From Parasphingorhabdus litoris DSM 22379 (GTDB lineage Bacteria > Pseudomonadota > Alphaproteobacteria > Sphingomonadales > Sphingomonadaceae): DNA of 64,000 nt. The stretch lies in the NCBI RefSeq assembly GCF_020906275.1, contig NZ_CP086727.1, positions 372,001 through 436,000 of the forward strand. The letters run 5' to 3'. The notes under the pieces were generated by a model. The model saw only the letters and a list, made by a program, of their open reading frames with translations, did not search any database and was not told the DNA's origin. Made by a program: the position numbers and the translations under genes. This document shows positions 1 to 64,000 of this stretch, piece by piece. Positions within the stretch are counted from its first letter, which is position 1; each line of letters opens with the position of its first letter.

Positions 1-187
1 CAGCCGGAGCAGCCACAGCATGAACCGGAGCAGGGGCTCCGCCGCCACCGCGGGTCACACGGATTTTCCGGTCACCATCTTCCACTTCAATTTCGCTGAG
101 GCCAGCGCCATCCAATATTCCGGCAAGCTCCCGGACCACGTCGAGGTCCACATTCATGCTGCCATTACTGTCTTTTTTTGCGGCCAT
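1..187 (-). CDS. accB: Acetyl-CoA carboxylase biotin carboxyl carrier protein, N-terminal part
   Basis: The first 62 codons are visible; the gene runs off the left edge. The product carries the biotin that AccC carboxylates and the AccA/AccD transferase uses to make malonyl-CoA for fatty acid synthesis. The visible part has the family's N-terminal segment: a VRELAGIL-like helix, then an acidic LSEIEVEDGD stretch, then RKIRVTR, leading into the Ala/Pro-rich linker. The biotinyl domain with its MKL lysine lies outside the window. It is read from an ATG at 187, 33 bases after the aroQ stop, the common alphaproteobacterial aroQ-accB-accC order. Identification rests on the N-terminal pattern plus context. 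Confidence 0.85.
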   Translation of the reverse strand, partial: MAAKKDSNGSMNVDLDVVRELAGILDGAGLSEIEVEDGDRKIRVTRGGGGAPAPVHAVAAPA

Positions 188-219
188 TTCTGGTTCCCAT
201 TTTGAAATTAAAACTATGC

Positions 220-699
220 CTAAAATTTTGACGCGGCGTCGAGCGCCAACTGATAGCCCAATGCACCAAAGCCGCAAATAGTTCCTTTTGCAACCGGTGC
301 AATCAAACTCTTATGCCGAAATTCTTCCCGCGCCGCCGGATTAGACAAATGCACCTCAATGACCGGTACATCTATCGCCTTAACCGCGTCGTGCAGCGCA
401 ATGGATGTGTGGGTCAGCGCGCCGGCATTCAGGATCACCGCCTGCGCTGCATCCGCTGCGGCTTCATGCAGCCAATCAACCAGATGACCTTCATGATTGC
501 TCTGACGAATATCGACTTCCAGACCAAGCTGATGGGATTGATCCTCTAGCCGCCCGGCAATATCATCGAGCGTATCGGAACCATAAATTTCCGGTTCCCG
601 CATCCCCAGCAGATTGAGGTTGGGACCGTTCAGGACAAAGATGGTCTTGTTGGTGCTCTTTCCCGTGCTTACATTTTTTGGCAATATAATGTCCCCCAT
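220..699 (-). CDS. aroQ: Type II 3-dehydroquinate dehydratase
   Basis: Dehydrates 3-dehydroquinate to 3-dehydroshikimate in the cytoplasmic shikimate pathway. The 159-residue protein has the family signature FVLNGPNLNLLG at 21-32, the lid-loop RxPxxYG with Arg34 and the catalytic-type Tyr39, a DIRQSNHEG segment, LNAGALTHTS, and an EVHLSN motif near the end. All the expected blocks are present. The ATG used gives about 18 residues before the usual first strand; no shorter ATG exists before Met33, so either the extension is real or a non-ATG codon is used. It lies directly upstream of accB on the same strand, probably cotranscribed. Confidence 0.95.
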   Translation of the reverse strand: MGDIILPKNVSTGKSTNKTIFVLNGPNLNLLGMREPEIYGSDTLDDIAGRLEDQSHQLGLEVDIRQSNHEGHLVDWLHEAAADAAQAVILNAGALTHTSIALHDAVKAIDVPVIEVHLSNPAAREEFRHKSLIAPVAKGTICGFGALGYQLALDAASKF

Positions 700-796
700 A
701 TCGCGCTTTTGGTTGCGGCACTGCTTAGCTGTTTATATGGCCTCTTTATAGGGCTCGATTCCGAAAAGCGAGATCAAACAAATGGAAACATTGGTA

Positions 797-1795
797 ATGT
801 CGGAAATTTCAATCCAACTAAACGGCGACAACAGAAGTATCGCAAGCGGGATGACTGTGGCGGATCTGGTGCGGTCGCTGGATCTGGAGCCAGAGAAGGT
901 CGCGGTGGAGCGCAACCGTGAAATTGTGACCCGTTCGACATTGGGCGATGTCATGGTCGAAGACGGCGATCAACTGGAGATAGTCCACTTCGTTGGCGGC
1001 GGCGATCATGCAGGCGATGTCAAAGCCAATGACGGCTGGAGCGTTGCCGGTCAAAATTTCAAATCGCGCCTGATTGTCGGAACCGGCAAATATAAGGACT
1101 TTGAAGAAAATGCCGCTGCGGTTGAGGCGGCGGGTGCGGAGATTGTTACCGTGGCGGTGCGGCGGGTGAATGTGATGGACCGCAACCAGCCGATGCTGAC
1201 AGATTTTATTGATCCCAAGAAGGTCACTTATCTGCCCAACACGGCAGGCTGCTTTAATGCCGATGACGCGATCCGTACCTTACGGCTGGCGCGCGAAGCG
1301 GGTGGTTGGGACTTGGTAAAGCTCGAAGTGCTTGGTGAAGCGAAAACGCTTTATCCTAATATGCGCGAAACTTTGGAAGCGACGGAAATACTTGCCAAGG
1401 AAGGCTTTAAGCCAATGGTCTATTGCGTCGACGATCCGATTGCTGCGAAACAACTGGAAGATGCTGGTGCAGTCGCGATCATGCCCTTGGGCGCGCCGAT
1501 AGGCTCCGGGCTGGGCATTCAAAACCGCGTAACGATCCGTTTGATTGTCGAGGGCGCCAGCGTTCCTGTGCTGGTCGATGCCGGTGTTGGTACGGCGAGT
1601 GATGCCGCCGTCGCGATGGAGCTGGGCTGTGACGGTGTGCTGATGAACACGGCCATTGCCGAGGCCAAGGAGCCCGTGCGGATGGCGCGTGCCATGAAGC
1701 TGGCCGTGGAGGCCGGGCGGGAAGCCTATCTATCCGGCCGGATGGGGCGCAGGATGTATGCTGATCCATCGAGCCCGCTTTCGGGGCTAATATAG
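797..1795 (+). CDS. thiG: Fused sulfur carrier ThiS / thiazole synthase ThiG
   Basis: Makes the thiazole phosphate half of thiamine. Residues 1-67 form a ThiS ubiquitin-like domain ending in VGGGDH at 66-71; about residues 75-332 are ThiG, with the Schiff-base Lys in [10 protein letters not shown] (Lys175), PLGAPIGSG and [14 protein letters not shown] phosphate-binding loops. Separate ThiS proteins end in a free Gly-Gly that is thiocarboxylated; here the Gly-Gly is buried inside a fusion. Such fusions are known in proteobacteria, but how the sulfur is carried is unclear to me. The ATG at 797 follows a GGAAA ribosome site; an in-frame ATG at 782 is less well placed. No CTGAGA-type TPP riboswitch signature was seen upstream. 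No other thi gene is nearby. Confidence 0.93.
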
Positions 1796-2152
1796 AATTC
1801 GGGCCGAATTGATCGAATCGAGCCGATTTAGGCTCATAATACACCCTGATTCGGTTGAATCTGTAACTATCTGAATAGTAACAAAAGTTACATAGTTTTA
1901 CTTTGATCGACGCCCCGATGTCGTTGGTCGAAGCTTTTTGCTGTTCGACGAGCCAAATGGCTGTTTATCGACTTTGAGATGCTCGCCGCACCGCCTTCCC
2001 GTATCTAAGAATGCGAGGCGGGAGCAGCAGCATAAGTCAAAAGCTCTTCCCCGAGCTGGTCGAAACATCTGCTCCCGCACTCATAACCCCAAAGGGTAGT
2101 CTGGTCCCCCCAATGCCAGCGCTTCCCTGAAATATGAGTGAGGAGTGTACCT
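1796..2152. other. Gene-poor interval with inverted repeats before the UrcA-family gene
   Basis: No convincing coding region is seen in these 357 bases. The stretch holds GTCGAA/TTCGAC arms around 1928-1950, and a perfect 10-bp inverted repeat (GCGGGAGCAG at 2018-2027, CTGCTCCCGC at 2069-2078) that encloses a smaller hairpin AGCTC/GAGCT at 2042-2057. The nested stems could form a folded leader of the downstream gene or be a remnant of a repetitive palindromic element. A GAGGAG ribosome site ends the interval. Confidence 0.5.
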
Positions 2153-2509
2153 ATGAAAAATTCTATTTTGAGCAAAGGCCTATGTGCCGCTGCAGCCATC
2201 GCCGTAACTGTAACCGGTTTTGCCGCCAGCGCGAGTGCCCAGAGCCGCATCACGCGGACAGTCGAAGTCAGCTATGCCGATCTGGATCTGACCAGCGCTG
2301 ATGGTCAGGAAACACTGGACGGCCGTATTAAGGGAGCCGTGCGTCAAGTATGCGGCGGATATAACAGCAAAAGCCTGAGAGATATGGCTGATCACAAAGG
2401 ATGTGTTCAGGAAGCCAAAATGTCAGCCAAACGGGCCAAGGTGCAGCTGATCGCCAGAGCAGAGGCAGGAACGCTCGGCACCAGCACAGTGGTAATCGGC
2501 GGCAATTAA
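2153..2509 (+). CDS. UrcA family secreted protein
   Basis: A 118-residue exported protein of unknown function. A signal peptide spans about residues 1-29, with cleavage likely after ASA-Q. The mature part shows the UrcA pattern: VSYADLDL, then a Gly-x-x-x-Leu-x-x-Arg-Ile helix (ETLDGRIKGAV), then a Cys (VRQVCGG) paired with a second Cys (HKGCVQ) that probably forms a disulfide. UrcA-family proteins are common in sphingomonads and caulobacters. The ATG at 2153 lies 7 bases after GAGGAG; an in-frame upstream ATG at 2138 would destroy the signal peptide. A terminator follows at 2583, so it is probably transcribed alone. Confidence 0.85.
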   Translation: MKNSILSKGLCAAAAIAVTVTGFAASASAQSRITRTVEVSYADLDLTSADGQETLDGRIKGAVRQVCGGYNSKSLRDMADHKGCVQEAKMSAKRAKVQLIARAEAGTLGTSTVVIGGN

Positions 2510-2582
2510 TAGCCATCACGTAAAGTAACCCAAGAGCCGCGAACCCCAATTAAGCGGCCCCTATTTGGCCAAACTACCTACC

Positions 2583-2616
2583 AACCCCGGTGCCCTTACA
2601 CCGGGGTTTATTTTTA
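2583..2616 (+). terminator. Rho-independent terminator after the UrcA-family gene
   Basis: Perfect 10-bp stem AACCCCGGTG (2583-2592) and CACCGGGGTT (2599-2608) with a six-base loop, followed by a T-rich tract on the plus strand. It has no T-run on the minus strand, so it acts for the UrcA-family gene and also insulates the convergent LytTR gene only weakly. Confidence 0.88.
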
Positions 2617-2667
2617 TCTATCATATATCAAGGGGTAGCGTCAGAGAATGAGTGCAGGGAAACGGAC

Positions 2668-3435
2668 TTATCGCCCAGCCAGCTTCTTGGCTTCGGCCAA
2701 ATGCGTCCGGCCGATGCGAATTTCCGTGCCGCATTTCAGACAGGCAATCCAGATACCACCGCCATCATGGCGCAGGCCGCTGATCCAATCGCGCCGAACC
2801 AGATGAGAGCGGTGCAGGCGGATAAATTTCTCCGGGTTGAGCCGTCCTTCCAGACCGGTAATTGTCTGGTGCAGCAAATAGCTGGTGCCGCCCTGCTCGC
2901 CGCCGACGTGCAATCGCATATAGTCACGCTCAGCCTCGATCCGATTGATTTCCGATGCGGCAATCCGGCGCAGTTCTGATTTATAAGGCACCCAGAATTC
3001 TTCGGCCCAGGGCGATTCTTCAGCAGGAGCCTGTAGTTGATCCGTCTTGCGTTCCAGCACGCGGGAGATAGCGAGCGTCAGCCGCGCTGTTTCAACCGGC
3101 TTCAGGACATAATCAATGGCGGCAACGCCAAAAGCTTCCACTGCAAACTTGTCGAATGCCGTCACGAAAATAATTGCCGGCGCTTTCTTTAGGCCAGTCA
3201 GATTTTTCGCGACTTCGAGCCCGGTCATCCCGGGCATTGCAATATCGAGCAGCAGAAGATCTGGTTCAAGCTGCTCGGTCAGGCGTATCGCGGCTTCGCC
3301 ATCGCTTGCGGTGCCGACCAGGTTAATATGTTCCTGTCTGGCGCATAATAGCTGTAGGCGTTCAATCGCCAGCGGTTCGTCATCGACGATCAACGTCTTG
3401 AGCTGTGCTGGACCTGTTGCTGTTTCGTCAGCCAT
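2668..3435 (-). CDS. LytTR-type response regulator
   Basis: Transcription factor of a two-component system, 255 residues. Residues about 13-130 are a receiver domain with acidic DDE at 18-20, the phosphoacceptor Asp64 in LLLDIAMPG, the Thr of VTAF and the Lys of LKPV. Residues about 150-253 are a LytTR DNA-binding domain (EAERDYMRLHV, FIRLHRSHLVRRDWI, IRIGRTHL). It starts two bases after the stop of the upstream sensor kinase gene, so the pair is cotranscribed and almost certainly cognate. The regulated genes are not evident; LytTR regulators often control envelope or exopolysaccharide functions. Confidence 0.93.
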   Translation of the reverse strand: MADETATGPAQLKTLIVDDEPLAIERLQLLCARQEHINLVGTASDGEAAIRLTEQLEPDLLLLDIAMPGMTGLEVAKNLTGLKKAPAIIFVTAFDKFAVEAFGVAAIDYVLKPVETARLTLAISRVLERKTDQLQAPAEESPWAEEFWVPYKSELRRIAASEINRIEAERDYMRLHVGGEQGGTSYLLHQTITGLEGRLNPEKFIRLHRSHLVRRDWISGLRHDGGGIWIACLKCGTEIRIGRTHLAEAKKLAGR

Positions 3436-3437
3436 TG

Positions 3438-4565
3438 TCAGATATCCGCTAAGAGGGGCATAGTCAGTTCCGCGATGAACCCGCCAGTTTCAGGGTGGGA
3501 TGTTCTTAGCTTGGCCTGCGAGCCAAATCTAGTCTCCAGCCGGTCGCGCACATTGGCCAGGCCAATACCATTATTATGCGCACTGGATTTGTTCTGCGGT
3601 TGCGCATCGCCATCATCAGCAACGGTGAGCTTCAGAAAATCGCCCGCCGTTCGTGCGCTGATACTGATTGTCACGGGGCGTTTGCTATGGGCAACGCCAT
3701 GCTTAATTGCATTTTCCACTAGCGGTTGCAGAATAAGCCCCGGCACCAACACATCCATCAACTCGTCGGGTATATCTGTTTCGGTCTTGAGCCGCTTGGG
3801 AAAGCGTACCGCTTCAATATCCAGATAGAGATTTTGCAGATGCACTTCCTCGGATAGCGCAACATCTTCCAAAGGATCACCGGACAGACTGGTGCGGTAA
3901 AATTTTGACAGGTTAAGGATCATCTCCTCTGCCTCTTCCGGCTGGCTGCGCATCACCAGAGTGCTGAGGCTGTTGAGCGTGTTAAACAGGAAATGCGGGT
4001 TGACCTGATAGCGCAGGCTGCGCAGCTCGGCATCCTGTGCAGCTTGCGCAAAGCGTGCGGCCTTGCGCTCGACGGTGCGAACTTCGCTGGCATAGCTAAG
4101 CGTCAGGTAGAGCGAGGCCCAGCTGATCATGAAGAAGAACCGCGAAATGCTGTCTTCAACAAGAGCTTTCATTGCATAATTTTCTTCTTCGACAAATTGG
4201 CGCATTTTTTCCACATGCGCTTCGTCAAACAGGCTTTGCGGATCATAGATATTGAACATATAATAGTTGAAAGCAGCAATCGCGATGGCGCAGGGAATAG
4301 CCCCGGCAAAAGCGGTGATGATCCGGGTTGAAAGCGCCTTATCCTCAAAAAGTCTGAGTAACCGGTAGAGCATATAGGTAATGACGATGCCGAACAGCGT
4401 AACAACTACCCGGCGGATGGCCAGTTCTTCCTGAGCCGGCCAGTCACTAACCGCCGCTCGCAAGGTGATGATGATTACGTAAAACAACCAAAAACCAAGG
4501 ATCGACAGGATAGCAACCTGCTGCCCCACAGATGGTTTGTGATTTCCGATGTCGAATTTTCTCAT
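3438..4565 (-). CDS. LytS/AlgZ-type membrane sensor histidine kinase
   Basis: A 375-residue membrane kinase. Hydrophobic segments lie near 17-37, 52-71, 83-101 and 143-160, with no large periplasmic sensor domain. The His_kinase (PF06580) box QVNPHFLFNTLNSL carries the phosphoacceptor His191. The ATP-binding domain has the N box LVENAIKHG (Asn285) and a later GIGLANVRDRL loop. It is immediately upstream of the LytTR regulator gene and would phosphorylate it. The ligand cannot be told from sequence. The first gene of the operon; its promoter must lie in the 250-base interval shared with the divergent gene at 4817. Confidence 0.92.
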   Translation of the reverse strand: MRKFDIGNHKPSVGQQVAILSILGFWLFYVIIITLRAAVSDWPAQEELAIRRVVVTLFGIVITYMLYRLLRLFEDKALSTRIITAFAGAIPCAIAIAAFNYYMFNIYDPQSLFDEAHVEKMRQFVEEENYAMKALVEDSISRFFFMISWASLYLTLSYASEVRTVERKAARFAQAAQDAELRSLRYQVNPHFLFNTLNSLSTLVMRSQPEEAEEMILNLSKFYRTSLSGDPLEDVALSEEVHLQNLYLDIEAVRFPKRLKTETDIPDELMDVLVPGLILQPLVENAIKHGVAHSKRPVTISISARTAGDFLKLTVADDGDAQPQNKSSAHNNGIGLANVRDRLETRFGSQAKLRTSHPETGGFIAELTMPLLADI

Positions 4566-4816
4566 TAAGCGCCTAATTTCTTATTACATTGGAGCTTAGG
4601 ATAAAATGGTATCAATTGTCTCTATCGGAATCGTGTCCGGTCGAAACAGGGTTGCCGTTGGTCGAAACTTTCGGCTGCAAACATGTAATTTTCAAAATAT
4701 TTGAACTGGTTGGAAACAAAAAACGCCGCATCTGCGTTATGATTAATCAAATCCTAACCATGTTTTGGTCAAGTGACTCGCGTGGGGACAGACACTGTTC
4801 CAGAGTAGGAGTTACG

Positions 4817-5368
4817 ATGACCAGAGCAACGCAGTCAGTACCAGGAGCCTTGACGCTTTCGGAAATGAAGGAATTTGCCAGCTTTGGTTCGGCGACCCAG
4901 CGCTATATTCGCCGTTCGCTTGATGTCGGGCTCGATCGCTCCGATGCCATCGAAACCTGGTCGCGTGATGCGGTTGAGGAAGCCGGTATCAAAGTACAGA
5001 TGAAACTCTACAAAAGGCTGGCCGATATTCGCAAAGCCATTCCTCAGGATTGTGCAATTGACAGTATTGAAGGCTTCATGCCGGCGTTAATCTCTTTGTC
5101 CGCTTATGATCTGGGCCAGGGTCGCATAGCCAGCTTTTCTGCCTATCGTTTTCTCTATGAGCGTTTGCTTGGTCCCGATGCGCGTCCCTGGCTGCCCGGA
5201 AGTTTCTGCGCCGCCGCGTCGCTACCGCATCTGCACCCCAAGACACGCAAAGGCCTGCTGCAATCGATCAGCGAAGCGGCTGCGACGGCACCTGGCTGGT
5301 CTACGCGCGAGCCGAGCTTCTTCCCAGAATGGGTGGAAAAAGTCGATATGAATAAGGCCGCGCACTAG
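4817..5368 (+). CDS. Conserved hypothetical protein (183 aa)
   Basis: I do not recognise a named family. The product is soluble, with no signal peptide or membrane segment, mostly predicted helical, with a Trp/Pro-rich C-terminus. The ATG at 4817 is preceded by AGGAG with six bases between; longer readings that extend upstream to 4589 run through promoter-like AT-rich sequence and are unlikely. It is divergent from the LytS-type kinase operon and convergent with the S9 peptidase gene, ending 16 bases before that gene's stop. Coding is supported by a good ribosome site and consistent codon use over the full length. Confidence 0.7.
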   Translation: MTRATQSVPGALTLSEMKEFASFGSATQRYIRRSLDVGLDRSDAIETWSRDAVEEAGIKVQMKLYKRLADIRKAIPQDCAIDSIEGFMPALISLSAYDLGQGRIASFSAYRFLYERLLGPDARPWLPGSFCAAASLPHLHPKTRKGLLQSISEAAATAPGWSTREPSFFPEWVEKVDMNKAAH

Positions 5369-5384
5369 GCGTCTTTTCCATCTA

Positions 5385-7307
5385 TCAATTCACTGGAATG
5401 TGCTGCGCCAGAAAGGCCTCCATCTCCTGCAAGAATTGCACGCGGTCTGCCTCCAGCGAGAAATGGTGATCGCCTTCTTCCTGTTCGACATAGCGGAAGG
5501 GTTTTTGCGCTTTTGTGAGGGCTTTGGCAAAACGTCTGCTCTGGCTAACCTTCACCCTTTGATCCTTCCTGCCGTGCATCAGGAGCAGCGGTACCTGGAC
5601 TTCGCTGGCATAGTGAATCGGTGAGACGCTGCGTAAATCAGGAGCCTGTTCTTTAACCCAGGTGCGGCTCCATTTGCTATTCAGATAACGTCGGTCATAA
5701 TTTACCATCGCCTGTAAATCGGACACGCCTGCATAAGAAATGGCACATTTATAGATTTCGGGATTGCGGTGCGCCGCACGCATGGCTGCATAACCGCCAT
5801 AGGATGCACCAACAATGCATACGCGTTCAGGATCGGCAATGCCTTGTTCAATTGCCCATTTCACACCGTCATCCAGATCATCCTGCATTGCCAGACCCCA
5901 TTGGCCTTCACCTTTCAAGGCAAAGGCAACGCCATATCCTGACGATCCACGATAATTGGGTTGCAAAACGGCATAGCCGCGATCCGCCAAAAACTGTGCC
6001 CACCAGTCCCAGCTCTCTCGGTCTCGGGCAAACGGGCCGCCGTGCGGCATCATGATCAGCGGCAGATTTTCGGTTGCCCTTCCTTTTGGCACAGTCAGAA
6101 TAGCTTCTATCGAGAGGCCGTCACGCGCTTTGTAGCGGATCGTCTTCACAGGGGCGTAGCTTCTATTCTCAAGATGGTCGTTGACCACACCCATTTTTTT
6201 CATCTGGCCCCAACGGGTATCGAACAGATAATATTTTCCGGGTCGAGACGCATTGCCGACAAACACGATGAAGCGCGTATGATCCCGGTTCCTTGAAATG
6301 ATCCTGGCCGTTTGGTTCGGCACAGAATTGTCCAGCGCCTGTTGCAACTCCTTGAGTGTTGGATCGAGCCATTCGACTTTGCGCCGCGTATCGGTATAAC
6401 CATAGCCGATCAGGCCGTTGCCCTCGGCATTGGTCAGGATGTAGTCAATGTCATACCCATCTACAGCATGCAGTTTTTCGCCGATTGTCAAACTATTGAG
6501 ATCATATTCATAAAGTGCATCGGTGCCATCTTTGTCATCAAACACCAATGCTTTGCCAGGTTCAGCGAGGAACAGGGTAGGAACTGTCAGCCCTTCTCCC
6601 TTTTTCCGTTTGGCGCGATCCATGACTTTGAACAACTTGCCGTTTTTCTCCCGATAATAGAGTCTGGACGTCAAGCTGCTGTTACTGCGACCAATGCCCA
6701 TCCTGACATTTCCGTTTTGATCGGCATACCAGTCTTGCACGCCGACTTTCGGTTTTACGACGGTTTTCTTTTTACCCGTTTCCAGATTGATATGATCAAC
6801 CTGTGCCCAAAATCCAGCATAGTTGGAGTAGATCGACGTCTGATAGCCGAGCAGGATTTCCGGTCTGCCATCTTTTGCAGTCCATAATATATCCCCACCA
6901 TTTTGGGCCGCCTGACGCCGGACAAGAACCTTGGTGGAACTGCCATCAGCCTTGATCGCGACAGCGCGTGTGACGAGCCAATCCTGGCCTTGCACTTTTT
7001 TCACATCAGCAATGTTTGCGATCAGCCAATCTTCATTGACCCAGCGCCAGTTCCTCATGTCCAATTCGCCAATATCCAAGGCCACGCGCTTGGGGCCGGA
7101 AGTCAATATCGGAGAAATCATGAAAATCTGTCTGCCGCCGGCAGCGATCAAGGCGGCATAGCGATCTCCGGAAGGTGATAGTTTCGGACTGTTCAGCAAT
7201 GGCAGCGCAGCGAAATGTTCCAGCGGCGTTTGTGCCCGTGTTGGAGAAGATGTGCCGGCAAATATCAGTATGATAAATACACTGATAACTGAAATATAGC
7301 GCCCCAT
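5385..7307 (-). CDS. Exported S9 family prolyl oligopeptidase / acylaminoacyl-peptidase-like
   Basis: Serine peptidase of 640 residues, probably periplasmic. A hydrophobic signal segment occupies about residues 5-20, followed by ARAQ-like cleavage. A beta-propeller-like N-terminal region precedes the alpha/beta-hydrolase domain (about 400-640). The nucleophile is Ser502 in GASYGGYAA, the acid probably Asp582 in GRKDQRV, and the base a His of GDHHF at about 614-615. The ATG at 7307 follows GGGGGCGA; the reading that begins at 7334 starts with TTG and adds charged residues ahead of the signal peptide, so it was not chosen. Sphingomonads carry many such peptidases. Its substrate is unknown. Confidence 0.93.
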   Translation of the reverse strand: MGRYISVISVFIILIFAGTSSPTRAQTPLEHFAALPLLNSPKLSPSGDRYAALIAAGGRQIFMISPILTSGPKRVALDIGELDMRNWRWVNEDWLIANIADVKKVQGQDWLVTRAVAIKADGSSTKVLVRRQAAQNGGDILWTAKDGRPEILLGYQTSIYSNYAGFWAQVDHINLETGKKKTVVKPKVGVQDWYADQNGNVRMGIGRSNSSLTSRLYYREKNGKLFKVMDRAKRKKGEGLTVPTLFLAEPGKALVFDDKDGTDALYEYDLNSLTIGEKLHAVDGYDIDYILTNAEGNGLIGYGYTDTRRKVEWLDPTLKELQQALDNSVPNQTARIISRNRDHTRFIVFVGNASRPGKYYLFDTRWGQMKKMGVVNDHLENRSYAPVKTIRYKARDGLSIEAILTVPKGRATENLPLIMMPHGGPFARDRESWDWWAQFLADRGYAVLQPNYRGSSGYGVAFALKGEGQWGLAMQDDLDDGVKWAIEQGIADPERVCIVGASYGGYAAMRAAHRNPEIYKCAISYAGVSDLQAMVNYDRRYLNSKWSRTWVKEQAPDLRSVSPIHYASEVQVPLLLMHGRKDQRVKVSQSRRFAKALTKAQKPFRYVEQEEGDHHFSLEADRVQFLQEMEAFLAQHIPVN

Positions 7308-7546
7308 TATTCGCCCCCGAATGTCGTAGTTCAAATAAAACAGTATAGCTGAAATAGAGCTAAGCCAGTGCTCCTATCAAGTCACGCTTTAAAAACCAGC
7401 CGGGTTAACAGTTCCGGCCAGCGCGGGTGACGGGGCGGCTGCATGCTATTAAATAGCCGTTGTCAGACTATCTGCGCATCGGGGCGCGAACTGTTTGAAC
7501 CTGATGCAGGGTTTCCGGGCATCGGGTAGATCAACCGGAAAGTAAG

Positions 7547-8059
7547 ATGATGCGCCCCCTAAATATACTGATCACAGCGGCATTCTGTCTTGTTCATGCG
7601 CTTCCCGCGCTTCCCGCGCTCGCCGAGGATGTGATTTTCCCACCAAATAGCGTGGTTGGGTTAAAGCCACCGGGCGCCATGAAAGCGCATGTTGCTCTTC
7701 CGATATTCGAGGATGTGGCGCAGGATGCCATCATCAGTATCTTTGCCGAACCGCGCAACGGTTCACATGACCGATCCTTTTCGGAATTTGGTAAAATCGA
7801 AAAGGTGCCGTCGGACAAAACAATAGACAGCCCGATACAATATTGGAAACTGGCCGACGGCGTGGAAGCGCATGTGCTGACCTACATCCAAAAACGCGAT
7901 GGCATCGTCCAGCGCTATTGGACCGTGGCGGCGCGCGATGCCGACTTGCTGGCCATAATATTTGCGCGCGCGGCGGCGGACAGCGCGCTCTATTCCAACG
8001 CTGCCATGCAGGCTGCCTTGCGAACCTTGCGTTTCCGCAAAACCCCACCCCAGCATTGA
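7547..8059 (+). CDS. Small periplasmic protein with VGLxPPGAM motif, first paralogue
   Basis: A 170-residue protein of unknown function. Residues 1-26 form a signal peptide (ends ALAED). The mature protein starts with a strand, VIFPPNSVVGLKPPGAM, closely matched by VVFPGEGAVGLEPPGAM in the gene at 8798; both continue with an acidic segment, then a central Val-Glu-Ala (GVEAHVLTY versus DVEALLATG), and end with ALRTLRFR versus TLNSVRFQ. The two are therefore paralogues around one membrane-protein gene. The fold may be DcrB/PsbP-like, but that is a guess. The gene probably heads a three-gene operon to 9799. Confidence 0.75.
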   Translation: MMRPLNILITAAFCLVHALPALPALAEDVIFPPNSVVGLKPPGAMKAHVALPIFEDVAQDAIISIFAEPRNGSHDRSFSEFGKIEKVPSDKTIDSPIQYWKLADGVEAHVLTYIQKRDGIVQRYWTVAARDADLLAIIFARAAADSALYSNAAMQAALRTLRFRKTPPQH

Positions 8060-8095
8060 TGGGCCAGCCCCTCACCTATCGAGAGAAAGACTATT

Positions 8096-8653
8096 ATGAC
8101 GAACCAGACAAGCCTTGAATCCGGGATTGAAGAAGGCGATGTGTCGGGGAAAACTATATCGATAATGGGTGCTTTTTTTGCTCTGATCATTGGTGCTGCC
8201 GCATCTCTTGGTTATGGCGCAGCGGCTGCCTTTTTCCCGGTTGTTGTGGTTGATCTTCTCTTTCTTCTGATCGCCGTCATATTTGTTTTTGGCGTTTTTA
8301 CCATGACCGGCACATCGCGCATCGCTCGCTTGATCGTCGCGATCCCGGGCGGATTGCTGTGCCTCGTGATGATGTGGTTCGGCTGGTTCTGGACGCAGGC
8401 CGATTATGACACGGCTATGGCCCTGTTTGCTGGTGGTCCGGTTCATGCTTTTGAAGTGATTTGGGAAATTGCTGACGGGTCTGGCTATACGGCCAGTAGA
8501 GGCTTTCGGGTGGATGTGGAGGTTAGCCCTGGCCGGATCAAACTGTTCTGGGCGCTGGAAAGCCTGCTATTTCTGTTGCTTCCCGCGGCCGGGGCATGGT
8601 TAGGCATGGGCACTGATGATGGCGAGGAAACGGAGACCGCCCCGGTGCGGTAA
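8096..8653 (+). CDS. Inner membrane protein of unknown function (185 aa)
   Basis: The protein has four hydrophobic stretches at about 23-48, 50-70, 80-99 and 148-168, with a hydrophilic loop (ADGSGYTASRGFRVDVEV) before the last. No named family was recognised. It lies between two paralogous exported-protein genes (37 bases after the first, about 145 bases before the second), so the three may work together at the inner membrane/periplasm. The ATG at 8096 has only a weak upstream purine run (AGAGAAAGA). Confidence 0.7.
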   Translation: MTNQTSLESGIEEGDVSGKTISIMGAFFALIIGAAASLGYGAAAAFFPVVVVDLLFLLIAVIFVFGVFTMTGTSRIARLIVAIPGGLLCLVMMWFGWFWTQADYDTAMALFAGGPVHAFEVIWEIADGSGYTASRGFRVDVEVSPGRIKLFWALESLLFLLLPAAGAWLGMGTDDGEETETAPVR

Positions 8654-8797
8654 AAGCGCTACCATGGGACAGGCTCAGCTGGTCCGGTCTTTTGCAACAC
8701 CCGTCGGCGGATGATGAAACCGAAGCAATTGGGTCTTGCGCTTGTCCGGTGGCGCCCTGATAGTGATATATCGTTCGGGGAAAGAGGATATCTGCCC

Positions 8798-9799
8798 ATG
8801 CCTACCCATCCAAAACCACAGGCCGCCAACGCATTCTCGTTACTGGGTTTGGCCCTCTGGCTCCTGAGTCTATTTGCCGTCGCACCCGCATGGGCAGGCA
8901 CCGTGGTTTTTCCGGGAGAAGGAGCGGTTGGTTTGGAACCGCCTGGGGCCATGACCAAAGCAGACAGCTTTGCCGGGTTTCAAGACAGCGAGGAAGGCGC
9001 ATCGATATTGATCGCTGAATTCCCGCGAGAAGCCTATGCAGAGATTGCCCCGCAATTTAACGCCGAAACGCTGTCGGCGCGCATGGCAGTCACGGGCCCG
9101 GTGCAAAAACTGACCTTAGCGAGTGATGTAGAGGCCTTGTTGGCGACGGGCACGCAGACCCAGCAGGGCATAGCCTATCGCAAATGGGTGATGATCGCAC
9201 AGGGCGCAGAAGTTACCGCGATGATCACCGTGCAGCTTCCCGTGACGAGCGAGGCTTACACGGATGCGCAGATACGCGATACGCTTAACTCCGTTCGGTT
9301 TCAGCCGCGCGGATCGCTGGAGGACGAGATATCCCGGCTACCGTTCACCGTCGCAGAGCGTGCCGATTTCCGAGCGGTGCGGACGCTGGCAGGCAGTGGA
9401 TTGATCCTGACCGATGGCCCCAAGGATGTGGTGACAGACGCGTCGCAGCCGCTGGTTATCATTGCGTCCAGCCTGGGCAGCAATCCCTCCGTCGGCGCGC
9501 TGAGCGAAGATGAGCGCATGCAATTGGCACTCAATGCTATGAAAACGCTAACCTTAAAGGATGTGCAGGTAGAAAGCACTGATGTGGAGCCAGATGGCGA
9601 TGTCCTGATCGCTGGCAAGGGTATTGATCAGGAAGAGCGGGAAATGTCCCTACGCCAAATCATGCGCTTCGGCCCAGCCGGCCATGTCCGTACGGTCTGC
9701 ATGTTCACCGCTGAACAGGATATCGCCGAACGCTGTGATCGGGTCGGGCAGGCGGTGACTTTGAAAGTTCGTGGAGCGGGTATGAAGGCGGAGGAATGA
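8798..9799 (+). CDS. Periplasmic protein with VGLxPPGAM motif, second paralogue with extra domain
   Basis: A 333-residue exported protein of unknown function. The signal peptide covers about residues 1-34 (ends AWAG). Residues about 35-175 match the 7547 gene product, including the VGLEPPGAM segment. The remaining 155 or so residues form a second region with a GLILTDGPKDVV start, a helix ERMQLALNAM and two Cys residues near the end (VRTVCMF, AERCDRV) that may pair. The ATG at 8798 follows AAAGAGGA; an upstream ATG at 8711 would add a hydrophilic stretch in front of the signal peptide. Overlap in content with the first paralogue suggests duplication and extension. Confidence 0.75.
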   Translation: MPTHPKPQAANAFSLLGLALWLLSLFAVAPAWAGTVVFPGEGAVGLEPPGAMTKADSFAGFQDSEEGASILIAEFPREAYAEIAPQFNAETLSARMAVTGPVQKLTLASDVEALLATGTQTQQGIAYRKWVMIAQGAEVTAMITVQLPVTSEAYTDAQIRDTLNSVRFQPRGSLEDEISRLPFTVAERADFRAVRTLAGSGLILTDGPKDVVTDASQPLVIIASSLGSNPSVGALSEDERMQLALNAMKTLTLKDVQVESTDVEPDGDVLIAGKGIDQEEREMSLRQIMRFGPAGHVRTVCMFTAEQDIAERCDRVGQAVTLKVRGAGMKAEE

Positions 9800-9859
9800 T
9801 TGCTGACTGGCCGGACAGGTTCTTATAAGGGGCTTTGGCCAATAACTGTTTGGCCAATA

Positions 9860-10210
9860 TCAAGAAATTTGGTCATTCCTATGTTTGCTTCCGAGCAGCC
9901 TCTTTAGATCAAATTCGCGATTTGCAGAGACGATAAGCGAAGTGATGAGAAGAGTTGCAGCTATAATCATCGTGAACGTAAACCCTGGGATATTGGTATA
10001 TTTCAGGAAAAAGGCCAGATTTGCGACAGCTGCTGATACAAATAGCAAGACAAATGATCGATTGGAATTAAGGAATGGGAGCATGATTGCGACGATGATG
10101 AAGACGCTTAACGCCTCATAATAATATCCCAGCGCAGCGGGAAAGAGCAACATCGGAAATAGCGCTACATAATAGAATTTAGATGGCTTGGAATTGGACT
10201 TTTGGACCAT
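9860..10210 (-). CDS. Small multi-pass membrane protein (116 aa)
   Basis: No family recognised. About four hydrophobic segments (near 14-28, 32-46, 51-67, 74-92) are followed by a basic C-terminal tail (REFDLKRLLGSKH), which by the positive-inside rule is cytoplasmic. ATG at 10210 has AGGTG eight bases upstream; the longer reading starts at a TTG. AT-richer than its neighbours by eye, which could mean recent acquisition or just its composition. It stands alone, convergent with the gene at 8798. Confidence 0.6.
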   Translation of the reverse strand: MVQKSNSKPSKFYYVALFPMLLFPAALGYYYEALSVFIIVAIMLPFLNSNRSFVLLFVSAAVANLAFFLKYTNIPGFTFTMIIAATLLITSLIVSANREFDLKRLLGSKHRNDQIS

Positions 10211-10428
10211 GGGTTGCACCTACAAGCAAACCGGTTGAAACTAAGATGACCGGACGGTTTGATTATTTCGAATATATAGCACCGGCTGCGATCCGTAAAC
10301 TGGAGGCATTTGCCAGTTGCGGTCGGAAACTATGTGTTCGTCGGCATAGTTTCGCACCCGAAAGGCACGCGACTGTAACATAGAGCATCATGGCCCTTAT
10401 AGATGTCGATAACGGGGAAGAGCCGGTG

Positions 10429-11343
10429 TTATATCGCCTGCGCACCATCTGGCAGAGCGGCTTCAAATTCGCTTTCGGCAAGATCAATCAAATGCCGATC
10501 ATCTTCGTTCCACGGATGAAAACCGGGCAGAAAGAATTTGATCCAAGGCACGATGATTTTGCGCGCAACACCGGGTTTGAAGAGGAGAAAGCGTATCAGC
10601 CGCATCTTTGTCCGAAACCCGCTAATGCCATCCTGAGCCAGCAGGTCTAGCGTATCGTTATAGCGATTGGTCCAGAAATTCCGCGTGATGATCAGCATCA
10701 TCAGCGCCTTCACTTTCCAGCGCTGCCACCGTGACCAGTCTTTGGTCGCATAGAGCCAGGTGTCATAGGCGACGCCCTTATGCTCAATTTCTTCGAGCGC
10801 GTGCCAGCGCCACAGATCGGCGGTTTCCTTGTCGGCATTGGCGAAATGCTGAGGGTTGGCAATAAATTGCTGCGCCATGATTGCTGTGAAATGTTCGAGA
10901 ATCATCGTCGCAGCAAGATTGGCAATGGCAGGCCGTCCCTTGGTCAATTCAAGCGACTCGGTAATCCGTTTCTCGATCCGGCTGGTGTCATAGCCCGATT
11001 CCTCAACCCGGCGGTTTAACGCAACATGTTCGCGGGTATGAATGATTTCCTGCTTTACAAAGGCGCGAATTTCTTTTTGCAATTTTTCGGGGGTCACATC
11101 GCGAAAGGATTTCACGCTCTCTATGAAAAAGGCCTCGCCGCGCGGAAAAGTGAGGGACAGAGCGTTGTAAAAGGCGGTAGCAACAGGATCGTCATTCAAC
11201 CACCAGCGGCCCGGTTGATGCTCTGGATCTCGGCCAAAGCGGCGATCGCGCGGTGTGATCTGGTGATCTTTCGGGGTCGGCGTATCAATTGTTGCCGGTC
11301 GGGCTTGCACGCTGCCCGGCTTCTTCATAAGGGGCATGTTCAT
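10429..11343 (-). CDS. PF10118 metal-dependent hydrolase family protein, first copy
   Basis: A 304-residue protein of the family annotated as predicted metal-dependent hydrolases. Conserved acid/histidine pairs spread along a helical protein suggest a di-metal site: EIIHTREH near 96-103, ILEHFTA, WHALEEIEHKGVAYD, and the C-terminal FHPWNEDD. It is about 60 percent alike by eye to the second copy at 18426. It is divergent from a TetR-family gene 65 bases away, the usual layout for a repressor controlling its neighbour. The biochemical activity of the family is not firmly known. Confidence 0.88.
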   Translation of the reverse strand: MNMPLMKKPGSVQARPATIDTPTPKDHQITPRDRRFGRDPEHQPGRWWLNDDPVATAFYNALSLTFPRGEAFFIESVKSFRDVTPEKLQKEIRAFVKQEIIHTREHVALNRRVEESGYDTSRIEKRITESLELTKGRPAIANLAATMILEHFTAIMAQQFIANPQHFANADKETADLWRWHALEEIEHKGVAYDTWLYATKDWSRWQRWKVKALMMLIITRNFWTNRYNDTLDLLAQDGISGFRTKMRLIRFLLFKPGVARKIIVPWIKFFLPGFHPWNEDDRHLIDLAESEFEAALPDGAQAI

Positions 11344-11408
11344 AAGAGTTCGCTTTTACACAAAAAATTGTTTACCTTGCCGAGTAGATATTAGGGTTAC
11401 TTACATAG

Positions 11409-12005
11409 ATGTCAATAGCTAAACGACGCCTCTCTCCTGAAGAAAGCCGCGGTATGGCTTTAGCCGCCGCACTCGATCTGTTGATCGAAGCCGGACCTCA
11501 GGCGGTCACGCTGAAAGCCGTCGCGGCCCGGATTGGCCGGACACATGCCAATCTTCTCCATCATTTCGGATCTGCATCAGGGCTGCAAAAGTCTCTGGCA
11601 CAATATCTGACAGACCGGGTTTGCGGGTCGATTGCCGAGGCGGTGCTGAAGTCTCGTACCGGTGAGGGATCCGTGCGCGATATTGTCGATCTGACCTTTG
11701 ACGCCTTTGACAAGCAGGGCGCCGGTGCTTTGTCTTCGTGGATGTTGCTCACCGGTAATGAAGATGCACTCGATCCGATAGTCGACGCGATTCATGCGCT
11801 GGTTGATGAGCTTGGCGAGGGTGGTCACGAAGATCGCGAAATGCATCAGGACACATTGACGCTGGTGCTGATGGCTTTGGGTGATGCCTTGATCGGGGAG
11901 CGGCTTGCAGATTCGCTGGAGCTGCCGCGCAACAGCGCACGCGATCTGGCCGAGATCCAATTGCAACAGGCGCTGGACCGCTGGAAAGCAGAACACGGCG
12001 CTTAA
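11409..12005 (+). CDS. TetR/AcrR family transcriptional regulator
   Basis: A 198-residue repressor. The N-terminal helix-turn-helix spans about residues 15-60 (ALDLLIEAGPQAVTLKAVAARIGRTHANLLHHF), where the second and third helices are typical of TetR; the rest is a helical ligand/dimer domain without clear family markers. It is divergent from the first PF10118 hydrolase gene, with 65 bases between the starts, so it probably represses that gene and itself. I could not pick a convincing operator palindrome in that interval. Confidence 0.9.
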   Translation: MSIAKRRLSPEESRGMALAAALDLLIEAGPQAVTLKAVAARIGRTHANLLHHFGSASGLQKSLAQYLTDRVCGSIAEAVLKSRTGEGSVRDIVDLTFDAFDKQGAGALSSWMLLTGNEDALDPIVDAIHALVDELGEGGHEDREMHQDTLTLVLMALGDALIGERLADSLELPRNSARDLAEIQLQQALDRWKAEHGA

Positions 12006-12070
12006 GGAAGCGCAAATCCAACCATTTTGCTCGATAAAATGGACCAAGTTACGCGATATTTTACGATAGT

Positions 12071-12080
12071 TTACATGTAA
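12071..12080. promoter_or_regulatory. Palindrome TTACATGTAA ahead of the sigma-54 activator gene
   Basis: Perfect 10-bp palindrome about 53 bases before the start at 12134. It could be an operator for autoregulation or for another dimeric regulator; a match of this length can also arise by chance. Confidence 0.25.
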
Positions 12081-12133
12081 GAGCCCCATAGCTCTCGCAA
12101 GAGAAGCCCAGTTTGAAACGACAGGGAAAGGCT

Positions 12134-13261
12134 ATGGAACATAACCCCCATTCCATCGGCAATGCACGAATGCTGCATCCTGATGATCCCGCTCTTCACC
12201 TGATCGGCGATAGTGCAGCGATTGAAGAGGTGCGCAGCCTGATCCGTCATGCAGCGGCGACGACCATACCGGTCATGATTACCGGGCCTTCCGGTTGCGG
12301 CAAGGAAGTGGTCGCCAAGGCCCTCCACCGATGCTCTGCGCGGTCGGCGGAAAAATTTGTCGGTGTCAATTGCGGAGCCATTCCCCGTGATCTTTTGGAA
12401 TCGGAGCTTTTTGGCCATGAAAAAGGCAGCTTCACCGGCGCCATAGCGCAGCGCAAGGGGCAGTTTGAGGATGCCAGCAAGGGCACGTTGTTTCTTGATG
12501 AAATCGGCGACATGCCCTTTGACATGCAGGTCAAACTGCTGCGGGTGCTAGAGGAAAAACAGATTGAACGGATTGGCGGAACGCAATCCATTGCCATTGA
12601 TACGCGGATCATATCGGCCACCCATCAAAATCTGGAGGAAGCCATTGCCACCAAGCGTTTCCGTGAAGATCTGTTCTACCGGCTTTCGGTTTTCCCGATC
12701 GATATTCCCGCACTGAAGGATCGCCGCGAAGATATCGCGCCGCTAATCCGTCATTTCATCAAACAAATTGGCGGTGAGGAAATCTGTTTTTCGGCCGAAG
12801 CAATGGATGCTTTGGAAAACTACGCCTGGCCGGGCAATGCCAGAGAGCTGCGCAATATTGTTGAACGGGCTGTGGTTCTTTTCCCCGGCGTAATGATATC
12901 TGAAAGTCAGCTCTCGTCGCTCTTCCGTCGCCGTGCATCCAATGCTCCGACACATCATCGCCACGCACTGCCATCAAGCTATGCCGGCGGCGGCGAGGTG
13001 CGGCCATTTCGCACGACGACTGATGAAAACAGCTATGATCGCGGCACGCTAGGGGACGGCTTTGATCTTAAAAAGCATCTGATGCAGGAAGAACGAAAAT
13101 ATCTGTTGTCCGCCCTCAGAATGGCAGAGGGCGTGGTTGCGGAAGCCGCCCATCTGGTCAGCCTGCGCCGGACGACCTTTGTCGAAAAGATGCGCCGCCA
13201 TAAAATTGTGCGCAAAATGGCGCTGACCGATCACCGATCAGAGCTAGTGCGTCGCGAATAG
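12134..13261 (+). CDS. Sigma-54-dependent activator without receiver domain (FleQ/FlbD-like)
   Basis: Bacterial enhancer-binding protein of 375 residues. The AAA+ domain (about 20-245) has Walker A GPSGCGKE, the sigma-54 contact loop as GSFTGA instead of the common GAFTGA, Walker [12 protein letters not shown], and the arginine-finger region FREDLFYRL. After a linker of about 60 residues the C-terminal Fis-type helix-turn-helix reads [16 protein letters not shown], like FleQ/FlrA. There is no receiver or other sensory domain before the AAA+ part. ATG at 12134 follows GGGAAAGG; a longer reading begins with TTG. No flagellar gene or sigma-54 promoter was seen in the window. Its end overlaps the convergent VOC gene by 18 bases. 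Confidence 0.9.
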
Positions 13262-13672
13262 CTGATCATCATTGGCAAAAGCTTTGAACTCCAATGCATT
13301 GCCGCTGGGGTCGAGAAAGAACATGGTCGCCTGTTCCCCGACTTCGCCGCGAAAACGAACCGTGGGCGCAATGACAAATTCGGTCCCATGTTGTTGCAGC
13401 CTTTCTGCCAATGCATCCCATTGATCTGGTGTCAGGACGACGCCAAAATGCGGCACGGGAACATTCTCGCCATCCACGGGATTGGTCCTTTTGTGCCGCT
13501 TTGCATCGGGATCGAGATGGGTAACAATCTGATGGCCATAAAGATTGAAATCGATCCAGCAGTCGCTGCTTCTGCCCTCTGCACAACCCAGCACTTCGCC
13601 GTAAAATTGCCTTGCAGCAGGTAAGTCGTCGACCGGAAAGGCGAGATGAAATGGTCGATGTTCAGTGTTCAA
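13244..13672 (-). CDS. VOC family protein (glyoxalase/dioxygenase fold)
   Basis: A 142-residue single-module member of the vicinal-oxygen-chelate superfamily. The pattern is [22 protein letters not shown] at the start, [18 protein letters not shown] in the middle and [15 protein letters not shown] near the end; the metal ligands would be His in FHLAF, His of VPHFGVV and Glu of ALEFKAF. The start is a TTG at 13672 overlapping the last 11 bases of the upstream exported-protein gene, with AAAGGG ahead of it, so the two are translationally coupled. The substrate is unknown. Confidence 0.85.
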
Positions 13673-14354
13673 AATTCTGCCCTTTCTTTTCGGGTGCGGC
13701 CAGCGCGAAGCAATGATCAATATCCATTTTAGATGTCTCGCGCGGGTCCTGTTCTGATGCCTGTATTTCTTCGCGCACCTGGGTCAGAATGATGTCGCTT
13801 TCGGAGCCACTCTTGCCTTCACCGCGCATTTTTTCGCGGGCGCGGCTGTCGAGGACAAAGGCGAGGGTCTTCAGATCCTGCGCTTTCTTCGATAATTTTT
13901 CCCGGGCGTAAACGGTCTCATAAGCCAGTTGCAGCATCGCAGCACATTGATTGAGAGACGGCTTCGGTTTGGGAGCAACTTCACTGTCCAGCAACGGCAG
14001 GCATTTCGCCATTTCTGCTTCAACAACCTGGTCGGGTTCAGCGACATTTTGAACTTTCGCCTGCTGGTCGGCAACCGCTGCCAAAATCGCATCGCGCACC
14101 TGTTCACGCGACTGTCCTGTTTCCATCATGACGCGCTCGCCAATTTGGCCGGCATAGAGCCGTCCGCGTTCGGCAAGCAACGGATAAGCCAGCGCGCTTT
14201 CGATCCCGCGCTCCTGTTCCGAAGCGACAATGGCAAAGGCCGCCACGCAAGACAGGTCTCTTTTGTGGACTTCGGTTAACGCCGTAACGGCCGGTTCATT
14301 TTGGGCCGGGGTGGGCTGTGCCAGCGCTAGCAATATCAACATTATTTTTTCCAT
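13662..14354 (-). CDS. Exported Cys-containing protein of unknown function
   Basis: A 230-residue protein with a short signal peptide ([14 protein letters not shown], about residues 5-18). Four Cys residues occur, in [22 protein letters not shown] and DHCFALA, spaced as if for two disulfides. It is otherwise helical and charged, and no family was recognised. The ATG at 14354 was chosen over earlier in-frame starts because it places the hydrophobic stretch at the N-terminus. The downstream VOC gene starts inside its 3-prime end. Confidence 0.7.
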
Positions 14355-14641
14355 GCCGGCCTTATAGCGGGGCATCGGTGTTTGCAGCAAACAACAATTG
14401 CTGGATAGTGCTTTCCTACAGCATCGACAAAATGATATTCGAGCGGCGGCGATATGTTACGGAACACGGTCTGCTGAACTGCGCAAATGTCCGAAATTGA
14501 TAAACTGAGCTGCGTTTTTGGGTCGATTCTGTGTCGAACCTGTATAATCTGGTTCAGATAGGGTGTTGTTAACATGAACGAGCGAAGGGCGCCTGGCAAT
14601 TAATGTTTGAACCTGCGCCCTGAAAACGGCAAAAGCCGCCG

Positions 14642-16231
14642 GTGCCTATTCTGACCAACTTATTTCACAAATATCCGTTCTGGCTGTCTCTTTTTGCGGG
14701 CGCGCTATCCGCAACCGGATTCGCGCCCTTGGGCCTATGGCCGCTCAGCTTGCTGGCACTCGCCTTATGGATCGCGATTGTAGATAGCCTCGAAAGCCGG
14801 AAGGCAGCTTTCTATTCAGGCTGGCTATTTGGTCTGGGGCATTTTGTTGTCGGGCTCAATTGGATTGCCAAGGCCTTTACCTTTCAGGCGGCAATGCCCG
14901 AATGGCTTGGCTATATTGCAGTGGTTCTGCTGTCCCTCTATTTGGCCGTTTATCCGGCATTGACAGCATTGGGCGCCTGGCTTTTGGGCAAGGGCAGGCC
15001 GGTTGCCTTCATTCTGGCTTTTGCCGGTTTCTGGATCATCACCGAATGGTTGCGCAGCTGGGTTTTTAGCGGGTTTATCTGGAACCCGCTGGGCGTGATC
15101 GCGGTTGATGCCAGACATGCTTTGAGCGCCCGTTCCATTGGTACTTATGGTTTATCCGGTGTGGTCATTGCGGTTGCAGGATTGGTGGGTTCTGCGATTG
15201 GCGGGATCATAACCCTGCAATGGCGGATAATTGTCCGGCGCGCCTTTGATCTCGCGATTATTGCCATTGGCGCTGGAACCTTGGCCTGGATCGGCAGCGG
15301 TGATGACCTTCCCAATGAAGGAGAACAGCCTGACATCACGGTCGTTCAACCCAATATTGGACAGCAGGATAAATGGCAGGCCGGTTATGAAGAGCAGAAT
15401 CTTGCCAAATTGGCAGGACTGACTGTCCGCCCGGAAGAGGAACCTCGAATATTATTCTGGCCCGAGGCGGCCATTCCCGATTATCTCGAAACCGGTTACC
15501 CGCGCCGTTATTATTACGGGCGTCCTCCGGAAATGGTAAGAGCGCAGCTAACCGGCCTGATGAAGCCCGGCGATATTCTGGTACTCGGTGCGCTGAAGCT
15601 CGAATTTGGTGATACTGGTGCGCCGGATGAAAGGCGAGCCATTGGTGCCCGGAACAGTGTTTTTGCGATGGACGCTGATCAAAATTTGCTTGGCCGCTAT
15701 GACAAGAGTCATCTGGTTCCCTATGGCGAATATCTTCCGATGCGGCCGTTGCTCTCGGCCATTGGCCTGTCGCGTCTCGCACCAGGCGATTTTGATTTCT
15801 GGCCGGGGCCGGGACCGCAATCCTTGGAGGTGGGCCCATTTGGCAAAGCCGGTTTGCAAGTCTGCTACGAAATTATCTTCTCTGGCCAGGTGGTCGACCA
15901 GACCAATCGCCCCGACTTTATCTTCAACCCTTCCAATGACGCCTGGTTTGGTGCGTGGGGGCCGCCGCAACATCTCGCACAAGCGCAGCTGCGGGCAATC
16001 GAAGAAGGTCTGCCGATCATTCGCTCAACGCCAACCGGCATATCAGCGGTGATCACAAGTAAGGGCAAGATAGTAGAGCATATTCCAATGGGTCAGGCGG
16101 GAAGAATTGATACAAAACTTCCCTCCCCGGAAAATCCCACATTGTTCGCGCGCCATGGAAATATATTGCCGCTGGGCCTTGCACTCATTTTGCTGATCTG
16201 TGCCATTGCCATCCGGCTTCGTGCCCGCTAA
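14642..16231 (+). CDS. lnt: Apolipoprotein N-acyltransferase
   Basis: Transfers the third acyl chain to the N-terminal Cys of lipoproteins in the inner membrane. The 529-residue protein has six or so membrane segments in the first 220 residues and at the extreme C-terminus, and a periplasmic nitrilase-like domain (about 225-495). The catalytic triad is visible as Glu275 (FWPEAAIPD), Lys355 (YDKSHLVPYGEY) and Cys408 (VCYEIIFSG). Start is GTG at 14642. It heads a same-strand run lnt-metK-trmB. Length is normal for the family. Confidence 0.95.
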   Translation: MPILTNLFHKYPFWLSLFAGALSATGFAPLGLWPLSLLALALWIAIVDSLESRKAAFYSGWLFGLGHFVVGLNWIAKAFTFQAAMPEWLGYIAVVLLSLYLAVYPALTALGAWLLGKGRPVAFILAFAGFWIITEWLRSWVFSGFIWNPLGVIAVDARHALSARSIGTYGLSGVVIAVAGLVGSAIGGIITLQWRIIVRRAFDLAIIAIGAGTLAWIGSGDDLPNEGEQPDITVVQPNIGQQDKWQAGYEEQNLAKLAGLTVRPEEEPRILFWPEAAIPDYLETGYPRRYYYGRPPEMVRAQLTGLMKPGDILVLGALKLEFGDTGAPDERRAIGARNSVFAMDADQNLLGRYDKSHLVPYGEYLPMRPLLSAIGLSRLAPGDFDFWPGPGPQSLEVGPFGKAGLQVCYEIIFSGQVVDQTNRPDFIFNPSNDAWFGAWGPPQHLAQAQLRAIEEGLPIIRSTPTGISAVITSKGKIVEHIPMGQAGRIDTKLPSPENPTLFARHGNILPLGLALILLICAIAIRLRAR

Positions 16232-16238
16232 GAGGCGC

Positions 16239-16258
16239 ATATAAACCTTTCTTTATAT
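16239..16258 (+). other. AT-rich hairpin between lnt and metK
   Basis: Inverted repeat ATATAAA (16239-16245) and TTTATAT (16252-16258) with a six-base loop, just after the lnt stop and 43 bases before metK. It is A/T only, so a weak stem; it might be a partial attenuator or RNA-processing site. It does not match a SAM riboswitch pattern that I know. Confidence 0.25.
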
Positions 16259-16301
16259 CAAAGATAACGCACCCCCAGGCGACCAAATAGTAGGAAACAC
16301 C

Positions 16302-17513
16302 ATGCGCTCAGAATTTATCTTCACATCCGAATCTGTATCCGAAGGACATCCTGATAAAGTTTCAGACCAGATTTCCGACGCGATTGTAGATTTGTTTCTG
16401 TCCAAAGACCCAGAAGCACGCGTGGCTTGTGAAACCCTCACGACGACGGACCGGGTCATTCTGGCCGGCGAAGTACGCGGCAAAGGCATGATCGATACCG
16501 ATGGCAATTGGGCCCCCGGGGCGCAGGAAGAAATCCAGACGGTTGTTCGCGATACGGTCAAGAAAATTGGTTATGAGCAAGAAGGTTTTCACTGGCAGAA
16601 CCTGACCTTTGAAAATCACCTTCACCCGCAGTCCGCGCATATCGCGCAGGGTGTCGATGAAAGCGGCAACAAGGATGAAGGTGCCGGTGACCAGGGCATC
16701 ATGTTCGGCTATGCCAGCGATGAAACACCGGATCTTATGCCGGCAACGCTGCAATATTCCCACCAGATTTTGAAACAGATGGCAGCCGATCGTCACAGCG
16801 GAAAAGCACCGTTTCTGGAGCCCGACAGCAAGAGCCAGGTAACACTGCGCTACGTTAATGAAGTGCCGGTGGAAGCGACCGCACTAGTCGTTTCGACACA
16901 ACATGCGCCTGGCTATTACAAGGACAGTGACAATCCAGCGCTTTATGAAGAGCTGCGCGAATATGTCATGGGTGTGTTTCATTCGGTGCTGCCAGATGGT
17001 TTTATCACCGACAATACCGTCATTCACGTAAACCCTACCGGACGCTTTGAAATTGGCGGCCCGGATGGTGACGCAGGCCTCACAGGGCGTAAGATCATTG
17101 TGGATACTTATGGCGGTGCAAGCCCGCATGGCGGCGGTGCATTCTCTGGCAAAGACCCGACCAAAGTCGACCGGTCTGCTGCCTATATCACACGCTATCT
17201 GGCGAAGAATGTTGTCGCTGCCGGTCTGGCCAAGCGCTGTGCGATTCAGCTGTCTTACGCGATCGGTGTGGCAGAGCCGCTTTCGATCAACGTCGACCTA
17301 CACGGCACCGGAACGGTGAGCGAAGAAAAGCTTGAGGAAATCCTGCCAAAACTGGTCCGCTTGACGCCCAAAGGCATCCGGACGCATCTCGGTCTCAACA
17401 AGCCAATCTATAGTCCGACGGCTGCTTATGGACATTTCGGACGCAAGCCCAATGGTGATCTGTTCACATGGGAAAAGACCGACCTGGTGGATGCTCTAAA
17501 AGCGGCTTTGTAA
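16302..17513 (+). CDS. metK: S-adenosylmethionine synthase
   Basis: Makes S-adenosylmethionine from methionine and ATP. The 403-residue protein shows the family signatures: [20 protein letters not shown] near the start, [12 protein letters not shown] in the ATP/P-loop region, and [19 protein letters not shown] late, with the lysines and aspartates that bind the triphosphate chain and magnesium. Full length with no defects. It is in line with lnt and trmB; its product is the methyl donor of the next gene's enzyme. TAGGAAACACC precedes the ATG as ribosome site. Confidence 0.98.
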
Positions 17514-17541
17514 TTTTCGTCAGGGCTGCTAACCGCGCCGC

Positions 17542-18237
17542 ATGACGAGCAAACAGAATCAAGACCCGACCACTATCCGCCAGCTTTATGGCCGCAGGCA
17601 AGGCCATGCCCTGCGCGAAGGACAGGTGGAACTGGTCGAGAAACTGTTGCCGCAGATCAGCGTGCCGACAGAGGGACCGGTATCTTCTGCATCGCTATTT
17701 GGCGACAATCGGCCACTGCATTTTGAAATTGGCTTTGGCGCGGGCGAGCATATGGCGGCGCGGGCGGACATGTTGCCCGATCACGGCTTCATTGGCTGTG
17801 AGCCCTATTTGAACGGGGTGGTCGGAGCATTACAGCATATCCGTGAAGGGGTCCTGCCCAATATTCGCTTGCATATGGGCAATGCGCTGGACGTGCTGGA
17901 ACGCATACCCGATGGGACCTTGAGCTTTGTCTATTTGCTGCACCCCGACCCTTGGCCCAAGGCGCGTCACGCAAAACGGCGGTTTATGAACCACGGTCCG
18001 GTTGACATGATTGCGGCCAAACTAAAGCCCGGTGGTGAATTCCGGTTCGGCACCGATCATCCGGTCTATCTGGAATGGGCGATGATGATCATGAATCAAC
18101 GCAATGAGTTTAACTGGCTTTGCGATAGCCCAAAAAACTGGATGATCCGTCCGGGAGGCTGGCCGGAAACACGTTATGAGGCCAAAGCCCGCCGACAAGG
18201 GCATGAAGTCTGGTATTTCCGCTACCAACGCAGATGA
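17542..18237 (+). CDS. trmB: tRNA (guanine-N7-)-methyltransferase
   Basis: Methylates G46 of tRNAs with SAM. The 231-residue protein has the SAM-binding motif LHFEIGFGAGEHMAARA, FIGCEPYLNGVV, then the catalytic-region motif LLHPDPWPKARHAKRRF and the late FGTDHPVYLEWAM and TRYEAKARRQGHEVW blocks. All match TrmB. Start 28 bases after metK, so it is the third gene of the lnt-metK-trmB run. Confidence 0.96.
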   Translation: MTSKQNQDPTTIRQLYGRRQGHALREGQVELVEKLLPQISVPTEGPVSSASLFGDNRPLHFEIGFGAGEHMAARADMLPDHGFIGCEPYLNGVVGALQHIREGVLPNIRLHMGNALDVLERIPDGTLSFVYLLHPDPWPKARHAKRRFMNHGPVDMIAAKLKPGGEFRFGTDHPVYLEWAMMIMNQRNEFNWLCDSPKNWMIRPGGWPETRYEAKARRQGHEVWYFRYQRR

Positions 18238-18355
18238 GTGTGTAGCGCGGTTTCCCGTTAACGTCGTTTTACTGCAATCTATATTTGAATTGCTTTGTAA
18301 ACAGCGAGTTAACCCCGAATTTATTCGCCGCCGTAGGCATTTTGTTAACCCTCCC

Positions 18356-18367
18356 AATCTATAGATT
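18356..18367. promoter_or_regulatory. Palindrome AATCTATAGATT flanked by TTAACC repeats
   Basis: Perfect 12-bp palindrome 58 bases before the second PF10118 gene. GTTAACC lies just before it and TTAACC just after it, and further GTTAAC copies occur at about 18257 and 18308. The arrangement looks like a regulatory region; GTTAAC/TTAACC half-sites also resemble CtrA boxes, but the 7-base spacing of a full CtrA site was not found. Confidence 0.35.
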
Positions 18368-18425
18368 GCTTAACCAAAAACCGGGTCGCACAGCTTTTGG
18401 ATATTTTAGGGGGTTACGCACAGGA

Positions 18426-19388
18426 ATGGGCGGCATTTCACCAGATACTGACGTGGCAGACGCCCAGCCCGCAATAGCGGGCAGCGCAACCCCGGCTGAT
18501 TTGAATATTCAATCCCGCAACCGGCACTTTGCCAATGCGGCAATGGAGCGCCGGCGCTGGGTTGGCGGCGACCCCTATGCGACAGCCTTTTTCAACGCGC
18601 TGTCGATTACCTTTCCAAAGGGCGAAACCTTCTTCATGAAGGTCCTCAAGCAATATCGCGACGAAGTGCCGGAAAAACTGGCGCGGGAAATTCGCGGCTT
18701 TGTGCAACAAGAAGCGGTCCACAGCCGTGAGCATCTGTTTTTCAACAAGCATATCGAAGATTCTGACTTTGATACTTCCCGTCTGGAACAGACGCTGACC
18801 GACGTCATCGACAATATCGCCAGCATGCCGCTTATCATGCAGCTGGTAGCGACCACTTGCCTGGAACATCTGACTGCCATCATGGCTGCCGAATTTATCG
18901 CCAATCCCAAGCATTTTCATGATGCCGACGAAGAGCAGCGCAAAATGTGGCTTTGGCATGCATCCGAAGAGGTTGAGCATAAGGGTGTCGCTTATGATAC
19001 CTGGCTGCACGCCACTAGGGATTGGAGCCGGGCAAGACGCTGGGCCACCAAATCCGTGTTCATGGTTCGCATTTCAATGGGCTTTGCCAAAAACCGCACC
19101 AAAGGCATTTTTGACCTGTTGCGGCAGGATGGTATTTCCGGTCCACGTGCCTGGTTTGGTTTCTTGCACTATGCCTTGGTCAGTCCAGCGCCATTTCGGC
19201 GGACCTTATTGCCATGGTTTCAATTTTTCCTGCCCGGCTTTCATCCCTGGAACAAGGATGATCGCGACCTGATCCAGCTGGCTGAAAGCGAGTATGAAGC
19301 CGCGATCATGGACCAACCGGATCAGGACGATACCATTGCCACCTTGGGCGAGCGTAAGGTCAAGAAACGTCTCAATAAAGTTGCATAG
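18426..19388 (+). CDS. PF10118 metal-dependent hydrolase family protein, second copy
   Basis: A 320-residue paralogue of the gene at 10429. The shared blocks are RRRWVGGDPYATAFFNALS, REIRGFVQQEAVHSREH, CLEHLTAIMAAEFI, LWHASEEVEHKGVAYDTW and FFLPGFHPWNKDDRDLI, with the same His/Glu pairs proposed as metal ligands. The ATG at 18426 is used because the alternative upstream reading from 18285 passes through a palindrome-bearing, GTTAAC-rich promoter region; AGGGGG precedes it. Unlike the first copy it has a 30-residue basic C-terminal tail (GERKVKKRL) and no adjacent TetR gene. Confidence 0.87.
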   Translation: MGGISPDTDVADAQPAIAGSATPADLNIQSRNRHFANAAMERRRWVGGDPYATAFFNALSITFPKGETFFMKVLKQYRDEVPEKLAREIRGFVQQEAVHSREHLFFNKHIEDSDFDTSRLEQTLTDVIDNIASMPLIMQLVATTCLEHLTAIMAAEFIANPKHFHDADEEQRKMWLWHASEEVEHKGVAYDTWLHATRDWSRARRWATKSVFMVRISMGFAKNRTKGIFDLLRQDGISGPRAWFGFLHYALVSPAPFRRTLLPWFQFFLPGFHPWNKDDRDLIQLAESEYEAAIMDQPDQDDTIATLGERKVKKRLNKVA

Positions 19389-19390
19389 CC

Positions 19391-19942
19391 TTACGCGGCG
19401 AGCGGTCGCATGACATCGCTTTCCATATCGCCTTCCAGGGACAGCTGAAATTCAACCGCTGCAACCGAGCGATTACGCCCTTTGCTAAACCGAGGTTCGG
19501 TCCGGCCCGTCCGGCGAAAGCCAAGTTTGGTCAGGACATTACCCGACGCCGGATTATCGACGAAATGGCTTGCCACTATTTCGCGATATCCAAGGGCCTT
19601 TGCTGTCTCCAGCGCAGCGCGACCTGCTTCGGTAGCATAGCCCAGACCCCAGTGGTCCCGGCCAATCCAGTAGCCCAGTTCGATACTGCCATCGGCCATC
19701 TGGTCGATACCGCAAGTGCCAACCAGGCAAGGCGCGCCAGCCGTTCGCCGGTATATCAGCCAGCGTGGGCTTTTGGGGTTGTAGGGAAGCGACAGGAACT
19801 GGTCAGCATCATCCCGGTTATAGGGCCACGGGGCACTGGCCAAGTTGCGGACAATCGCCTCGTCATTAATTGCTTTGTACAGTGCGTCAGCATCCTCGGG
19901 CCAACCGGGTCTGAGCAATAATCTTGGCGTTCTAGCAAACAT
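19391..19942 (-). CDS. GNAT family N-acetyltransferase (RimJ/RimL type)
   Basis: A 183-residue acetyl-CoA-dependent acetyltransferase. TPRLLLRPGWPEDADALYKAI marks the RimJ/RimL N-terminus; the acetyl-CoA-binding region reads WGLGYATEAGRAALETAKALGY, followed by VDNPASGNVLTKLGFRRTG. The substrate (protein N-terminus, amino acid or small molecule) cannot be inferred. GGAGAG precedes the ATG. It ends two bases from the stop of the convergent PF10118 gene. Confidence 0.92.
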   Translation of the reverse strand: MFARTPRLLLRPGWPEDADALYKAINDEAIVRNLASAPWPYNRDDADQFLSLPYNPKSPRWLIYRRTAGAPCLVGTCGIDQMADGSIELGYWIGRDHWGLGYATEAGRAALETAKALGYREIVASHFVDNPASGNVLTKLGFRRTGRTEPRFSKGRNRSVAAVEFQLSLEGDMESDVMRPLAA

Positions 19943-20065
19943 CGGGACTCTCCGTTTTTCTGATCATGTTCGACCAGAGTCAAAAATTTAACCGCCCCTG
20001 CGTTGGTTTGACCGCCCTCTACAATGGAGCGATGACAACGCAGTGACATTTTCGGCAGGGAGAGA

Positions 20066-20097
20066 CAAAAAAAGGGAGAGGGGGTGACCCTCTCCCT
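20066..20097 (-). terminator. Terminator of the rplU-rpmA operon
   Basis: Perfect 10-bp stem, AGGGAGAGGG (20073-20082) pairing with CCCTCTCCCT (20088-20097). On the minus strand it is followed by a run of seven T (20066-20072). It lies about 70 bases past the rpmA stop and ends that transcript. Confidence 0.9.
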
Positions 20098-20166
20098 GAA
20101 ATCTGGTGGTTCTTTTTGAACCATCCGGGTCATCCCTCAAAGGACAACCCGTTATCGATTGTCCGG

Positions 20167-20436
20167 TTATTCGGCGGCTTCCGCCATGGCGTCGACAGAC
20201 ACATATTTGCGGCCGAGCTTGCCCTTGTGGAATTCCACTTTGCCATCAATGAGCGCAAATAGGGTGTGGTCCTTGCCCATACCGACATTGCGACCCGGAT
20301 GGGTCTTTGTGCCGCGCTGGCGAATAATAATATTGCCGGCCACAACCGCTTCGCTGCCATATTTTTTGACGCCTAAACGGCGGCCTTCTGAATCACGGCC
20401 GTTACGCGAGGAACCGCCTGCTTTCTTATGTGCCAT
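20167..20436 (-). CDS. rpmA: 50S ribosomal protein L27
   Basis: Ribosomal protein near the peptidyl-transferase centre, 89 residues. The sequence has the diagnostic N-terminus [18 protein letters not shown] and the block [20 protein letters not shown]. No N-terminal cleavage extension of the Firmicutes type. It follows rplU by three bases on the same strand, the universal bacterial order, with a strong terminator behind it. Confidence 0.98.
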
Positions 20437-20439
20437 GGT

Positions 20440-20988
20440 TTAGTCCTTCTTCTTCGCAGCTGGCTTTTTAGCAGCTGGCTTTTTGGCTGGAGCCTTCTTG
20501 GCTGCAGCTGGTTTTGCTTCGGTCTTGGCCGCGGCTTTTTTAGGCGCTGCTTTTTTCGCTGGTGCCTTCGCTGCAGCTTTCTTGGCCGGAGCGGCCTTTT
20601 TAGCAGGCGCAGCTTTCTTTTCAGCAGCTGGTTTCGCATCCGCAGGTTTAGCAGCTTCCTTTTTAGGAGCAGCCTTCTTGGCAGCTTTGGCAGCACCGAT
20701 GGCATTGATCTTCAGCACGGTGTGCTGCTGACGATGGCCGTTTTTGCGGCGATAATTGTGCCGGCGGCGCTTCTTGAAGATGATAACCTTCTCGCCTTTT
20801 TCCTGTGCAACAATTTCAGCAGCCACGGTCAAACCTTTGACGTCCTTCATATCGCCGCCGTCACCAGCCAGCAAAACGTCATCAAGGGTTACCGAATCAC
20901 CTGCTTCACCAGCAAGTTTTTCGACTGCGATTATATCTCCTGCGGCAACACGATATTGTTTACCGCCGGTGCGCACTATAGCGAACAT
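20440..20988 (-). CDS. rplU: 50S ribosomal protein L21 with long Lys/Ala-rich tail
   Basis: Residues 1 to about 103 are a complete L21 ([35 protein letters not shown]). The protein then continues for about 80 residues of repeats of the AKKAAPKK / AAKKPA kind, resembling histone H1 C-termini, to a total of 182 residues; ordinary L21 is about 100-105. The tail should be disordered and strongly basic, able to bind rRNA or DNA. Longer L21 forms occur in alphaproteobacteria. ATG at 20988 is the conserved L21 start; an ORF extension to 21027 adds non-conserved residues. Confidence 0.96.
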
Positions 20989-21228
20989 GGCATTTTTCCG
21001 TTTCAATCTTGTGGTTCCAGCGCGCAAGCAAGGAAACGCGAGTCTCTCGGCTCACGCTGGAAAGAGTGCGCAGCTACTAGATGGGCATGGCTGTGTCAAC
21101 CGGTATTGGGCGATTTTTAGGCAAGTTTCTGCTTTCATCTGCCCTCGCCGTTCGTGGTGGCGCTATCACACTTCATTCCGTTGCAAAGGCCATTGCCGCA
21201 ACAAAAACCACGGCCTAAAGATGTATCT

Positions 21229-21747
21229 ATGAAAATTTCCCTGTTTCTGATCCTGGTTCTCGGCCTCTCCTTGTCCGCCTGCGCTATGCAAGAAGGGGAT
21301 TTTCCGTCCCTTGCGAAACGACCCTATGAGGATGCCCCGGCCATAACAGATACGGCTGCGCCGACACCGGCCCAGATGGCTACGCTTCCCGTCGCGCTCA
21401 GAAACGCCGTTGATGCGGCTATTCGGCAGAGCAATGCAGCCCATCAGGCATTCCTGGGTGATTTGCCCAAAGTGAAGCAAAGCGTATCGGCAGCACGCGG
21501 CGCCGCACCATCCAGCGAATCGTGGGTGGTGGCGCAGGTGCAGCTATCTTCGCTCGAAACGGATCGCAGTCCCTCGATATCGGCACTGGCGGATATGGAT
21601 GCGCTTTATATGCAGCGGCTTGATCAGGAATTTTCCGGGGAAGAAAAAGGGGCAGCGGCTCTTATCGCAAAATCGCGTGAGCGCATTGAAGCTCAAGTTT
21701 CCAATCAGCAACAGGAAATCGAAAAGCTTAAATCTGGTTTGCGCTAA
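21229..21747 (+). CDS. Putative lipoprotein of unknown function
   Basis: A 172-residue protein with a lipoprotein signal: hydrophobic ILVLGLSLSAC with the lipobox Cys at about residue 18. The mature part is helical, with a C-terminal coiled-coil-like stretch (ERIEAQVSNQQQEIEKLKSG). No known family recognised. The longer reading from 21154 was rejected because it places 25 polar residues before the signal. It is divergent from rplU and convergent with the carbonic anhydrase operon, ending five bases before it. Confidence 0.75.
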   Translation: MKISLFLILVLGLSLSACAMQEGDFPSLAKRPYEDAPAITDTAAPTPAQMATLPVALRNAVDAAIRQSNAAHQAFLGDLPKVKQSVSAARGAAPSSESWVVAQVQLSSLETDRSPSISALADMDALYMQRLDQEFSGEEKGAAALIAKSRERIEAQVSNQQQEIEKLKSGLR

Positions 21748-21752
21748 AGGCT

Positions 21753-22310
21753 CTATTTTTGGGCAGCCTCTACGGCGGCTTTGTGGACTTTGGCATTTTC
21801 GACATAATGCGCAACGCCCATCCGCATGCCTGCAATTGCCGGTTCGGGCAGATCGCGCATATATTTTGCCGGTGAGCCAGCCCAAAGCTGTCCTGTCGGG
21901 ATTCTCTTATTGGGCGTCAAGGTTGCGCCCGCCGCTAACATTGCATCGCCTTCTATGACGCAGCCATCCATGACAGTCGTGCTCAGACCTACAAAAGCCC
22001 GGTCTTCGAGTGTCGCACCATGCAGCATGACCATATGGCCGACCAGCACATCATCCCCGATAATTGTCGGATGGCCGTTGGGTGTCGCTGGTGTGGCACT
22101 GTCACAGTGAATGGTGGTACCATCCTGAATATTGCTGCGTGCGCCAATTTTGATGTAATTGACGTCCGCGCGGATCACGCAATTATACCAGATGCTGGAT
22201 TCTGGCCCGATTTCCACATCGCCGATAATTTTGCAGCCCGGGGCGATAAATGCTGTTTCATGAATTTTGGGCGTTTTGCCATTAAAAGGCAGGATAAGAG
22301 GGTCGGTCAT
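21753..22310 (-). CDS. Gamma carbonic anhydrase family protein (left-handed beta-helix)
   Basis: A 185-residue hexapeptide-repeat protein of the YrdA/CaiE/gamma-CA type. Repeats run from about residue 18 to 150 (IIGDVEIGPESSIWYNCVIRAD, NIQDGTTIHC, VGHMVMLHGATLEDRAFVG). Two zinc-ligand candidates, the His of TIHC and the His pair of VGHMVMLH, are kept, as in gamma carbonic anhydrases. Whether it hydrates CO2 is not shown by sequence alone. ATGA overlap with the GNAT stop makes it the third gene of hemB-GNAT-gammaCA. Confidence 0.9.
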   Translation of the reverse strand: MTDPLILPFNGKTPKIHETAFIAPGCKIIGDVEIGPESSIWYNCVIRADVNYIKIGARSNIQDGTTIHCDSATPATPNGHPTIIGDDVLVGHMVMLHGATLEDRAFVGLSTTVMDGCVIEGDAMLAAGATLTPNKRIPTGQLWAGSPAKYMRDLPEPAIAGMRMGVAHYVENAKVHKAAVEAAQK

Positions 22311-22864
22311 GCGTCGGTTTTCCAGTCTTTGGCTTCGATTCGGTAGACAATGGTCGGGTTCAGCTCTTCCCCATAATTGGGATCATGAAAATCCAGTTCA
22401 GGCTTGTGCGTCATGCCCAGCCTTTTCATCAGACCCAGCGAGGGTTCATTACCCTGAACGGTCAATGCCACAACGAAAGGCGCTTTGTGGTGTTTGAACG
22501 CAAGGTCCATGGCGGCGGTAGCGGCTTCTCTTGCATAGCCTTGCCCCCAGACATCTTCGCGCAGCCGCCAGCCTATTTCATAAGCGCCGGTCAGTTTGGG
22601 TTGCGGCGCATTAACGCGCTTCAATCCGCAAAAGCCGAGCAGAGCATTGTCTGATTTTCTCTCCACAATCCAAAAGGTGTGGCCGAAATCACGGTCATAG
22701 CCTCTGATCCGTTCAACCGCTTCAAGGAATTTTTCAAGTGATTGTACGCCGCCAAGCCAACGCGTAACCTTGGGCGTGTTGAGATATTGCATGAACGGGT
22801 CAATATCCTCGTCTCGCCAATTGCGCAGACGCAATCGTTCAGTTTCCGCGATAATGTCACTCAT
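22307..22864 (-). CDS. GNAT family N-acetyltransferase
   Basis: A 185-residue RimJ/RimL-like enzyme. Start TERLRLRNWRDEDIDPFMQYL; acetyl-CoA site WGQGYAREAATAAMDLAF; then EPSLGLMKRLGMTHKP. The ATG at 22864 overlaps the hemB stop by eight bases (ATGAGTGA), and its own stop overlaps the carbonic anhydrase start by four, so all three genes are translationally coupled. Substrate unknown; a link with tetrapyrrole synthesis is not implied by the family. Confidence 0.9.
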   Translation of the reverse strand: MSDIIAETERLRLRNWRDEDIDPFMQYLNTPKVTRWLGGVQSLEKFLEAVERIRGYDRDFGHTFWIVERKSDNALLGFCGLKRVNAPQPKLTGAYEIGWRLREDVWGQGYAREAATAAMDLAFKHHKAPFVVALTVQGNEPSLGLMKRLGMTHKPELDFHDPNYGEELNPTIVYRIEAKDWKTDA

Positions 22865-23858
22865 GAAGCAGCCGGGCCGCATCGGCGGCGAAATAGGTCA
22901 ATATGCCGGAACAACCAGCGCGTTTAAAAGCAACAAGCTTTTCCATCATCAAGGCATCGCGATCGCCAATGCCAGCGGCGGCGCCCGCGGCAACCAGTGC
23001 GTATTCTCCTGATACTTGATAGGCGAAAACCGGCACGTTGAATTCGTTCTTGGCGCGGTAAATAATGTCGAGATAGGCGAGGCCCGGTTTGACCATCACG
23101 CTATCTGCACCTTCAGCAATATCCATGGCAATTTCGCGCATGGCCTCATCGCTATTGGCAGCATCCATTTGATAGCTTTTCTTGTCACCTTTCAGGGTAC
23201 CGCTAGATCCTACGGCATCGCGGAAAGGGCCATAAAAGGCGCTTGCATATTTGGCAGCGTAGGACATGATTTGAACATTGTGATGGTGCGCCAATTCCAG
23301 CGTATCACGAATAGCGCCGATCCGCCCATCCATCATATCGGATGGTGCGATAATATCGGCCCCGGCATTGGCCTGATTCAACGCTTGTTTGGTCAACATA
23401 TCAAGCGTCCGGTCATTCTCGACATAACCACTTGCATCGATCAAACCGTCTTGCCCGTGAGTAGTATAGGGGTCGAGCGCGACATCGGTGAGCACGCCAA
23501 TATCATCGCCCAGTGCATCTTTTATCGCCTTGGTTGCACGGCACATAAGATTGTCGACATTTAGCGCTTCTGCGCCGTCATCGCTGCGTTTGTTGGATGG
23601 CGTGTTGGGAAACAGGGCAATACAGGGTATGCCTAGATCACGCGCCTCCTTTGCGCGCTCAACAATCAAGTCTACTGACCATCGCGATACGCCCGGTAGT
23701 GAGGTAACTGGCTCCTCGACGTTGCTCCCATCCGCAATAAACAACGGCCAGATGAGATCAGCCGGCGTCAATAAATTCTCACGAACCATAGCGCGGCTCC
23801 AAGCGGAAGCACGCGTGCGGCGCAGTCGGGTGCGGGGGAAGGCAGGATCTTGGGTCAT
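22857..23858 (-). CDS. hemB: Delta-aminolevulinic acid dehydratase (porphobilinogen synthase)
   Basis: Condenses two 5-aminolevulinate molecules to porphobilinogen for haem and other tetrapyrroles. The 333-residue protein carries the two active-site lysines in YAAKYASAFYGPF and DSVMVKPGLAYLD. The metal-site loop reads DVALDPYTTHGQDG, lacking the Cys residues of the zinc type (DVCLCPYTxHGHCG), so this is the magnesium-type, zinc-independent class found in alphaproteobacteria. First gene of a coupled three-gene operon. Confidence 0.97.
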   Translation of the reverse strand: MTQDPAFPRTRLRRTRASAWSRAMVRENLLTPADLIWPLFIADGSNVEEPVTSLPGVSRWSVDLIVERAKEARDLGIPCIALFPNTPSNKRSDDGAEALNVDNLMCRATKAIKDALGDDIGVLTDVALDPYTTHGQDGLIDASGYVENDRTLDMLTKQALNQANAGADIIAPSDMMDGRIGAIRDTLELAHHHNVQIMSYAAKYASAFYGPFRDAVGSSGTLKGDKKSYQMDAANSDEAMREIAMDIAEGADSVMVKPGLAYLDIIYRAKNEFNVPVFAYQVSGEYALVAAGAAAGIGDRDALMMEKLVAFKRAGCSGILTYFAADAARLLHE

Positions 23859-24056
23859 GGAAGTTCAATATAGAGTGGCGGCACCATAGGGCAATTGAAA
23901 TAGCAATTTGAAATGCTTGGAGCGACTGATCAAAAATTTACATTTTTGTAAAGATTTACAGAATGCGTATGGCCATGAACTGGTCTATATGCCTTGAGAT
24001 GAAAATATCGCTTTAGGTCATTACCGACTCCAATTCCTCCAATAAGGATATAGTAT

Positions 24057-24374
24057 ATGCCTCGCAAATCCCGTTTCGTAGCGTCAGCCATTCTGGCGAC
24101 ATGCTTGACCTTGTCGGCCTGCGGTAGTGCAGATGATGAAGATAGCTTGACCGGTGCATTCACCAAAGGCTTTGACGAGAGCTGGAATTCCGAATTTGTC
24201 GCTGGTTGTGTCACGGAATCGAAAAAGGCAGGCGCGACTGAAGCCGACGCTACTCCAATATGCACCTGTCTGGCGAAGGAGCTCGACAAAAGCCTCGATG
24301 GGATTAGCGAGAAAATGAATCCGCCAGAGGCAAAATTGGAAGCAGCTAGCGAAATCTGTCTGGGTGAGCTTTAG
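24057..24374 (+). CDS. Small Cys-containing lipoprotein (105 aa)
   Basis: Signal and lipobox ATCLTLSACG give a lipidated Cys at about residue 22. The mature 84 residues contain four more Cys (AGCVTES, TPICTCLAKE, EICLGEL), which could form two disulfides in the periplasm. No known family was recognised. AAGGATA lies ahead of the ATG. Stands alone, convergent with the M23 peptidase gene. Confidence 0.75.
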   Translation: MPRKSRFVASAILATCLTLSACGSADDEDSLTGAFTKGFDESWNSEFVAGCVTESKKAGATEADATPICTCLAKELDKSLDGISEKMNPPEAKLEAASEICLGEL

Positions 24375-24384
24375 GGCGGACGCC

Positions 24385-25959
24385 TTAGCTGATCGACTTC
24401 TTGCCCAGTCGGCTGATTTCACGCTGCTTTTCCGTGGTGCTTGAAGCGCTTTTCAAAGTACCAAGCGCCGCGCCAGGCTTCACTTGTTGCAGGCGTTGCA
24501 ATTCGCTTTTGAACCGTCTCAGCTCTTTTCCGGCGAGTTTTGCCCGTTCGATAAATTTCACGGAATTCGGATTGATTGCCCGGCCATTGCGGTAAAGCTC
24601 ATAATGCAGATGTGGGCCTGTCGATAGGCCGGTAGACCCGATATACCCGATAATCTGTCCCTGCCGAACACGCGCGCCATTGCGAACGGCGATACGGCTC
24701 ATATGTGCATAGCCCGATCCCAACCCGCCATTATGTCTGATTTTGACGAACTTGCCATAGCCACCTTTACGCCCAGCAAACGAAACCTTGCCGTCAGTCA
24801 CGGCATATATCGGGGCACCATAGCCACCGCCAAAGTCGATGCCGCTATGCATTCTTTTATAACGCAAAATCGGATGACGACGCATACCATAGCCAGAGGT
24901 TTTTCTGCCGCGTGTTGGCCGAACCAGTTCGCCGCGAGATTGACCGACACCGGATGCCTCAAACCAGTTGGAACGCCCGCCACTGGCCCATTTCAACATC
25001 TGTGCCTTGGCTTTGCCATCGCGCTCTATACCGGCATAGAGCAAGTCACCGACTTCGACTTCACCGGTTTCGGCGCGGCGATAGCCAAGGATTATGTCAA
25101 ATTCATCGGTGGAACGGATGTCCCGTGATACCGACATTTTCTTGCCAATGACCTGCAGATATTTTTGTACTGCGTCAGCCGGTGCCCCAGCCGCACGCGC
25201 AGAGCGATAGAGGCTGGAGCCGACAACGCCTTTGATCCGAAGAGGCGTATCATCAACAAGGATTGGCTTGCGATTAAGTGCAAGTTTGTCACCATTGCGC
25301 AAAACTTCGAGATTCAAATCAAAACGGGCTCGAAAGGCGAGTTGGTCGAGTGGACGCGGCTGGTTCTTGGCAGGGCGACGACCAAGAGTTACATCAATCT
25401 TCGTGCCCGGTTTGATTTCATCCAAGGTCACAGCGCCAGCAACCAGATCGGTGACTTCTCGCGCTTCCGCATTGGCAACCCCGGCGCGCTGCAAAACCCG
25501 GCGAAGGCTGTCGCCGCGACCCAAGGTGGCGACCAGTTCAATCGAGGGGCGTTCAGGGCTTTGTGCAAGCGGACGTACTGCATCAGTCGCTGCCATTCTA
25601 ACTCCGGTATCGGAGCCGTAGGCCAATGGAGCAATCATTTGTGAACGGGCTTGATCAGCCCGAAAGCCGGTAAGTGCCGCAGTTTGATGTCCGCTAATTG
25701 GACCAAAGTCGGGTAAGCAGGAAATGGCAACGCCGCACAGCAGAACCAGTGTTGCAAGACCGCGAAACCAAGTGAAACTGCCGATGTCGCGGCCGAGATC
25801 AGGTACCCAGTCGGTTTGTGCAAGTTTTTCGCGCCAATCCTCAGATAGGCTGGCAAAGACTTCCGGCATGGCAAATGGCGACGCGGGCGGGTCTGCTGCA
25901 ATAGCGGCAGCTCCATTTCCCTGATCGGCAAGCATGTCGATACTTTTGTACAAATGCAC
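24385..25959 (-). CDS. M23 family metallopeptidase (LytM/MepM-like endopeptidase)
   Basis: Peptidoglycan endopeptidase of up to 524 residues. One membrane anchor near residues 65-84 (LATLVLLCGVAISC) puts the rest in the periplasm. A central region (about 140-240) resembles the OapA/LysM-like part of MepM (ATLGRGDSLRRVLQRAGV). The peptidase domain (about 370-480) has zinc ligands in HSGIDFGGGYG and HLHYELYRNG and the H of GYAHMSR. The start is a GTG at 25959; an ATG at 25935 is a possible alternative since no good ribosome site is seen for either. Role: cutting cross-links during growth. Confidence 0.93.
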   Translation of the reverse strand: MHLYKSIDMLADQGNGAAAIAADPPASPFAMPEVFASLSEDWREKLAQTDWVPDLGRDIGSFTWFRGLATLVLLCGVAISCLPDFGPISGHQTAALTGFRADQARSQMIAPLAYGSDTGVRMAATDAVRPLAQSPERPSIELVATLGRGDSLRRVLQRAGVANAEAREVTDLVAGAVTLDEIKPGTKIDVTLGRRPAKNQPRPLDQLAFRARFDLNLEVLRNGDKLALNRKPILVDDTPLRIKGVVGSSLYRSARAAGAPADAVQKYLQVIGKKMSVSRDIRSTDEFDIILGYRRAETGEVEVGDLLYAGIERDGKAKAQMLKWASGGRSNWFEASGVGQSRGELVRPTRGRKTSGYGMRRHPILRYKRMHSGIDFGGGYGAPIYAVTDGKVSFAGRKGGYGKFVKIRHNGGLGSGYAHMSRIAVRNGARVRQGQIIGYIGSTGLSTGPHLHYELYRNGRAINPNSVKFIERAKLAGKELRRFKSELQRLQQVKPGAALGTLKSASSTTEKQREISRLGKKSIS

Positions 25960-26187
25960 CCCTTGGCGACACTATCTTTAACTACTCAAAAGATAGAACT
26001 CCATCGCAATAATATTTCTTTCTCTGTGAAGGAATAGGGTTAATGTCAAATTAAGATCGGGCTTTCATTCTATGCTATGCGGTAAAACGTGTAAATTCGC
26101 GGCTATCCGGTCATCACGCCAAGAATCTTGCCGATTTTACAAGAATTCTGCTTGCCAGTTTGATGCCGATGCGGTGAGGTAAGGCAA

Positions 26188-28926
26188 ATGTCTGCTTTCT
26201 CCCAGTCTTCTGTCATCGCCGTTCTTGGTCCGACCAATACCGGCAAAACCCATTTGGCGGTCGAGCGATTATGTGCGCATTCCAGCGGGATGATCGGTTT
26301 TCCGCTGCGGCTATTGGCGCGAGAGGTTTATGATCGCGTGGTTGCTTTGAAAGGAGCTAACCGGGTCGCTTTGGTAACCGGCGAAGAAAAAATCATTCCA
26401 CCCGATGCGCGCTGGTTTCTGTGCACGGCGGAAGCCATGCCGATTGACCGTGATTTCAGCTTTGTTGCGATTGACGAGGCGCAGCTGGGGATCAACCCAG
26501 AACGCGGCCATATATTCACTGATCGTATGCTGAATATTCGCGGACGGGATGAAACGATGATCCTGGGCTCCGACAGCCTGCGGCCCCTAGTCGAGCAGTT
26601 GATCCCGGAAGCCGAAATTATTTCCCGCCCGCGTTTTTCAACGCTGAGCTATGCAGGGCCCAGGAAGCTATCCCGCCTGCCGCGGCGATCAGCGATTGTC
26701 GCTTTCTCGGTAGAGGATGTTTACGCGATTGCAGAGATGCTCCGCCGACAACATGGCGGTGCTGCTATCGTAATGGGATCACTGTCGCCGCAGACCCGCA
26801 ATGCGCAGGTCAAAATGTATCAGGATGGCGAGGTTGATTATCTCGTCGCTACCGATGCAATTGGTATGGGATTGAACCTGGACGTCTCGCACGTTGCCTT
26901 TGCTTCCTTGAAGAAATTTGATGGCCGCCGCCGTCGCCGGCTGACCCTTGCAGAAATTGGTCAAATTGCTGGTCGCGCCGGACGTCATCAAAAAGACGGC
27001 AGTTTCGGTGTACTTTCCGGCCTAGCTTCTTCCGACGAATTGGAGCCGGAAGAAATCGAACGGCTAGAGGATCATGCTTTTCCGCGATTGGAATGGCTCT
27101 ATTGGCGCAATGCTGAACCGGACTTGGCGAGCGTCACCAGTCTGATTCAATCCCTGGAAGACAAACCAAAAGACAGACTGCTTCAGGCTGCCCCCGAGGC
27201 CATTGATCTGGCGGTGCTAAAACGATTGGCTGAAGACCCCAGTGTCAGCCGCCTGGCGACGGGGCCGGACAAGGTAGGATTGCTATGGGAAGCGGCTTGT
27301 ATTCCGGATTTTCGCAAAGTGGGTGCGGATCATCAGGCGCGCTTTGTTGCCTCTCTCTGGCCTTATCTCGCGCAGGGTAATGGTCGTATTCCTCATGCCC
27401 GGATGGCACAGGAAATCGCCCGACTGGAAAATGTTCAGGGCGACATCTCGACCCTTGCCGCCCGTATATCCGCAGCCCGCAACTGGAGCTATATTGCGCA
27501 AAAGTCGCGCTGGGTCGAACAGGCGGACATGATGGTAGAACGCACTCGCTGGTTGGAACGCCGGCTCAGCGATGCCATGCATATGCAGCTAACCCAGAGA
27601 TTTGTCGACAAACGCACCCGTGTATTGATGCGAGGGCTTCTGAAGGGAGCCTTGCCGCAAGACATTGCATTGGAAACGGACGGTGCTGTATTGGTTGACG
27701 GGCTCGAAATTGGAACGCTGAAGGGCTTTCAATTTATCGTGCCTTCGGATAGCCGGAGGGAAGACCGCAAGATGTTGCTCGCAGCAGCAGAAAGATATTT
27801 GGGACCGATTATGACCGATAAAGCCGACGCACTGGCAAAAGCCCCCGATAGTGACCTGAAGCTGGCTGCGGATGAATCCGGCCAACCGGTCATTTATTGG
27901 CAGGACGCAAAATTGGCTGTTCTGAGCAAGGGCAAGAATCTGCTGAACCCGGAAACAAAATTCGATCATGCCCTCAAAGATCTATCGCCTGAAAATAGCA
28001 AAAAGGCCGAAGCGCGTGTTAAGCAATGGGTCGAAACGATGAAGGCGAAGCATCTTGAGGGGCTCGTCAAAATTGATGGGCTCGCCAATGATGCAAACAC
28101 GCCGGCATCTGTACGTGCACTATTTGCGCAGATCGTCGAGGCAGGTGGAATCATCGCGCGGCGCCAGATCGATCAAGCCGTGCGTGCGCTGGACAATGAT
28201 ATGCGTGGGGTTGCTCGGCGTGGCGGATTGGTCTTTGGTGCGTTGGATATTTTCCATCACGCATTGATGAAACCTGGTGCTGTTTTATGGCGTACGGCGC
28301 TGTTTGCAGCATTGGATGAACAGCCGATGATTGCATTGCCGGGCGATAATGCAGTGCATCTCAAAGAGTGGAAATTTGCGGCTCCAGATCATGCCAGCCG
28401 ACTTGGCTTTCGTAAGATTGGTCCTGAATATGTGCGCGTTGATATGGCAGAACGGTTGGTTAAACAGGCCCATGAAGCGCGGCAAGCAGGTCCGGTTTTT
28501 GCGGTAGATCCAGCACTGGCAACTTCTCTGGGACTATCGACAGATGTGCATGACGCATTGCTTGATATGGCAGGATTTGAAACAACGGATGACCTGCCGC
28601 AAACTGTGGAGTCCAGTGTTACAGATGAGCCAGAGGTCGCCGCAACTCCGGCAGCCGAAAGTGCAACCGAGAAAGCGAATACAGAAACAGCGGAGCCATC
28701 GACTCCAGATGATAGCCCCCAAGCTGAGGCGCCCGTCAAATATTGGCGCTGGAAAGGGATGGGCAAAGCGCGTTCGGGGAAACCGCCAAAGGTCGGCGGC
28801 AAGAAATCGCACGGTAAGCGGCCCAAGAAATCTGGATCCGCGCAGCGGAAATCCGAACCGGTCTTGGCTACTGCAGGCGGTGCGTTTGCCGAATTGGCTG
28901 CCCTAAAAGAGGCGATGAAAAAATAG
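26188..28926 (+). CDS. Suv3-like superfamily 2 RNA helicase with basic tail
   Basis: A 912-residue helicase. Walker A GPTNTGKT at 14-21, DEAQ (96-99) in place of DEAD, and a later GRxGR-type motif VI (GQIAGRAGRHQKDGS) match the mitochondrial Suv3 family. Middle helical and C-terminal regions follow; the last 130 residues are low-complexity (Ala/Glu/Thr, then Lys-rich GKARSGKPPKVGGKKSHGKRPKK) and probably bind nucleic acid. Suv3 unwinds RNA for exonuclease decay; a bacterial role in RNA turnover is an inference. It is followed by an Hsp15-like gene ten bases later. Confidence 0.92.
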   Translation: MSAFSQSSVIAVLGPTNTGKTHLAVERLCAHSSGMIGFPLRLLAREVYDRVVALKGANRVALVTGEEKIIPPDARWFLCTAEAMPIDRDFSFVAIDEAQLGINPERGHIFTDRMLNIRGRDETMILGSDSLRPLVEQLIPEAEIISRPRFSTLSYAGPRKLSRLPRRSAIVAFSVEDVYAIAEMLRRQHGGAAIVMGSLSPQTRNAQVKMYQDGEVDYLVATDAIGMGLNLDVSHVAFASLKKFDGRRRRRLTLAEIGQIAGRAGRHQKDGSFGVLSGLASSDELEPEEIERLEDHAFPRLEWLYWRNAEPDLASVTSLIQSLEDKPKDRLLQAAPEAIDLAVLKRLAEDPSVSRLATGPDKVGLLWEAACIPDFRKVGADHQARFVASLWPYLAQGNGRIPHARMAQEIARLENVQGDISTLAARISAARNWSYIAQKSRWVEQADMMVERTRWLERRLSDAMHMQLTQRFVDKRTRVLMRGLLKGALPQDIALETDGAVLVDGLEIGTLKGFQFIVPSDSRREDRKMLLAAAERYLGPIMTDKADALAKAPDSDLKLAADESGQPVIYWQDAKLAVLSKGKNLLNPETKFDHALKDLSPENSKKAEARVKQWVETMKAKHLEGLVKIDGLANDANTPASVRALFAQIVEAGGIIARRQIDQAVRALDNDMRGVARRGGLVFGALDIFHHALMKPGAVLWRTALFAALDEQPMIALPGDNAVHLKEWKFAAPDHASRLGFRKIGPEYVRVDMAERLVKQAHEARQAGPVFAVDPALATSLGLSTDVHDALLDMAGFETTDDLPQTVESSVTDEPEVAATPAAESATEKANTETAEPSTPDDSPQAEAPVKYWRWKGMGKARSGKPPKVGGKKSHGKRPKKSGSAQRKSEPVLATAGGAFAELAALKEAMKK

Positions 28927-28935
28927 GATGCCGCT

Positions 28936-29238
28936 TTGAAGGGAAGAAAAGCTGCTGAAAAGAAGCCTGACCCAGGGGCGCTCAGGATCGACAAGTTGCT
29001 CTGGTTCCTACGTTTTGCCGGCAATCGAACGATGGCCAAAAAGCTGGCCAACAAAGGCCATGTGCGTCTCAATGGTCGCCGGGTAGATCGCGCTCATATG
29101 ATGGTCCGCCAAGGGGATATTTTAACGATTCCGCAAGGACGTGAAGTGCATGTAATCCGAATAGCGACGCTTCCTTTACGGCGCGGAAGCGCTCCTGATG
29201 CGCAAAGTTGTTTTGAAAGGTTGCGCACTGGCGAATGA
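28936..29238 (+). CDS. S4-domain RNA-binding protein (Hsp15-like)
   Basis: A 100-residue S4 protein: LRIDKLLWFLRFAGNRTMAKKLANKGHVRLNGRRV is the S4 fold (about residues 16-60), preceded by a basic start (KGRKAAEKK). Similar to heat-shock protein Hsp15, which rescues stalled 50S subunits carrying nascent chains. The first codon is TTG at 28936, seven bases after AGGA; no ATG is available. It follows the Suv3-like helicase gene, a pairing common in alphaproteobacteria. Confidence 0.85.
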   Translation: MKGRKAAEKKPDPGALRIDKLLWFLRFAGNRTMAKKLANKGHVRLNGRRVDRAHMMVRQGDILTIPQGREVHVIRIATLPLRRGSAPDAQSCFERLRTGE

Positions 29239-29339
29239 AATAGGACCGAAAAGCAACTGTTGACGTTCCCAATTTTGCGCAATAGCAGAGATGAGACGAC
29301 CGGGAATATTACGGTCTTTAGGATGGAGTAGACGACCCA

Positions 29340-29678
29340 ATGACTTATGTTGTTACCGACGCATGTATTAAGTGCAAATATATGGACTGCGTTGAGGTCT
29401 GCCCCGTGGACTGTTTCTATGAAGGCGAGAATATGCTCGTCATCAATCCCAGTGAATGCATTGATTGCGGTGTTTGTGAACCAGAATGCCCTGCTGAAGC
29501 GATTTTGCCGGATACCGAAGACGGTTTGGAGAAATGGCTCGAAGTGAATACAAAATATTCCGAAAGCTGGCCCAATATTACGGTCGCCCGCGATGCACCG
29601 GCTGATGCCGATGACTTCAAAGGCGTTGAAGGCAAGTTTGAGGCACATTTCTCCGAGAAACCCGGCGAAGGTGACTAA
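29340..29678 (+). CDS. fdxA: Seven-iron ferredoxin
   Basis: Electron carrier with one 3Fe-4S and one 4Fe-4S cluster, 112 residues. Cys residues at 9, 12, 17, 21 and 25 and at 40, 43, 46 and 50 show the FdxA arrangement ([20 protein letters not shown], then [14 protein letters not shown]). Length and C-terminal extension ([17 protein letters not shown]) fit FdxA of alphaproteobacteria. Its partner reductase and acceptor are not in the window. Located between the Hsp15-like gene and carD. Confidence 0.96.
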
Positions 29679-29764
29679 GCCCTCTTGAATTGAGTAAAAC
29701 CGGCATCATATCCCTCGGCGAACAGAGGTACGCCGGGCGATTAGTTGTGCGTTGCAACGAAAAA

Positions 29765-29793
29765 TTGCTTTTTTGTGACGAATCTGCTAACAC
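29765..29793 (+). promoter_or_regulatory. Possible promoter of carD
   Basis: A -35-like TTGCTT (29765-29770) and -10-like TAACAC (29788-29793) with 17 bases between, in the 247-base interval before carD. The boxes are weak matches, so this is a suggestion only. Confidence 0.3.
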
Positions 29794-29925
29794 TAATGTC
29801 GGTTAGCGGCTGGGCACGGGGGGTGTTCGGTCGTTATATATATGAACAAAAGGGTTTTTTCGTCGGGGTTTTGAGAAATTTGACCGAAATCATCCTTCTT
29901 TTCCTTAGAGAAAGAAAGGCTTTAT

Positions 29926-30456
29926 ATGGCTGCGAATACGCTGTCCTTTGATGTGGGCGATTATGTCGTTTATCCGAAACACGGTGTGGGTCGTGTTATC
30001 GAACTGCAAAATGAAGAAATTGCGGGCATGCAACTGGAACTTTATGTTCTCCGCTTTGAAAAAGAACGCATGACACTGCGAGTACCTATGAACAAGGCAG
30101 AAGGCGTTGGGATGCGCAAACTGTCCTCTGACAAGACTCTGAAAGAGGCTCTTGAAACCCTAAAAGACAAGCCGAAAGTCAAACGCTCCATGTGGTCGCG
30201 TCGCGCTCAGGAATATGAAGCGAAAATCAACTCGGGCGACCTTGTTTCCATTGCCGAAGTGACACGCGATTTGTTCCGCGCTGATGATCAGCCAGAACAA
30301 AGCTATTCCGAACGTCAGATTTTCGAAGCAGCATCGAGCCGTCTGGCTCGCGAACTGGCTGCGATGGAAGAAACTGATGAGCCAACAGCATTGGCGAAGA
30401 TCCTGGAAATCCTGAATATTGCCGCACCGCAATATTATGAGGTGAAGGAAGACTGA
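29926..30456 (+). CDS. carD: CarD family transcriptional regulator
   Basis: Binds RNA polymerase beta and stabilises open promoter complexes, often at rRNA and growth genes. The 176-residue protein has the N-terminal RNAP-interacting Tudor-like part (FDVGDYVVYPKHGVGRV, LYVLRFEKERMTLRVP) and a helical C-terminus (about 80-170) with the Trp-containing SMWSRRAQEYEAKI and SYSERQIFEAASSRLARELA blocks. Complete for the family. Followed by two terminators. Confidence 0.95.
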   Translation: MAANTLSFDVGDYVVYPKHGVGRVIELQNEEIAGMQLELYVLRFEKERMTLRVPMNKAEGVGMRKLSSDKTLKEALETLKDKPKVKRSMWSRRAQEYEAKINSGDLVSIAEVTRDLFRADDQPEQSYSERQIFEAASSRLARELAAMEETDEPTALAKILEILNIAAPQYYEVKED

Positions 30457-30490
30457 TTGCTTTGATCTGAATTTAGATCGATAACATCAA

Positions 30491-30521
30491 GGGCCGCTCC
30501 AGAAATGGGGCGGCCTTTTTT
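30491..30521 (+). terminator. Terminator after carD
   Basis: Stem GGCCGCTCC (30492-30500) pairs with GGGGCGGCC (30507-30515), one G-U, six-base loop, then six T. Confidence 0.88.
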
Positions 30522-30537
30522 GATCCTTGCAGCTAAC

Positions 30538-30572
30538 AAAAAAAGGCGACGCTTTTCAGCGCCGCCTTTTTT
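30538..30572. terminator. Bidirectional terminator between carD and the TonB-dependent receptor
   Basis: An inverted repeat AAAAGGCGaCGC / GCGcCGCCTTTT around a TTTTCA loop, with A-rich flank on one side and T-rich on the other, so it can stop transcription from both carD and the convergent receptor gene. Confidence 0.8.
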
Positions 30573-30605
30573 GGACCATTTTTGTCTGCCGATTGGAGCA
30601 GAATA

Positions 30606-33600
30606 TTAGAATTCGTAGCGAATTCCGAACTGGATCCGCCATGCAGAACTGGACACGGTTACGTCATTGTCATCATCGGGATTGAAACCTTCGATAACAT
30701 ATCGCCCTTGCCCATCAACGTCTCCATCGACGACATCAACAAGATCGCCGCGGCTCCGCGACTCGTTCCACTCGCCGTCAATTAGATTAAGGACATTGTC
30801 AAAATCAGCAAACAGTTCGATTTTGTCTTCTACGCCGAACAGGCGACCTGGACCCGGGATCTCTTGGCTGAGGCGCATGTCCATATCGAAGGTCCAGTCG
30901 TTACGGCAAGTGTTGCGTCGGATGGACTGACCAGCTGTAAATCCACAGTTCGTACCGTTTACATAGTCTATCAGTGATTGAACTGCAGTGAGGTCTGATC
31001 CGCCAATGCGATCACCAGTTGTTGCATCAAAGATTGGCTGAGCAATATTGGGATCGTCCGTACCGGTTGGAATGTACAACAACGCATTGTCGCTACCGGA
31101 TGAACCGTCGGCGAACACGCCACCACCGTCAAAGGTCAGGCTGTAAGGTCGGCCGGATCGCGCCGTGAAAAACATAGCCAATTGCGTGTCAAAGCCATCA
31201 ATAAACTGTTCTTCAAAATTTGTAGCAAAGGTAAAGTTATGCCTTGTTTCAAAGTTTGATGTCGAAGTGGCCGGATTTTGCCGGTCGAAAGCTGCCGTCA
31301 CGTCAAAGTTCGATGTTGCGGTTGAGCTACCGACGTTTCGATAGTTGTTCGAATCTGTGAAAGCATAGCCAAAGTTGATCGACACGCTACCGTTCTCTGT
31401 GAAGATGCCTTCGTTGAAGCGCTTCGACAGAGCCAAAGAGAAGGTGTGGCTGTCATATGACCTACCGTTGGTCAGTTGGATGAAGTCATCTACGCCAACT
31501 GATGTTCCGTCAGGATCAAGGAAGCATTCTGCCGTCACGTTGCTATAGGTTGGTGGCGTGCCGCCTGTTCCTTGCAGTTCTGCATTGCAACCTGGCGTCA
31601 ATATGTTGATAGCCTGATAGATTGGGCGACCATCTACCGTGAAACCGTTCAAACCTTCCGTGATATCTGGTACTTGCACGAGATCAACGAAATTCAAAGG
31701 ATCGTTGAACCGGGAATATATGTAGTCAAGATTTAAGTTCCAGTCGGAGAAGAAACCACCGTCCGTTCCAAATTGTGTCGAGAGACCAAGATTGGCACGA
31801 AACACTGTTGGAATGTCGAAATCAGGATCGGTTGATTGTACATCACCACCACCAGCGGCAGCTCGCGCCGAAGCGGCTTGAACGGCGCATTGTGGAAAGC
31901 CGGTGAACTGACCACTGGCGTCCAGCACGTTGAAACTGCCATCGGGGTTGACCAAGCCTGCACATTCGCCGCTGAGTGTGCTTCCATCTACAGATGAAAA
32001 ACCATTATTTGAGAATGCATTAGAGAAGAAAACGACAGGATCACCGCCTGAGAACCAACCGATTCCTCCGGTGACCGAAGTTGACCGAAAAAAGCCATCA
32101 TTGTCGAAATCATACGTTGCGGCGAAGCGCGGCAGAATCACGGGGTCAATCTTGCTGAACGGATTGGAATTGGTAAAACCAAAGCGCTGCAAGAATGACG
32201 GGTTAGCTCGAGGCGCATCTCCGTCATAAATCTGAACCCGCAGGCCAGCGGTTACATTTAATTGGTCCGTTGCTTGCCATTCGTCCTGGGCATAGAACGA
32301 ATAAATCTGTCGGCTGAACAATGCGGCTGCTTCATTAATATCGCCGGAAGGAGTGGAACGAATGGTAGCTCCGCCTAACCTCCGGTCGCGCTCGCCTGGG
32401 GCAGGCGGATCTCGCTGCAAATTATCAGCGATGTCACCAAATACGCCGGACGAACCACCAGCTGCAACAACGCCATTTTGAAAGTCCGTTAAATTGCGGA
32501 AATATATTGTGCCCGTTGCGTTGATCGCAAACAGGTTAAATACTTCGAGATCGTTCAGTTCTGCGCCCAATTTGATATTGTGGTCCCCGGCACTGATTTT
32601 CATCTGAAACTTTGCTTGATCAACAGTCTGGTCAAGCTGGTTGGCGGACCGGAAAATACCTGGGCCTGTCGACAGAACGCCATTTTCTGTTGGACCAACA
32701 ACGCCGACGGCTAGACGAACGACGGGGTTGTCAGACTGAGCTTCACCACCACCAACTGGGCCCTGGACATCACCGACTTCGGAGCGAGACAATCGCAGTT
32801 CGGTAGAAACCTTATCCGACCAATCTGAATAGAGACGGATGGAATAGTAGTCAGAGATGGTTCCTTCATCTTCGAAGCTATTGAGACCGGTAAGATTTTG
32901 GCCTCCAAAGTCTGACTCAACGTTGGTTTCTTCAAGGCGCTGATAGGTCGCTTCAAGACGGTGGTCGTCCGTAATATACGCATCAAGACGCCCAAAATAG
33001 CGAACACTGGATTCTGGTAAAGCGCGTGGATAACCGCCAACATCTATGCCATATACGTTCTGAGCAATCTGAGAGAATTGATCGAACTGTGCTTGCGTAA
33101 CGAATTCGGCTTCATTGGGGAAACCAGAACCAGCCGGGCCAAAGTCATTGGAATCGCCAAGATCGGTTTCTTCATAGCCTGCGAAGAAGAACAGGCGATC
33201 CGGAATGATTGGACCAGAAAGGGTAGCGCCCCAGCGTTTCTCCTGGAATGCCGCTGGAACGAATGATTCGCCGCCAGCTGTATCACCGCGCAGACCTTCG
33301 TCACGGAAGGTGAAGAACGCACTGCCGTGGAATTGATTTTGGCCTGATTTGGTGACCACGTTGACCGCACAACCAGTGAAGTCGGAATATTCAACGTCAA
33401 ACGGCGCGAACTCAACCGAGGTTTCACGAATGGCATCAAATGGCAGAGGCAGAGCATTTCGAGCTGCGAAAGGTGTGCCGTTCAAGCCAAATGTATCGGC
33501 CTGCACAATCCCGTCGACGGTGAATGTATTAGAGCGATCGTTACCGCCCAAGCAGCTGATACGATCAACTTCGTTCGCGCGATCAAGGCTCACGCGCGGG

Positions 33601-34091
33601 TCAATACGAATGATGTCGCGAATATCGCGGGAGATGCTCGGAAATGCTTCCAGCGTCTCTACGCCAAAAGACTGGCCAGGACCAACTGCAAGCTGGGTTA
33701 CATTGGCCCGCGTTCCGGTAACAACGATGATATCTTCGGATCCGCCCGAAGCCAGTTCGAAGGTAAACTGGGTATTGCCCTGCAAGTTGATGAATACATC
33801 TTCAACGGTCTGTCCTTCGAAATTAGGAGCCGTCGCGGTAATTGTGTAAGGGCCGCCGGGAACCAGTGAGGCTGAACGGAACTGACCGTTGCCTGAGGTC
33901 GTGGCCGTACGCTCTTGGCCGGTCCGTGTGTCGGTGATGACAACGGATGCACCGCTAATTGGATTGCCTGCATCATCGCGAACTTGGCCTTCAATACCTG
34001 AAGTAATCTGTTGCGCTGCGGCTGGTGTTGCCATCAGGCCGGCTGTGGAAAGGCTGACAACGCTGGCTGCCAATAGATATTTCATTTTCAT
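30606..34091 (-). CDS. Oar-like TonB-dependent outer membrane receptor
   Basis: Large outer membrane protein of 1161 residues. Residues 1-27 are a signal peptide; then a carboxypeptidase-regulatory-like domain (about 30-110, IEGQVRDDAGNPISGASVVITD), a plug domain (VTGTRANVTQLAVGPGQSF, RDIRDIIRIDPRV) and a long beta-barrel ending in the outer-membrane signal FGIRYEF. This matches the Oar/OmpA-related TonB receptors of sphingomonads, which take up or bind large substrates. The ATG at 34091 follows GGGGAA; the upstream in-frame starts add non-signal residues. No partner genes (TonB, ExbBD, periplasmic binding) lie beside it, so the ligand cannot be inferred. Confidence 0.93.
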   Translation of the reverse strand: MKMKYLLAASVVSLSTAGLMATPAAAQQITSGIEGQVRDDAGNPISGASVVITDTRTGQERTATTSGNGQFRSASLVPGGPYTITATAPNFEGQTVEDVFINLQGNTQFTFELASGGSEDIIVVTGTRANVTQLAVGPGQSFGVETLEAFPSISRDIRDIIRIDPRVSLDRANEVDRISCLGGNDRSNTFTVDGIVQADTFGLNGTPFAARNALPLPFDAIRETSVEFAPFDVEYSDFTGCAVNVVTKSGQNQFHGSAFFTFRDEGLRGDTAGGESFVPAAFQEKRWGATLSGPIIPDRLFFFAGYEETDLGDSNDFGPAGSGFPNEAEFVTQAQFDQFSQIAQNVYGIDVGGYPRALPESSVRYFGRLDAYITDDHRLEATYQRLEETNVESDFGGQNLTGLNSFEDEGTISDYYSIRLYSDWSDKVSTELRLSRSEVGDVQGPVGGGEAQSDNPVVRLAVGVVGPTENGVLSTGPGIFRSANQLDQTVDQAKFQMKISAGDHNIKLGAELNDLEVFNLFAINATGTIYFRNLTDFQNGVVAAGGSSGVFGDIADNLQRDPPAPGERDRRLGGATIRSTPSGDINEAAALFSRQIYSFYAQDEWQATDQLNVTAGLRVQIYDGDAPRANPSFLQRFGFTNSNPFSKIDPVILPRFAATYDFDNDGFFRSTSVTGGIGWFSGGDPVVFFSNAFSNNGFSSVDGSTLSGECAGLVNPDGSFNVLDASGQFTGFPQCAVQAASARAAAGGGDVQSTDPDFDIPTVFRANLGLSTQFGTDGGFFSDWNLNLDYIYSRFNDPLNFVDLVQVPDITEGLNGFTVDGRPIYQAINILTPGCNAELQGTGGTPPTYSNVTAECFLDPDGTSVGVDDFIQLTNGRSYDSHTFSLALSKRFNEGIFTENGSVSINFGYAFTDSNNYRNVGSSTATSNFDVTAAFDRQNPATSTSNFETRHNFTFATNFEEQFIDGFDTQLAMFFTARSGRPYSLTFDGGGVFADGSSGSDNALLYIPTGTDDPNIAQPIFDATTGDRIGGSDLTAVQSLIDYVNGTNCGFTAGQSIRRNTCRNDWTFDMDMRLSQEIPGPGRLFGVEDKIELFADFDNVLNLIDGEWNESRSRGDLVDVVDGDVDGQGRYVIEGFNPDDDNDVTVSSSAWRIQFGIRYEF

Positions 34092-34323
34092 GTTAAGGTT
34101 CCCCATTTGCGGTCTTGTACAATCGATGGACACAATCTGGGTGTGCAGCGGTCAGCACACATTTGTGTAATCGAAATGCTCCCTAGGGGGGTAAAATGAC
34201 AGTTTTGTCTCAATCGCAACGACTTTGTTTTGCGCTGCAACAATTAATTTTTATCCACAGTTTATCAAGGGCTTGGAAAATCGGCCGATAAACGGCCCGG
34301 CTTCACAGTGGAGTGAAGCTATC

Positions 34324-34944
34324 CTATTGAATTAAAGTATTTATTGATTCCAAAACAGCGGAAAAGTCGCTCGTAACGACTGTTCTTGACTGTTGCGAAT
34401 TTATCACGATGTCTGCATGCACCTGTGAAGGTTCTACAAATTTTTCATGCATCGGATCGACCTGACTGGCGAATACTTCCCGCACCGAGTCGGCAGTGCG
34501 GCCACGCTCCCTGACATCGCGTTCCAGGCGTCGCTCGAACCGGATGCCACTATCGCATCGCACGAAAACAGACAGATCAAAAAGTTGCCGCAATGGCTTG
34601 TGATGCAGGATCAATATGCCGTCGACCAAAATGATCGGGCGCGGTTCGGTAAGCTCCGTTTCACTTTTTGGCAGATGTGTCGGAAAGTCATAAAGTGGGC
34701 GGTCTATTGCCCGGCCCAGTTTGAGCAAGGAGAGTTGCGCGCACATCTTATCAAAATCGACCGCATCGGGATGATCAAAATTAGGACCTCCCTTACCCTC
34801 TGGCGCATCGCCATAACCAAAGAAATAATCATCCTGAGGCAGGATGACGCATTGGTCAGGGCCTAGTGACTCATGGATATGAGCAGCCAGCGTTGATTTG
34901 CCCGAACAGCTGCCCCCGCTAATCCCCACAACTTTTGGAGTCAT
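34324..34944 (-). CDS. udk: Uridine kinase
   Basis: Phosphorylates uridine (and cytidine) with ATP to give UMP/CMP in nucleoside salvage. The 206-residue protein has the P-loop GGSCSGKS at 10-17, QDDYFFG, the YDFPTHLPKSE substrate segment, PIILVDGILIL and an RRLERDVRERGRT lid. The four-base ATGA overlap with the oxygenase gene shows coupling; it is the last gene of LOG-CNT-oxygenase-udk. Confidence 0.93.
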   Translation of the reverse strand: MTPKVVGISGGSCSGKSTLAAHIHESLGPDQCVILPQDDYFFGYGDAPEGKGGPNFDHPDAVDFDKMCAQLSLLKLGRAIDRPLYDFPTHLPKSETELTEPRPIILVDGILILHHKPLRQLFDLSVFVRCDSGIRFERRLERDVRERGRTADSVREVFASQVDPMHEKFVEPSQVHADIVINSQQSRTVVTSDFSAVLESINTLIQ

Positions 34945-35885
34945 GCCAATCCAATTTCGCGCAGACGTTCCATCAGATAATCATGCGCCGTAATCGGCTC
35001 CGGATAGAGATCGGGATGGTTCTGATCGATGCATTGCGGCAGCGTTTCGATCAGATAGTCCGGTCTGAAATGCAGGAAGAATGGCATGGAATAGCGTGAA
35101 TGGCCGCGGCGTTCCGGTGCCGGGTTGACCACCCGATGGGTAGTGGATGGCAGCCTGTTGTTGGTCAATCGCTGCAACATATCGCCAATATTGACGGCCA
35201 ATTCACCCGGCTTTGGTGTCACCGGACGCCAATTGCCTTGCTTGTCCAAAAGCTCCAATCCCGCTTCCTCGGCACCGATGAGCAAGGTTATCGTATTGAT
35301 ATCCTCATGCGCAGCTGCGCGTACAGCGGGCGAATCCGCTGGCACCGGCGGATAATGGATCAGGCGTAAAATGCTGTTCCCATCGCGCACAGTGTCGTCG
35401 AAAAAATCGGGCTCCAAGCTCAAATAACGCGCAATTCCTTCCAGGATCCGCTGCCCCGCTTTGTCAAAGGCGGCAAAGAGTTCGAGGTAGCAATCGCGAA
35501 ATTCATCCAGTTCTTCAGGCCAGATATTGGCGCTCATAAAGGGTTCGAAAGCATGGCCATCAGGAAGCTGCCGACCGATATGCCAAAATTCCTTCAGGTC
35601 ATGGATATCGGAGTCCTTGGCTGCCTCTGTCCCAAAGGGTGTATAGCCGCGTGCACCGCCGCCACCGGGAATATGATATTTCCGCTTCACATCGTCAGGC
35701 AATGCAAAAAAGGTGCGAGACATCTGTTCCGCTTGTGCGATCAGATCATCCGATATGCCGTGATCGCCGATTATGGCGAAACCCCAATCTGAAAAGGATT
35801 GCCCGATGCGGGCGGCAAAAGCATCCTTATCCTGATCAGCCAGGCTGAGCGAGATGGAAGATAGCGTATCATGGGGTTGTGACAT
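34941..35885 (-). CDS. Isopenicillin N synthase family non-haem Fe(II) oxygenase
   Basis: A 314-residue 2-oxoglutarate/Fe(II)-type oxygenase. Iron ligands H193, D195 (AAHEDIN) and H250 (STTHRVVNP); the cosubstrate-binding RxS is R264-Y-S266 (GHSRYSMPFF). An N-terminal DIOX_N part (WGFAIIGDHGIS) and YTPFGTEAA match the IPNS/plant-dioxygenase family rather than TauD. It shares an operon with a nucleoside transporter, a LOG-type phosphoribohydrolase and uridine kinase, so a nucleoside or base is the likely substrate; fungal thymine-7-hydroxylase belongs to the same superfamily. The substrate is not shown by sequence. Confidence 0.9.
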   Translation of the reverse strand: MSQPHDTLSSISLSLADQDKDAFAARIGQSFSDWGFAIIGDHGISDDLIAQAEQMSRTFFALPDDVKRKYHIPGGGGARGYTPFGTEAAKDSDIHDLKEFWHIGRQLPDGHAFEPFMSANIWPEELDEFRDCYLELFAAFDKAGQRILEGIARYLSLEPDFFDDTVRDGNSILRLIHYPPVPADSPAVRAAAHEDINTITLLIGAEEAGLELLDKQGNWRPVTPKPGELAVNIGDMLQRLTNNRLPSTTHRVVNPAPERRGHSRYSMPFFLHFRPDYLIETLPQCIDQNHPDLYPEPITAHDYLMERLREIGLA

Positions 35886-35929
35886 GGCTCTATGATGCTC
35901 TGCTAAATCAGTTTGTCAATCTATCGGGC

Positions 35930-37165
35930 TTACCCAAGGGATAATAGCAGGCCAGCCAAGGCCGCACTCATCAGATTGGCGAGCGAACCGGCTGCTAATG
36001 CTCTTAGCCCAAGGCGTGCAATAACCGGACGCTGATTGGGCGCGAGCCCGCCAGTAACGGCCAGTTGAATGGCGATCGAAAGGAAGTTGGCAAAACCGCA
36101 CAAGGCAAAGGTCACGATTGCGACCGTAAGCGGAGACAGCTCACTGCCCATGCCGCCCAGATCGCTAAACGCGACAAACTCATTGATGACAACTTTCGTG
36201 CCGAACAGGCCGCCGGCGGCCAAGGCTTCATCCCAAGGCACGCCAAGCAGGAACATGATCGGGGCAAAGATGTAGCCGATAATCTGCTGGAAGCTAAGCT
36301 CGGGCTGGCCGAACCAGCCGCCGATGCCGCCCAATATCCCGTTGGCCAGCGCCACCAGGGCAACAAAGGCCAATACCATGGCGCCAACAGCGACTGCTAT
36401 CTTGACGCCAGTCTGTGCGCCCATGGATGCTGCCATTATAATATTGGCGGGTTTTTCTTCCTCATAATCTACCGCAACCACCATCTCTTCCGGTGCTTCT
36501 GAATCAGGATCATCGGGCATGATGATCTTGGCCATCAAGATTCCGCCGGGTGCTGACATGAACGCAGCAGCCAAAAGATAGTCGATTTTTATTCCCATCG
36601 ACGCATAGGCGGCCAGTATCGTCCCAGCGACACCAGCCATGCCGACACTCATTACGGTAAAGAGCTGCGATTCAGTGAGCTTTGCCAAATAGGGTCGAAT
36701 AACTAGTGGCGATTCCGATTGACCAACGAAGATATTCGCGGCGGCACACAGCGACTCCACCTTGGAGATCCCTGTGACTTTCTGGATTCCGCCACCAACC
36801 CATTTGATAATGAATTGCATGATGCCGAGATAGTAGAGGATCGATATCAGGGCTGAGAAAAAGATGATTACCGGCAAGGCCGATATCGCAAAGCTGGTTC
36901 CGCCCATATCGCTATTCGCCAACGGGCCAAAAATGAAATTTGTGCCCTCACTTGAATAGCTTAGCAATTGAGACACGCCTGCCGACATCGCGCTGATGAC
37001 CCGCTTTCCCCAAGGCACATATAATACCAGCACCGCAATACCAGCTTGCAGAGCGAAAGCCGCCGCAACCACGCGAAGTCTAATGTTTCGCCGGCTTTTG
37101 GATAGCGCCAGAGCCAATATGATGATGATGACCATGCCAGCAATGCTGGTTAGAATAGAAGTCAT
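35930..37165 (-). CDS. Concentrative nucleoside transporter (CNT/NupC family)
   Basis: Sodium- or proton-coupled nucleoside importer of the inner membrane, 411 residues with about ten membrane segments. CNT marks include ICNIFVGQSESP-like NIFVGQSESPLVIRPYLA, the VMSVGMAGVAGTILAAYASMG block, and TKVVINEFVAFSDLG followed by TFALCGFANFLSIAIQ. These residues form the nucleoside pocket. It is in line with LOG (22 bases upstream) and the oxygenase and udk downstream, completing an import-salvage unit. Confidence 0.94.
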   Translation of the reverse strand: MTSILTSIAGMVIIIILALALSKSRRNIRLRVVAAAFALQAGIAVLVLYVPWGKRVISAMSAGVSQLLSYSSEGTNFIFGPLANSDMGGTSFAISALPVIIFFSALISILYYLGIMQFIIKWVGGGIQKVTGISKVESLCAAANIFVGQSESPLVIRPYLAKLTESQLFTVMSVGMAGVAGTILAAYASMGIKIDYLLAAAFMSAPGGILMAKIIMPDDPDSEAPEEMVVAVDYEEEKPANIIMAASMGAQTGVKIAVAVGAMVLAFVALVALANGILGGIGGWFGQPELSFQQIIGYIFAPIMFLLGVPWDEALAAGGLFGTKVVINEFVAFSDLGGMGSELSPLTVAIVTFALCGFANFLSIAIQLAVTGGLAPNQRPVIARLGLRALAAGSLANLMSAALAGLLLSLG

Positions 37166-37187
37166 TGGCGGTGCGCCCCCGTTGAAT

Positions 37188-37757
37188 TTACCACGTCACT
37201 TCCCCGTTCGAACCGGTGTAAGCAGCTGTCAGTTGGTCCAATATTTCATTGATATTATCACTCAAGATTAACTGTTCACGGCGAGCGGAGGACATGAATC
37301 CATGGCCCGCCACATTGTCCAGAAATGTTGTGAGGGAATCCCAATAGCCATTAACATTGAGCAGGCCGATAGGTTTCCCGTGATAACCAAGCGCTTTCCA
37401 TGTCCATGCCTCAAATAGCTCATCTAAGGTTCCGATGCCGCCGGGAATTGCAACAAATCCATCGGTAAGTTCCGTCATCTTCGCTTTGCGTTCATGCATG
37501 GATGTGACGACATGCAGTTCGGTCAAGCCAGTATGGGCGACCTCATGGTCTTTCAACATTTCGGGGATGACGCCATAAACTTTGCCACCGCCTTCAAGGA
37601 CGGCATCGGCGATTATACCCATAAGGCCCAGACGTCCCCCGCCAAAGACGAGGTCGATGTTCCGCTGGGCCATGATTTGGCCCAATGTTTTTGCTGTCTC
37701 GGCGAACACAGGGTCCCCCCCAGCGCTTGCGCCACAATAAACCGCTAATCTCTGCAC
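37188..37757 (-). CDS. LOG family protein (cytokinin riboside 5-monophosphate phosphoribohydrolase type)
   Basis: A 189-residue lysine-decarboxylase-like (LOG) protein. The conserved motif FVAIPGGIGTLDELFEAWTW contains the PGGxGTxxE signature; GGGRLGLMG and MHERKAKM are the other family blocks with the Arg/Lys that bind the ribose phosphate. LOG enzymes cut the N-glycosidic bond of (modified) AMP. Start is GTG at 37757. First gene of the LOG-CNT-oxygenase-udk operon. Whether it acts on a cytokinin or another nucleotide is unknown. Confidence 0.92.
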   Translation of the reverse strand: MQRLAVYCGASAGGDPVFAETAKTLGQIMAQRNIDLVFGGGRLGLMGIIADAVLEGGGKVYGVIPEMLKDHEVAHTGLTELHVVTSMHERKAKMTELTDGFVAIPGGIGTLDELFEAWTWKALGYHGKPIGLLNVNGYWDSLTTFLDNVAGHGFMSSARREQLILSDNINEILDQLTAAYTGSNGEVTW

Positions 37758-37914
37758 AAATTCCCCTTTGGACCGAACTCTGCCCCCAGATGTGTCTGGC
37801 TAGCTAAACCAAAACCCTATTGATTCCTCCCTAGAGGAAAATGACGGAGAGTCACGATTCCTTTTTTCCTGTTTGTTTTTGGTGCTTTTTTTTCCGCCGC
37901 GACCGCGCTAGGCA

Positions 37915-38562
37915 ATGAAGATGACAGCGAATTCAGAAACAAAACACATCCCCCGCGGGCTTTTTGTCATTTGCGTTCTCTATGGCGGAATGGCGAGTCT
38001 GGCGGGAATTTTGGGCAACAAACTGGTGGCACTTGGGCCATTGGCGGTCGAAGCCGGCATATTTGCTTTTATCCTGCTAGTCGTGCTCGCAGGCGCGGTG
38101 GCAGAGGTTTACGGCCGGGCGACGGGCAATCGCATAGTTGTTTTTGGGTTCGTTCCGATAATTGTGTCGATGATATTGATCCAGCTCGTCCTGGCTTTGC
38201 CACCCGCTTCGTTCTGGGAAGAGGAAAAGCGTGTTGCCTTTGACATCATATTGAATCAGTCGACCCGGCTCATGTTCGCCGGGATCATCGCTTATGGTAC
38301 GTCCCAGCTGCTCAACGTTTTTATTATCACGCGGTTGAAAGGAGAGGGAGGCAAGCTTCTTTGGCTTCGAAGTATGATTGCCGGTGTTGTTAGTCAGGCG
38401 GTGGATACGGTTATTTTCATCACCGTTGCTTTTTATGGTGTTGCCCCGCTGCTCAAAATCATGCCGGGGCAATTGCTGGCCAAAGTGATATTGTCAGCGG
38501 TATTCGTGCCGCCTCTGGTTTATGCCATCGTCCGAATGGCCAAACGACTTGATGCGGAGTGA
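37915..38562 (+). CDS. Queuosine-precursor transporter family (YhhQ/VUT) membrane protein
   Basis: A 215-residue inner membrane protein with about six segments. Blocks GNKLVALGPLAVEAGIFAFILLVVLAGAVAEVYGRATG and VSQAVDTVIFITVAFYG match YhhQ-type transporters that import preQ0/preQ1 or queuine for tRNA queuosine modification. No preQ1 riboswitch-like sequence was recognised upstream. The stop overlaps the next gene by four bases (GTGA). Confidence 0.9.
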   Translation: MKMTANSETKHIPRGLFVICVLYGGMASLAGILGNKLVALGPLAVEAGIFAFILLVVLAGAVAEVYGRATGNRIVVFGFVPIIVSMILIQLVLALPPASFWEEEKRVAFDIILNQSTRLMFAGIIAYGTSQLLNVFIITRLKGEGGKLLWLRSMIAGVVSQAVDTVIFITVAFYGVAPLLKIMPGQLLAKVILSAVFVPPLVYAIVRMAKRLDAE

Positions 38563-39347
38563 CGGTTTTTCGGCTCTCTTTGTTTAAATGGTCACTATTC
38601 GGCTGTTTGGCCTTTATCGCCGCCTGCTCCGCACCTGCCGAGCAGTCTGTTCCGTCCTCTGACGCTAATATTGTTACAATTGTTGGAGCGATCCATGGGC
38701 AGCATCGCCGTAGCACAGTTTTTTCGCTGGACGTTTTGCGCGCAGCGATCACAAAATTTGATCCTGATATTGTCATGGTCGAGCTGCCAACTGAACGCTA
38801 TGCCAAAGCATCCGCGAATTACGAGAAATTCGGCGAAGTCAGGGAGAGCCGCGCTGACGACTTTCCCGAATTGACCGGCGTCATTTTTCCGCTGCAGCAA
38901 GACTTGGGATTTGAGATGATTCCGGTAGCGGCCTGGACACAGAAAATTGCTGATGACCGCCGAGCCGCATTAGTGAAGCTGGAAAATGACCCAGCTCGCG
39001 CCAAAGATTGGGCGGCGCACCAAGTGGCTAACCAAGCCTATAGCCGGGCCGTAAGCGGACGTTCTGATGATCCAATTTTCATCCATAGCGAGGCTTATGA
39101 CAAAGCCGTGAAATTGCGACAGGAAACCTATGAGGCGCTGTTCGGCAATGATCTTGGCCCCGGTGGTTGGAAAAATATCAATGCTGCTCACTACGCGATG
39201 ATTAGCGAGGCACTGGATGGTTTGAAGGGCCAGCAAAAGCGTATTCTCATCTTATATGGCGCCTGGCATAAATATTGGTTTCTGGAGCAATTGGAGAGAC
39301 GCGGCGATATTCAACTTATCGATGGCGCAACATTGTTTGCGGATTAA
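38559..39347 (+). CDS. TraB/GumN-like putative lipoprotein
   Basis: A 262-residue protein with a lipoprotein signal (FIAAC, lipid Cys about residue 23). The early IVTIVGAIHGQHRR has a Gly-x-x-His motif and DPDIVMVELPTERY follows, as in TraB/GumN/Tiki family proteins that use conserved Gly-His and Glu/Asp residues for metal-dependent peptidase activity. The match is partial, so the family call is tentative; erythromycin-esterase-like folds share some of this pattern. The GTG start lies inside the transporter stop, so the two are coupled, with no obvious functional link. Confidence 0.65.
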   Translation: MTVFRLSLFKWSLFGCLAFIAACSAPAEQSVPSSDANIVTIVGAIHGQHRRSTVFSLDVLRAAITKFDPDIVMVELPTERYAKASANYEKFGEVRESRADDFPELTGVIFPLQQDLGFEMIPVAAWTQKIADDRRAALVKLENDPARAKDWAAHQVANQAYSRAVSGRSDDPIFIHSEAYDKAVKLRQETYEALFGNDLGPGGWKNINAAHYAMISEALDGLKGQQKRILILYGAWHKYWFLEQLERRGDIQLIDGATLFAD

Positions 39348-39952
39348 GTTCGTGGTGCTTTCCGGTTTTCGATTTCCAAAGCTTCAAGCGTGTCGATATC
39401 CAACAAACCACCATCATTTTCCGGCACAAGATGCGCTGTTTTCAAGAGCCGTTTGGCACCCTGATCTCCTCGTATATCTTTAAGGGTGGCAAATTGACTG
39501 GAAGGAAAAAGCACAGGCGGCATGGCTGAGCCTTTGTCGGATGATGCCACCACTTTTCCCCCGCCAGATGCCTGAAAGGCTTCTGACAATTTCACCATGT
39601 GCAACGAGGTAATGAATGGCATGTCGGCCAGGCAAATACACAGCGCCGACGCATGGCATGCCGTGGCCTCGTGCGCCGCTTGTGCAACGGACGTGGATTG
39701 GCCATCAACGGCACGATCATTGACGACAATCTTGTAGCCCAAATCTTGCCAACGCGCCGCGCAGGCATGTTCTGCGCTGGATACGATGACCACATGATGA
39801 TCAAATGATACGCTCGCCAATGTCTCGGCAGCATGCAGGCCTAACATTTTGCCGTGCAAGAGGGCCGTCAGCTTATCCTCATTGACAAATCGGCGGGACT
39901 GGCCTGCCGCAAGCAGCGCCAACATGATCCCGTTGCCAACTGTTTCACTCAA
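39344..39952 (-). CDS. MocA-like nucleotidyltransferase (molybdenum cofactor cytidylyltransferase type)
   Basis: A 202-residue GT-A nucleotidyltransferase: LALLAAGQSRRF is the nucleotide-binding loop (MobA/MocA type) and CLADMPFIT the metal-binding Asp loop. MocA makes molybdopterin cytosine dinucleotide for xanthine-dehydrogenase-family enzymes, and the two Ior-like subunit genes lie directly upstream in the operon, which supports the call. Start TTG at 39952 overlaps the cytochrome gene stop (TTGA); a shorter start ATG at 39925 is also possible. Its stop overlaps the convergent TraB-like gene by four bases. Confidence 0.85.
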   Translation of the reverse strand: MSETVGNGIMLALLAAGQSRRFVNEDKLTALLHGKMLGLHAAETLASVSFDHHVVIVSSAEHACAARWQDLGYKIVVNDRAVDGQSTSVAQAAHEATACHASALCICLADMPFITSLHMVKLSEAFQASGGGKVVASSDKGSAMPPVLFPSSQFATLKDIRGDQGAKRLLKTAHLVPENDGGLLDIDTLEALEIENRKAPRT

Positions 39953-40413
39953 TTGGCAGAAGCGTCTTCAATATAGGCGATGATTGCTTCCCGTCGCCCC
40001 GCATCGGTGATCGCGCCAGCCATCATGGTCGTGCCGGGGACTTTAGCAGCCGGATTGGCAAGATAACTATCTAGCTCTTCCTTGGTCCAGATAATACCTG
40101 AGGATGCCATAGCATCAGAATATTTGAAGCCATCGACACTCGCAGCAGCCCGACCAATAACGCCATAGAGATTGGGGCCGATGCGATTGGGGCCGCCTTG
40201 TTTAACCACATGACAAGCGACACAAGTGTTGAAGGCCGCTTTGCCCGCCGCAACCAAACTGTCGGCTGTCTCGTCGGCTGATGCAGGCGCAGCGGCATCT
40301 TTACCGGATTCACGCACAACAATCTGTTCGGTAGGCTCAGGTGCGGGATCCGAACCACAAGCTGCCAACAAAATTACTGCCATAAGCGCGGACGCGCGAA
40401 AAACTGCTCTCAT
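39949..40413 (-). CDS. Lipoprotein cytochrome c
   Basis: A single-haem cytochrome of 154 residues, anchored by a lipoprotein signal (VILLAACGS). The haem site CVACH is near the middle and the Met ligand is probably in PGTTMMAGA. The gene sits between the molybdenum-hydroxylase subunits and the mocA-like gene, so it probably takes electrons from that enzyme, as cytochromes do in the isoquinoline-oxidoreductase-type periplasmic enzymes. ATG at 40413 with AAAGGA upstream chosen over an initial TTG. Confidence 0.9.
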   Translation of the reverse strand: MRAVFRASALMAVILLAACGSDPAPEPTEQIVVRESGKDAAAPASADETADSLVAAGKAAFNTCVACHVVKQGGPNRIGPNLYGVIGRAAASVDGFKYSDAMASSGIIWTKEELDSYLANPAAKVPGTTMMAGAITDAGRREAIIAYIEDASAN

Positions 40414-40446
40414 CAATCTATCCTTTAAATATCAGCACGAGTGGCT

Positions 40447-42690
40447 TTAGGCGAAATCTTGCTTGCTCAAAGGCAGTTCGCGAACACGTTTGCCCGTGGC
40501 AGCAAAGATCGCATTGGTAACAGCTGGCGCAAGCGGAGGCAATCCGGGTTCGCCCGCTCCGCCCAAACGTTTGTGATCGCCATTGATTATAGCCACTTCC
40601 ACTTCCGGCATTTCGTTGATCCGCAAGATGGGATAATCATGGAAATTACTCTGCTGAACAGTGCCTTCTTTGATCGAGATCTCGCCATAAAGCGCAGCGG
40701 TCAGGCCGTAAGCGATGCTGCTTTCCATCTGAGCAGCAAAGCCATCGGGATTAACGGCAAAGCCCGGATCGGCAGCAACATAGATCTTTTTCACCTTTGG
40801 TTTCTTGCCGGTCATATCGACCTCTGCCACCTCGGCCACAATCGTGCCAAATGACGGGACAAAGGCAATGCCACGGCCATGGCCGTCGGGAAGCGGTTTA
40901 TCCCAACCCGCCATTTCGGCAGCCTTGTCCAAGACCTTCAAGTGGCGCGGCGAACTGGCAAGCAGCTCGCGGCGGAATGCATAGCCATCCTTGCCAGCGG
41001 CATGCGCCATTTCATCAACAAAGCTCTCGATGAAGTAACCATGCTGGCTATGGTCGACCGAACGCCATGGGCCAAAGCGCAAATGGGTTGGTACATCGAT
41101 TTTCCGAATCCTGTGATTGGCAATTTCATAATAGGGCACTGTTGGCGCCTCTTGCGGATCGAACAGATGCGTATGGATATTGCTCCAGCTCACGGCTTTC
41201 CCGTTCTCGTCGAGACCGCCCTGGAAACGGCTGGTTGCCGATGGGCGATAATGATCCTGCATCGTATCTTCTTCACGCGACCAGATCATTTTGACCGGAT
41301 ATTTAGTAGCCTTGGCAATACGGGTGGCCATGATAATCGCGTCATTTTCTGACCGCCGTCCGAAACCGCCGCCGAGATAAGCATTGTGATAGGTCACGTC
41401 ATCTGTATCGATGCCCAATGTGTCAGCTGCCGCTTTGCGGGCCATCAATGGCGCTTGGTGGCCGGACCAGACGTCACATTTTCCATCGCGCACCCATGCT
41501 GTACAATTCATCGGTTCCATCGTGGCATGAGCGAGGAAGGGCACTTTATATTCGGCTTCAACCTTGGTTGCCGCACTCGCAAAAGCTTCCATAACGTCGC
41601 CTTGCTCGGTCTCGACATCTCCGCCATCGTTGCCAGCTTCGTCCAATACCGTCGCATAGCGGGCGAACAGGGCGTTCTGATCCAGCGTGTCGCCTTCTGT
41701 TTTGGAATATGTTGCGTCGATCGTGCCGAGTGCTTGCTCTGCCTGCCAATAGCCGTCGGCGACCACGGCGATAAAGTCACCCATGTTCAGGATTTGCAAA
41801 ACACCGGGCATGGTTTTGGCGGTATCGACATTCATCGATTCCACCGTGGCACCGACTACCGGTGCAGCTCTTACAGCGGCATATTTCATACCTGGCAAGT
41901 CCGCATCTATGCCAAAAATGGCAGCACCCTTCGATTTATCGGGAATATCATGGCGGGCCATAGCCTTGCCCATTAACTTATAGTCTTTGGGTGATTTCAG
42001 CTTGGGCTTGTTCGGAAGGTCCTGTTCCGCTGCAGCGGCAGCAAAATCGGCAAATGGCGCCGATTTGCTGCTTTTGTCGTGCAGGATCATGCTGTTTTCG
42101 GCGCGCAGTTCACCAGCAGGAACATTCCATTCCTCGGCTGCCGCAGCGATCAGCATTTCTTTTGCAGCCGCTCCGGCTACCCGCATGGCGCGTTGTCCGG
42201 TTCCGCGAACCGAAAAGCTGCCGCCGGTAATCTGTAGATTCAACGCTGTGGCGAGTTGCAGGAAGCTGCCCCCAACTGTGGGTTCCAATATCGCAGGAAC
42301 TTCAAGGTCAGGTGCTAGAAATTCGCGGCCAATATCATGAGATACATATTTCTTGTCTGCCGGCGCTTCGAGAATTTTGACTTTGTTCCAATCTGCGTCG
42401 AGTTCGTCTGCGAGCATCTGCGCCAGCGAAGTAAAAACACCCTGACCCATTTCAACATGCGGAATGATAGCCGTGACGACATTTTCTGCATCAATCTTGA
42501 CCCAGGCATTGATCAACTGCTCGCCCTTGCCTTTGGCCAGCATCGGGCTGAGCCGGTCTATCGGATTGCCAGGACGAACAGCAACGCCAACGACGAGCGC
42601 GCCGCCAGCCACAACACCGGCGCCAATGAAGGCGCGTCGTGTCCATTTGCCTTTTTTGGGCTTTGGCTCAGAAATCTTCGTGTCTGCCAT
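40447..42690 (-). CDS. Molybdopterin-binding large subunit, xanthine dehydrogenase family (IorB-like)
   Basis: A 747-residue molybdenum hydroxylase subunit of the isoquinoline 1-oxidoreductase beta type. A Tat-like leader ([21 protein letters not shown]) precedes the mature protein, so the enzyme is exported folded. Typical blocks are [31 protein letters not shown], and a C-terminal [20 protein letters not shown] holding the catalytic Glu. ATG at 42690 follows a perfect AGGAGG. The substrate may be an N-heterocycle or aldehyde; not determinable here. Confidence 0.93.
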
Positions 42691-42692
42691 GA

Positions 42693-43169
42693 TCAAGCCT
42701 CCTGCGCTTCTGTAGAGACGCCCGCGGCGGTCTTGATGGCCTTGCGTATTCGCACATAGGTTCCGCAGCGGCAGATGTTGCCAGCCATGGCGGCATCAAT
42801 CTGTTCATCCGTGGGATTTGGATTATTCTTTAACAGAGCAGTGGCCGACATGATTTGGCCCGATTGGCAATAGCCGCATTGCGCAACTTGCTGATCAACC
42901 CAAGCTTGTTGGACTTTGCTGAATGTACCGTCTTCTGCGGCCAAGCCCTCGATTGTTGTAATGGCTTTGCCATCGGCTTCGGAAACTGGTGTTGAACAGG
43001 AACGGATAGGCTTGCCATCTAGGTGCACGGTACAGGCCCCGCAAAGAGCTACACCGCAGCCGAACTTGGTCCCCGTCATTTTCAGGTTTTCACGCACCAC
43101 CCACAATATCGGCGTTGCCGGGTCGACATCGACCTCTCTCGCCTGACCGTTGACGTTCAGTGTAATCAT
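42693..43169 (-). CDS. (2Fe-2S) small subunit, xanthine dehydrogenase family (IorA-like)
   Basis: A 158-residue subunit with two [2Fe-2S] clusters. The plant-type cluster has [22 protein letters not shown] near the N-terminal half and the second cluster [12 protein letters not shown] and [12 protein letters not shown] at the C-terminus, the arrangement of IorA/CoxS. No Tat signal is present, so it would be exported together with the large subunit. First gene of the ior-type operon, followed directly by the large subunit. Confidence 0.94.
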
Positions 43170-43260
43170 GGAAGCCTCACCCGTTGAAATTCGATATCGA
43201 TATGCAACTTATAGCTGATGGTCAGGCTTTCGCCAAGTGGCACGATAGGACAGTGTCTAT

Positions 43261-44016
43261 TCAGGCAAATATATCGGACAGTGTATCGGTAAAAGGACCT
43301 TCTTTAACCGTACGCAATTCTACATAAAGAGCCGCAACGCCGGCCGCTTGTACAGCGGCAATAGCTGTTTCCGCGATAATGGTGACGAAAACTGATGCGA
43401 TGCTGTTAAAGAAACCCAATCCTTCCGCCATGCCGGATAGCATACCTGATGCGATCATGAAGATGATCATCAGCAGGAACATCATGCCCTTTGACCCTGA
43501 GGCGAGTTCTGCGCTGCGTTTCAGAGAGTCCATGATCCCGCGATTTTCGACAACCATGACCGGTGCGGCAACCATCCACATGAGGAACAAGATCACACCG
43601 GGCACAATGAACAGGAAAAGCCCTAATATGATGCCCAGCAACGACAAAATTGCCAATCCGATTAGTGGTAGAAAACGCTTCATCGCTTCGGCAAAACAAA
43701 GGCCGATATCGACATGCTGATTGCGCATGTCCCGAATGGTAGCCACAATTAGCATCGCTTGCAGCAAGATCGTCAAAGTGAAATAGACGATGAACATACC
43801 CGTGCCAGCGAAGGCAAATGTCAGCCAATAACTCTCGATATCGGCGAACATTTCATCCAAAAATAGAGCAGCAAGCCCATCGGGGTTGAGAGCAAAAAAC
43901 TGCATCAAACCGTAGGGCATTCCTGCGATGAGCAGTGACAGACCAAGAAAGACAATAGGATGCCGGGATATAACCGTGAAGGTGGCAGTCATCACACGGC
44001 CGATATCAAATGTCAT
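43261..44016 (-). CDS. Multi-pass membrane protein of unknown function
   Basis: A 251-residue protein with about six hydrophobic segments (near 20-40, 60-85, 110-145 and later). The pattern (long helices, FIVPGVILFLMWMVAAPVMVVENRG, ELASGSKGMMFLL) is like glycerophosphodiester-phosphodiesterase membrane-domain or DUF-type proteins; no function is inferred. It is divergent from the MoxR operon, and so may share its promoter region and membrane context. Confidence 0.75.
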   Translation of the reverse strand: MTFDIGRVMTATFTVISRHPIVFLGLSLLIAGMPYGLMQFFALNPDGLAALFLDEMFADIESYWLTFAFAGTGMFIVYFTLTILLQAMLIVATIRDMRNQHVDIGLCFAEAMKRFLPLIGLAILSLLGIILGLFLFIVPGVILFLMWMVAAPVMVVENRGIMDSLKRSAELASGSKGMMFLLMIIFMIASGMLSGMAEGLGFFNSIASVFVTIIAETAIAAVQAAGVAALYVELRTVKEGPFTDTLSDIFA

Positions 44017-44155
44017 AAAGTTGGTGCCCCTGTTTTTCTGGCAGGTTTATCCTCTTTGCCATCGGCTCTGTCAATTGGACCGTCGCTGGTGTGCCGCTTT
44101 TTGACAGCCAATCTTCACTCTTGCTCCGGCTTCCGGTTTCTGCGACATCGTATCG

Positions 44156-44830
44156 GTGGCAAAAGACGCGATAGTACAGGGTGATAACGAGAACGCTTCC
44201 TTTGATGCCGCGTGGAAAGACGTGCGCGCTGATGAAGAAATTCAGTTCACCAATATCAAACCGGAACCGCCAGAAGAACCACCTGAATGGTGGACTGACT
44301 TCCTAAATTGGCTGGGTGACGTGCTTGGCCCGGTTGCCGAGGCAGTGGTTGCTGCATGGCCGGTCCTTCGCATATTTTTGCTGGTGCTGTTGGCAGCAGG
44401 GGTGCTGACTTTGCTTTGGGTCATATTGTCACCTTATTGGGAAGAATGGCGGAACCGTAAGCCCAAGCAGGTCGAAGAATGGCGACCTGAAGAAACTGCT
44501 GCGCGGCAGTTGCTGGAAGAAGCCGATGCGCTGGCTGATCAGGGGCAATTTAATGAAGCCGCGCATCTCCTTCTGTTTCGCAGCATCGAGGATATTGAAA
44601 AGCGCCGCCCGGATTTATTGCGCCCATCCAATACGTCTCGCGAAATCGAACGCTTTGAAAGCTTGCCCGAAACCGCAAGGGCAATGTTTGCTGTTATTGC
44701 TGGGCATGTTGAACGTGGTATATTTGCCGCGACACCGATTGGTGAAGAAGGATGGGCTGCGTCACGTAACGCTTATGGTGAGTTTGCCCTGGCTGACAGT
44801 TGGCGCAAACCAAAGGCTGGCGCGAAATGA
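44156..44830 (+). CDS. DUF4129 domain-containing membrane protein
   Basis: First gene of the MoxR operon, 224 residues. One membrane segment near 66-90 (PVLRIFLLVLLAAGVLTLLWVIL). The C-terminal part (about 105-215) is DUF4129: PEETAARQLLEEADALADQGQFNEAAHLLLFRSIEDIEKRRPDLL. Start is GTG at 44156. DUF4129 proteins usually sit in the same operon as MoxR and DUF58 genes. Its stop overlaps the following start by ATGA. Confidence 0.85.
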   Translation: MAKDAIVQGDNENASFDAAWKDVRADEEIQFTNIKPEPPEEPPEWWTDFLNWLGDVLGPVAEAVVAAWPVLRIFLLVLLAAGVLTLLWVILSPYWEEWRNRKPKQVEEWRPEETAARQLLEEADALADQGQFNEAAHLLLFRSIEDIEKRRPDLLRPSNTSREIERFESLPETARAMFAVIAGHVERGIFAATPIGEEGWAASRNAYGEFALADSWRKPKAGAK

Positions 44831-46194
44831 GTGTCCAATCCAATCCCTTTAAGCGCACAACAATCATCATCATGTTCGCTATCGGTTTTGCGGCCTTTGT
44901 CGCATTGCTTTATGGCTTGGGGGCGGGCGACCGGCTGTCTTCCGGCAATAATGGCCGGGCGCATGGGGCCTCGAACAGTCTGGTCGGCTACAAAGCTCTG
45001 GCCGATCTTTTGGAAAAAACCGGGCGCGATGTGCAATTGTCGCGCAGTGCGGCTGGTATCGACGAGCCCGGTTTGCTGATTGTTACGCCCAATGCCTATG
45101 CCGAAGCGGACAAGCTTGCCGAGGTTATACAAGAGCGCGCCTATGTCGGGCCAACGATGATCATCCTGCCAAAGTGGAATGTCGCAACAACCAATCTTGT
45201 CGGAATGGAATCGAGAAAGGGTTGGGCGCAGCGCCTCGGCACCGTTGCCAGTGATTCTGGCGTAAAGATGTTGAGCGAGATTGTGGACGTCGAGCTGCAG
45301 ACAATTGGTCCGGAAGAAGATAGCCAAGCGGAGAGCAGTGAAAACAATTCTGCGGTTGCAGTGGGAAGACCGTCTGTGGATTCCGAATTCAACCCATCCG
45401 AAATTGCCAGTTCCGCTGTTGGTGATCCGATTCCCCTGCCAGAAATTCATATTACGATGACCGGTGATTATGTTCGCAATATTGTCGAGGATCCGGAAAA
45501 CGGAGAGTCGTTGATCGCCTATGTCGATGATGGCGGCGTTTATGAAAATCTGGAAAGTCTTGATCCATCTCAGATTACGGCCGACGATGAAATAGACACA
45601 GCATTTTATCCGGTCGTCATCGTGGCTGATGCGGATCTGATGAACAATACCGGGATGGGCAATGAGCGGGTTGCGCGCCACGCCTATGATCTGATCACCG
45701 CGCTTGAGGCACAGACGGATGGTCCGATCATTTTTGACCTTACGTTCAACGGACTGGGTTCATCGGACAACCTTTTGACTCTGGCTTTCAAGCCGCCATT
45801 TTTGTCGGCAACCATCTGCCTGATCATTGCCGCATTAGCAGCGGCCTGGATGGCTTTTAATCGTTTCGGACCACCTGTGCGTGAACAGCGCAGCATAGAT
45901 TTTGGCACGACGGCTCTGGTCAACAACAGCGCGGGTTTCATTCACCGGATGCAGCGCGAACGCTTGGTCGCTGATCCGTATGGCGAAATGATCCGCAGCG
46001 AGGCGATCAATGCTCTTGGGCTGTCCCCAGCTTTGGATCGAGAGGAGCTGGATCACAAACTGGATATGCTTGGCGAGGTAAACGGGAACCGGTTCTCAGC
46101 ATTATTGTACAATCTCAATCAGGCCCAAAATTCTCGCGAAACTGCTGACCATGCAGCAGCGCTCTATAATTGGAAAAAGGAACTCATCGGATGA
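44827..46194 (+). CDS. DUF4350 domain-containing membrane protein
   Basis: A 455-residue protein with an N-terminal membrane segment ([19 protein letters not shown], near 15-33) and a second near 330-345 ([15 protein letters not shown]). The large extracytoplasmic part has a [29 protein letters not shown] block typical of the GATase-like DUF4350 region. ATG at 44827 overlaps the DUF4129 stop by four bases. Function unknown; a consistent partner of MoxR/DUF58 operons. Confidence 0.85.
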
Positions 46195-47147
46195 ATATCG
46201 GCGAATTGAAGACACTGGCAGACAACATCCGAGCGGAGGTCGCCAAAGCGATTGTCGGACAGGAGGAAATTGTCGATCATATGCTGATCGCCCTTTTTTC
46301 CTCTGGTCATGTGTTGCTGGAAGGGCCGCCAGGAACAGCCAAAACATTTTTGGCTCAGTGTTTTTCGGCGACCCTTAGCCTCGACTTCGGCCGTATTCAG
46401 TTCACGCCCGATCTAATGCCGGGCGATATTGTTGGTTCTAACCTTTTCAACTTTCAGACAAGCACATTCACGTTGACCCGTGGGCCGATATTTTGCGACC
46501 TTCTGCTCGCTGACGAAATCAATCGGACCCCGCCCAAAACCCAGGCCGCCATGCTGGAAGCCATGCAGGAACGCGCCGTGACTATCGATGGTGAAACGCA
46601 TGACCTGTCATCTCAGTTCATGGTGGTTGCCACGCAAAATCCAATCGAACAGCAAGGGGTCTATCCGCTGCCTGAAGCACAACTTGATCGTTTTCTGTTC
46701 AAGCTGCTGATCGAATATCCCGATGCAGAAGAAGAGAAGAAAATTGTGAGCCAATATGGCGAGCGTATTGGAGCGCCAGAACCAGAGCAGTTCGGGATCA
46801 GCGCACAAGTTGATGAAAAAACCCTCATCGCGGCATCAGAGGTCGTTAAATCGGTCAAGCTGGTCGAGGACGTAACCGACTATATCGTCCGGTTGGTCCG
46901 CGCTACGCGAGAGACAGCTGATTTGGAAAATGGCGCTAGTCCGCGCGCTGCCATCATGCTGGCTACCGCAGCGCGTGCGCGGGCTGCTATATCTGGCCGC
47001 GACTATGTCGTTCCGGACGATGTAAAGGCATTGGCACCATCCGTGTTGCGCCACCGGACGATCTTGTCACCGGCAGCGGAGATTGAAGGGCGTCAGGTGG
47101 ACACGATTATCGAAGCTCTGGTAGAACGAACGGAAGCACCGCGTTGA
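46191..47147 (+). CDS. MoxR family AAA+ ATPase
   Basis: A 318-residue MoxR ATPase. Walker A GPPGTAKT at 45-52, Walker [25 protein letters not shown] (about 105-128), and sensor 1 [26 protein letters not shown]. MoxR proteins act as chaperones that insert cofactors or assemble complexes together with vWA-domain partners; here the partner is the DUF58 protein of the next gene. ATGA overlap with the upstream stop. Confidence 0.95.
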
Positions 47148-48463
47148 TCTACCCCACCGCCCGGGCTGTTTTCCTGATCGCTGTTGGCGCACCAATTGCG
47201 GCTGTGCTCGCGGCCATCATGCCCAATCTCTGGGCCATCGGGATCGCTTGGGCTGCGATGTTAATGTTACTTTTGTTTGTCGACGGTTTGATCGCAGCCA
47301 AGGCTGGCAGCGTTCAGCTGACGGTCCCTAAGACGACGGAAATCGGCGCGCCATTGGAACTTCATGTTCAAGCCAAATTTGCCGGATTAATGGCCCCGCA
47401 TTTGGTAAGCGGAAGCCTGGGCGTTGATGGTCGGTTGTCCGACAATGGCCAAGTCGCGTTTACGCTGAGTAGAGCCGAGCCACAGGACCGAATCTATAGT
47501 GGCGCGGCAACAACGAGAGCGAGCCGCCGCGGGACCGGAGATATTGGTAAACTCTGGCTGCGCTGGAAGGGACCGTTGGGGTTGGCCTGGCGCCAAACTT
47601 CCAAGAAGAGCGATCAATCGATCGCGGTTATGCCTAATATTTCGGCCGTGCGCAGCCCAACCGTTCAGATGTTTTTACGCGATTCCATCTTTGGCCTTCT
47701 GGCTCGTAAGTTTCGCGGTGAAGGAAGTGAGTTTGAAGCACTAACCGAATATCAGCCCGGGATGGACCGGCGTAGTATTGATTGGAAAGGTTCGGCGCGG
47801 CACAGCAAATTGCTTGCCAAGGAATATGATACGGAGCGGAACAATCAGATTGTCTTCGCACTGGACTGCGGTTCAGCCATGTGTGAACCGATTGATGGTT
47901 TGCCGCGCATCGATCGCGCCGTATCTGCCGCGCTGCTGACCGCTTATGTTACCCTGAAATCCGGCGACAAAACTAGCCTGTTCAGTTTTGCCGCAAAACC
48001 CGAACTGTCGACGCCTTTCCTGTCTGGCAGTCGAAATTTCTATCGCTTGCAACAGGATGCGGCGGCAATTGATTATAGACATCAGGAAAGCAATTATACT
48101 TTGGCTTTATCTGCACTTTCCAATCGTTTGCAACGGCGCTCGCTGATCATTATTTTCACCGATTTTACCGATCCGACCAGCGCCGATCTGATGCTGGAAG
48201 CGGTAGCGCGTTTGATTGACAAGCATCTCGTTCTGTTTGTGGTCCTGGAAGATGAAGAACTCTCAGAGTTTATCAAAAAGGAACCGGAAGATGCAGAAGA
48301 TGTGGCACGCAGCGTCACGGCGCAAAGCTTGCTGGAGCAAAAGAAGCTGGTGGTCACGCGTCTGCAGCATATGGGTATTGATGTCATCGAAGGAGCGCAC
48401 AAGGATATCGGCACGCGTTTGATCAATAGTTACCTCAAGATCAAACGGCGCGGAGCAATCTGA
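47144..48463 (+). CDS. DUF58 domain-containing protein (vWA-like)
   Basis: A 439-residue protein: two hydrophobic segments near 1-45, then a conserved block [26 protein letters not shown] followed by ALDCGSAM, the DUF58 vWA-like core. The MIDAS position reads DxGxA, not DxSxS, so metal binding may be altered. DUF58 proteins are the usual MoxR partners. Start is TTG, overlapping the MoxR stop (TTGA); an alternative start further in is not obvious. Substrate or client protein unknown. Confidence 0.88.
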
Positions 48464-49506
48464 TGGCCAATATGGCAACAGATCTCACAGCCGAGCAAGC
48501 TATAGAAAATGCGGCTCTGAAAAGTGATCGCTTCCGGTTGGAACGAGAAGCGGACTGGATGCGGCTGGAAGACATTGTTACCAAGATGGAGAAGGGCAAG
48601 GCACGGCAATTGAGCGATGACGATGTATTGGCGCTTCCCACACTCTATCGAACTTTACTGTCTAGCCTGTCGATCGCGCGTGAAAGCTCGCTTGACGCTG
48701 GGCTAATCGACTATCTTGAGGGCTTGTCACTGCGGGCCTATTTCATGGTTTATGGGACGCAGACCAGTTTTGGGCAGTGGCTTAAAGGCTTTTTCGGCGG
48801 CGGTTGGAGCCAATCGATCCGTGAAATAAAGCTTGATATCTGGATCGCTCTATTTGTCATGATTGCGGGAACGCTGATTGGCTATGTGCTGGTCGCGGGG
48901 GACAGCGATTGGTACTATGCGCTTGTTCCCGGTAATTTCGCCGATACACGAGTGCCAGGCGCCAGTGAAGCGGCGCTGCGCGAAACCTTGTTCAGTACCG
49001 AAGATCATGATGGCCTGGGAGTGTTCGCGGCCTATTTGTTCAGCAACAACGCCCAGGTTGCCATTCTGGCTTTTGCACTGGGTTTTGCTTTTGCGGTGCC
49101 GAGCATATTGTTGCTCATCCACAATATGGCGCTTCTTGGAGCCATGGTTTGGGTGTTTGCGCAGCGCGATTTGACCGTTGAATTTATCGGCTGGCTCTCG
49201 ATTCACGGGACGACAGAGTTGTTCGCCATATTATTGGCGGGCGCAGCCGGTATACATGTCGGACGTTCGATTGCTTTTCCTGGTGCCAAATCGCATTTGA
49301 AAGCGGCCAGCGATGCCGGTAAGCGCGCGGCTCTGGTGATGGCGGGTGTCGTGATCATGCTGATTTGCGCGGGATTGCTGGAGGGATTTGCCCGCCAACT
49401 CATCAATGATACTGGCCTGCGCTATCTCGTTGGTGGAGCCATGCTGACATTTTGGTTGGTCTATTTCTTCGCCTTTGGCCGAAACCGGGTGGAGGAACGC
49501 CCATGA
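48463..49506 (+). CDS. SpoIIM-like (stage II sporulation protein M family) membrane protein
   Basis: A 347-residue membrane protein with four or five segments (near 125-145, 200-225, 245-265, 285-305, 320-335). The QVAILAFALGFAFAVPSILLLIHNMALLGAM region and ELFAILLAGAAGIHVG mark the SpoIIM/YtrH-like family. The organism is not a sporulator; the family is found in many bacteria without spore formation, often beside MoxR/DUF58. ATG at 48463 overlaps the DUF58 stop by one base (TGATG). Confidence 0.85.
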   Translation: MANMATDLTAEQAIENAALKSDRFRLEREADWMRLEDIVTKMEKGKARQLSDDDVLALPTLYRTLLSSLSIARESSLDAGLIDYLEGLSLRAYFMVYGTQTSFGQWLKGFFGGGWSQSIREIKLDIWIALFVMIAGTLIGYVLVAGDSDWYYALVPGNFADTRVPGASEAALRETLFSTEDHDGLGVFAAYLFSNNAQVAILAFALGFAFAVPSILLLIHNMALLGAMVWVFAQRDLTVEFIGWLSIHGTTELFAILLAGAAGIHVGRSIAFPGAKSHLKAASDAGKRAALVMAGVVIMLICAGLLEGFARQLINDTGLRYLVGGAMLTFWLVYFFAFGRNRVEERP

Positions 49507-50453
49507 CCAGCACGACAACAGATCCTTGGATCAGGCGGTCAAACAATACCAAGTTAGACCGGATCATGGTGTCGCCGGAAGGGGTCCCGCTTAACGTTAC
49601 AGTGGCAACGGCCGGTGCGCGTGCTGGTGCATTGACACTGGATATCATCATCATATTGGGCCTGATCCTGGGGGTGACCTTGTTGGGCTTTCTAGCTCTG
49701 TGGGGTTTTGAGGCAGCTTTTGATGACAATATCGTGCTGGAGGAAAGTGGCCCACTCAGTGTTGTAGCGGTTCTTTGGATCATTTCGGTATTCTTATTTC
49801 GAAATGCCTATTTCCTATATTTTGAACTGGGAGATCGGGCTGCTACCTGGGGGAAACGCGCCGTCGGTATCCGGGTCGCCGCACGCGACGGGGGCCGGTT
49901 GACAGCGGAAGCCGTGATCGCTCGCAATATTATCCGTGACATCGAATTGTTTTTGCCTTTGGTATTCATCTCGTCCGGTGAAGCGGATGGATCGATGAGC
50001 GACTTTACGGCCTGGGCTGGATTTCTCTGGGTGCTGATGTTCCTGCTCTTCCCATTGTTCAATAAAGACAGATTGCGTTGTGGCGATCTGATCGCCGGAA
50101 CATGGGTGATTCAGAATGTGAAGCGGAATCTGGATGGTGTTGTCGCGCCATCAGCAGAACTTTCGGCAGATCCCACTACGGGTAAGACCACCAGCCGTTA
50201 TGAGTTTTCCGACGCCGATCTATCAGTATATGGTGAGTTCGAGCTTCAGACGCTGGAAAGCGTGCTGCGGACCGGGACGGATGAAGCGCTTGCAACAGTA
50301 ACCGCTTCGATCTGTAACAAGATTGGTTGGGAGCCTGGCAGCGGAGATGAGCGGATATTCCTGGAAGCATATTATACGGCGCTGCGTGCGAAACTGGAGC
50401 GCGGTATGCGGTTCGGAAAAAGACGCAAAGACAAATTTTCTCAAGACATTTAA
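49503..50453 (+). CDS. RDD family membrane protein
   Basis: A 316-residue protein, last gene of the MoxR operon. The RDD domain (about 30-180) has Arg and Asp in GARAGALTLDIIII and RDGGRLTAEAVIARNIIRDIE, with two or three membrane segments. The C-terminal 120 residues are soluble and helical. RDD proteins often pair with transporters or ion antiporters. ATGA overlap with the upstream stop. Confidence 0.88.
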   Translation: MTSTTTDPWIRRSNNTKLDRIMVSPEGVPLNVTVATAGARAGALTLDIIIILGLILGVTLLGFLALWGFEAAFDDNIVLEESGPLSVVAVLWIISVFLFRNAYFLYFELGDRAATWGKRAVGIRVAARDGGRLTAEAVIARNIIRDIELFLPLVFISSGEADGSMSDFTAWAGFLWVLMFLLFPLFNKDRLRCGDLIAGTWVIQNVKRNLDGVVAPSAELSADPTTGKTTSRYEFSDADLSVYGEFELQTLESVLRTGTDEALATVTASICNKIGWEPGSGDERIFLEAYYTALRAKLERGMRFGKRRKDKFSQDI

Positions 50454-50605
50454 TGAGTCGATTAAATCACCGGACGCAATTCCGATTGTGAAATGCCGCC
50501 GGACCGCGGCTTGCCGTAGCGTCACCTGCTACGGTCTTTAGATCAGCTTGTTTTCTGCGGTTTTTGGCGTATGTTGCGGCCAAATTCATCATTGGAGAGT
50601 CGGTC

Positions 50606-51833
50606 ATGAACCTGGAGTTCACTGCAGAAGAAAAAGCTTTTCGCGACGAAGTGCGCAGCTTTATCGAAAATAATTATCCTCAGAATATCGAACGTGCGGC
50701 GGTTCAGGACGACATGAGCCCTGAAGACATGACAGCATGGCATAAAATTCTGGGTGAGAAAGGGTGGTCGGTTCCGGCTTGGCCAGAGCAATATGGCGGA
50801 ACCGGCTGGACGCCGACACAGCGTTATATCTGGTCGGAAGAAAATGCACGGGTCAATGCAGTCATGCCGCTGCCATTTGGTGTCGCGATGGTCGGCCCGG
50901 TTATTTACACATTCGGCAATGAAGAACAGAAAGCCAAACATCTGCCTGGCATTCGCAGCGGCGATGTGTGGTGGTGTCAGGGCTATTCCGAGCCGGGTGC
51001 CGGGTCTGACCTTGCCTCATTGAAAACCACGGCTGTGCGCGACGGTGATGACTATATCATCAATGGTCAGAAACGGTGATGACTATATCATCAATGGTCA
51101 GAAAACATGGACTACCCTCGCGCAACATGCCGATTGGGGCTTTTTCCTGTGTCGTACGGATCCCGACGCTGCCAAGCCGCAGGAAGGCATCAGCTTCATT
51201 CTGGTCGACATGAAAACTCCCGGCATTGAAGTGCGTCCGATCAAGCTGATCGACGGGGGTTACGAGGTCAACGAAGTGTGGCTCACTGACGTGCGTGTGC
51301 CTGCGGAAAATCTGATTGGCGAAGAGAATAAGGGCTGGACCTACGCGAAGTTCCTGCTGGCGCATGAGCGTTCCGGCATTGCTGGTGTGGCGCGTTCCAA
51401 ACGCGGTGTCGAGCAGCTGAAAGAAATTGCCACGCATGAGCTGCTCGACGGTGAGCCGCTGCTTCAGGACATGGGTTTTGCAACCAAGATCAGCCAGCTC
51501 GAAATTGATCTTGCGGCGCTGGAAATTACCGAGCTGCGGACGCTCGCCGGTGAGCAGGCAGGCAAGGGACCAGGACCGGAAAGTTCGCTGTTGAAAGTGA
51601 AAGGCACGGAAATCCAGCAGCGCCTGACCGAATTGACGCTGGAAGCAGTTGGCCATTACGGCACGCCTGATTTCCGCAGCTTTCCGGCCGATGGGTCGAA
51701 TGACTTCCCGATCGGTCCGGACTATGCACACAGCGCGGCTCCGACCTATTTCAACATGCGCAAGACTTCGATCTATGGGGGATCGAACGAGATTCAGCGT
51801 AACATCATCACCAAAATGGTCCTCGGGCTTTAG
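50606..51833 (+). pseudogene. Acyl-CoA dehydrogenase, broken by 31-bp tandem duplication
   Basis: A PimC-like acyl-CoA dehydrogenase of what would be 398 residues. The N-terminal part (MNLEFTAEEKAFRDEVRSF, then GYSEPGAGSDLASL for flavin/CoA binding) reads to residue 157, where a perfect 31-bp tandem duplication (51043-51104) puts a TGA in frame at 51077. The rest (TWTTLAQHADWGFFLCR through IYGGSNEIQRNIITKMVLGL) continues in another frame to 51833. Removing one copy restores one uninterrupted reading frame. The product as read is truncated before the acyl-binding part, so probably inactive; a restart at 51045 or 51048 is not credible. Sequencing or assembly error is the main alternative. Confidence 0.9.
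51043..51104 (+). repeat. Perfect 31-bp tandem duplication inside an acyl-CoA dehydrogenase gene
   Basis: Two identical, adjacent copies at 51043-51073 and 51074-51104. The unit begins CGGTGATGACTATATCATC. Length 31 is not a multiple of three, hence the frameshift. No transposon ends or other insert lie beside it. Confidence 0.97.
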
Positions 51834-51867
51834 ATCCAACCCGCAAATATAATAAGAAAGCGAAACT

Positions 51868-53007
51868 ATGGATTTCAATTTTTCTGACGAACAAAATATG
51901 GTTCGTGACGGTATTTCCCGGCTTGTTCGGGAACAATATGACTGGGATACACGCCGTGCCGTGATCTCTAGCGAATCTGGCTGGCGTCCCGAATTCTGGG
52001 CGCAGCTTGCCGAATTGGGCATGCTGGCAGCCCCATTTTCCGAAGAAGATGGCGGCTTTGGTGGCGGCGCAGTGGAAACCATGCTGATCATGGAAGAATT
52101 TGGCAAAGGCCTAGTGGTCGAGCCTTTCATTCCAAGCGTGGTCTGCGCGGGTGGTTTCCTGAAACATGCCGGAACCGCGGCGCAGAAAGAAGAATATCTC
52201 AGCGCGATCATCGCCGGCGAAAAGGTTTTTGCTTTCGCCTATGCCGAACCGCAGGGCCGCTATGATCTGGCCAATCTGACAACCACGGCGAAAAAAGACG
52301 GCGACGGATACACACTTAACGGTCACAAGGCCGTCGTGATTGGTGCGCCTTGGGCGAGTCATTTCATGGTCACCGCGAGAACCTCTGGCGGACAGACGGA
52401 TGCAGGCGGTGTATCGGTGTTCATCGTTGCCAAGGACGCCGACGGCGTCAGTCTGCGTGACTATGCAACTGTCGATGGTCGCCGCGCATCGGAAGTCTAT
52501 TTTGAGAATGTTTCAGTCTCGGCGGATACCCTGATCGGAGAGCTCGACAACGGCCTGCCATTGATCGAGACGATTGTTGATGAAGCGACAGCGGCGGTTT
52601 GTGCTGAAGCCACTGGCGCGATGCAGGTGACCCATGCGATGACACTGGAATATGCAAAGCAGCGTAAGCAATTCGGCGTGCCGATCAGCAGCTTCCAGGT
52701 GCTCCAACACCGGATGGTTGATATGTTCATGGAATATGAGCAGTCGATCTCCATGTCTTATCTCGCGACGATCAAACTTGCCGAAGACGAAGCGGCCCGC
52801 AAACATGCGGTTTCATCTGCCAAGGTCCGCATCGGACAATCGGCGCGCTTTGTCGGTCAGTCGGCGGTGCAAACCCATGGCGGCATGGGCGTGACGGATG
52901 AAACGGCGGTTGGCAGCTATTTCAAGCGATTGTCGATCATCGAAAGCGAATTTGGCAGTGTCGATCATCATATGCGGCGGCACGTCAAACTGTCTGCGAC
53001 TACCTAA
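51868..53007 (+). CDS. Acyl-CoA dehydrogenase family protein (PimD-like)
   Basis: A 379-residue flavoprotein dehydrogenase. FSDEQNMVRDGISRLVREQ, AYAEPQGRYDLANLTTTA, NGHKAVVIGAPWASHFMV and GGMGVTDETAVGSYFKRLSIIESEFGS are family blocks. It follows the broken gene by 34 bases with an in-phase AAGAAAGCG ahead, the typical arrangement of a two-subunit acyl-CoA dehydrogenase (large and small subunits, as in pimeloyl-CoA or sterol-side-chain types). If the partner is truly defective, this product may be orphaned. Confidence 0.88.
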   Translation: MDFNFSDEQNMVRDGISRLVREQYDWDTRRAVISSESGWRPEFWAQLAELGMLAAPFSEEDGGFGGGAVETMLIMEEFGKGLVVEPFIPSVVCAGGFLKHAGTAAQKEEYLSAIIAGEKVFAFAYAEPQGRYDLANLTTTAKKDGDGYTLNGHKAVVIGAPWASHFMVTARTSGGQTDAGGVSVFIVAKDADGVSLRDYATVDGRRASEVYFENVSVSADTLIGELDNGLPLIETIVDEATAAVCAEATGAMQVTHAMTLEYAKQRKQFGVPISSFQVLQHRMVDMFMEYEQSISMSYLATIKLAEDEAARKHAVSSAKVRIGQSARFVGQSAVQTHGGMGVTDETAVGSYFKRLSIIESEFGSVDHHMRRHVKLSATT

Positions 53008-53030
53008 AACACACAACAAAGCCCTATCAT

Positions 53031-53068
53031 AAAAGGGGGTGCGGCCACTCTGGCTGTGCCCCCTTTTT
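53031..53068 (+). terminator. Terminator after the second acyl-CoA dehydrogenase
   Basis: AAAAGGGGG (53031-53039) and CCCCCTTTTT (about 53059-53068) form the base of a long stem; the inner bases pair with some G-U. A T-run follows on the plus strand. Confidence 0.85.
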
Positions 53069-53101
53069 CACGTTATCCCTCTCCCATAGGGAGGGATAAG
53101 C

Positions 53102-54400
53102 ATGGTTCAGCAATCTGCCGCGGTGCCCGGAAGCAAGCCCGGTAACATGTACCGCTATTATATCCTGTTTGTGATGATGCTGACCTACATGTTCAACATC
53201 ACGGATCGCATGGTCATGTCGATCCTGATCGAGGACATAAAGGCGGACTTTGTTCTGACCGACACGCAAATTGGCCTGTTGGCTGGCACGGCCTTCACTC
53301 TTTTCTATGTGCTTCTCGGGATACCGGCAGGACGGTTGGCTGATCGCACCAATCGCAAGAAAATGATCTCTATTGCAGTGAGTCTCTGGAGTCTGATGAC
53401 CGCATTATGCGGCGTAGCAACAGGTTTCTGGACACTGTTTCTGGCGCGTCTAGGTGTCGGTGTGGGGGAGGCAGGCGGCAATCCCCCGGCCATTTCAATC
53501 CTCACCAACTATTTCCAATCCCATGAGCTTTCCAGGGCAATGGGAATATTTTCCATCGGTGCGGTGTTGGGGCCCGTGGTGGGTTTTGTCGCGGGCGGGT
53601 TGCTAGCGGAAACCTATGGCTGGCGCTGGACATTCATCATATTGGGACTGCCAGGCATTTTGCTCGGCCTGCTCATTTACCTCACCGTGCGCGAACCCGA
53701 TCGCAGCCAATTTGCCGCCGGGGACAAGGAAAAGGCGGAGACGCAAGAACCCTTTGCAACAACCATGGCCTCGTTGTGGAAAAACCGTGTTTTCACGCGC
53801 GTGGCACTGGCCAACGCATTGGCGGTCACGGCCTCTTATGCCTTTGCGATCTGGCTTGCGCCGATCCTGATCCGCAATTTTGAGATTCCGGTTTCACAGG
53901 TTGGCATATATCTGGGGCTTGCCTGGATCATTGGCGGTGTGCCCAGCATGATTTTGGGAGGCTATCTGACCGACTGGCTCGCCACGAGAAACCCGAAATG
54001 GCGGGCCTGGTATTGTGCCATTGTGGTGCTTCTTGCCTTGCCCCTTTTGTGTCTGTGCCTGCTGACGGACAATCTCGTACTGGCCTTGGTGCTCTATGCG
54101 CTGGGCTATGGTGTGCACACATCTACCCAGGGTCCTGCCATCGCCATGATGCAGGCATCCGTTTCACCAACCGAACGCGGTACCGCCTCCTCCATAGCCA
54201 GCTTGTCAGCAACTTTTCTGGGCTATTTTATCGGGCCAGCTGTGGCCGGAGCGATGAGTGATCGGTTGGCGCCGGATTATGGCACGCTGTCGCTCAATTA
54301 CGCGGTCATCGGCATTACGATATTAAGCCTCACCCTGGCGATACTGGCTTATCTCTATGCCGCCAGAGCGGTGCCCGACACGCCACCCAAAGCAGCCTGA
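53102..54400 (+). CDS. MFS transporter (spinster-like)
   Basis: A 432-residue secondary transporter with twelve membrane segments. The MFS motif A is GIPAGRLADRTNRKKMI; LGVGVGEAGGNPPAISILTNYF matches the spinster/HsrA-like group common in sphingomonad catabolic clusters. Flanking genes are acyl-CoA and short-chain dehydrogenases, so it may import the cluster's substrate, but this is inferred. It ends one base before the next (convergent) gene's stop. Confidence 0.92.
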   Translation: MVQQSAAVPGSKPGNMYRYYILFVMMLTYMFNITDRMVMSILIEDIKADFVLTDTQIGLLAGTAFTLFYVLLGIPAGRLADRTNRKKMISIAVSLWSLMTALCGVATGFWTLFLARLGVGVGEAGGNPPAISILTNYFQSHELSRAMGIFSIGAVLGPVVGFVAGGLLAETYGWRWTFIILGLPGILLGLLIYLTVREPDRSQFAAGDKEKAETQEPFATTMASLWKNRVFTRVALANALAVTASYAFAIWLAPILIRNFEIPVSQVGIYLGLAWIIGGVPSMILGGYLTDWLATRNPKWRAWYCAIVVLLALPLLCLCLLTDNLVLALVLYALGYGVHTSTQGPAIAMMQASVSPTERGTASSIASLSATFLGYFIGPAVAGAMSDRLAPDYGTLSLNYAVIGITILSLTLAILAYLYAARAVPDTPPKAA

Positions 54401-54949
54401 TCAGCGTTCCACCATGATCCACCACCCGCTAAAGGGGCGGGGCTTGTCGCCATGTTCCGGATAGCTAAGATGTCCGTCAATCCGATAACCGCCATAGTCA
54501 TAGCGCAGTTCGGGAATCGGACTTTCTGGCTCAAATAACACACGATAAGGGCGGCCACGATGTTCGACTTCACCCGATGTGTCTCTATATTCCAAAAGAC
54601 CGCGATATTCTCTGCCATCAGACATCTGCAACACGGCAGCGCTGGCGCAACGCTCCGGCGGAAAATCCATCGCCTTGTTTAGCGGGGTGTCATCAACAGC
54701 CAATATCATCCAATGGGCTGTTTCGTTCTTCTCCGCCTGGGTGCCAGTCATGGTCAGAATGCGGAATATATCGCCAGACCGCGACAAGCCGATTTGCTCT
54801 TTTTCGGTAAGCGGCTTGCGGTTTCCGCAATCGGTTGAGGCGCTATATTGATCATAGCGATAGCCTTCACTACCCGCCGCTTGTCCCGGTCCGGCCATCG
54901 CGAGCCCCAATAAAATCGACCCGGCAATCATGGTCTTGCCGCGAACCAT
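54401..54949 (-). CDS. Exported protein of unknown function
   Basis: A 182-residue protein with a signal peptide at about 1-25 (AGSILLGLAMAGPGQAAG). Mature part has two Cys (STDCGNRK, PERCASAA) and a repeated Arg-Tyr-Asp-Tyr-Gly style C-terminus. No known family. ATG at 54949 overlaps the last base of the upstream SDR stop. The longer reading to 55183 lies inside the SDR gene and lacks a signal, so it was rejected. Confidence 0.7.
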   Translation of the reverse strand: MVRGKTMIAGSILLGLAMAGPGQAAGSEGYRYDQYSASTDCGNRKPLTEKEQIGLSRSGDIFRILTMTGTQAEKNETAHWMILAVDDTPLNKAMDFPPERCASAAVLQMSDGREYRGLLEYRDTSGEVEHRGRPYRVLFEPESPIPELRYDYGGYRIDGHLSYPEHGDKPRPFSGWWIMVER

Positions 54950-55689
54950 TATAACAACAATCCGCCGTCTGCGATCAGCGTCTGCCCCACAACATAGCTG
55001 GCCAGCGGTGATGCCAGAAACAGTGATAGCCCTGCCATATCTTCGGGATCGCCAATACGGCCAACCGGAATATTGCGGATGGTCGCATCGCGCCGTTTCG
55101 GATTTTCCGTTGTCACCGCCGTCATCTTGGTGGCGATAAGGCCCGGTGCAATGCCGTTCACGCGGATGCCATCCGGGGCCCATGCTTTGCCTAGCGTTCG
55201 GGTCAATCCCATGGCCCCGGTTTTCGACGCATTATAGGCCGGGTTACCAACGGTTGCGTGAAAGGCAGCGGTCGAGCTGATAATGATCAGCGAGCCGCTG
55301 GCTTCTTTGAGCAGATCATGAAACTGGCCGGCAAAGGTCATCAGGCTGTTGAGATTGACCTGGATCACCTTGGCAAAATTTTCCGGTTCAAATTCCTGCC
55401 GCTTGTAAAGCACCATACCCTGCGAACAGATCAGCACATCGAGACGATCAAACGTCTGGCGATAGGCGGCAATAGCTGCGTCATCGGCAGCATTGACCTG
55501 CGCATAGTGAAGGCCTTCCAGATCAGAGCCTTCATTCTTGGAATAATCATCCGGTCCTGCGCGTGTGCCCGTGACGTGGACGGTTGCGCCGCATCTGCGA
55601 AAGGCCTGTGCCGTGGCATTACCAATGCCGCTGGAACCGCCAATGACGGACACTATTTTGCCTTCATAATTCAAAGATGCGTCGATCAT
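54949..55689 (-). CDS. Short-chain dehydrogenase/reductase
   Basis: A 246-residue NAD(P)-dependent oxidoreductase. Rossmann GGSSGIGNATAQAF near 16-29, the active-site Ser in SLIIISSTAAF, Tyr-x3-Lys as YNASKTG, and VNGIAPGLI. AAGAGGATAG lies before the ATG at 55689. Substrate unknown. Located in the catabolic region beside a divergent SDR (start at 55790), so the two share an about 100-base promoter interval. Confidence 0.93.
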   Translation of the reverse strand: MIDASLNYEGKIVSVIGGSSGIGNATAQAFRRCGATVHVTGTRAGPDDYSKNEGSDLEGLHYAQVNAADDAAIAAYRQTFDRLDVLICSQGMVLYKRQEFEPENFAKVIQVNLNSLMTFAGQFHDLLKEASGSLIIISSTAAFHATVGNPAYNASKTGAMGLTRTLGKAWAPDGIRVNGIAPGLIATKMTAVTTENPKRRDATIRNIPVGRIGDPEDMAGLSLFLASPLASYVVGQTLIADGGLLL

Positions 55690-55789
55690 GTCTATCCTCT
55701 TCCCTTTGCCCCTATGCAAAGCGATATTGGCCGAGCCGAAGGCGATGGTCTAGAGCCTATTGTGATAACGCAAAATCCAGAGGACAGAT

Positions 55790-56560
55790 ATGGACATTCC
55801 CTTCTCACTAGCGGGCCGGACCGCGCTGATCGCCGGAGCATCTTCGGGGCTGGGTGCCCATTTTGCGGAACTGTTCGGCGCGGCCGGGGCCAATGTCGTG
55901 CTGGGTGCGCGGCGTACAGATCGCACGGCAGAAGTAGCGGAAAAAATAGTCGTGGCAGGCGGCAATGCGCTGGCTGTACCGCTGGATGTCACCGATGAAG
56001 CATCGGTTGTCGCGGCCTATGATGCCGCCGAAGCAGAATTTGGGGTTGTCGACACGATTATCGCCAATGCCGGTGTTAGTGCCGCAGGGCGGTCGACCGA
56101 TGTGTCTTTGGACCGTTTGCAGGTTCTTGTCGGCACGAATTTTACTGGTGTCTATCTGGTTGCCCGGGAAGGGGCTAAACGGCTCATTGCCAATGACAGC
56201 CGGACCAAGGAAAATGGCCGGATCACGATCATCGGGTCGATCACATCACGGCTGACAGGAGAGGGCGATAGCGCCTATGCCGCGAGCAAGGCGGGTGTGA
56301 CCCATCTGGGCCGGAATCTTGCGCGTGAATGGGTGCGGCAAGGCGTGAATGTGAACACCATCCATCCCGGCTATATCGCGACGGAGATTCAGGGTGATTG
56401 GTATCAGACCGAAGGCGGTCAGAAACAAATCGCGGGTTTCCATCGGCGGCGTCTGCAGGACATGGCGTCGCTTGATGCGATGATGCTCTATTTCTCATCC
56501 GATGCCTCACAGTCTGTGACCGGTTCGGACATGGTTGTGGATGACGGCCAATCTCTTTGA
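55790..56560 (+). CDS. Short-chain dehydrogenase/reductase
   Basis: A 256-residue SDR. GASSGLGAHFAELF is the cofactor loop, IANAG the NNAG-type motif, IIGSITS the catalytic Ser region, YAASKAG the Tyr-x3-Lys, and IHPGYIATEI the substrate lid. AGAGGACA precedes the ATG. Divergent from the SDR at 55689 and convergent with xdhC. Typical of reductases for 3-hydroxyacyl or alcohol substrates. Confidence 0.93.
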   Translation: MDIPFSLAGRTALIAGASSGLGAHFAELFGAAGANVVLGARRTDRTAEVAEKIVVAGGNALAVPLDVTDEASVVAAYDAAEAEFGVVDTIIANAGVSAAGRSTDVSLDRLQVLVGTNFTGVYLVAREGAKRLIANDSRTKENGRITIIGSITSRLTGEGDSAYAASKAGVTHLGRNLAREWVRQGVNVNTIHPGYIATEIQGDWYQTEGGQKQIAGFHRRRLQDMASLDAMMLYFSSDASQSVTGSDMVVDDGQSL

Positions 56561-56568
56561 GGCATTCG

Positions 56569-57531
56569 CTATAGTGCGATAGTACCATGGGTGCGGCTGA
56601 ACCGGCTGTGATAGGTTTCGATAATTTCTGTCAGTGTGGATAGCGCGAGTGTCGCCGGATCGCGCGTGGATGGGATGATGCCTATTGGTGCTTTCATGCG
56701 TTTGATGTCTTCGTCGCTGACGCCAATGGCGTTGAGCAAAGCCTTGCGCATGTCGTGGGTTTTGAAACTGCCCATGGCGCCGATGTAAAAGGCCGGGGAT
56801 GCCAGCGCCTGTTTCATCAGCTCGGCTTCCCAATCATGATCGTGGAAATAGAAGATGCAGGCGGTCCATGGATCAGCCTGATAGAGATCGGTCGCCGCCG
56901 GTGTCTTGAGCAGGCTAGCGGTTCCGCCTTGTCCGGTGACACGCGCCACGATGTCGGCATCAGGAGTCAATATTTCGCAGTCGAGGCCATAGGATGCCGT
57001 GAGATTGGCGAGATTCTCCACCACTGCGCCATGGCCAAGGATCACGATTTTCGCAGGAGGGACATGATTGACATGAACCCATGATCCTGCGCTGATAACA
57101 GCTTGATCCTGTTCGGCTGGCGTACAGCTTAGCGCGCCCGTCTCGCGATCCATGCTGATCGTGAAGGGCTGTCTTTCCATGACTGCATCATATAGTTCTG
57201 CTGCAACGCGCGCATCGGGCAAAGGCGTAAATAGCAAATCAATGCCGCCACCGCAGGGAAGGCGAATGTCGAGATAGGGCGATCCGGCGCCAAAGCGGAC
57301 TTTGCGCGGGGCACCTTCGCTGATGCAATCCACCGCCTCCGCGATGACCGCAGTTTCAATGCAACCACCGGAAAAGGAACCTGCTGCGCTGCCATCCGTA
57401 GCGACCGCCATATGCGCCCCGGGATTGCGGGTGGAGGCGCCAGTGACCGCCGTCAATGTCACGAGAGCACAGTCCAGACCGGCCTCGGTCTTGTCTTTCA
57501 GAAACTGGAATATCGGAAATATATTGTTCAA
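56569..57531 (-). CDS. xdhC: XdhC family protein
   Basis: A 320-residue member of the XdhC/CoxI family, which helps insert sulfurated molybdenum cofactor into xanthine-dehydrogenase-type enzymes. N-terminal CoxI part with TGASTRNPGAHMAVATDGSAAGSFSGGCIE, then a Rossmann-like C-terminal half (IVILGHGAVVENLANL, FYIGAMGSFKTH). The first codon is TTG at 57531. No molybdenum enzyme gene is adjacent; the nearest candidates are the ior-type genes 14 kb away. Confidence 0.88.
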   Translation of the reverse strand: MNNIFPIFQFLKDKTEAGLDCALVTLTAVTGASTRNPGAHMAVATDGSAAGSFSGGCIETAVIAEAVDCISEGAPRKVRFGAGSPYLDIRLPCGGGIDLLFTPLPDARVAAELYDAVMERQPFTISMDRETGALSCTPAEQDQAVISAGSWVHVNHVPPAKIVILGHGAVVENLANLTASYGLDCEILTPDADIVARVTGQGGTASLLKTPAATDLYQADPWTACIFYFHDHDWEAELMKQALASPAFYIGAMGSFKTHDMRKALLNAIGVSDEDIKRMKAPIGIIPSTRDPATLALSTLTEIIETYHSRFSRTHGTIAL

Positions 57532-57595
57532 GCGCGCCGCAATCTATTGTTTCAAAGATGCTAGCGCAGTTTGGATGATGCCTGCAATGTTTCGT

Positions 57596-58369
57596 TTAGC
57601 GCCCGCCGGTGACGAACAGGCACTGGCCGGTCACCCAGCTGGCAGCCGGAGAGGCCATATAGATTACGGCTGCGGCAATATCTTCCTCCGTGCCATAGCG
57701 TTGCAGAGGGATGCCGATATGCTTGAGCAGTTTCTCGCGGTCATCCTCGGACTTTATCCCCATGGATTCATCAAAATTCTCGGTCGGGATCGGGCCAGGC
57801 GCCACCGCATTGACGCGGATTTTCGGCGCGAGTTCAAGCGACAAAGTACTGGTCAGGCTATTCACGGCCGCTTTGGATGCGCCATAGGGGCCGTTTTTAA
57901 TCTGCCCGCCAAAGGAGGTGCGGGATGAGGTGTTGATAATCACGCCGCCATCATCCTTCATATGTTTCGCGGCAACGACAGCGCCCATCCAGACGCTTTT
58001 GAGATTGAGATCAATTTGCGCGTCCCAATTGGCTTCCGGCGTTTTGGTCAGATAGCGCGGCGTGCCATCGGGCAATCCGCCAGCATTGCTGACCCAGATG
58101 CTGAGCTTGCCGAGTTCTGCAACCGTGCGTTCTGCCAGATGTTCGAGCGCCGCCATATCGGTGACATCAGTGGCGACCGTAATTGCGCGGCGGCCGAGTG
58201 CGCGGATTTCTTCTGCGACGGCTTCAAGATCGCCGGCAGTGCGGGCGGCGAGCGCCACGTCTGCACCGGCTTCTGCCAGACCCAAGGCGATCGCGCGCCC
58301 AATACCTTTGCCCGCGCCAGTGACGACCGCGACGTCGCCTTCCAGTTTGAAATTGTCCAAAATGCTCAT
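57596..58369 (-). CDS. Short-chain dehydrogenase/reductase
   Basis: A 257-residue SDR: VVTGAGKGIGRAIALGL for NAD(P), WVSNAGG, INTSSRTSFGG with the catalytic Ser, YGASKAAVNSLT as the Tyr/Lys pair, and VNAVAPGPIPTENF. ATG at 58369; longer readings from 58498 have a basic, non-conserved start. It lies between xdhC and hyuB on the same strand, so it is probably part of the Hyu catabolic unit. Substrate unknown. Confidence 0.93.
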   Translation of the reverse strand: MSILDNFKLEGDVAVVTGAGKGIGRAIALGLAEAGADVALAARTAGDLEAVAEEIRALGRRAITVATDVTDMAALEHLAERTVAELGKLSIWVSNAGGLPDGTPRYLTKTPEANWDAQIDLNLKSVWMGAVVAAKHMKDDGGVIINTSSRTSFGGQIKNGPYGASKAAVNSLTSTLSLELAPKIRVNAVAPGPIPTENFDESMGIKSEDDREKLLKHIGIPLQRYGTEEDIAAAVIYMASPAASWVTGQCLFVTGGR

Positions 58370-58440
58370 GTGCAAAGCTCTCCCTTGCCGCCGTGATGAT
58401 CGGCGGCAAGGGGGAAGTCCACTAACAGAAGCATTGGTTG

Positions 58441-60306
58441 TTAGGCAGCGGCATGTCCCGGTTGCACGGGCGCTGGCAGGCCGGTTTCTTCGACACAATT
58501 GGCCCGCAATGTATCGATATCGGGTCCGAAGTTGAACGGACTGTCGGTTTCGGTGATCCGGCTTGCCATATCAGCGCGTAACCTTTCCGTGGCAGCAGCG
58601 TCAACTTTCCCGTCATCCGCGATGACCACGCCATATTCGCGCGCGCCATCGACCGTGACCAGACCTTGGCGGATTTCCAGGGCTACCAGCTCGGGATCGC
58701 GTTCCAGTGGGCTCCCCCAACCGCCACCGCCCCAGGTGATGAAGTGCAACTGATCACCCTCTTCCACGGTGACTTCCTCAACTTTGTTCCCGATGATGGT
58801 GCTGCTGCCATCCTCTTTCTCCAGAATTTTCCGCGCCCGCTTGCCCGGCTCACCACCATTCACACCCCATGGCGGCACGAACCAGCGGTCATCATGGATG
58901 GAAATCGTACCAGCAGCGAGGAAACGATAGCTCAGATAGATACCGTTGCCGCCGCGATGCAGTCCCGCACCACCGCTATCCGGCGCCGTCTCATAGCGCT
59001 CGATCCGCAGCGGGAAGTAGCGCTCAAGAAACTCATTCGGTACATTGGTAAAGCCGGGCCATAACGAATGACCATCCGGTCCATCACCCAGCGGCCGTCC
59101 CGGTATACCGCCAAAACCAATCTGAAAGAGCTGAAACCAGTCACCTTTCTTGTCATTGCCGGAATAGAACAGATGAGGCGAGGATGAGAATCCTGCGGCA
59201 TTGAGGAATTCCGGCGTCTTCTGGCCCAGTAACCCGCCCAAGATGTCGAAAATCCGCCCTAACGCATGGGTACGACCCGATAATGCTGCCGGGAATTTCG
59301 GCTTGAGTAGAGAGCCTTCTGGAATCCTTACATCAATGAGATCATAAAACCCGTCATTGAACAGGATTTGCGGGTCGAAAACCATGATCATGTAGATGCC
59401 AAAGAACATCTTGAACATATTCTCGTTCAGGAAGAAGTTAATGGAAGCGCCACTTTGTGGATCGGTCCCCTCAAAATCGAGGATAACCTTGTCGCCGTCC
59501 CGCCACATCGTGCACTTTATCTTGTAGGGACCGGCACCAATGCCATCGTCACAAATATAATCTTCAAAGCTCACCGGCTCTTCACCAATCGCCTGACCAA
59601 TCAACGTTTTCATCGCGCGATGATTGCGGGCGAGCAGTTCCTGCGTTGCTGAAACATAGACATCATCGCCGAACCGTTCTGCCATCTCTATGACCCGGCG
59701 GGCGGCTACGCGGCAGGATGCGATAATCGCGTTGATATCCGCCTGGCACCAGTCTGGCTTGCGTGTCTGGTGCATGACGAGCTTCATCAGGTCTTCGTTA
59801 TATTCGCCCTTTTTCCAGATTTTTACCGGCGGAATCCGGACGCCTTCTTCAAAAATGGACTTCGCATCAATCGGCATCGAACCGACGACCTTGCCGCCAA
59901 TGTCAGACTGATGGCCAAACATTGCGGTATAGGCAATCAACCGGCCATCCTTGAATATCGGCAGCAATATAAGCCAGTCGTTATTGTGGCTGACCGCGCC
60001 TTCGCAGCTATAGGGATCGGACAGGAAAATCATGTCACCATCTTCGAGCGTCCCATCAAACTGTTCCAGGAAACCACCGATGAAACTGCCGAATTGGCCG
60101 ACAATCATCTTGCCGGTGTGATCGGCAATGAGCGGAAACGCATCGCCCTGTTCCCTGATGCCAGGAGACATCGCCGTGCGAACCAGTGTCGCGTCCATTT
60201 CAATGCGCGCATTACGCAGGGCGTTTTCGATAATGTCGAGTGTAACCGGATCAATGTCGATTTTCTCAAACGGCGTGTCATTGGTTTCAATGATTGTTGC
60301 AGGCAT
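58441..60306 (-). CDS. hyuB: Hydantoinase B / oxoprolinase family protein
   Basis: A 621-residue HyuB-family subunit. FEKIDIDPVTLDIIENALRN at the start and FGHQSDIGGKVVGSMP, VILDFEGTDPQSGASINFF, GGAGLHRGGNGIYLSYRFL and FITWGGGGWGSPLERDPE are family blocks. HyuA/HyuB enzymes use ATP to open rings (hydantoin, oxoproline) or to carboxylate ketones (acetone/acetophenone carboxylases). GGAGGGA lies before the ATG at 60306. It follows hyuA by one base. Confidence 0.93.
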   Translation of the reverse strand: MPATIIETNDTPFEKIDIDPVTLDIIENALRNARIEMDATLVRTAMSPGIREQGDAFPLIADHTGKMIVGQFGSFIGGFLEQFDGTLEDGDMIFLSDPYSCEGAVSHNNDWLILLPIFKDGRLIAYTAMFGHQSDIGGKVVGSMPIDAKSIFEEGVRIPPVKIWKKGEYNEDLMKLVMHQTRKPDWCQADINAIIASCRVAARRVIEMAERFGDDVYVSATQELLARNHRAMKTLIGQAIGEEPVSFEDYICDDGIGAGPYKIKCTMWRDGDKVILDFEGTDPQSGASINFFLNENMFKMFFGIYMIMVFDPQILFNDGFYDLIDVRIPEGSLLKPKFPAALSGRTHALGRIFDILGGLLGQKTPEFLNAAGFSSSPHLFYSGNDKKGDWFQLFQIGFGGIPGRPLGDGPDGHSLWPGFTNVPNEFLERYFPLRIERYETAPDSGGAGLHRGGNGIYLSYRFLAAGTISIHDDRWFVPPWGVNGGEPGKRARKILEKEDGSSTIIGNKVEEVTVEEGDQLHFITWGGGGWGSPLERDPELVALEIRQGLVTVDGAREYGVVIADDGKVDAAATERLRADMASRITETDSPFNFGPDIDTLRANCVEETGLPAPVQPGHAAA

Positions 60307-60307
60307 T

Positions 60308-62365
60308 TTATTGTCCCTCCGCCAGATTGATAAGGATATTGCCGACTGCATCCACTTCGCCGATACAGCCTGTTTCGATCAGGGTCGTCGAGTCCATCTC
60401 CACCACGATCGCCGGCCCAGTTATGACATCACCCTGTTTGAGTTTGGCACGATCGTAAATCGCCCCATCCTGTTCTGCGCCATCCATCCACAATTTATGA
60501 TCGCGGATTTTGGCATCCGATGGGTCGCCATTACCCTTTGGTAACTCGGCGGCTGGTAAATTGAGTGATTGCCCCAGAGCCACGGCGCGCAGGTTCACAA
60601 TCTCATGCGGTGTATCCATGTTGAAGGTGAAGAGGCGGTGATGCTCTTCATCAAAGCGGGCCAATATGCCCTCAATCCCATCGCGATCCAGCACTTCCGG
60701 TGTGATAGTCAATGGCACCTCAAAAGCCTGTCCGGCATAGCGGACATCGACTTCGAATTCGCTGGTAATGTCTGCTTCCGCTACGCCATCAGATAGCAAT
60801 TCCGCACGGGTTTGATCGGCCATTTCCTTCAGGATCGCGATCAGCTCGGATGCGTCCGTTGTGGTTGCAAGGCGAGAGAAAGAGCGCGCCGTTTCTGTGC
60901 GCATCCGCGTTGTCGCATCGCCCAAGGCACACAGCACACCGGGAGATACCGGTGATACTGCTGGCCAACTGCCCATCAGCTTGGCAACCGCGTTAACGTG
61001 CAGCGGCCCTGCTCCGCCAAAACCCATTAGGGCAAAGTGGCGCGGATCATAGCCTTGTTGGACAGAGATCATCCGCAGCGCGCCGAACATATTCTCATTC
61101 ACAATATCAATAATACCGCGCGCCGCCGCCATCAGGTCAATACCAAGCGCATCGGCGATTTTTTGAACCGACTTTTTGGCACCCTCACGGTCCAGTTGGA
61201 AAGAGCCACCGAGCAGGTTTTCGGGTAGATAACCAAGTACAACATTGGCGTCGGTAACCGTTGGCTCTTCACCGCCCTTGCCATAGGCAACCGGTCCCGG
61301 CACCGCGCCAGCCGATTGCGGACCGACGCGCAAAGCGCCGGTTAATTCCGGCACATAGGCAATCGAACCGCCGCCAGCGCCGACTGTTTTTACGTCCAGC
61401 GAAGAAGCGCGTACAGACAAATGGCCGACCTCGGTTGTCCGAACCCGGCGCGGTTCCAGATTTTCGATAAGCGCCACGTCGGTCGAGGTCCCCCCGACAT
61501 CAAGTGTCAGGATGTTTTTCAAGCCTGCATTTTTCGCAACCCAGACCGCGCCGGTTACGCCGCCAGCTGGACCGGACATCAGAATATTGACCGGATGCTC
61601 TTCCGCCTTTTGCGAAGACATCAGGCCGCCGTCTGATCGCAACAGTGAAAAGCGACCCGCCATTCCTGCATCAGCCAGCTTGGACCGCAGGTTGGATACA
61701 TAATGACCGACAACTGGCCGAACCGCCGCATTGGCAACCGTGGTCAGCGTGCGCTCATATTCCTGCATTTCAGGCAGCACTTCGTGGCTTAACGAATAGG
61801 GTATCTCCGGCATTTCAGCCGCGACCATTTCGCCGATCCGACTTTCATGCGCACCATTAGTATATGCGTTCATCAGGGAAACTGTGACCGCCTCGACGCC
61901 TTGGTTTTTCAGATGGGTGATGGCTTCGGAAACGCTGCTCTCATCCAATGGCCGCACTTCGTTGCCATCGGCATCCATGCGTTCCTTTACGGTGACGGTG
62001 TTCTCCAGCGCCGCCAAGGGTTGCGGTTTTGGCCAGATAATCCAGGCTGCCAGACCGCCGGGTACAAAACTCCGAGCGATCTGCATGATATCGCGATAGC
62101 CCTCGGTGGTGATCAGGCCAACTTTCGCGCCTTTGCCTTCCAGCACCGCGTTGGTGGCGACGGTTGTACCGTGTAGAAAATATTCAATCTCGCTGGCTTG
62201 CACATCGGCATCGGCGCAAATCGCGTTCACACCGTTCAAAATACCTTCAGAACTATCATGGGGCGTAGACGGCGTTTTGGTGCGCCAGAATTGTCCGGAT
62301 TGATCGTTGAACAGCAATAGATCGGTAAAGGTTCCCCCGACATCAACGCCTAGTCGATACCCCAT
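60308..62365 (-). CDS. hyuA: Hydantoinase A / oxoprolinase family protein
   Basis: A 685-residue ATP-dependent subunit. The N-terminal GVDVGGTFTDLLLFN and later ILTLDVGGTSTDVALIE are the two phosphate loops of an actin-like ATPase fold; HGTTVATNAVLE matches HyuA. Together with HyuB it forms the core of hydantoinase, oxoprolinase or ketone carboxylase; a third small subunit, usual in carboxylases, is not seen. ATG at 62365 lies 10 bases after GAGAGAG. In an operon with an HMG-CoA-lyase-like gene. Confidence 0.93.
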   Translation of the reverse strand: MGYRLGVDVGGTFTDLLLFNDQSGQFWRTKTPSTPHDSSEGILNGVNAICADADVQASEIEYFLHGTTVATNAVLEGKGAKVGLITTEGYRDIMQIARSFVPGGLAAWIIWPKPQPLAALENTVTVKERMDADGNEVRPLDESSVSEAITHLKNQGVEAVTVSLMNAYTNGAHESRIGEMVAAEMPEIPYSLSHEVLPEMQEYERTLTTVANAAVRPVVGHYVSNLRSKLADAGMAGRFSLLRSDGGLMSSQKAEEHPVNILMSGPAGGVTGAVWVAKNAGLKNILTLDVGGTSTDVALIENLEPRRVRTTEVGHLSVRASSLDVKTVGAGGGSIAYVPELTGALRVGPQSAGAVPGPVAYGKGGEEPTVTDANVVLGYLPENLLGGSFQLDREGAKKSVQKIADALGIDLMAAARGIIDIVNENMFGALRMISVQQGYDPRHFALMGFGGAGPLHVNAVAKLMGSWPAVSPVSPGVLCALGDATTRMRTETARSFSRLATTTDASELIAILKEMADQTRAELLSDGVAEADITSEFEVDVRYAGQAFEVPLTITPEVLDRDGIEGILARFDEEHHRLFTFNMDTPHEIVNLRAVALGQSLNLPAAELPKGNGDPSDAKIRDHKLWMDGAEQDGAIYDRAKLKQGDVITGPAIVVEMDSTTLIETGCIGEVDAVGNILINLAEGQ

Positions 62366-62393
62366 ATTATTCTCTCTCTTATTATTTCTGCAT

Positions 62394-63314
62394 TCAGGCT
62401 TCGGCCCTTGCGACAAGCGATGGCAAAGGCCGTTTCATTATTGTTTCAAACCATTGGTTGGTGGCGATGGCCTTTCGTAGGTCAACACCGTGACGGATGG
62501 ACGAACGGTCAAGAAGGTTGATCAAATCCTCGGTTGCAATATTGCCCGTTGCATTAGGCGCGAAAGGACACCCCCCTAGACCGCCAAGGCTTGCGTCCAG
62601 TGTCGACACCCCAGAGCGCACTGCCGCCCAGGCATTCGCAATACCGGTATTGCGCGTGTCATGAAAATGGGCGCGCATCGTGATGTGGTCAGGCAGTATT
62701 TCGCGAAGACGTCCGAAAAGATCCTCAACCTGTCCCGGAACCCCGACACCGATCGTATCGGCGAGCGCTATTTCGAGCGGTTCTTCTTCGGCCATCTCGC
62801 TTGCGATGTTCAAAACAGTCTCAGGTGGGACGTGGCCTTCAAAGGGGCAACCAAAGGCAGCAGAGATAGTGACCTGTGCTTTCAGGCCTTCCGTTTTGGC
62901 AAAGCGGATCATCTCACGATTCTCTCTGATGCCTTGCTCGATGGTTTGGCCTTGATTCTTTTCGCCGAACGTATCGCTGGCAACGATCACGCAGCCCGCT
63001 TCGTCGATACCCCGTTTGCCGCCCTCTTTTGTTGCAAGTCCGCGTAGAACACCGCGTTTGTTGAGGCACAGCCCGATATACGACATGTCTTCGCGGTCGG
63101 GAAGATCAGCAATAACGGCCTCAGCGTCAGCCATTTGCGGGACGCGCTTGGGATGGACAAAGCTCGCCACCTCCATTCGCCGAATACCGGCATCGATCAT
63201 GCGGTTTATCAGGCCAAGCTTGTCACCGGTCGATATGATTTCCTGCTCGTTTTGTAACCCGTCGCGCGGGCCGACTTCAACGATATTGACTGATATGGGG
63301 TTTTCATGCGCCAT
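62394..63314 (-). CDS. HMG-CoA lyase family protein
   Basis: A 306-residue enzyme of the DRE-TIM metallolyase type. VEVGPRDGLQNE carries the catalytic Arg-Asp; HFHDTRNTGIANAW holds the metal-binding His pair; GGLGGCPFAPNATGN is the late Gly-Cys loop containing the catalytic Cys. The HDTRNTG variant differs from HDTYGQ of classical lyases, so the substrate may be another 3-hydroxy-3-methyl-acyl-CoA or a 3-hydroxy acid. Probably the first gene of hmgL-hyuA-hyuB-SDR-xdhC. The start at 63314 is chosen because further upstream the sequence is the operator region. Confidence 0.9.
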   Translation of the reverse strand: MAHENPISVNIVEVGPRDGLQNEQEIISTGDKLGLINRMIDAGIRRMEVASFVHPKRVPQMADAEAVIADLPDREDMSYIGLCLNKRGVLRGLATKEGGKRGIDEAGCVIVASDTFGEKNQGQTIEQGIRENREMIRFAKTEGLKAQVTISAAFGCPFEGHVPPETVLNIASEMAEEEPLEIALADTIGVGVPGQVEDLFGRLREILPDHITMRAHFHDTRNTGIANAWAAVRSGVSTLDASLGGLGGCPFAPNATGNIATEDLINLLDRSSIRHGVDLRKAIATNQWFETIMKRPLPSLVARAEA

Positions 63315-63318
63315 AGAA

Positions 63319-63330
63319 ATTGTATACAAT
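63319..63330. promoter_or_regulatory. Palindrome ATTGTATACAAT in the divergent promoter
   Basis: Perfect 12-bp palindrome between the HMG-CoA-lyase-like and CaiB-type genes. A second imperfect site CTTTGTATAGCAAAAG lies about 11 bases further (63341-63356). TTGTATACAA is typical of GntR/FadR-type operators, so a GntR-family repressor may control both directions. No GntR gene is in the window. Confidence 0.5.
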
Positions 63331-63377
63331 CTATATTTTCCTTTGTATAGCAAAAGGATCATGCAGGAGGTTTTTTA

Positions 63378-64000
63378 ATGGCGCAAGGGGCACTGACCGG
63401 ATTGCGATTGATTGAAATGGGTCAGCTGATCGCCGGCCCTTTTTGTGGCCAGCTAATGGGTGATCATGGTGCAGAAGTAATCAAAATAGAGCCACCAAAA
63501 GTGGGCGACGCTATGCGTAGCTGGGGGCAGGGCATACCTCTCTGGTTCTCGGTTGTAGGCCGCAACAAGAAGTCGATCACGCTCAATCTGCGAGAGAAAG
63601 AAGGCCAAGACATCGTCAAAAAATTAGTCGAGAAAAGCGACTTTCTGCTGGAAAATTTTCGCCCCGGCACGATGGAAAAATGGGGACTTGGCTATGATCA
63701 GTTGAGTGCGATTAACGAAGCGCTGATCATGATTCGCGTTTCTGGCTATGGTCAGACTGGACCGTACGCGTCGCGCGCTGGCTATGGTTCTATTGGTGAG
63801 GCAATGGGCGGCATGCGCTATATTGCAGGCGAGCCAGATCGCCCGCCGAGCCGTGCAGGCCTGTCGATCGGCGATTCGCTGGCGGCCACCTATGCCTGTC
63901 TCGGTGCGATGATGGCGCTGCACCATCGACATGCGACCGGCAAAGGGCAGGTTGTTGATTCGGCAATCTACGAAGCGGTGCTGGCCAATATGGAATCGAC
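63378..64000 (+). CDS. CaiB/BaiF CoA-transferase (class III), 5-prime part
   Basis: The open frame runs from ATG at 63378, after a perfect AGGAGG, to the right edge with no stop, 207 codons. LTGLRLIEMGQLIAGPFCGQLMGDHGAEVIKIEPPKVGD is the family N-terminus, and GLSIGDSLAA contains the conserved catalytic-type Asp. Transfers CoA between acids; divergent from the Hyu/lyase operon with a shared palindrome, suggesting it activates the acid that operon makes or cleaves. The C-terminal half is outside. Confidence 0.92.
   Translation, partial: MAQGALTGLRLIEMGQLIAGPFCGQLMGDHGAEVIKIEPPKVGDAMRSWGQGIPLWFSVVGRNKKSITLNLREKEGQDIVKKLVEKSDFLLENFRPGTMEKWGLGYDQLSAINEALIMIRVSGYGQTGPYASRAGYGSIGEAMGGMRYIAGEPDRPPSRAGLSIGDSLAATYACLGAMMALHHRHATGKGQVVDSAIYEAVLANMES

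Follow-up and report, generated by a model that had tools for sequence, protein, structure and literature searches.

A perfect 31-bp tandem duplication interrupts an acyl-CoA dehydrogenase gene in the genome sequence of Parasphingorhabdus litoris DSM 22379

Inside an acyl-CoA dehydrogenase gene of Parasphingorhabdus litoris DSM 22379, a perfect head-to-tail 31-bp repeat was found at positions 51042-51103 of the window, the 64,000-nucleotide stretch of contig NZ_CP086727.1 (positions 372,001 to 436,000) that was analysed in this study. The explanation that we favour, and consider probable, is that a spontaneous and very recent tandem duplication has inactivated the gene for a large-type subunit of the enzyme; that the repeat is a real mutation is likewise judged likely. 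Read in this way, it is an ordinary spontaneous loss-of-function mutation and not a new kind of system.

The repeat unit, ACGGTGATGACTATATCATCAATGGTCAGAA, is present exactly at 51042-51072 and again at 51073-51103 on the forward strand, and the two copies differ at no base. Base 51104 also matches, which prolongs the second copy by 1 bp of junction homology, so that 51043-51104 is the identical repeat in another register. A preliminary description made from the letters of the sequence had placed two exact adjacent copies at 51043-51104, and this was borne out, the two registers being equivalent. At the single-copy junction, the homology at the borders is one base (A). The unit contains a small inverted repeat (TGATGA/TCATCA), no other copy of it within 3 mismatches was found in the genome, and Rfam gave zero matches within the window at gathering scores.

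With a score of 126 against 58 for the next, the 31-bp repeat was the top-scoring tandem repeat in the window. Exact tandem units of 10-600 bp were found at five places in 1,164,000 bases (about 32% of the genome), with basic units of 31, 16, 15, 12 and 12 bp, the last consisting of two 6-mers and the 15-bp array appearing at period 30 too. Because the repeat is the best of its window and no other basic unit longer than 16 bp was found in these 1,164,000 bases, chance is an unreasonable account of its origin. Among the five places, only the 31-bp repeat breaks a frame; the other four leave frames intact, since the 16-bp unit sits on a stop codon and the rest are multiples of three. The 16-bp duplication (L168:2225-2256; G000:C1:3,352,225-3,352,256) is exact and overlaps the stop codon that ends a 212-codon frame, which is unbroken. 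The 15-bp unit (CCCGTTCTTTTTGAC) is repeated exactly nearly five times (L183:11222-11295; G000:C1:756,222-756,295), with frames open on both strands. Imperfect 15-bp repeats (GCAGCTGGCTTTTTA and similar) are also present at 20456-20687 of the window, where long open frames run on both strands.

Scripted deletion of one copy yields, as had been proposed, a single 398-codon frame from ATG 50606 to the stop codon at 51831-51833. With both copies, the frame from ATG 50606 reads ...RDGDDYIINGQKR and stops after 157 codons at TGA 51077-51079, confirming the predicted end at 51079. Since 31 bases are 10 codons plus 1 base, the second copy brings its TGATGA into frame and so causes the premature stop; the duplication alters the reading frame and with it the product. 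The 5' piece of this large-subunit-like acyl-CoA dehydrogenase (50606-51079, forward strand) matches the Pfam domain Acyl-CoA_dh_N in full (1-113 of 113) and Acyl-CoA_dh_M at 1-35 of 97, and the stop falls within the middle domain. The 3' piece lies in the next frame, which is open from 51024 to 51833 on the forward strand; it comprises 262 codons from GTG 51045 to 51833, has in-frame ATGs at 51048 and 51063, and carries most of the remaining middle domain as well as the C-terminal domain. Between 51024 and 51079 both frames are open.

An intact, pimD-like partner subunit of 379 aa is encoded directly downstream at 51868-53007 on the forward strand, its start lying 34 bases past the stop codon of the broken gene. 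The preliminary description had recognised it as a paralogous second subunit, in agreement with the domain content: both adjacent genes have the Acyl-CoA_dh_N, _M and _1 domains, those of the first gene being distributed over two pieces. The best solved match of P0001, a database protein identical to the one-copy reading, was chain A of 4x28 (E 1.7e-55). For the partner the best solved matches were 7w0j and others, while chain A of 6wy8 and chain D of 4x28 ranked lower. We take 4x28 and 6wy8 to be two-subunit steroid-type enzymes. These nearest solved structures suggest that the gene pair may form a two-subunit complex. The best named matches of the pair were the NCBIfam pimeloyl-CoA dehydrogenase models pimC (TIGR03204) and pimD (TIGR03203), which have curated equivalog cut-offs, yet both genes fell below them: P0001 scored 516.1 bits against pimC_large (E 5.6e-155; cut-off 623.85) and the partner 432.9 bits against pimD_small (E 1.1e-129; cut-off 652.7), so that any assignment of a substrate would be tentative. 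The pair is like those of PimC/PimD, 4x28 and 6wy8/6wy9 in consisting of two adjacent acyl-CoA dehydrogenase genes, and unlike them in that one subunit gene is broken in the P. litoris genome. A close paralogue as a back-up was rejected, the next best protein of the genome being 45% identical, although 21 further places besides the partner have matches to the family at E 0.001. Opposite the broken gene and the partner, a 383-codon antisense open frame (51060-52211, reverse strand) was observed; it is also open in the nearest relative (391 codons, 77% identical over 381) and is probably a codon-usage shadow.

The locus was compared across the genus in a set of 32 genomes with one per species, that of P. 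litoris included. The broken gene matched 31 of the 32 genomes at E 1e-100 and the partner gene 31 of the 32 at E 1e-120, the own genome being counted in both cases. The genome without a match to the broken gene at 1e-100 (G007) is 82% complete and gave only an 81-base match to the 3' end of the gene, at a contig edge. The locus was fetched from 29 of the 30 matching relatives, and all 29 carry a single copy with a continuous protein alignment across the site; none is duplicated there. In 27 of them the alignment is gapless over all 398 residues. The other two are L144, which has a five-residue insertion upstream of the duplication site, and L145, which is cut by a contig end after residue 320 with the site still covered. 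The thirtieth relative (G021) was judged by match length alone: its matched stretch of 1,192 bases is shorter than the 1,226 bases of the query, so it would not hold an extra copy. In a wider search that found 588 loci, 80 were kept, some of them from the same genus. In 79 of these, a single copy of the motif lies in one open frame that is 396 codons long or longer; the remaining one (L108) was missed by the motif search. The closest named protein matches come from Parasphingorhabdus and Sphingorhabdus. Among all genomes examined, the duplication therefore appears to be private to the P. litoris genome, and an old inactivation shared by descent is rejected, as the duplication is absent in every relative read. 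Such a comparison with close relatives had been called for; for annotation it means that the dehydrogenase should not be taken as absent by descent from the P. litoris genome, since nearly all of the genus has it.

Several observations bear on the age of the event. P0001 (398 aa) and the one-copy reading agree at 398 of 398 residues, among them A179, E183 and L269, which occur in none of the 11 relatives compared; the next nearest of the 14 database proteins compared (P0004) has 6 differences. The one contig recorded for P0001 has 1,272,438 bp whereas that of the window has 3,610,303 bp, and the different sizes imply that P0001 is not from the same assembly. No other genus genome exceeds 87% DNA identity in the one-per-species set (31 other genomes), so the most likely source of P0001 is a second genome of this species or a separate assembly of this strain. 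Against the nearest relative, the one-copy gene has a dN of 0.0076 and a dS of 0.7262, and across the 11 relatives compared, out of the 29 fetched, dN ranges over 0.0076-0.0211 and dS over 0.71-1.21. These values indicate that the gene was kept by strong purifying selection until the duplication; a decayed gene under relaxed selection is rejected on the same dN range, and no sign of decay was seen elsewhere in the coding sequence. Taken together, the private duplication, the purifying selection and the intact partner point to a very recent event or to an artefact of one assembly. The earlier suggestion that the gene had just become a pseudogene gains support from the private state of the duplication, the identity of its copies, the existence of P0001 as an intact and identical protein, and the lack of other decay. 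When the 157 N-terminal residues were used as the query, the broken product itself had no entry among the 120 matches listed of 1,412. Among the matches listed, the top one by E-value was 88% identical; P0296 reached 98% identity, though across only 62% of the query.

We propose that the 31-bp tandem duplication arose very recently, in the strain or in its sequenced culture, probably through misalignment or a template switch during replication, at a junction with no more than 1 bp of homology. That this homology is a single base (A) suggests that no pre-existing repeat was used. Translation then stops after 157 codons within the middle domain, the 3' piece cannot rejoin the frame without a +1 shift, and the subunit, hence probably the two-subunit enzyme, would not be made; the allele is most likely null for the large-type subunit. 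Direct repeats of 31 bp can be lost by slippage, and the precise loss of one copy in this way could restore the gene; the available portions of the literature on reversible duplications gave no loss rate for a repeat of 31 bp. Folding was compared with 200 shuffles, giving a z of -0.58 for 43 nt with one copy, -0.74 for 91 nt and -2.48 for 62 nt with both copies, where 4 of 200 shuffles were equally good. The last value is unremarkable, as it is expected of a repeated inverted repeat. A hairpin as a hot spot for duplication was rejected given the one-copy z and the nearest relative, which has the same inverted-repeat arms without the duplication.

An origin of the second copy in assembly or sequencing had been raised in the preliminary description and is possible, though rather unlikely; the gene would then really have one copy, and the second would stem from an overlap left unmerged or from a local error in the consensus. 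Such an origin predicts an identical one-copy protein in another assembly, and P0001 is one; exact duplications of about 31 bp arise from unmerged contig overlaps, 31 is a common assembler k-mer size, and the absence of any base difference between the copies fits as well. Several specific routes to such an artefact find no support here. A repeat-mediated assembly break is rejected, since the unit is unique in the genome within 3 mismatches and there should be no repeat-broken assembly graph at the site. An untrimmed chromosome end is not supported: the chromosome closes cleanly elsewhere, its contig end and start sharing no exact overlap longer than 10 bp and one reading frame, presumably hemE, spanning the join, and the contig begins elsewhere than at dnaA, whose PF00308 match lies at 3,338,065, so that nothing obvious marks the site as a rotated end. 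Recurrent duplications of one length, as from concatenated contigs, were not seen in the 32% of the genome sampled, and none of the 55 20-kb stretches taken outside the window held an exact tandem duplication whose basic unit exceeds 16 bp. Furthermore, only one of 53 reading frames matched in the nearest relative (G019, 87% DNA identity) is split, namely the broken dehydrogenase. These frames have at least 100 codons and at least 60% identity, include antisense frames and cover 30.6-64 kb of the window; the G019 stretches taken gave no match of this kind to the first 30.6 kb, which lies outside the count. The checks speak against a generally sloppy assembly, not against a single local error. 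The site is a simple place for checking the assembly against reads.

Very little weight is given to the gain and loss of the duplication acting as a reversible ON/OFF switch, with the genome OFF and P0001 ON. We find it similarly improbable that a sphingomonad catabolic enzyme is toggled in the population by this duplication, with P0001 as the ON state of the same lineage. Slippage can delete direct repeats of such size, and Waite et al. are said to have described, in 2001 and 2003, spontaneous tandem duplications in capsule genes of Streptococcus pneumoniae that reportedly give phase variation. The loss of the capsule by strains through a tandem duplication within wchA receives a passing mention in PMC4022640, and recombination at tandem duplications is named as one mechanism of localised hypermutation in PMC4235727. 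In the portions of these sources available, the pneumococcal capsule duplications appear to be the closest precedent, with only the anatomy shared: in both cases an open reading frame would be inactivated by a short direct duplication within it and restored by the precise loss of that duplication. Unlike the capsule genes, the present case concerns a metabolic gene of a sphingomonad, with no recurrence among relatives at the locus, and an inner metabolic enzyme would be an unusual target of phase variation. Nothing evident predisposes the one-copy gene to duplicate, given the 1 bp of junction homology and a 43-nt stretch that folds no better than its shuffles. No sign of switching was found, that is, neither recurrence at the site in the fetched relatives nor a second state in a proven same strain. 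It is extremely improbable that the gene is still expressed, through +1 ribosomal frameshifting or a restart of translation, as a 408-residue protein carrying a ten-residue repeat or as two fragments. The overlap of the frames and the in-frame ATGs just ahead of the stop would allow it, but the break lies inside the middle domain, no slippery motif or ribosome-binding sequence was recognised by eye, and the relatives read have one uninterrupted frame with no frameshift. If both copy states were present in one culture, the locus would offer a small, clean natural assay of the rate at which a 31-bp direct repeat is lost.

The neighbourhood of the gene pair contains two rows of genes. Directly 5' of the broken dehydrogenase, MoxR-type ATPase, DUF58, SpoIIM-like and RDD-family genes lie in a row at 46170-50453 on the forward strand, and each has a counterpart in the nearest relative with the order kept. 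Downstream, at 56572-63362 on the reverse strand, XdhC-like, short-chain dehydrogenase, hydantoinase B and A, and HMGL-like genes form a row that is possibly a catabolic cluster.
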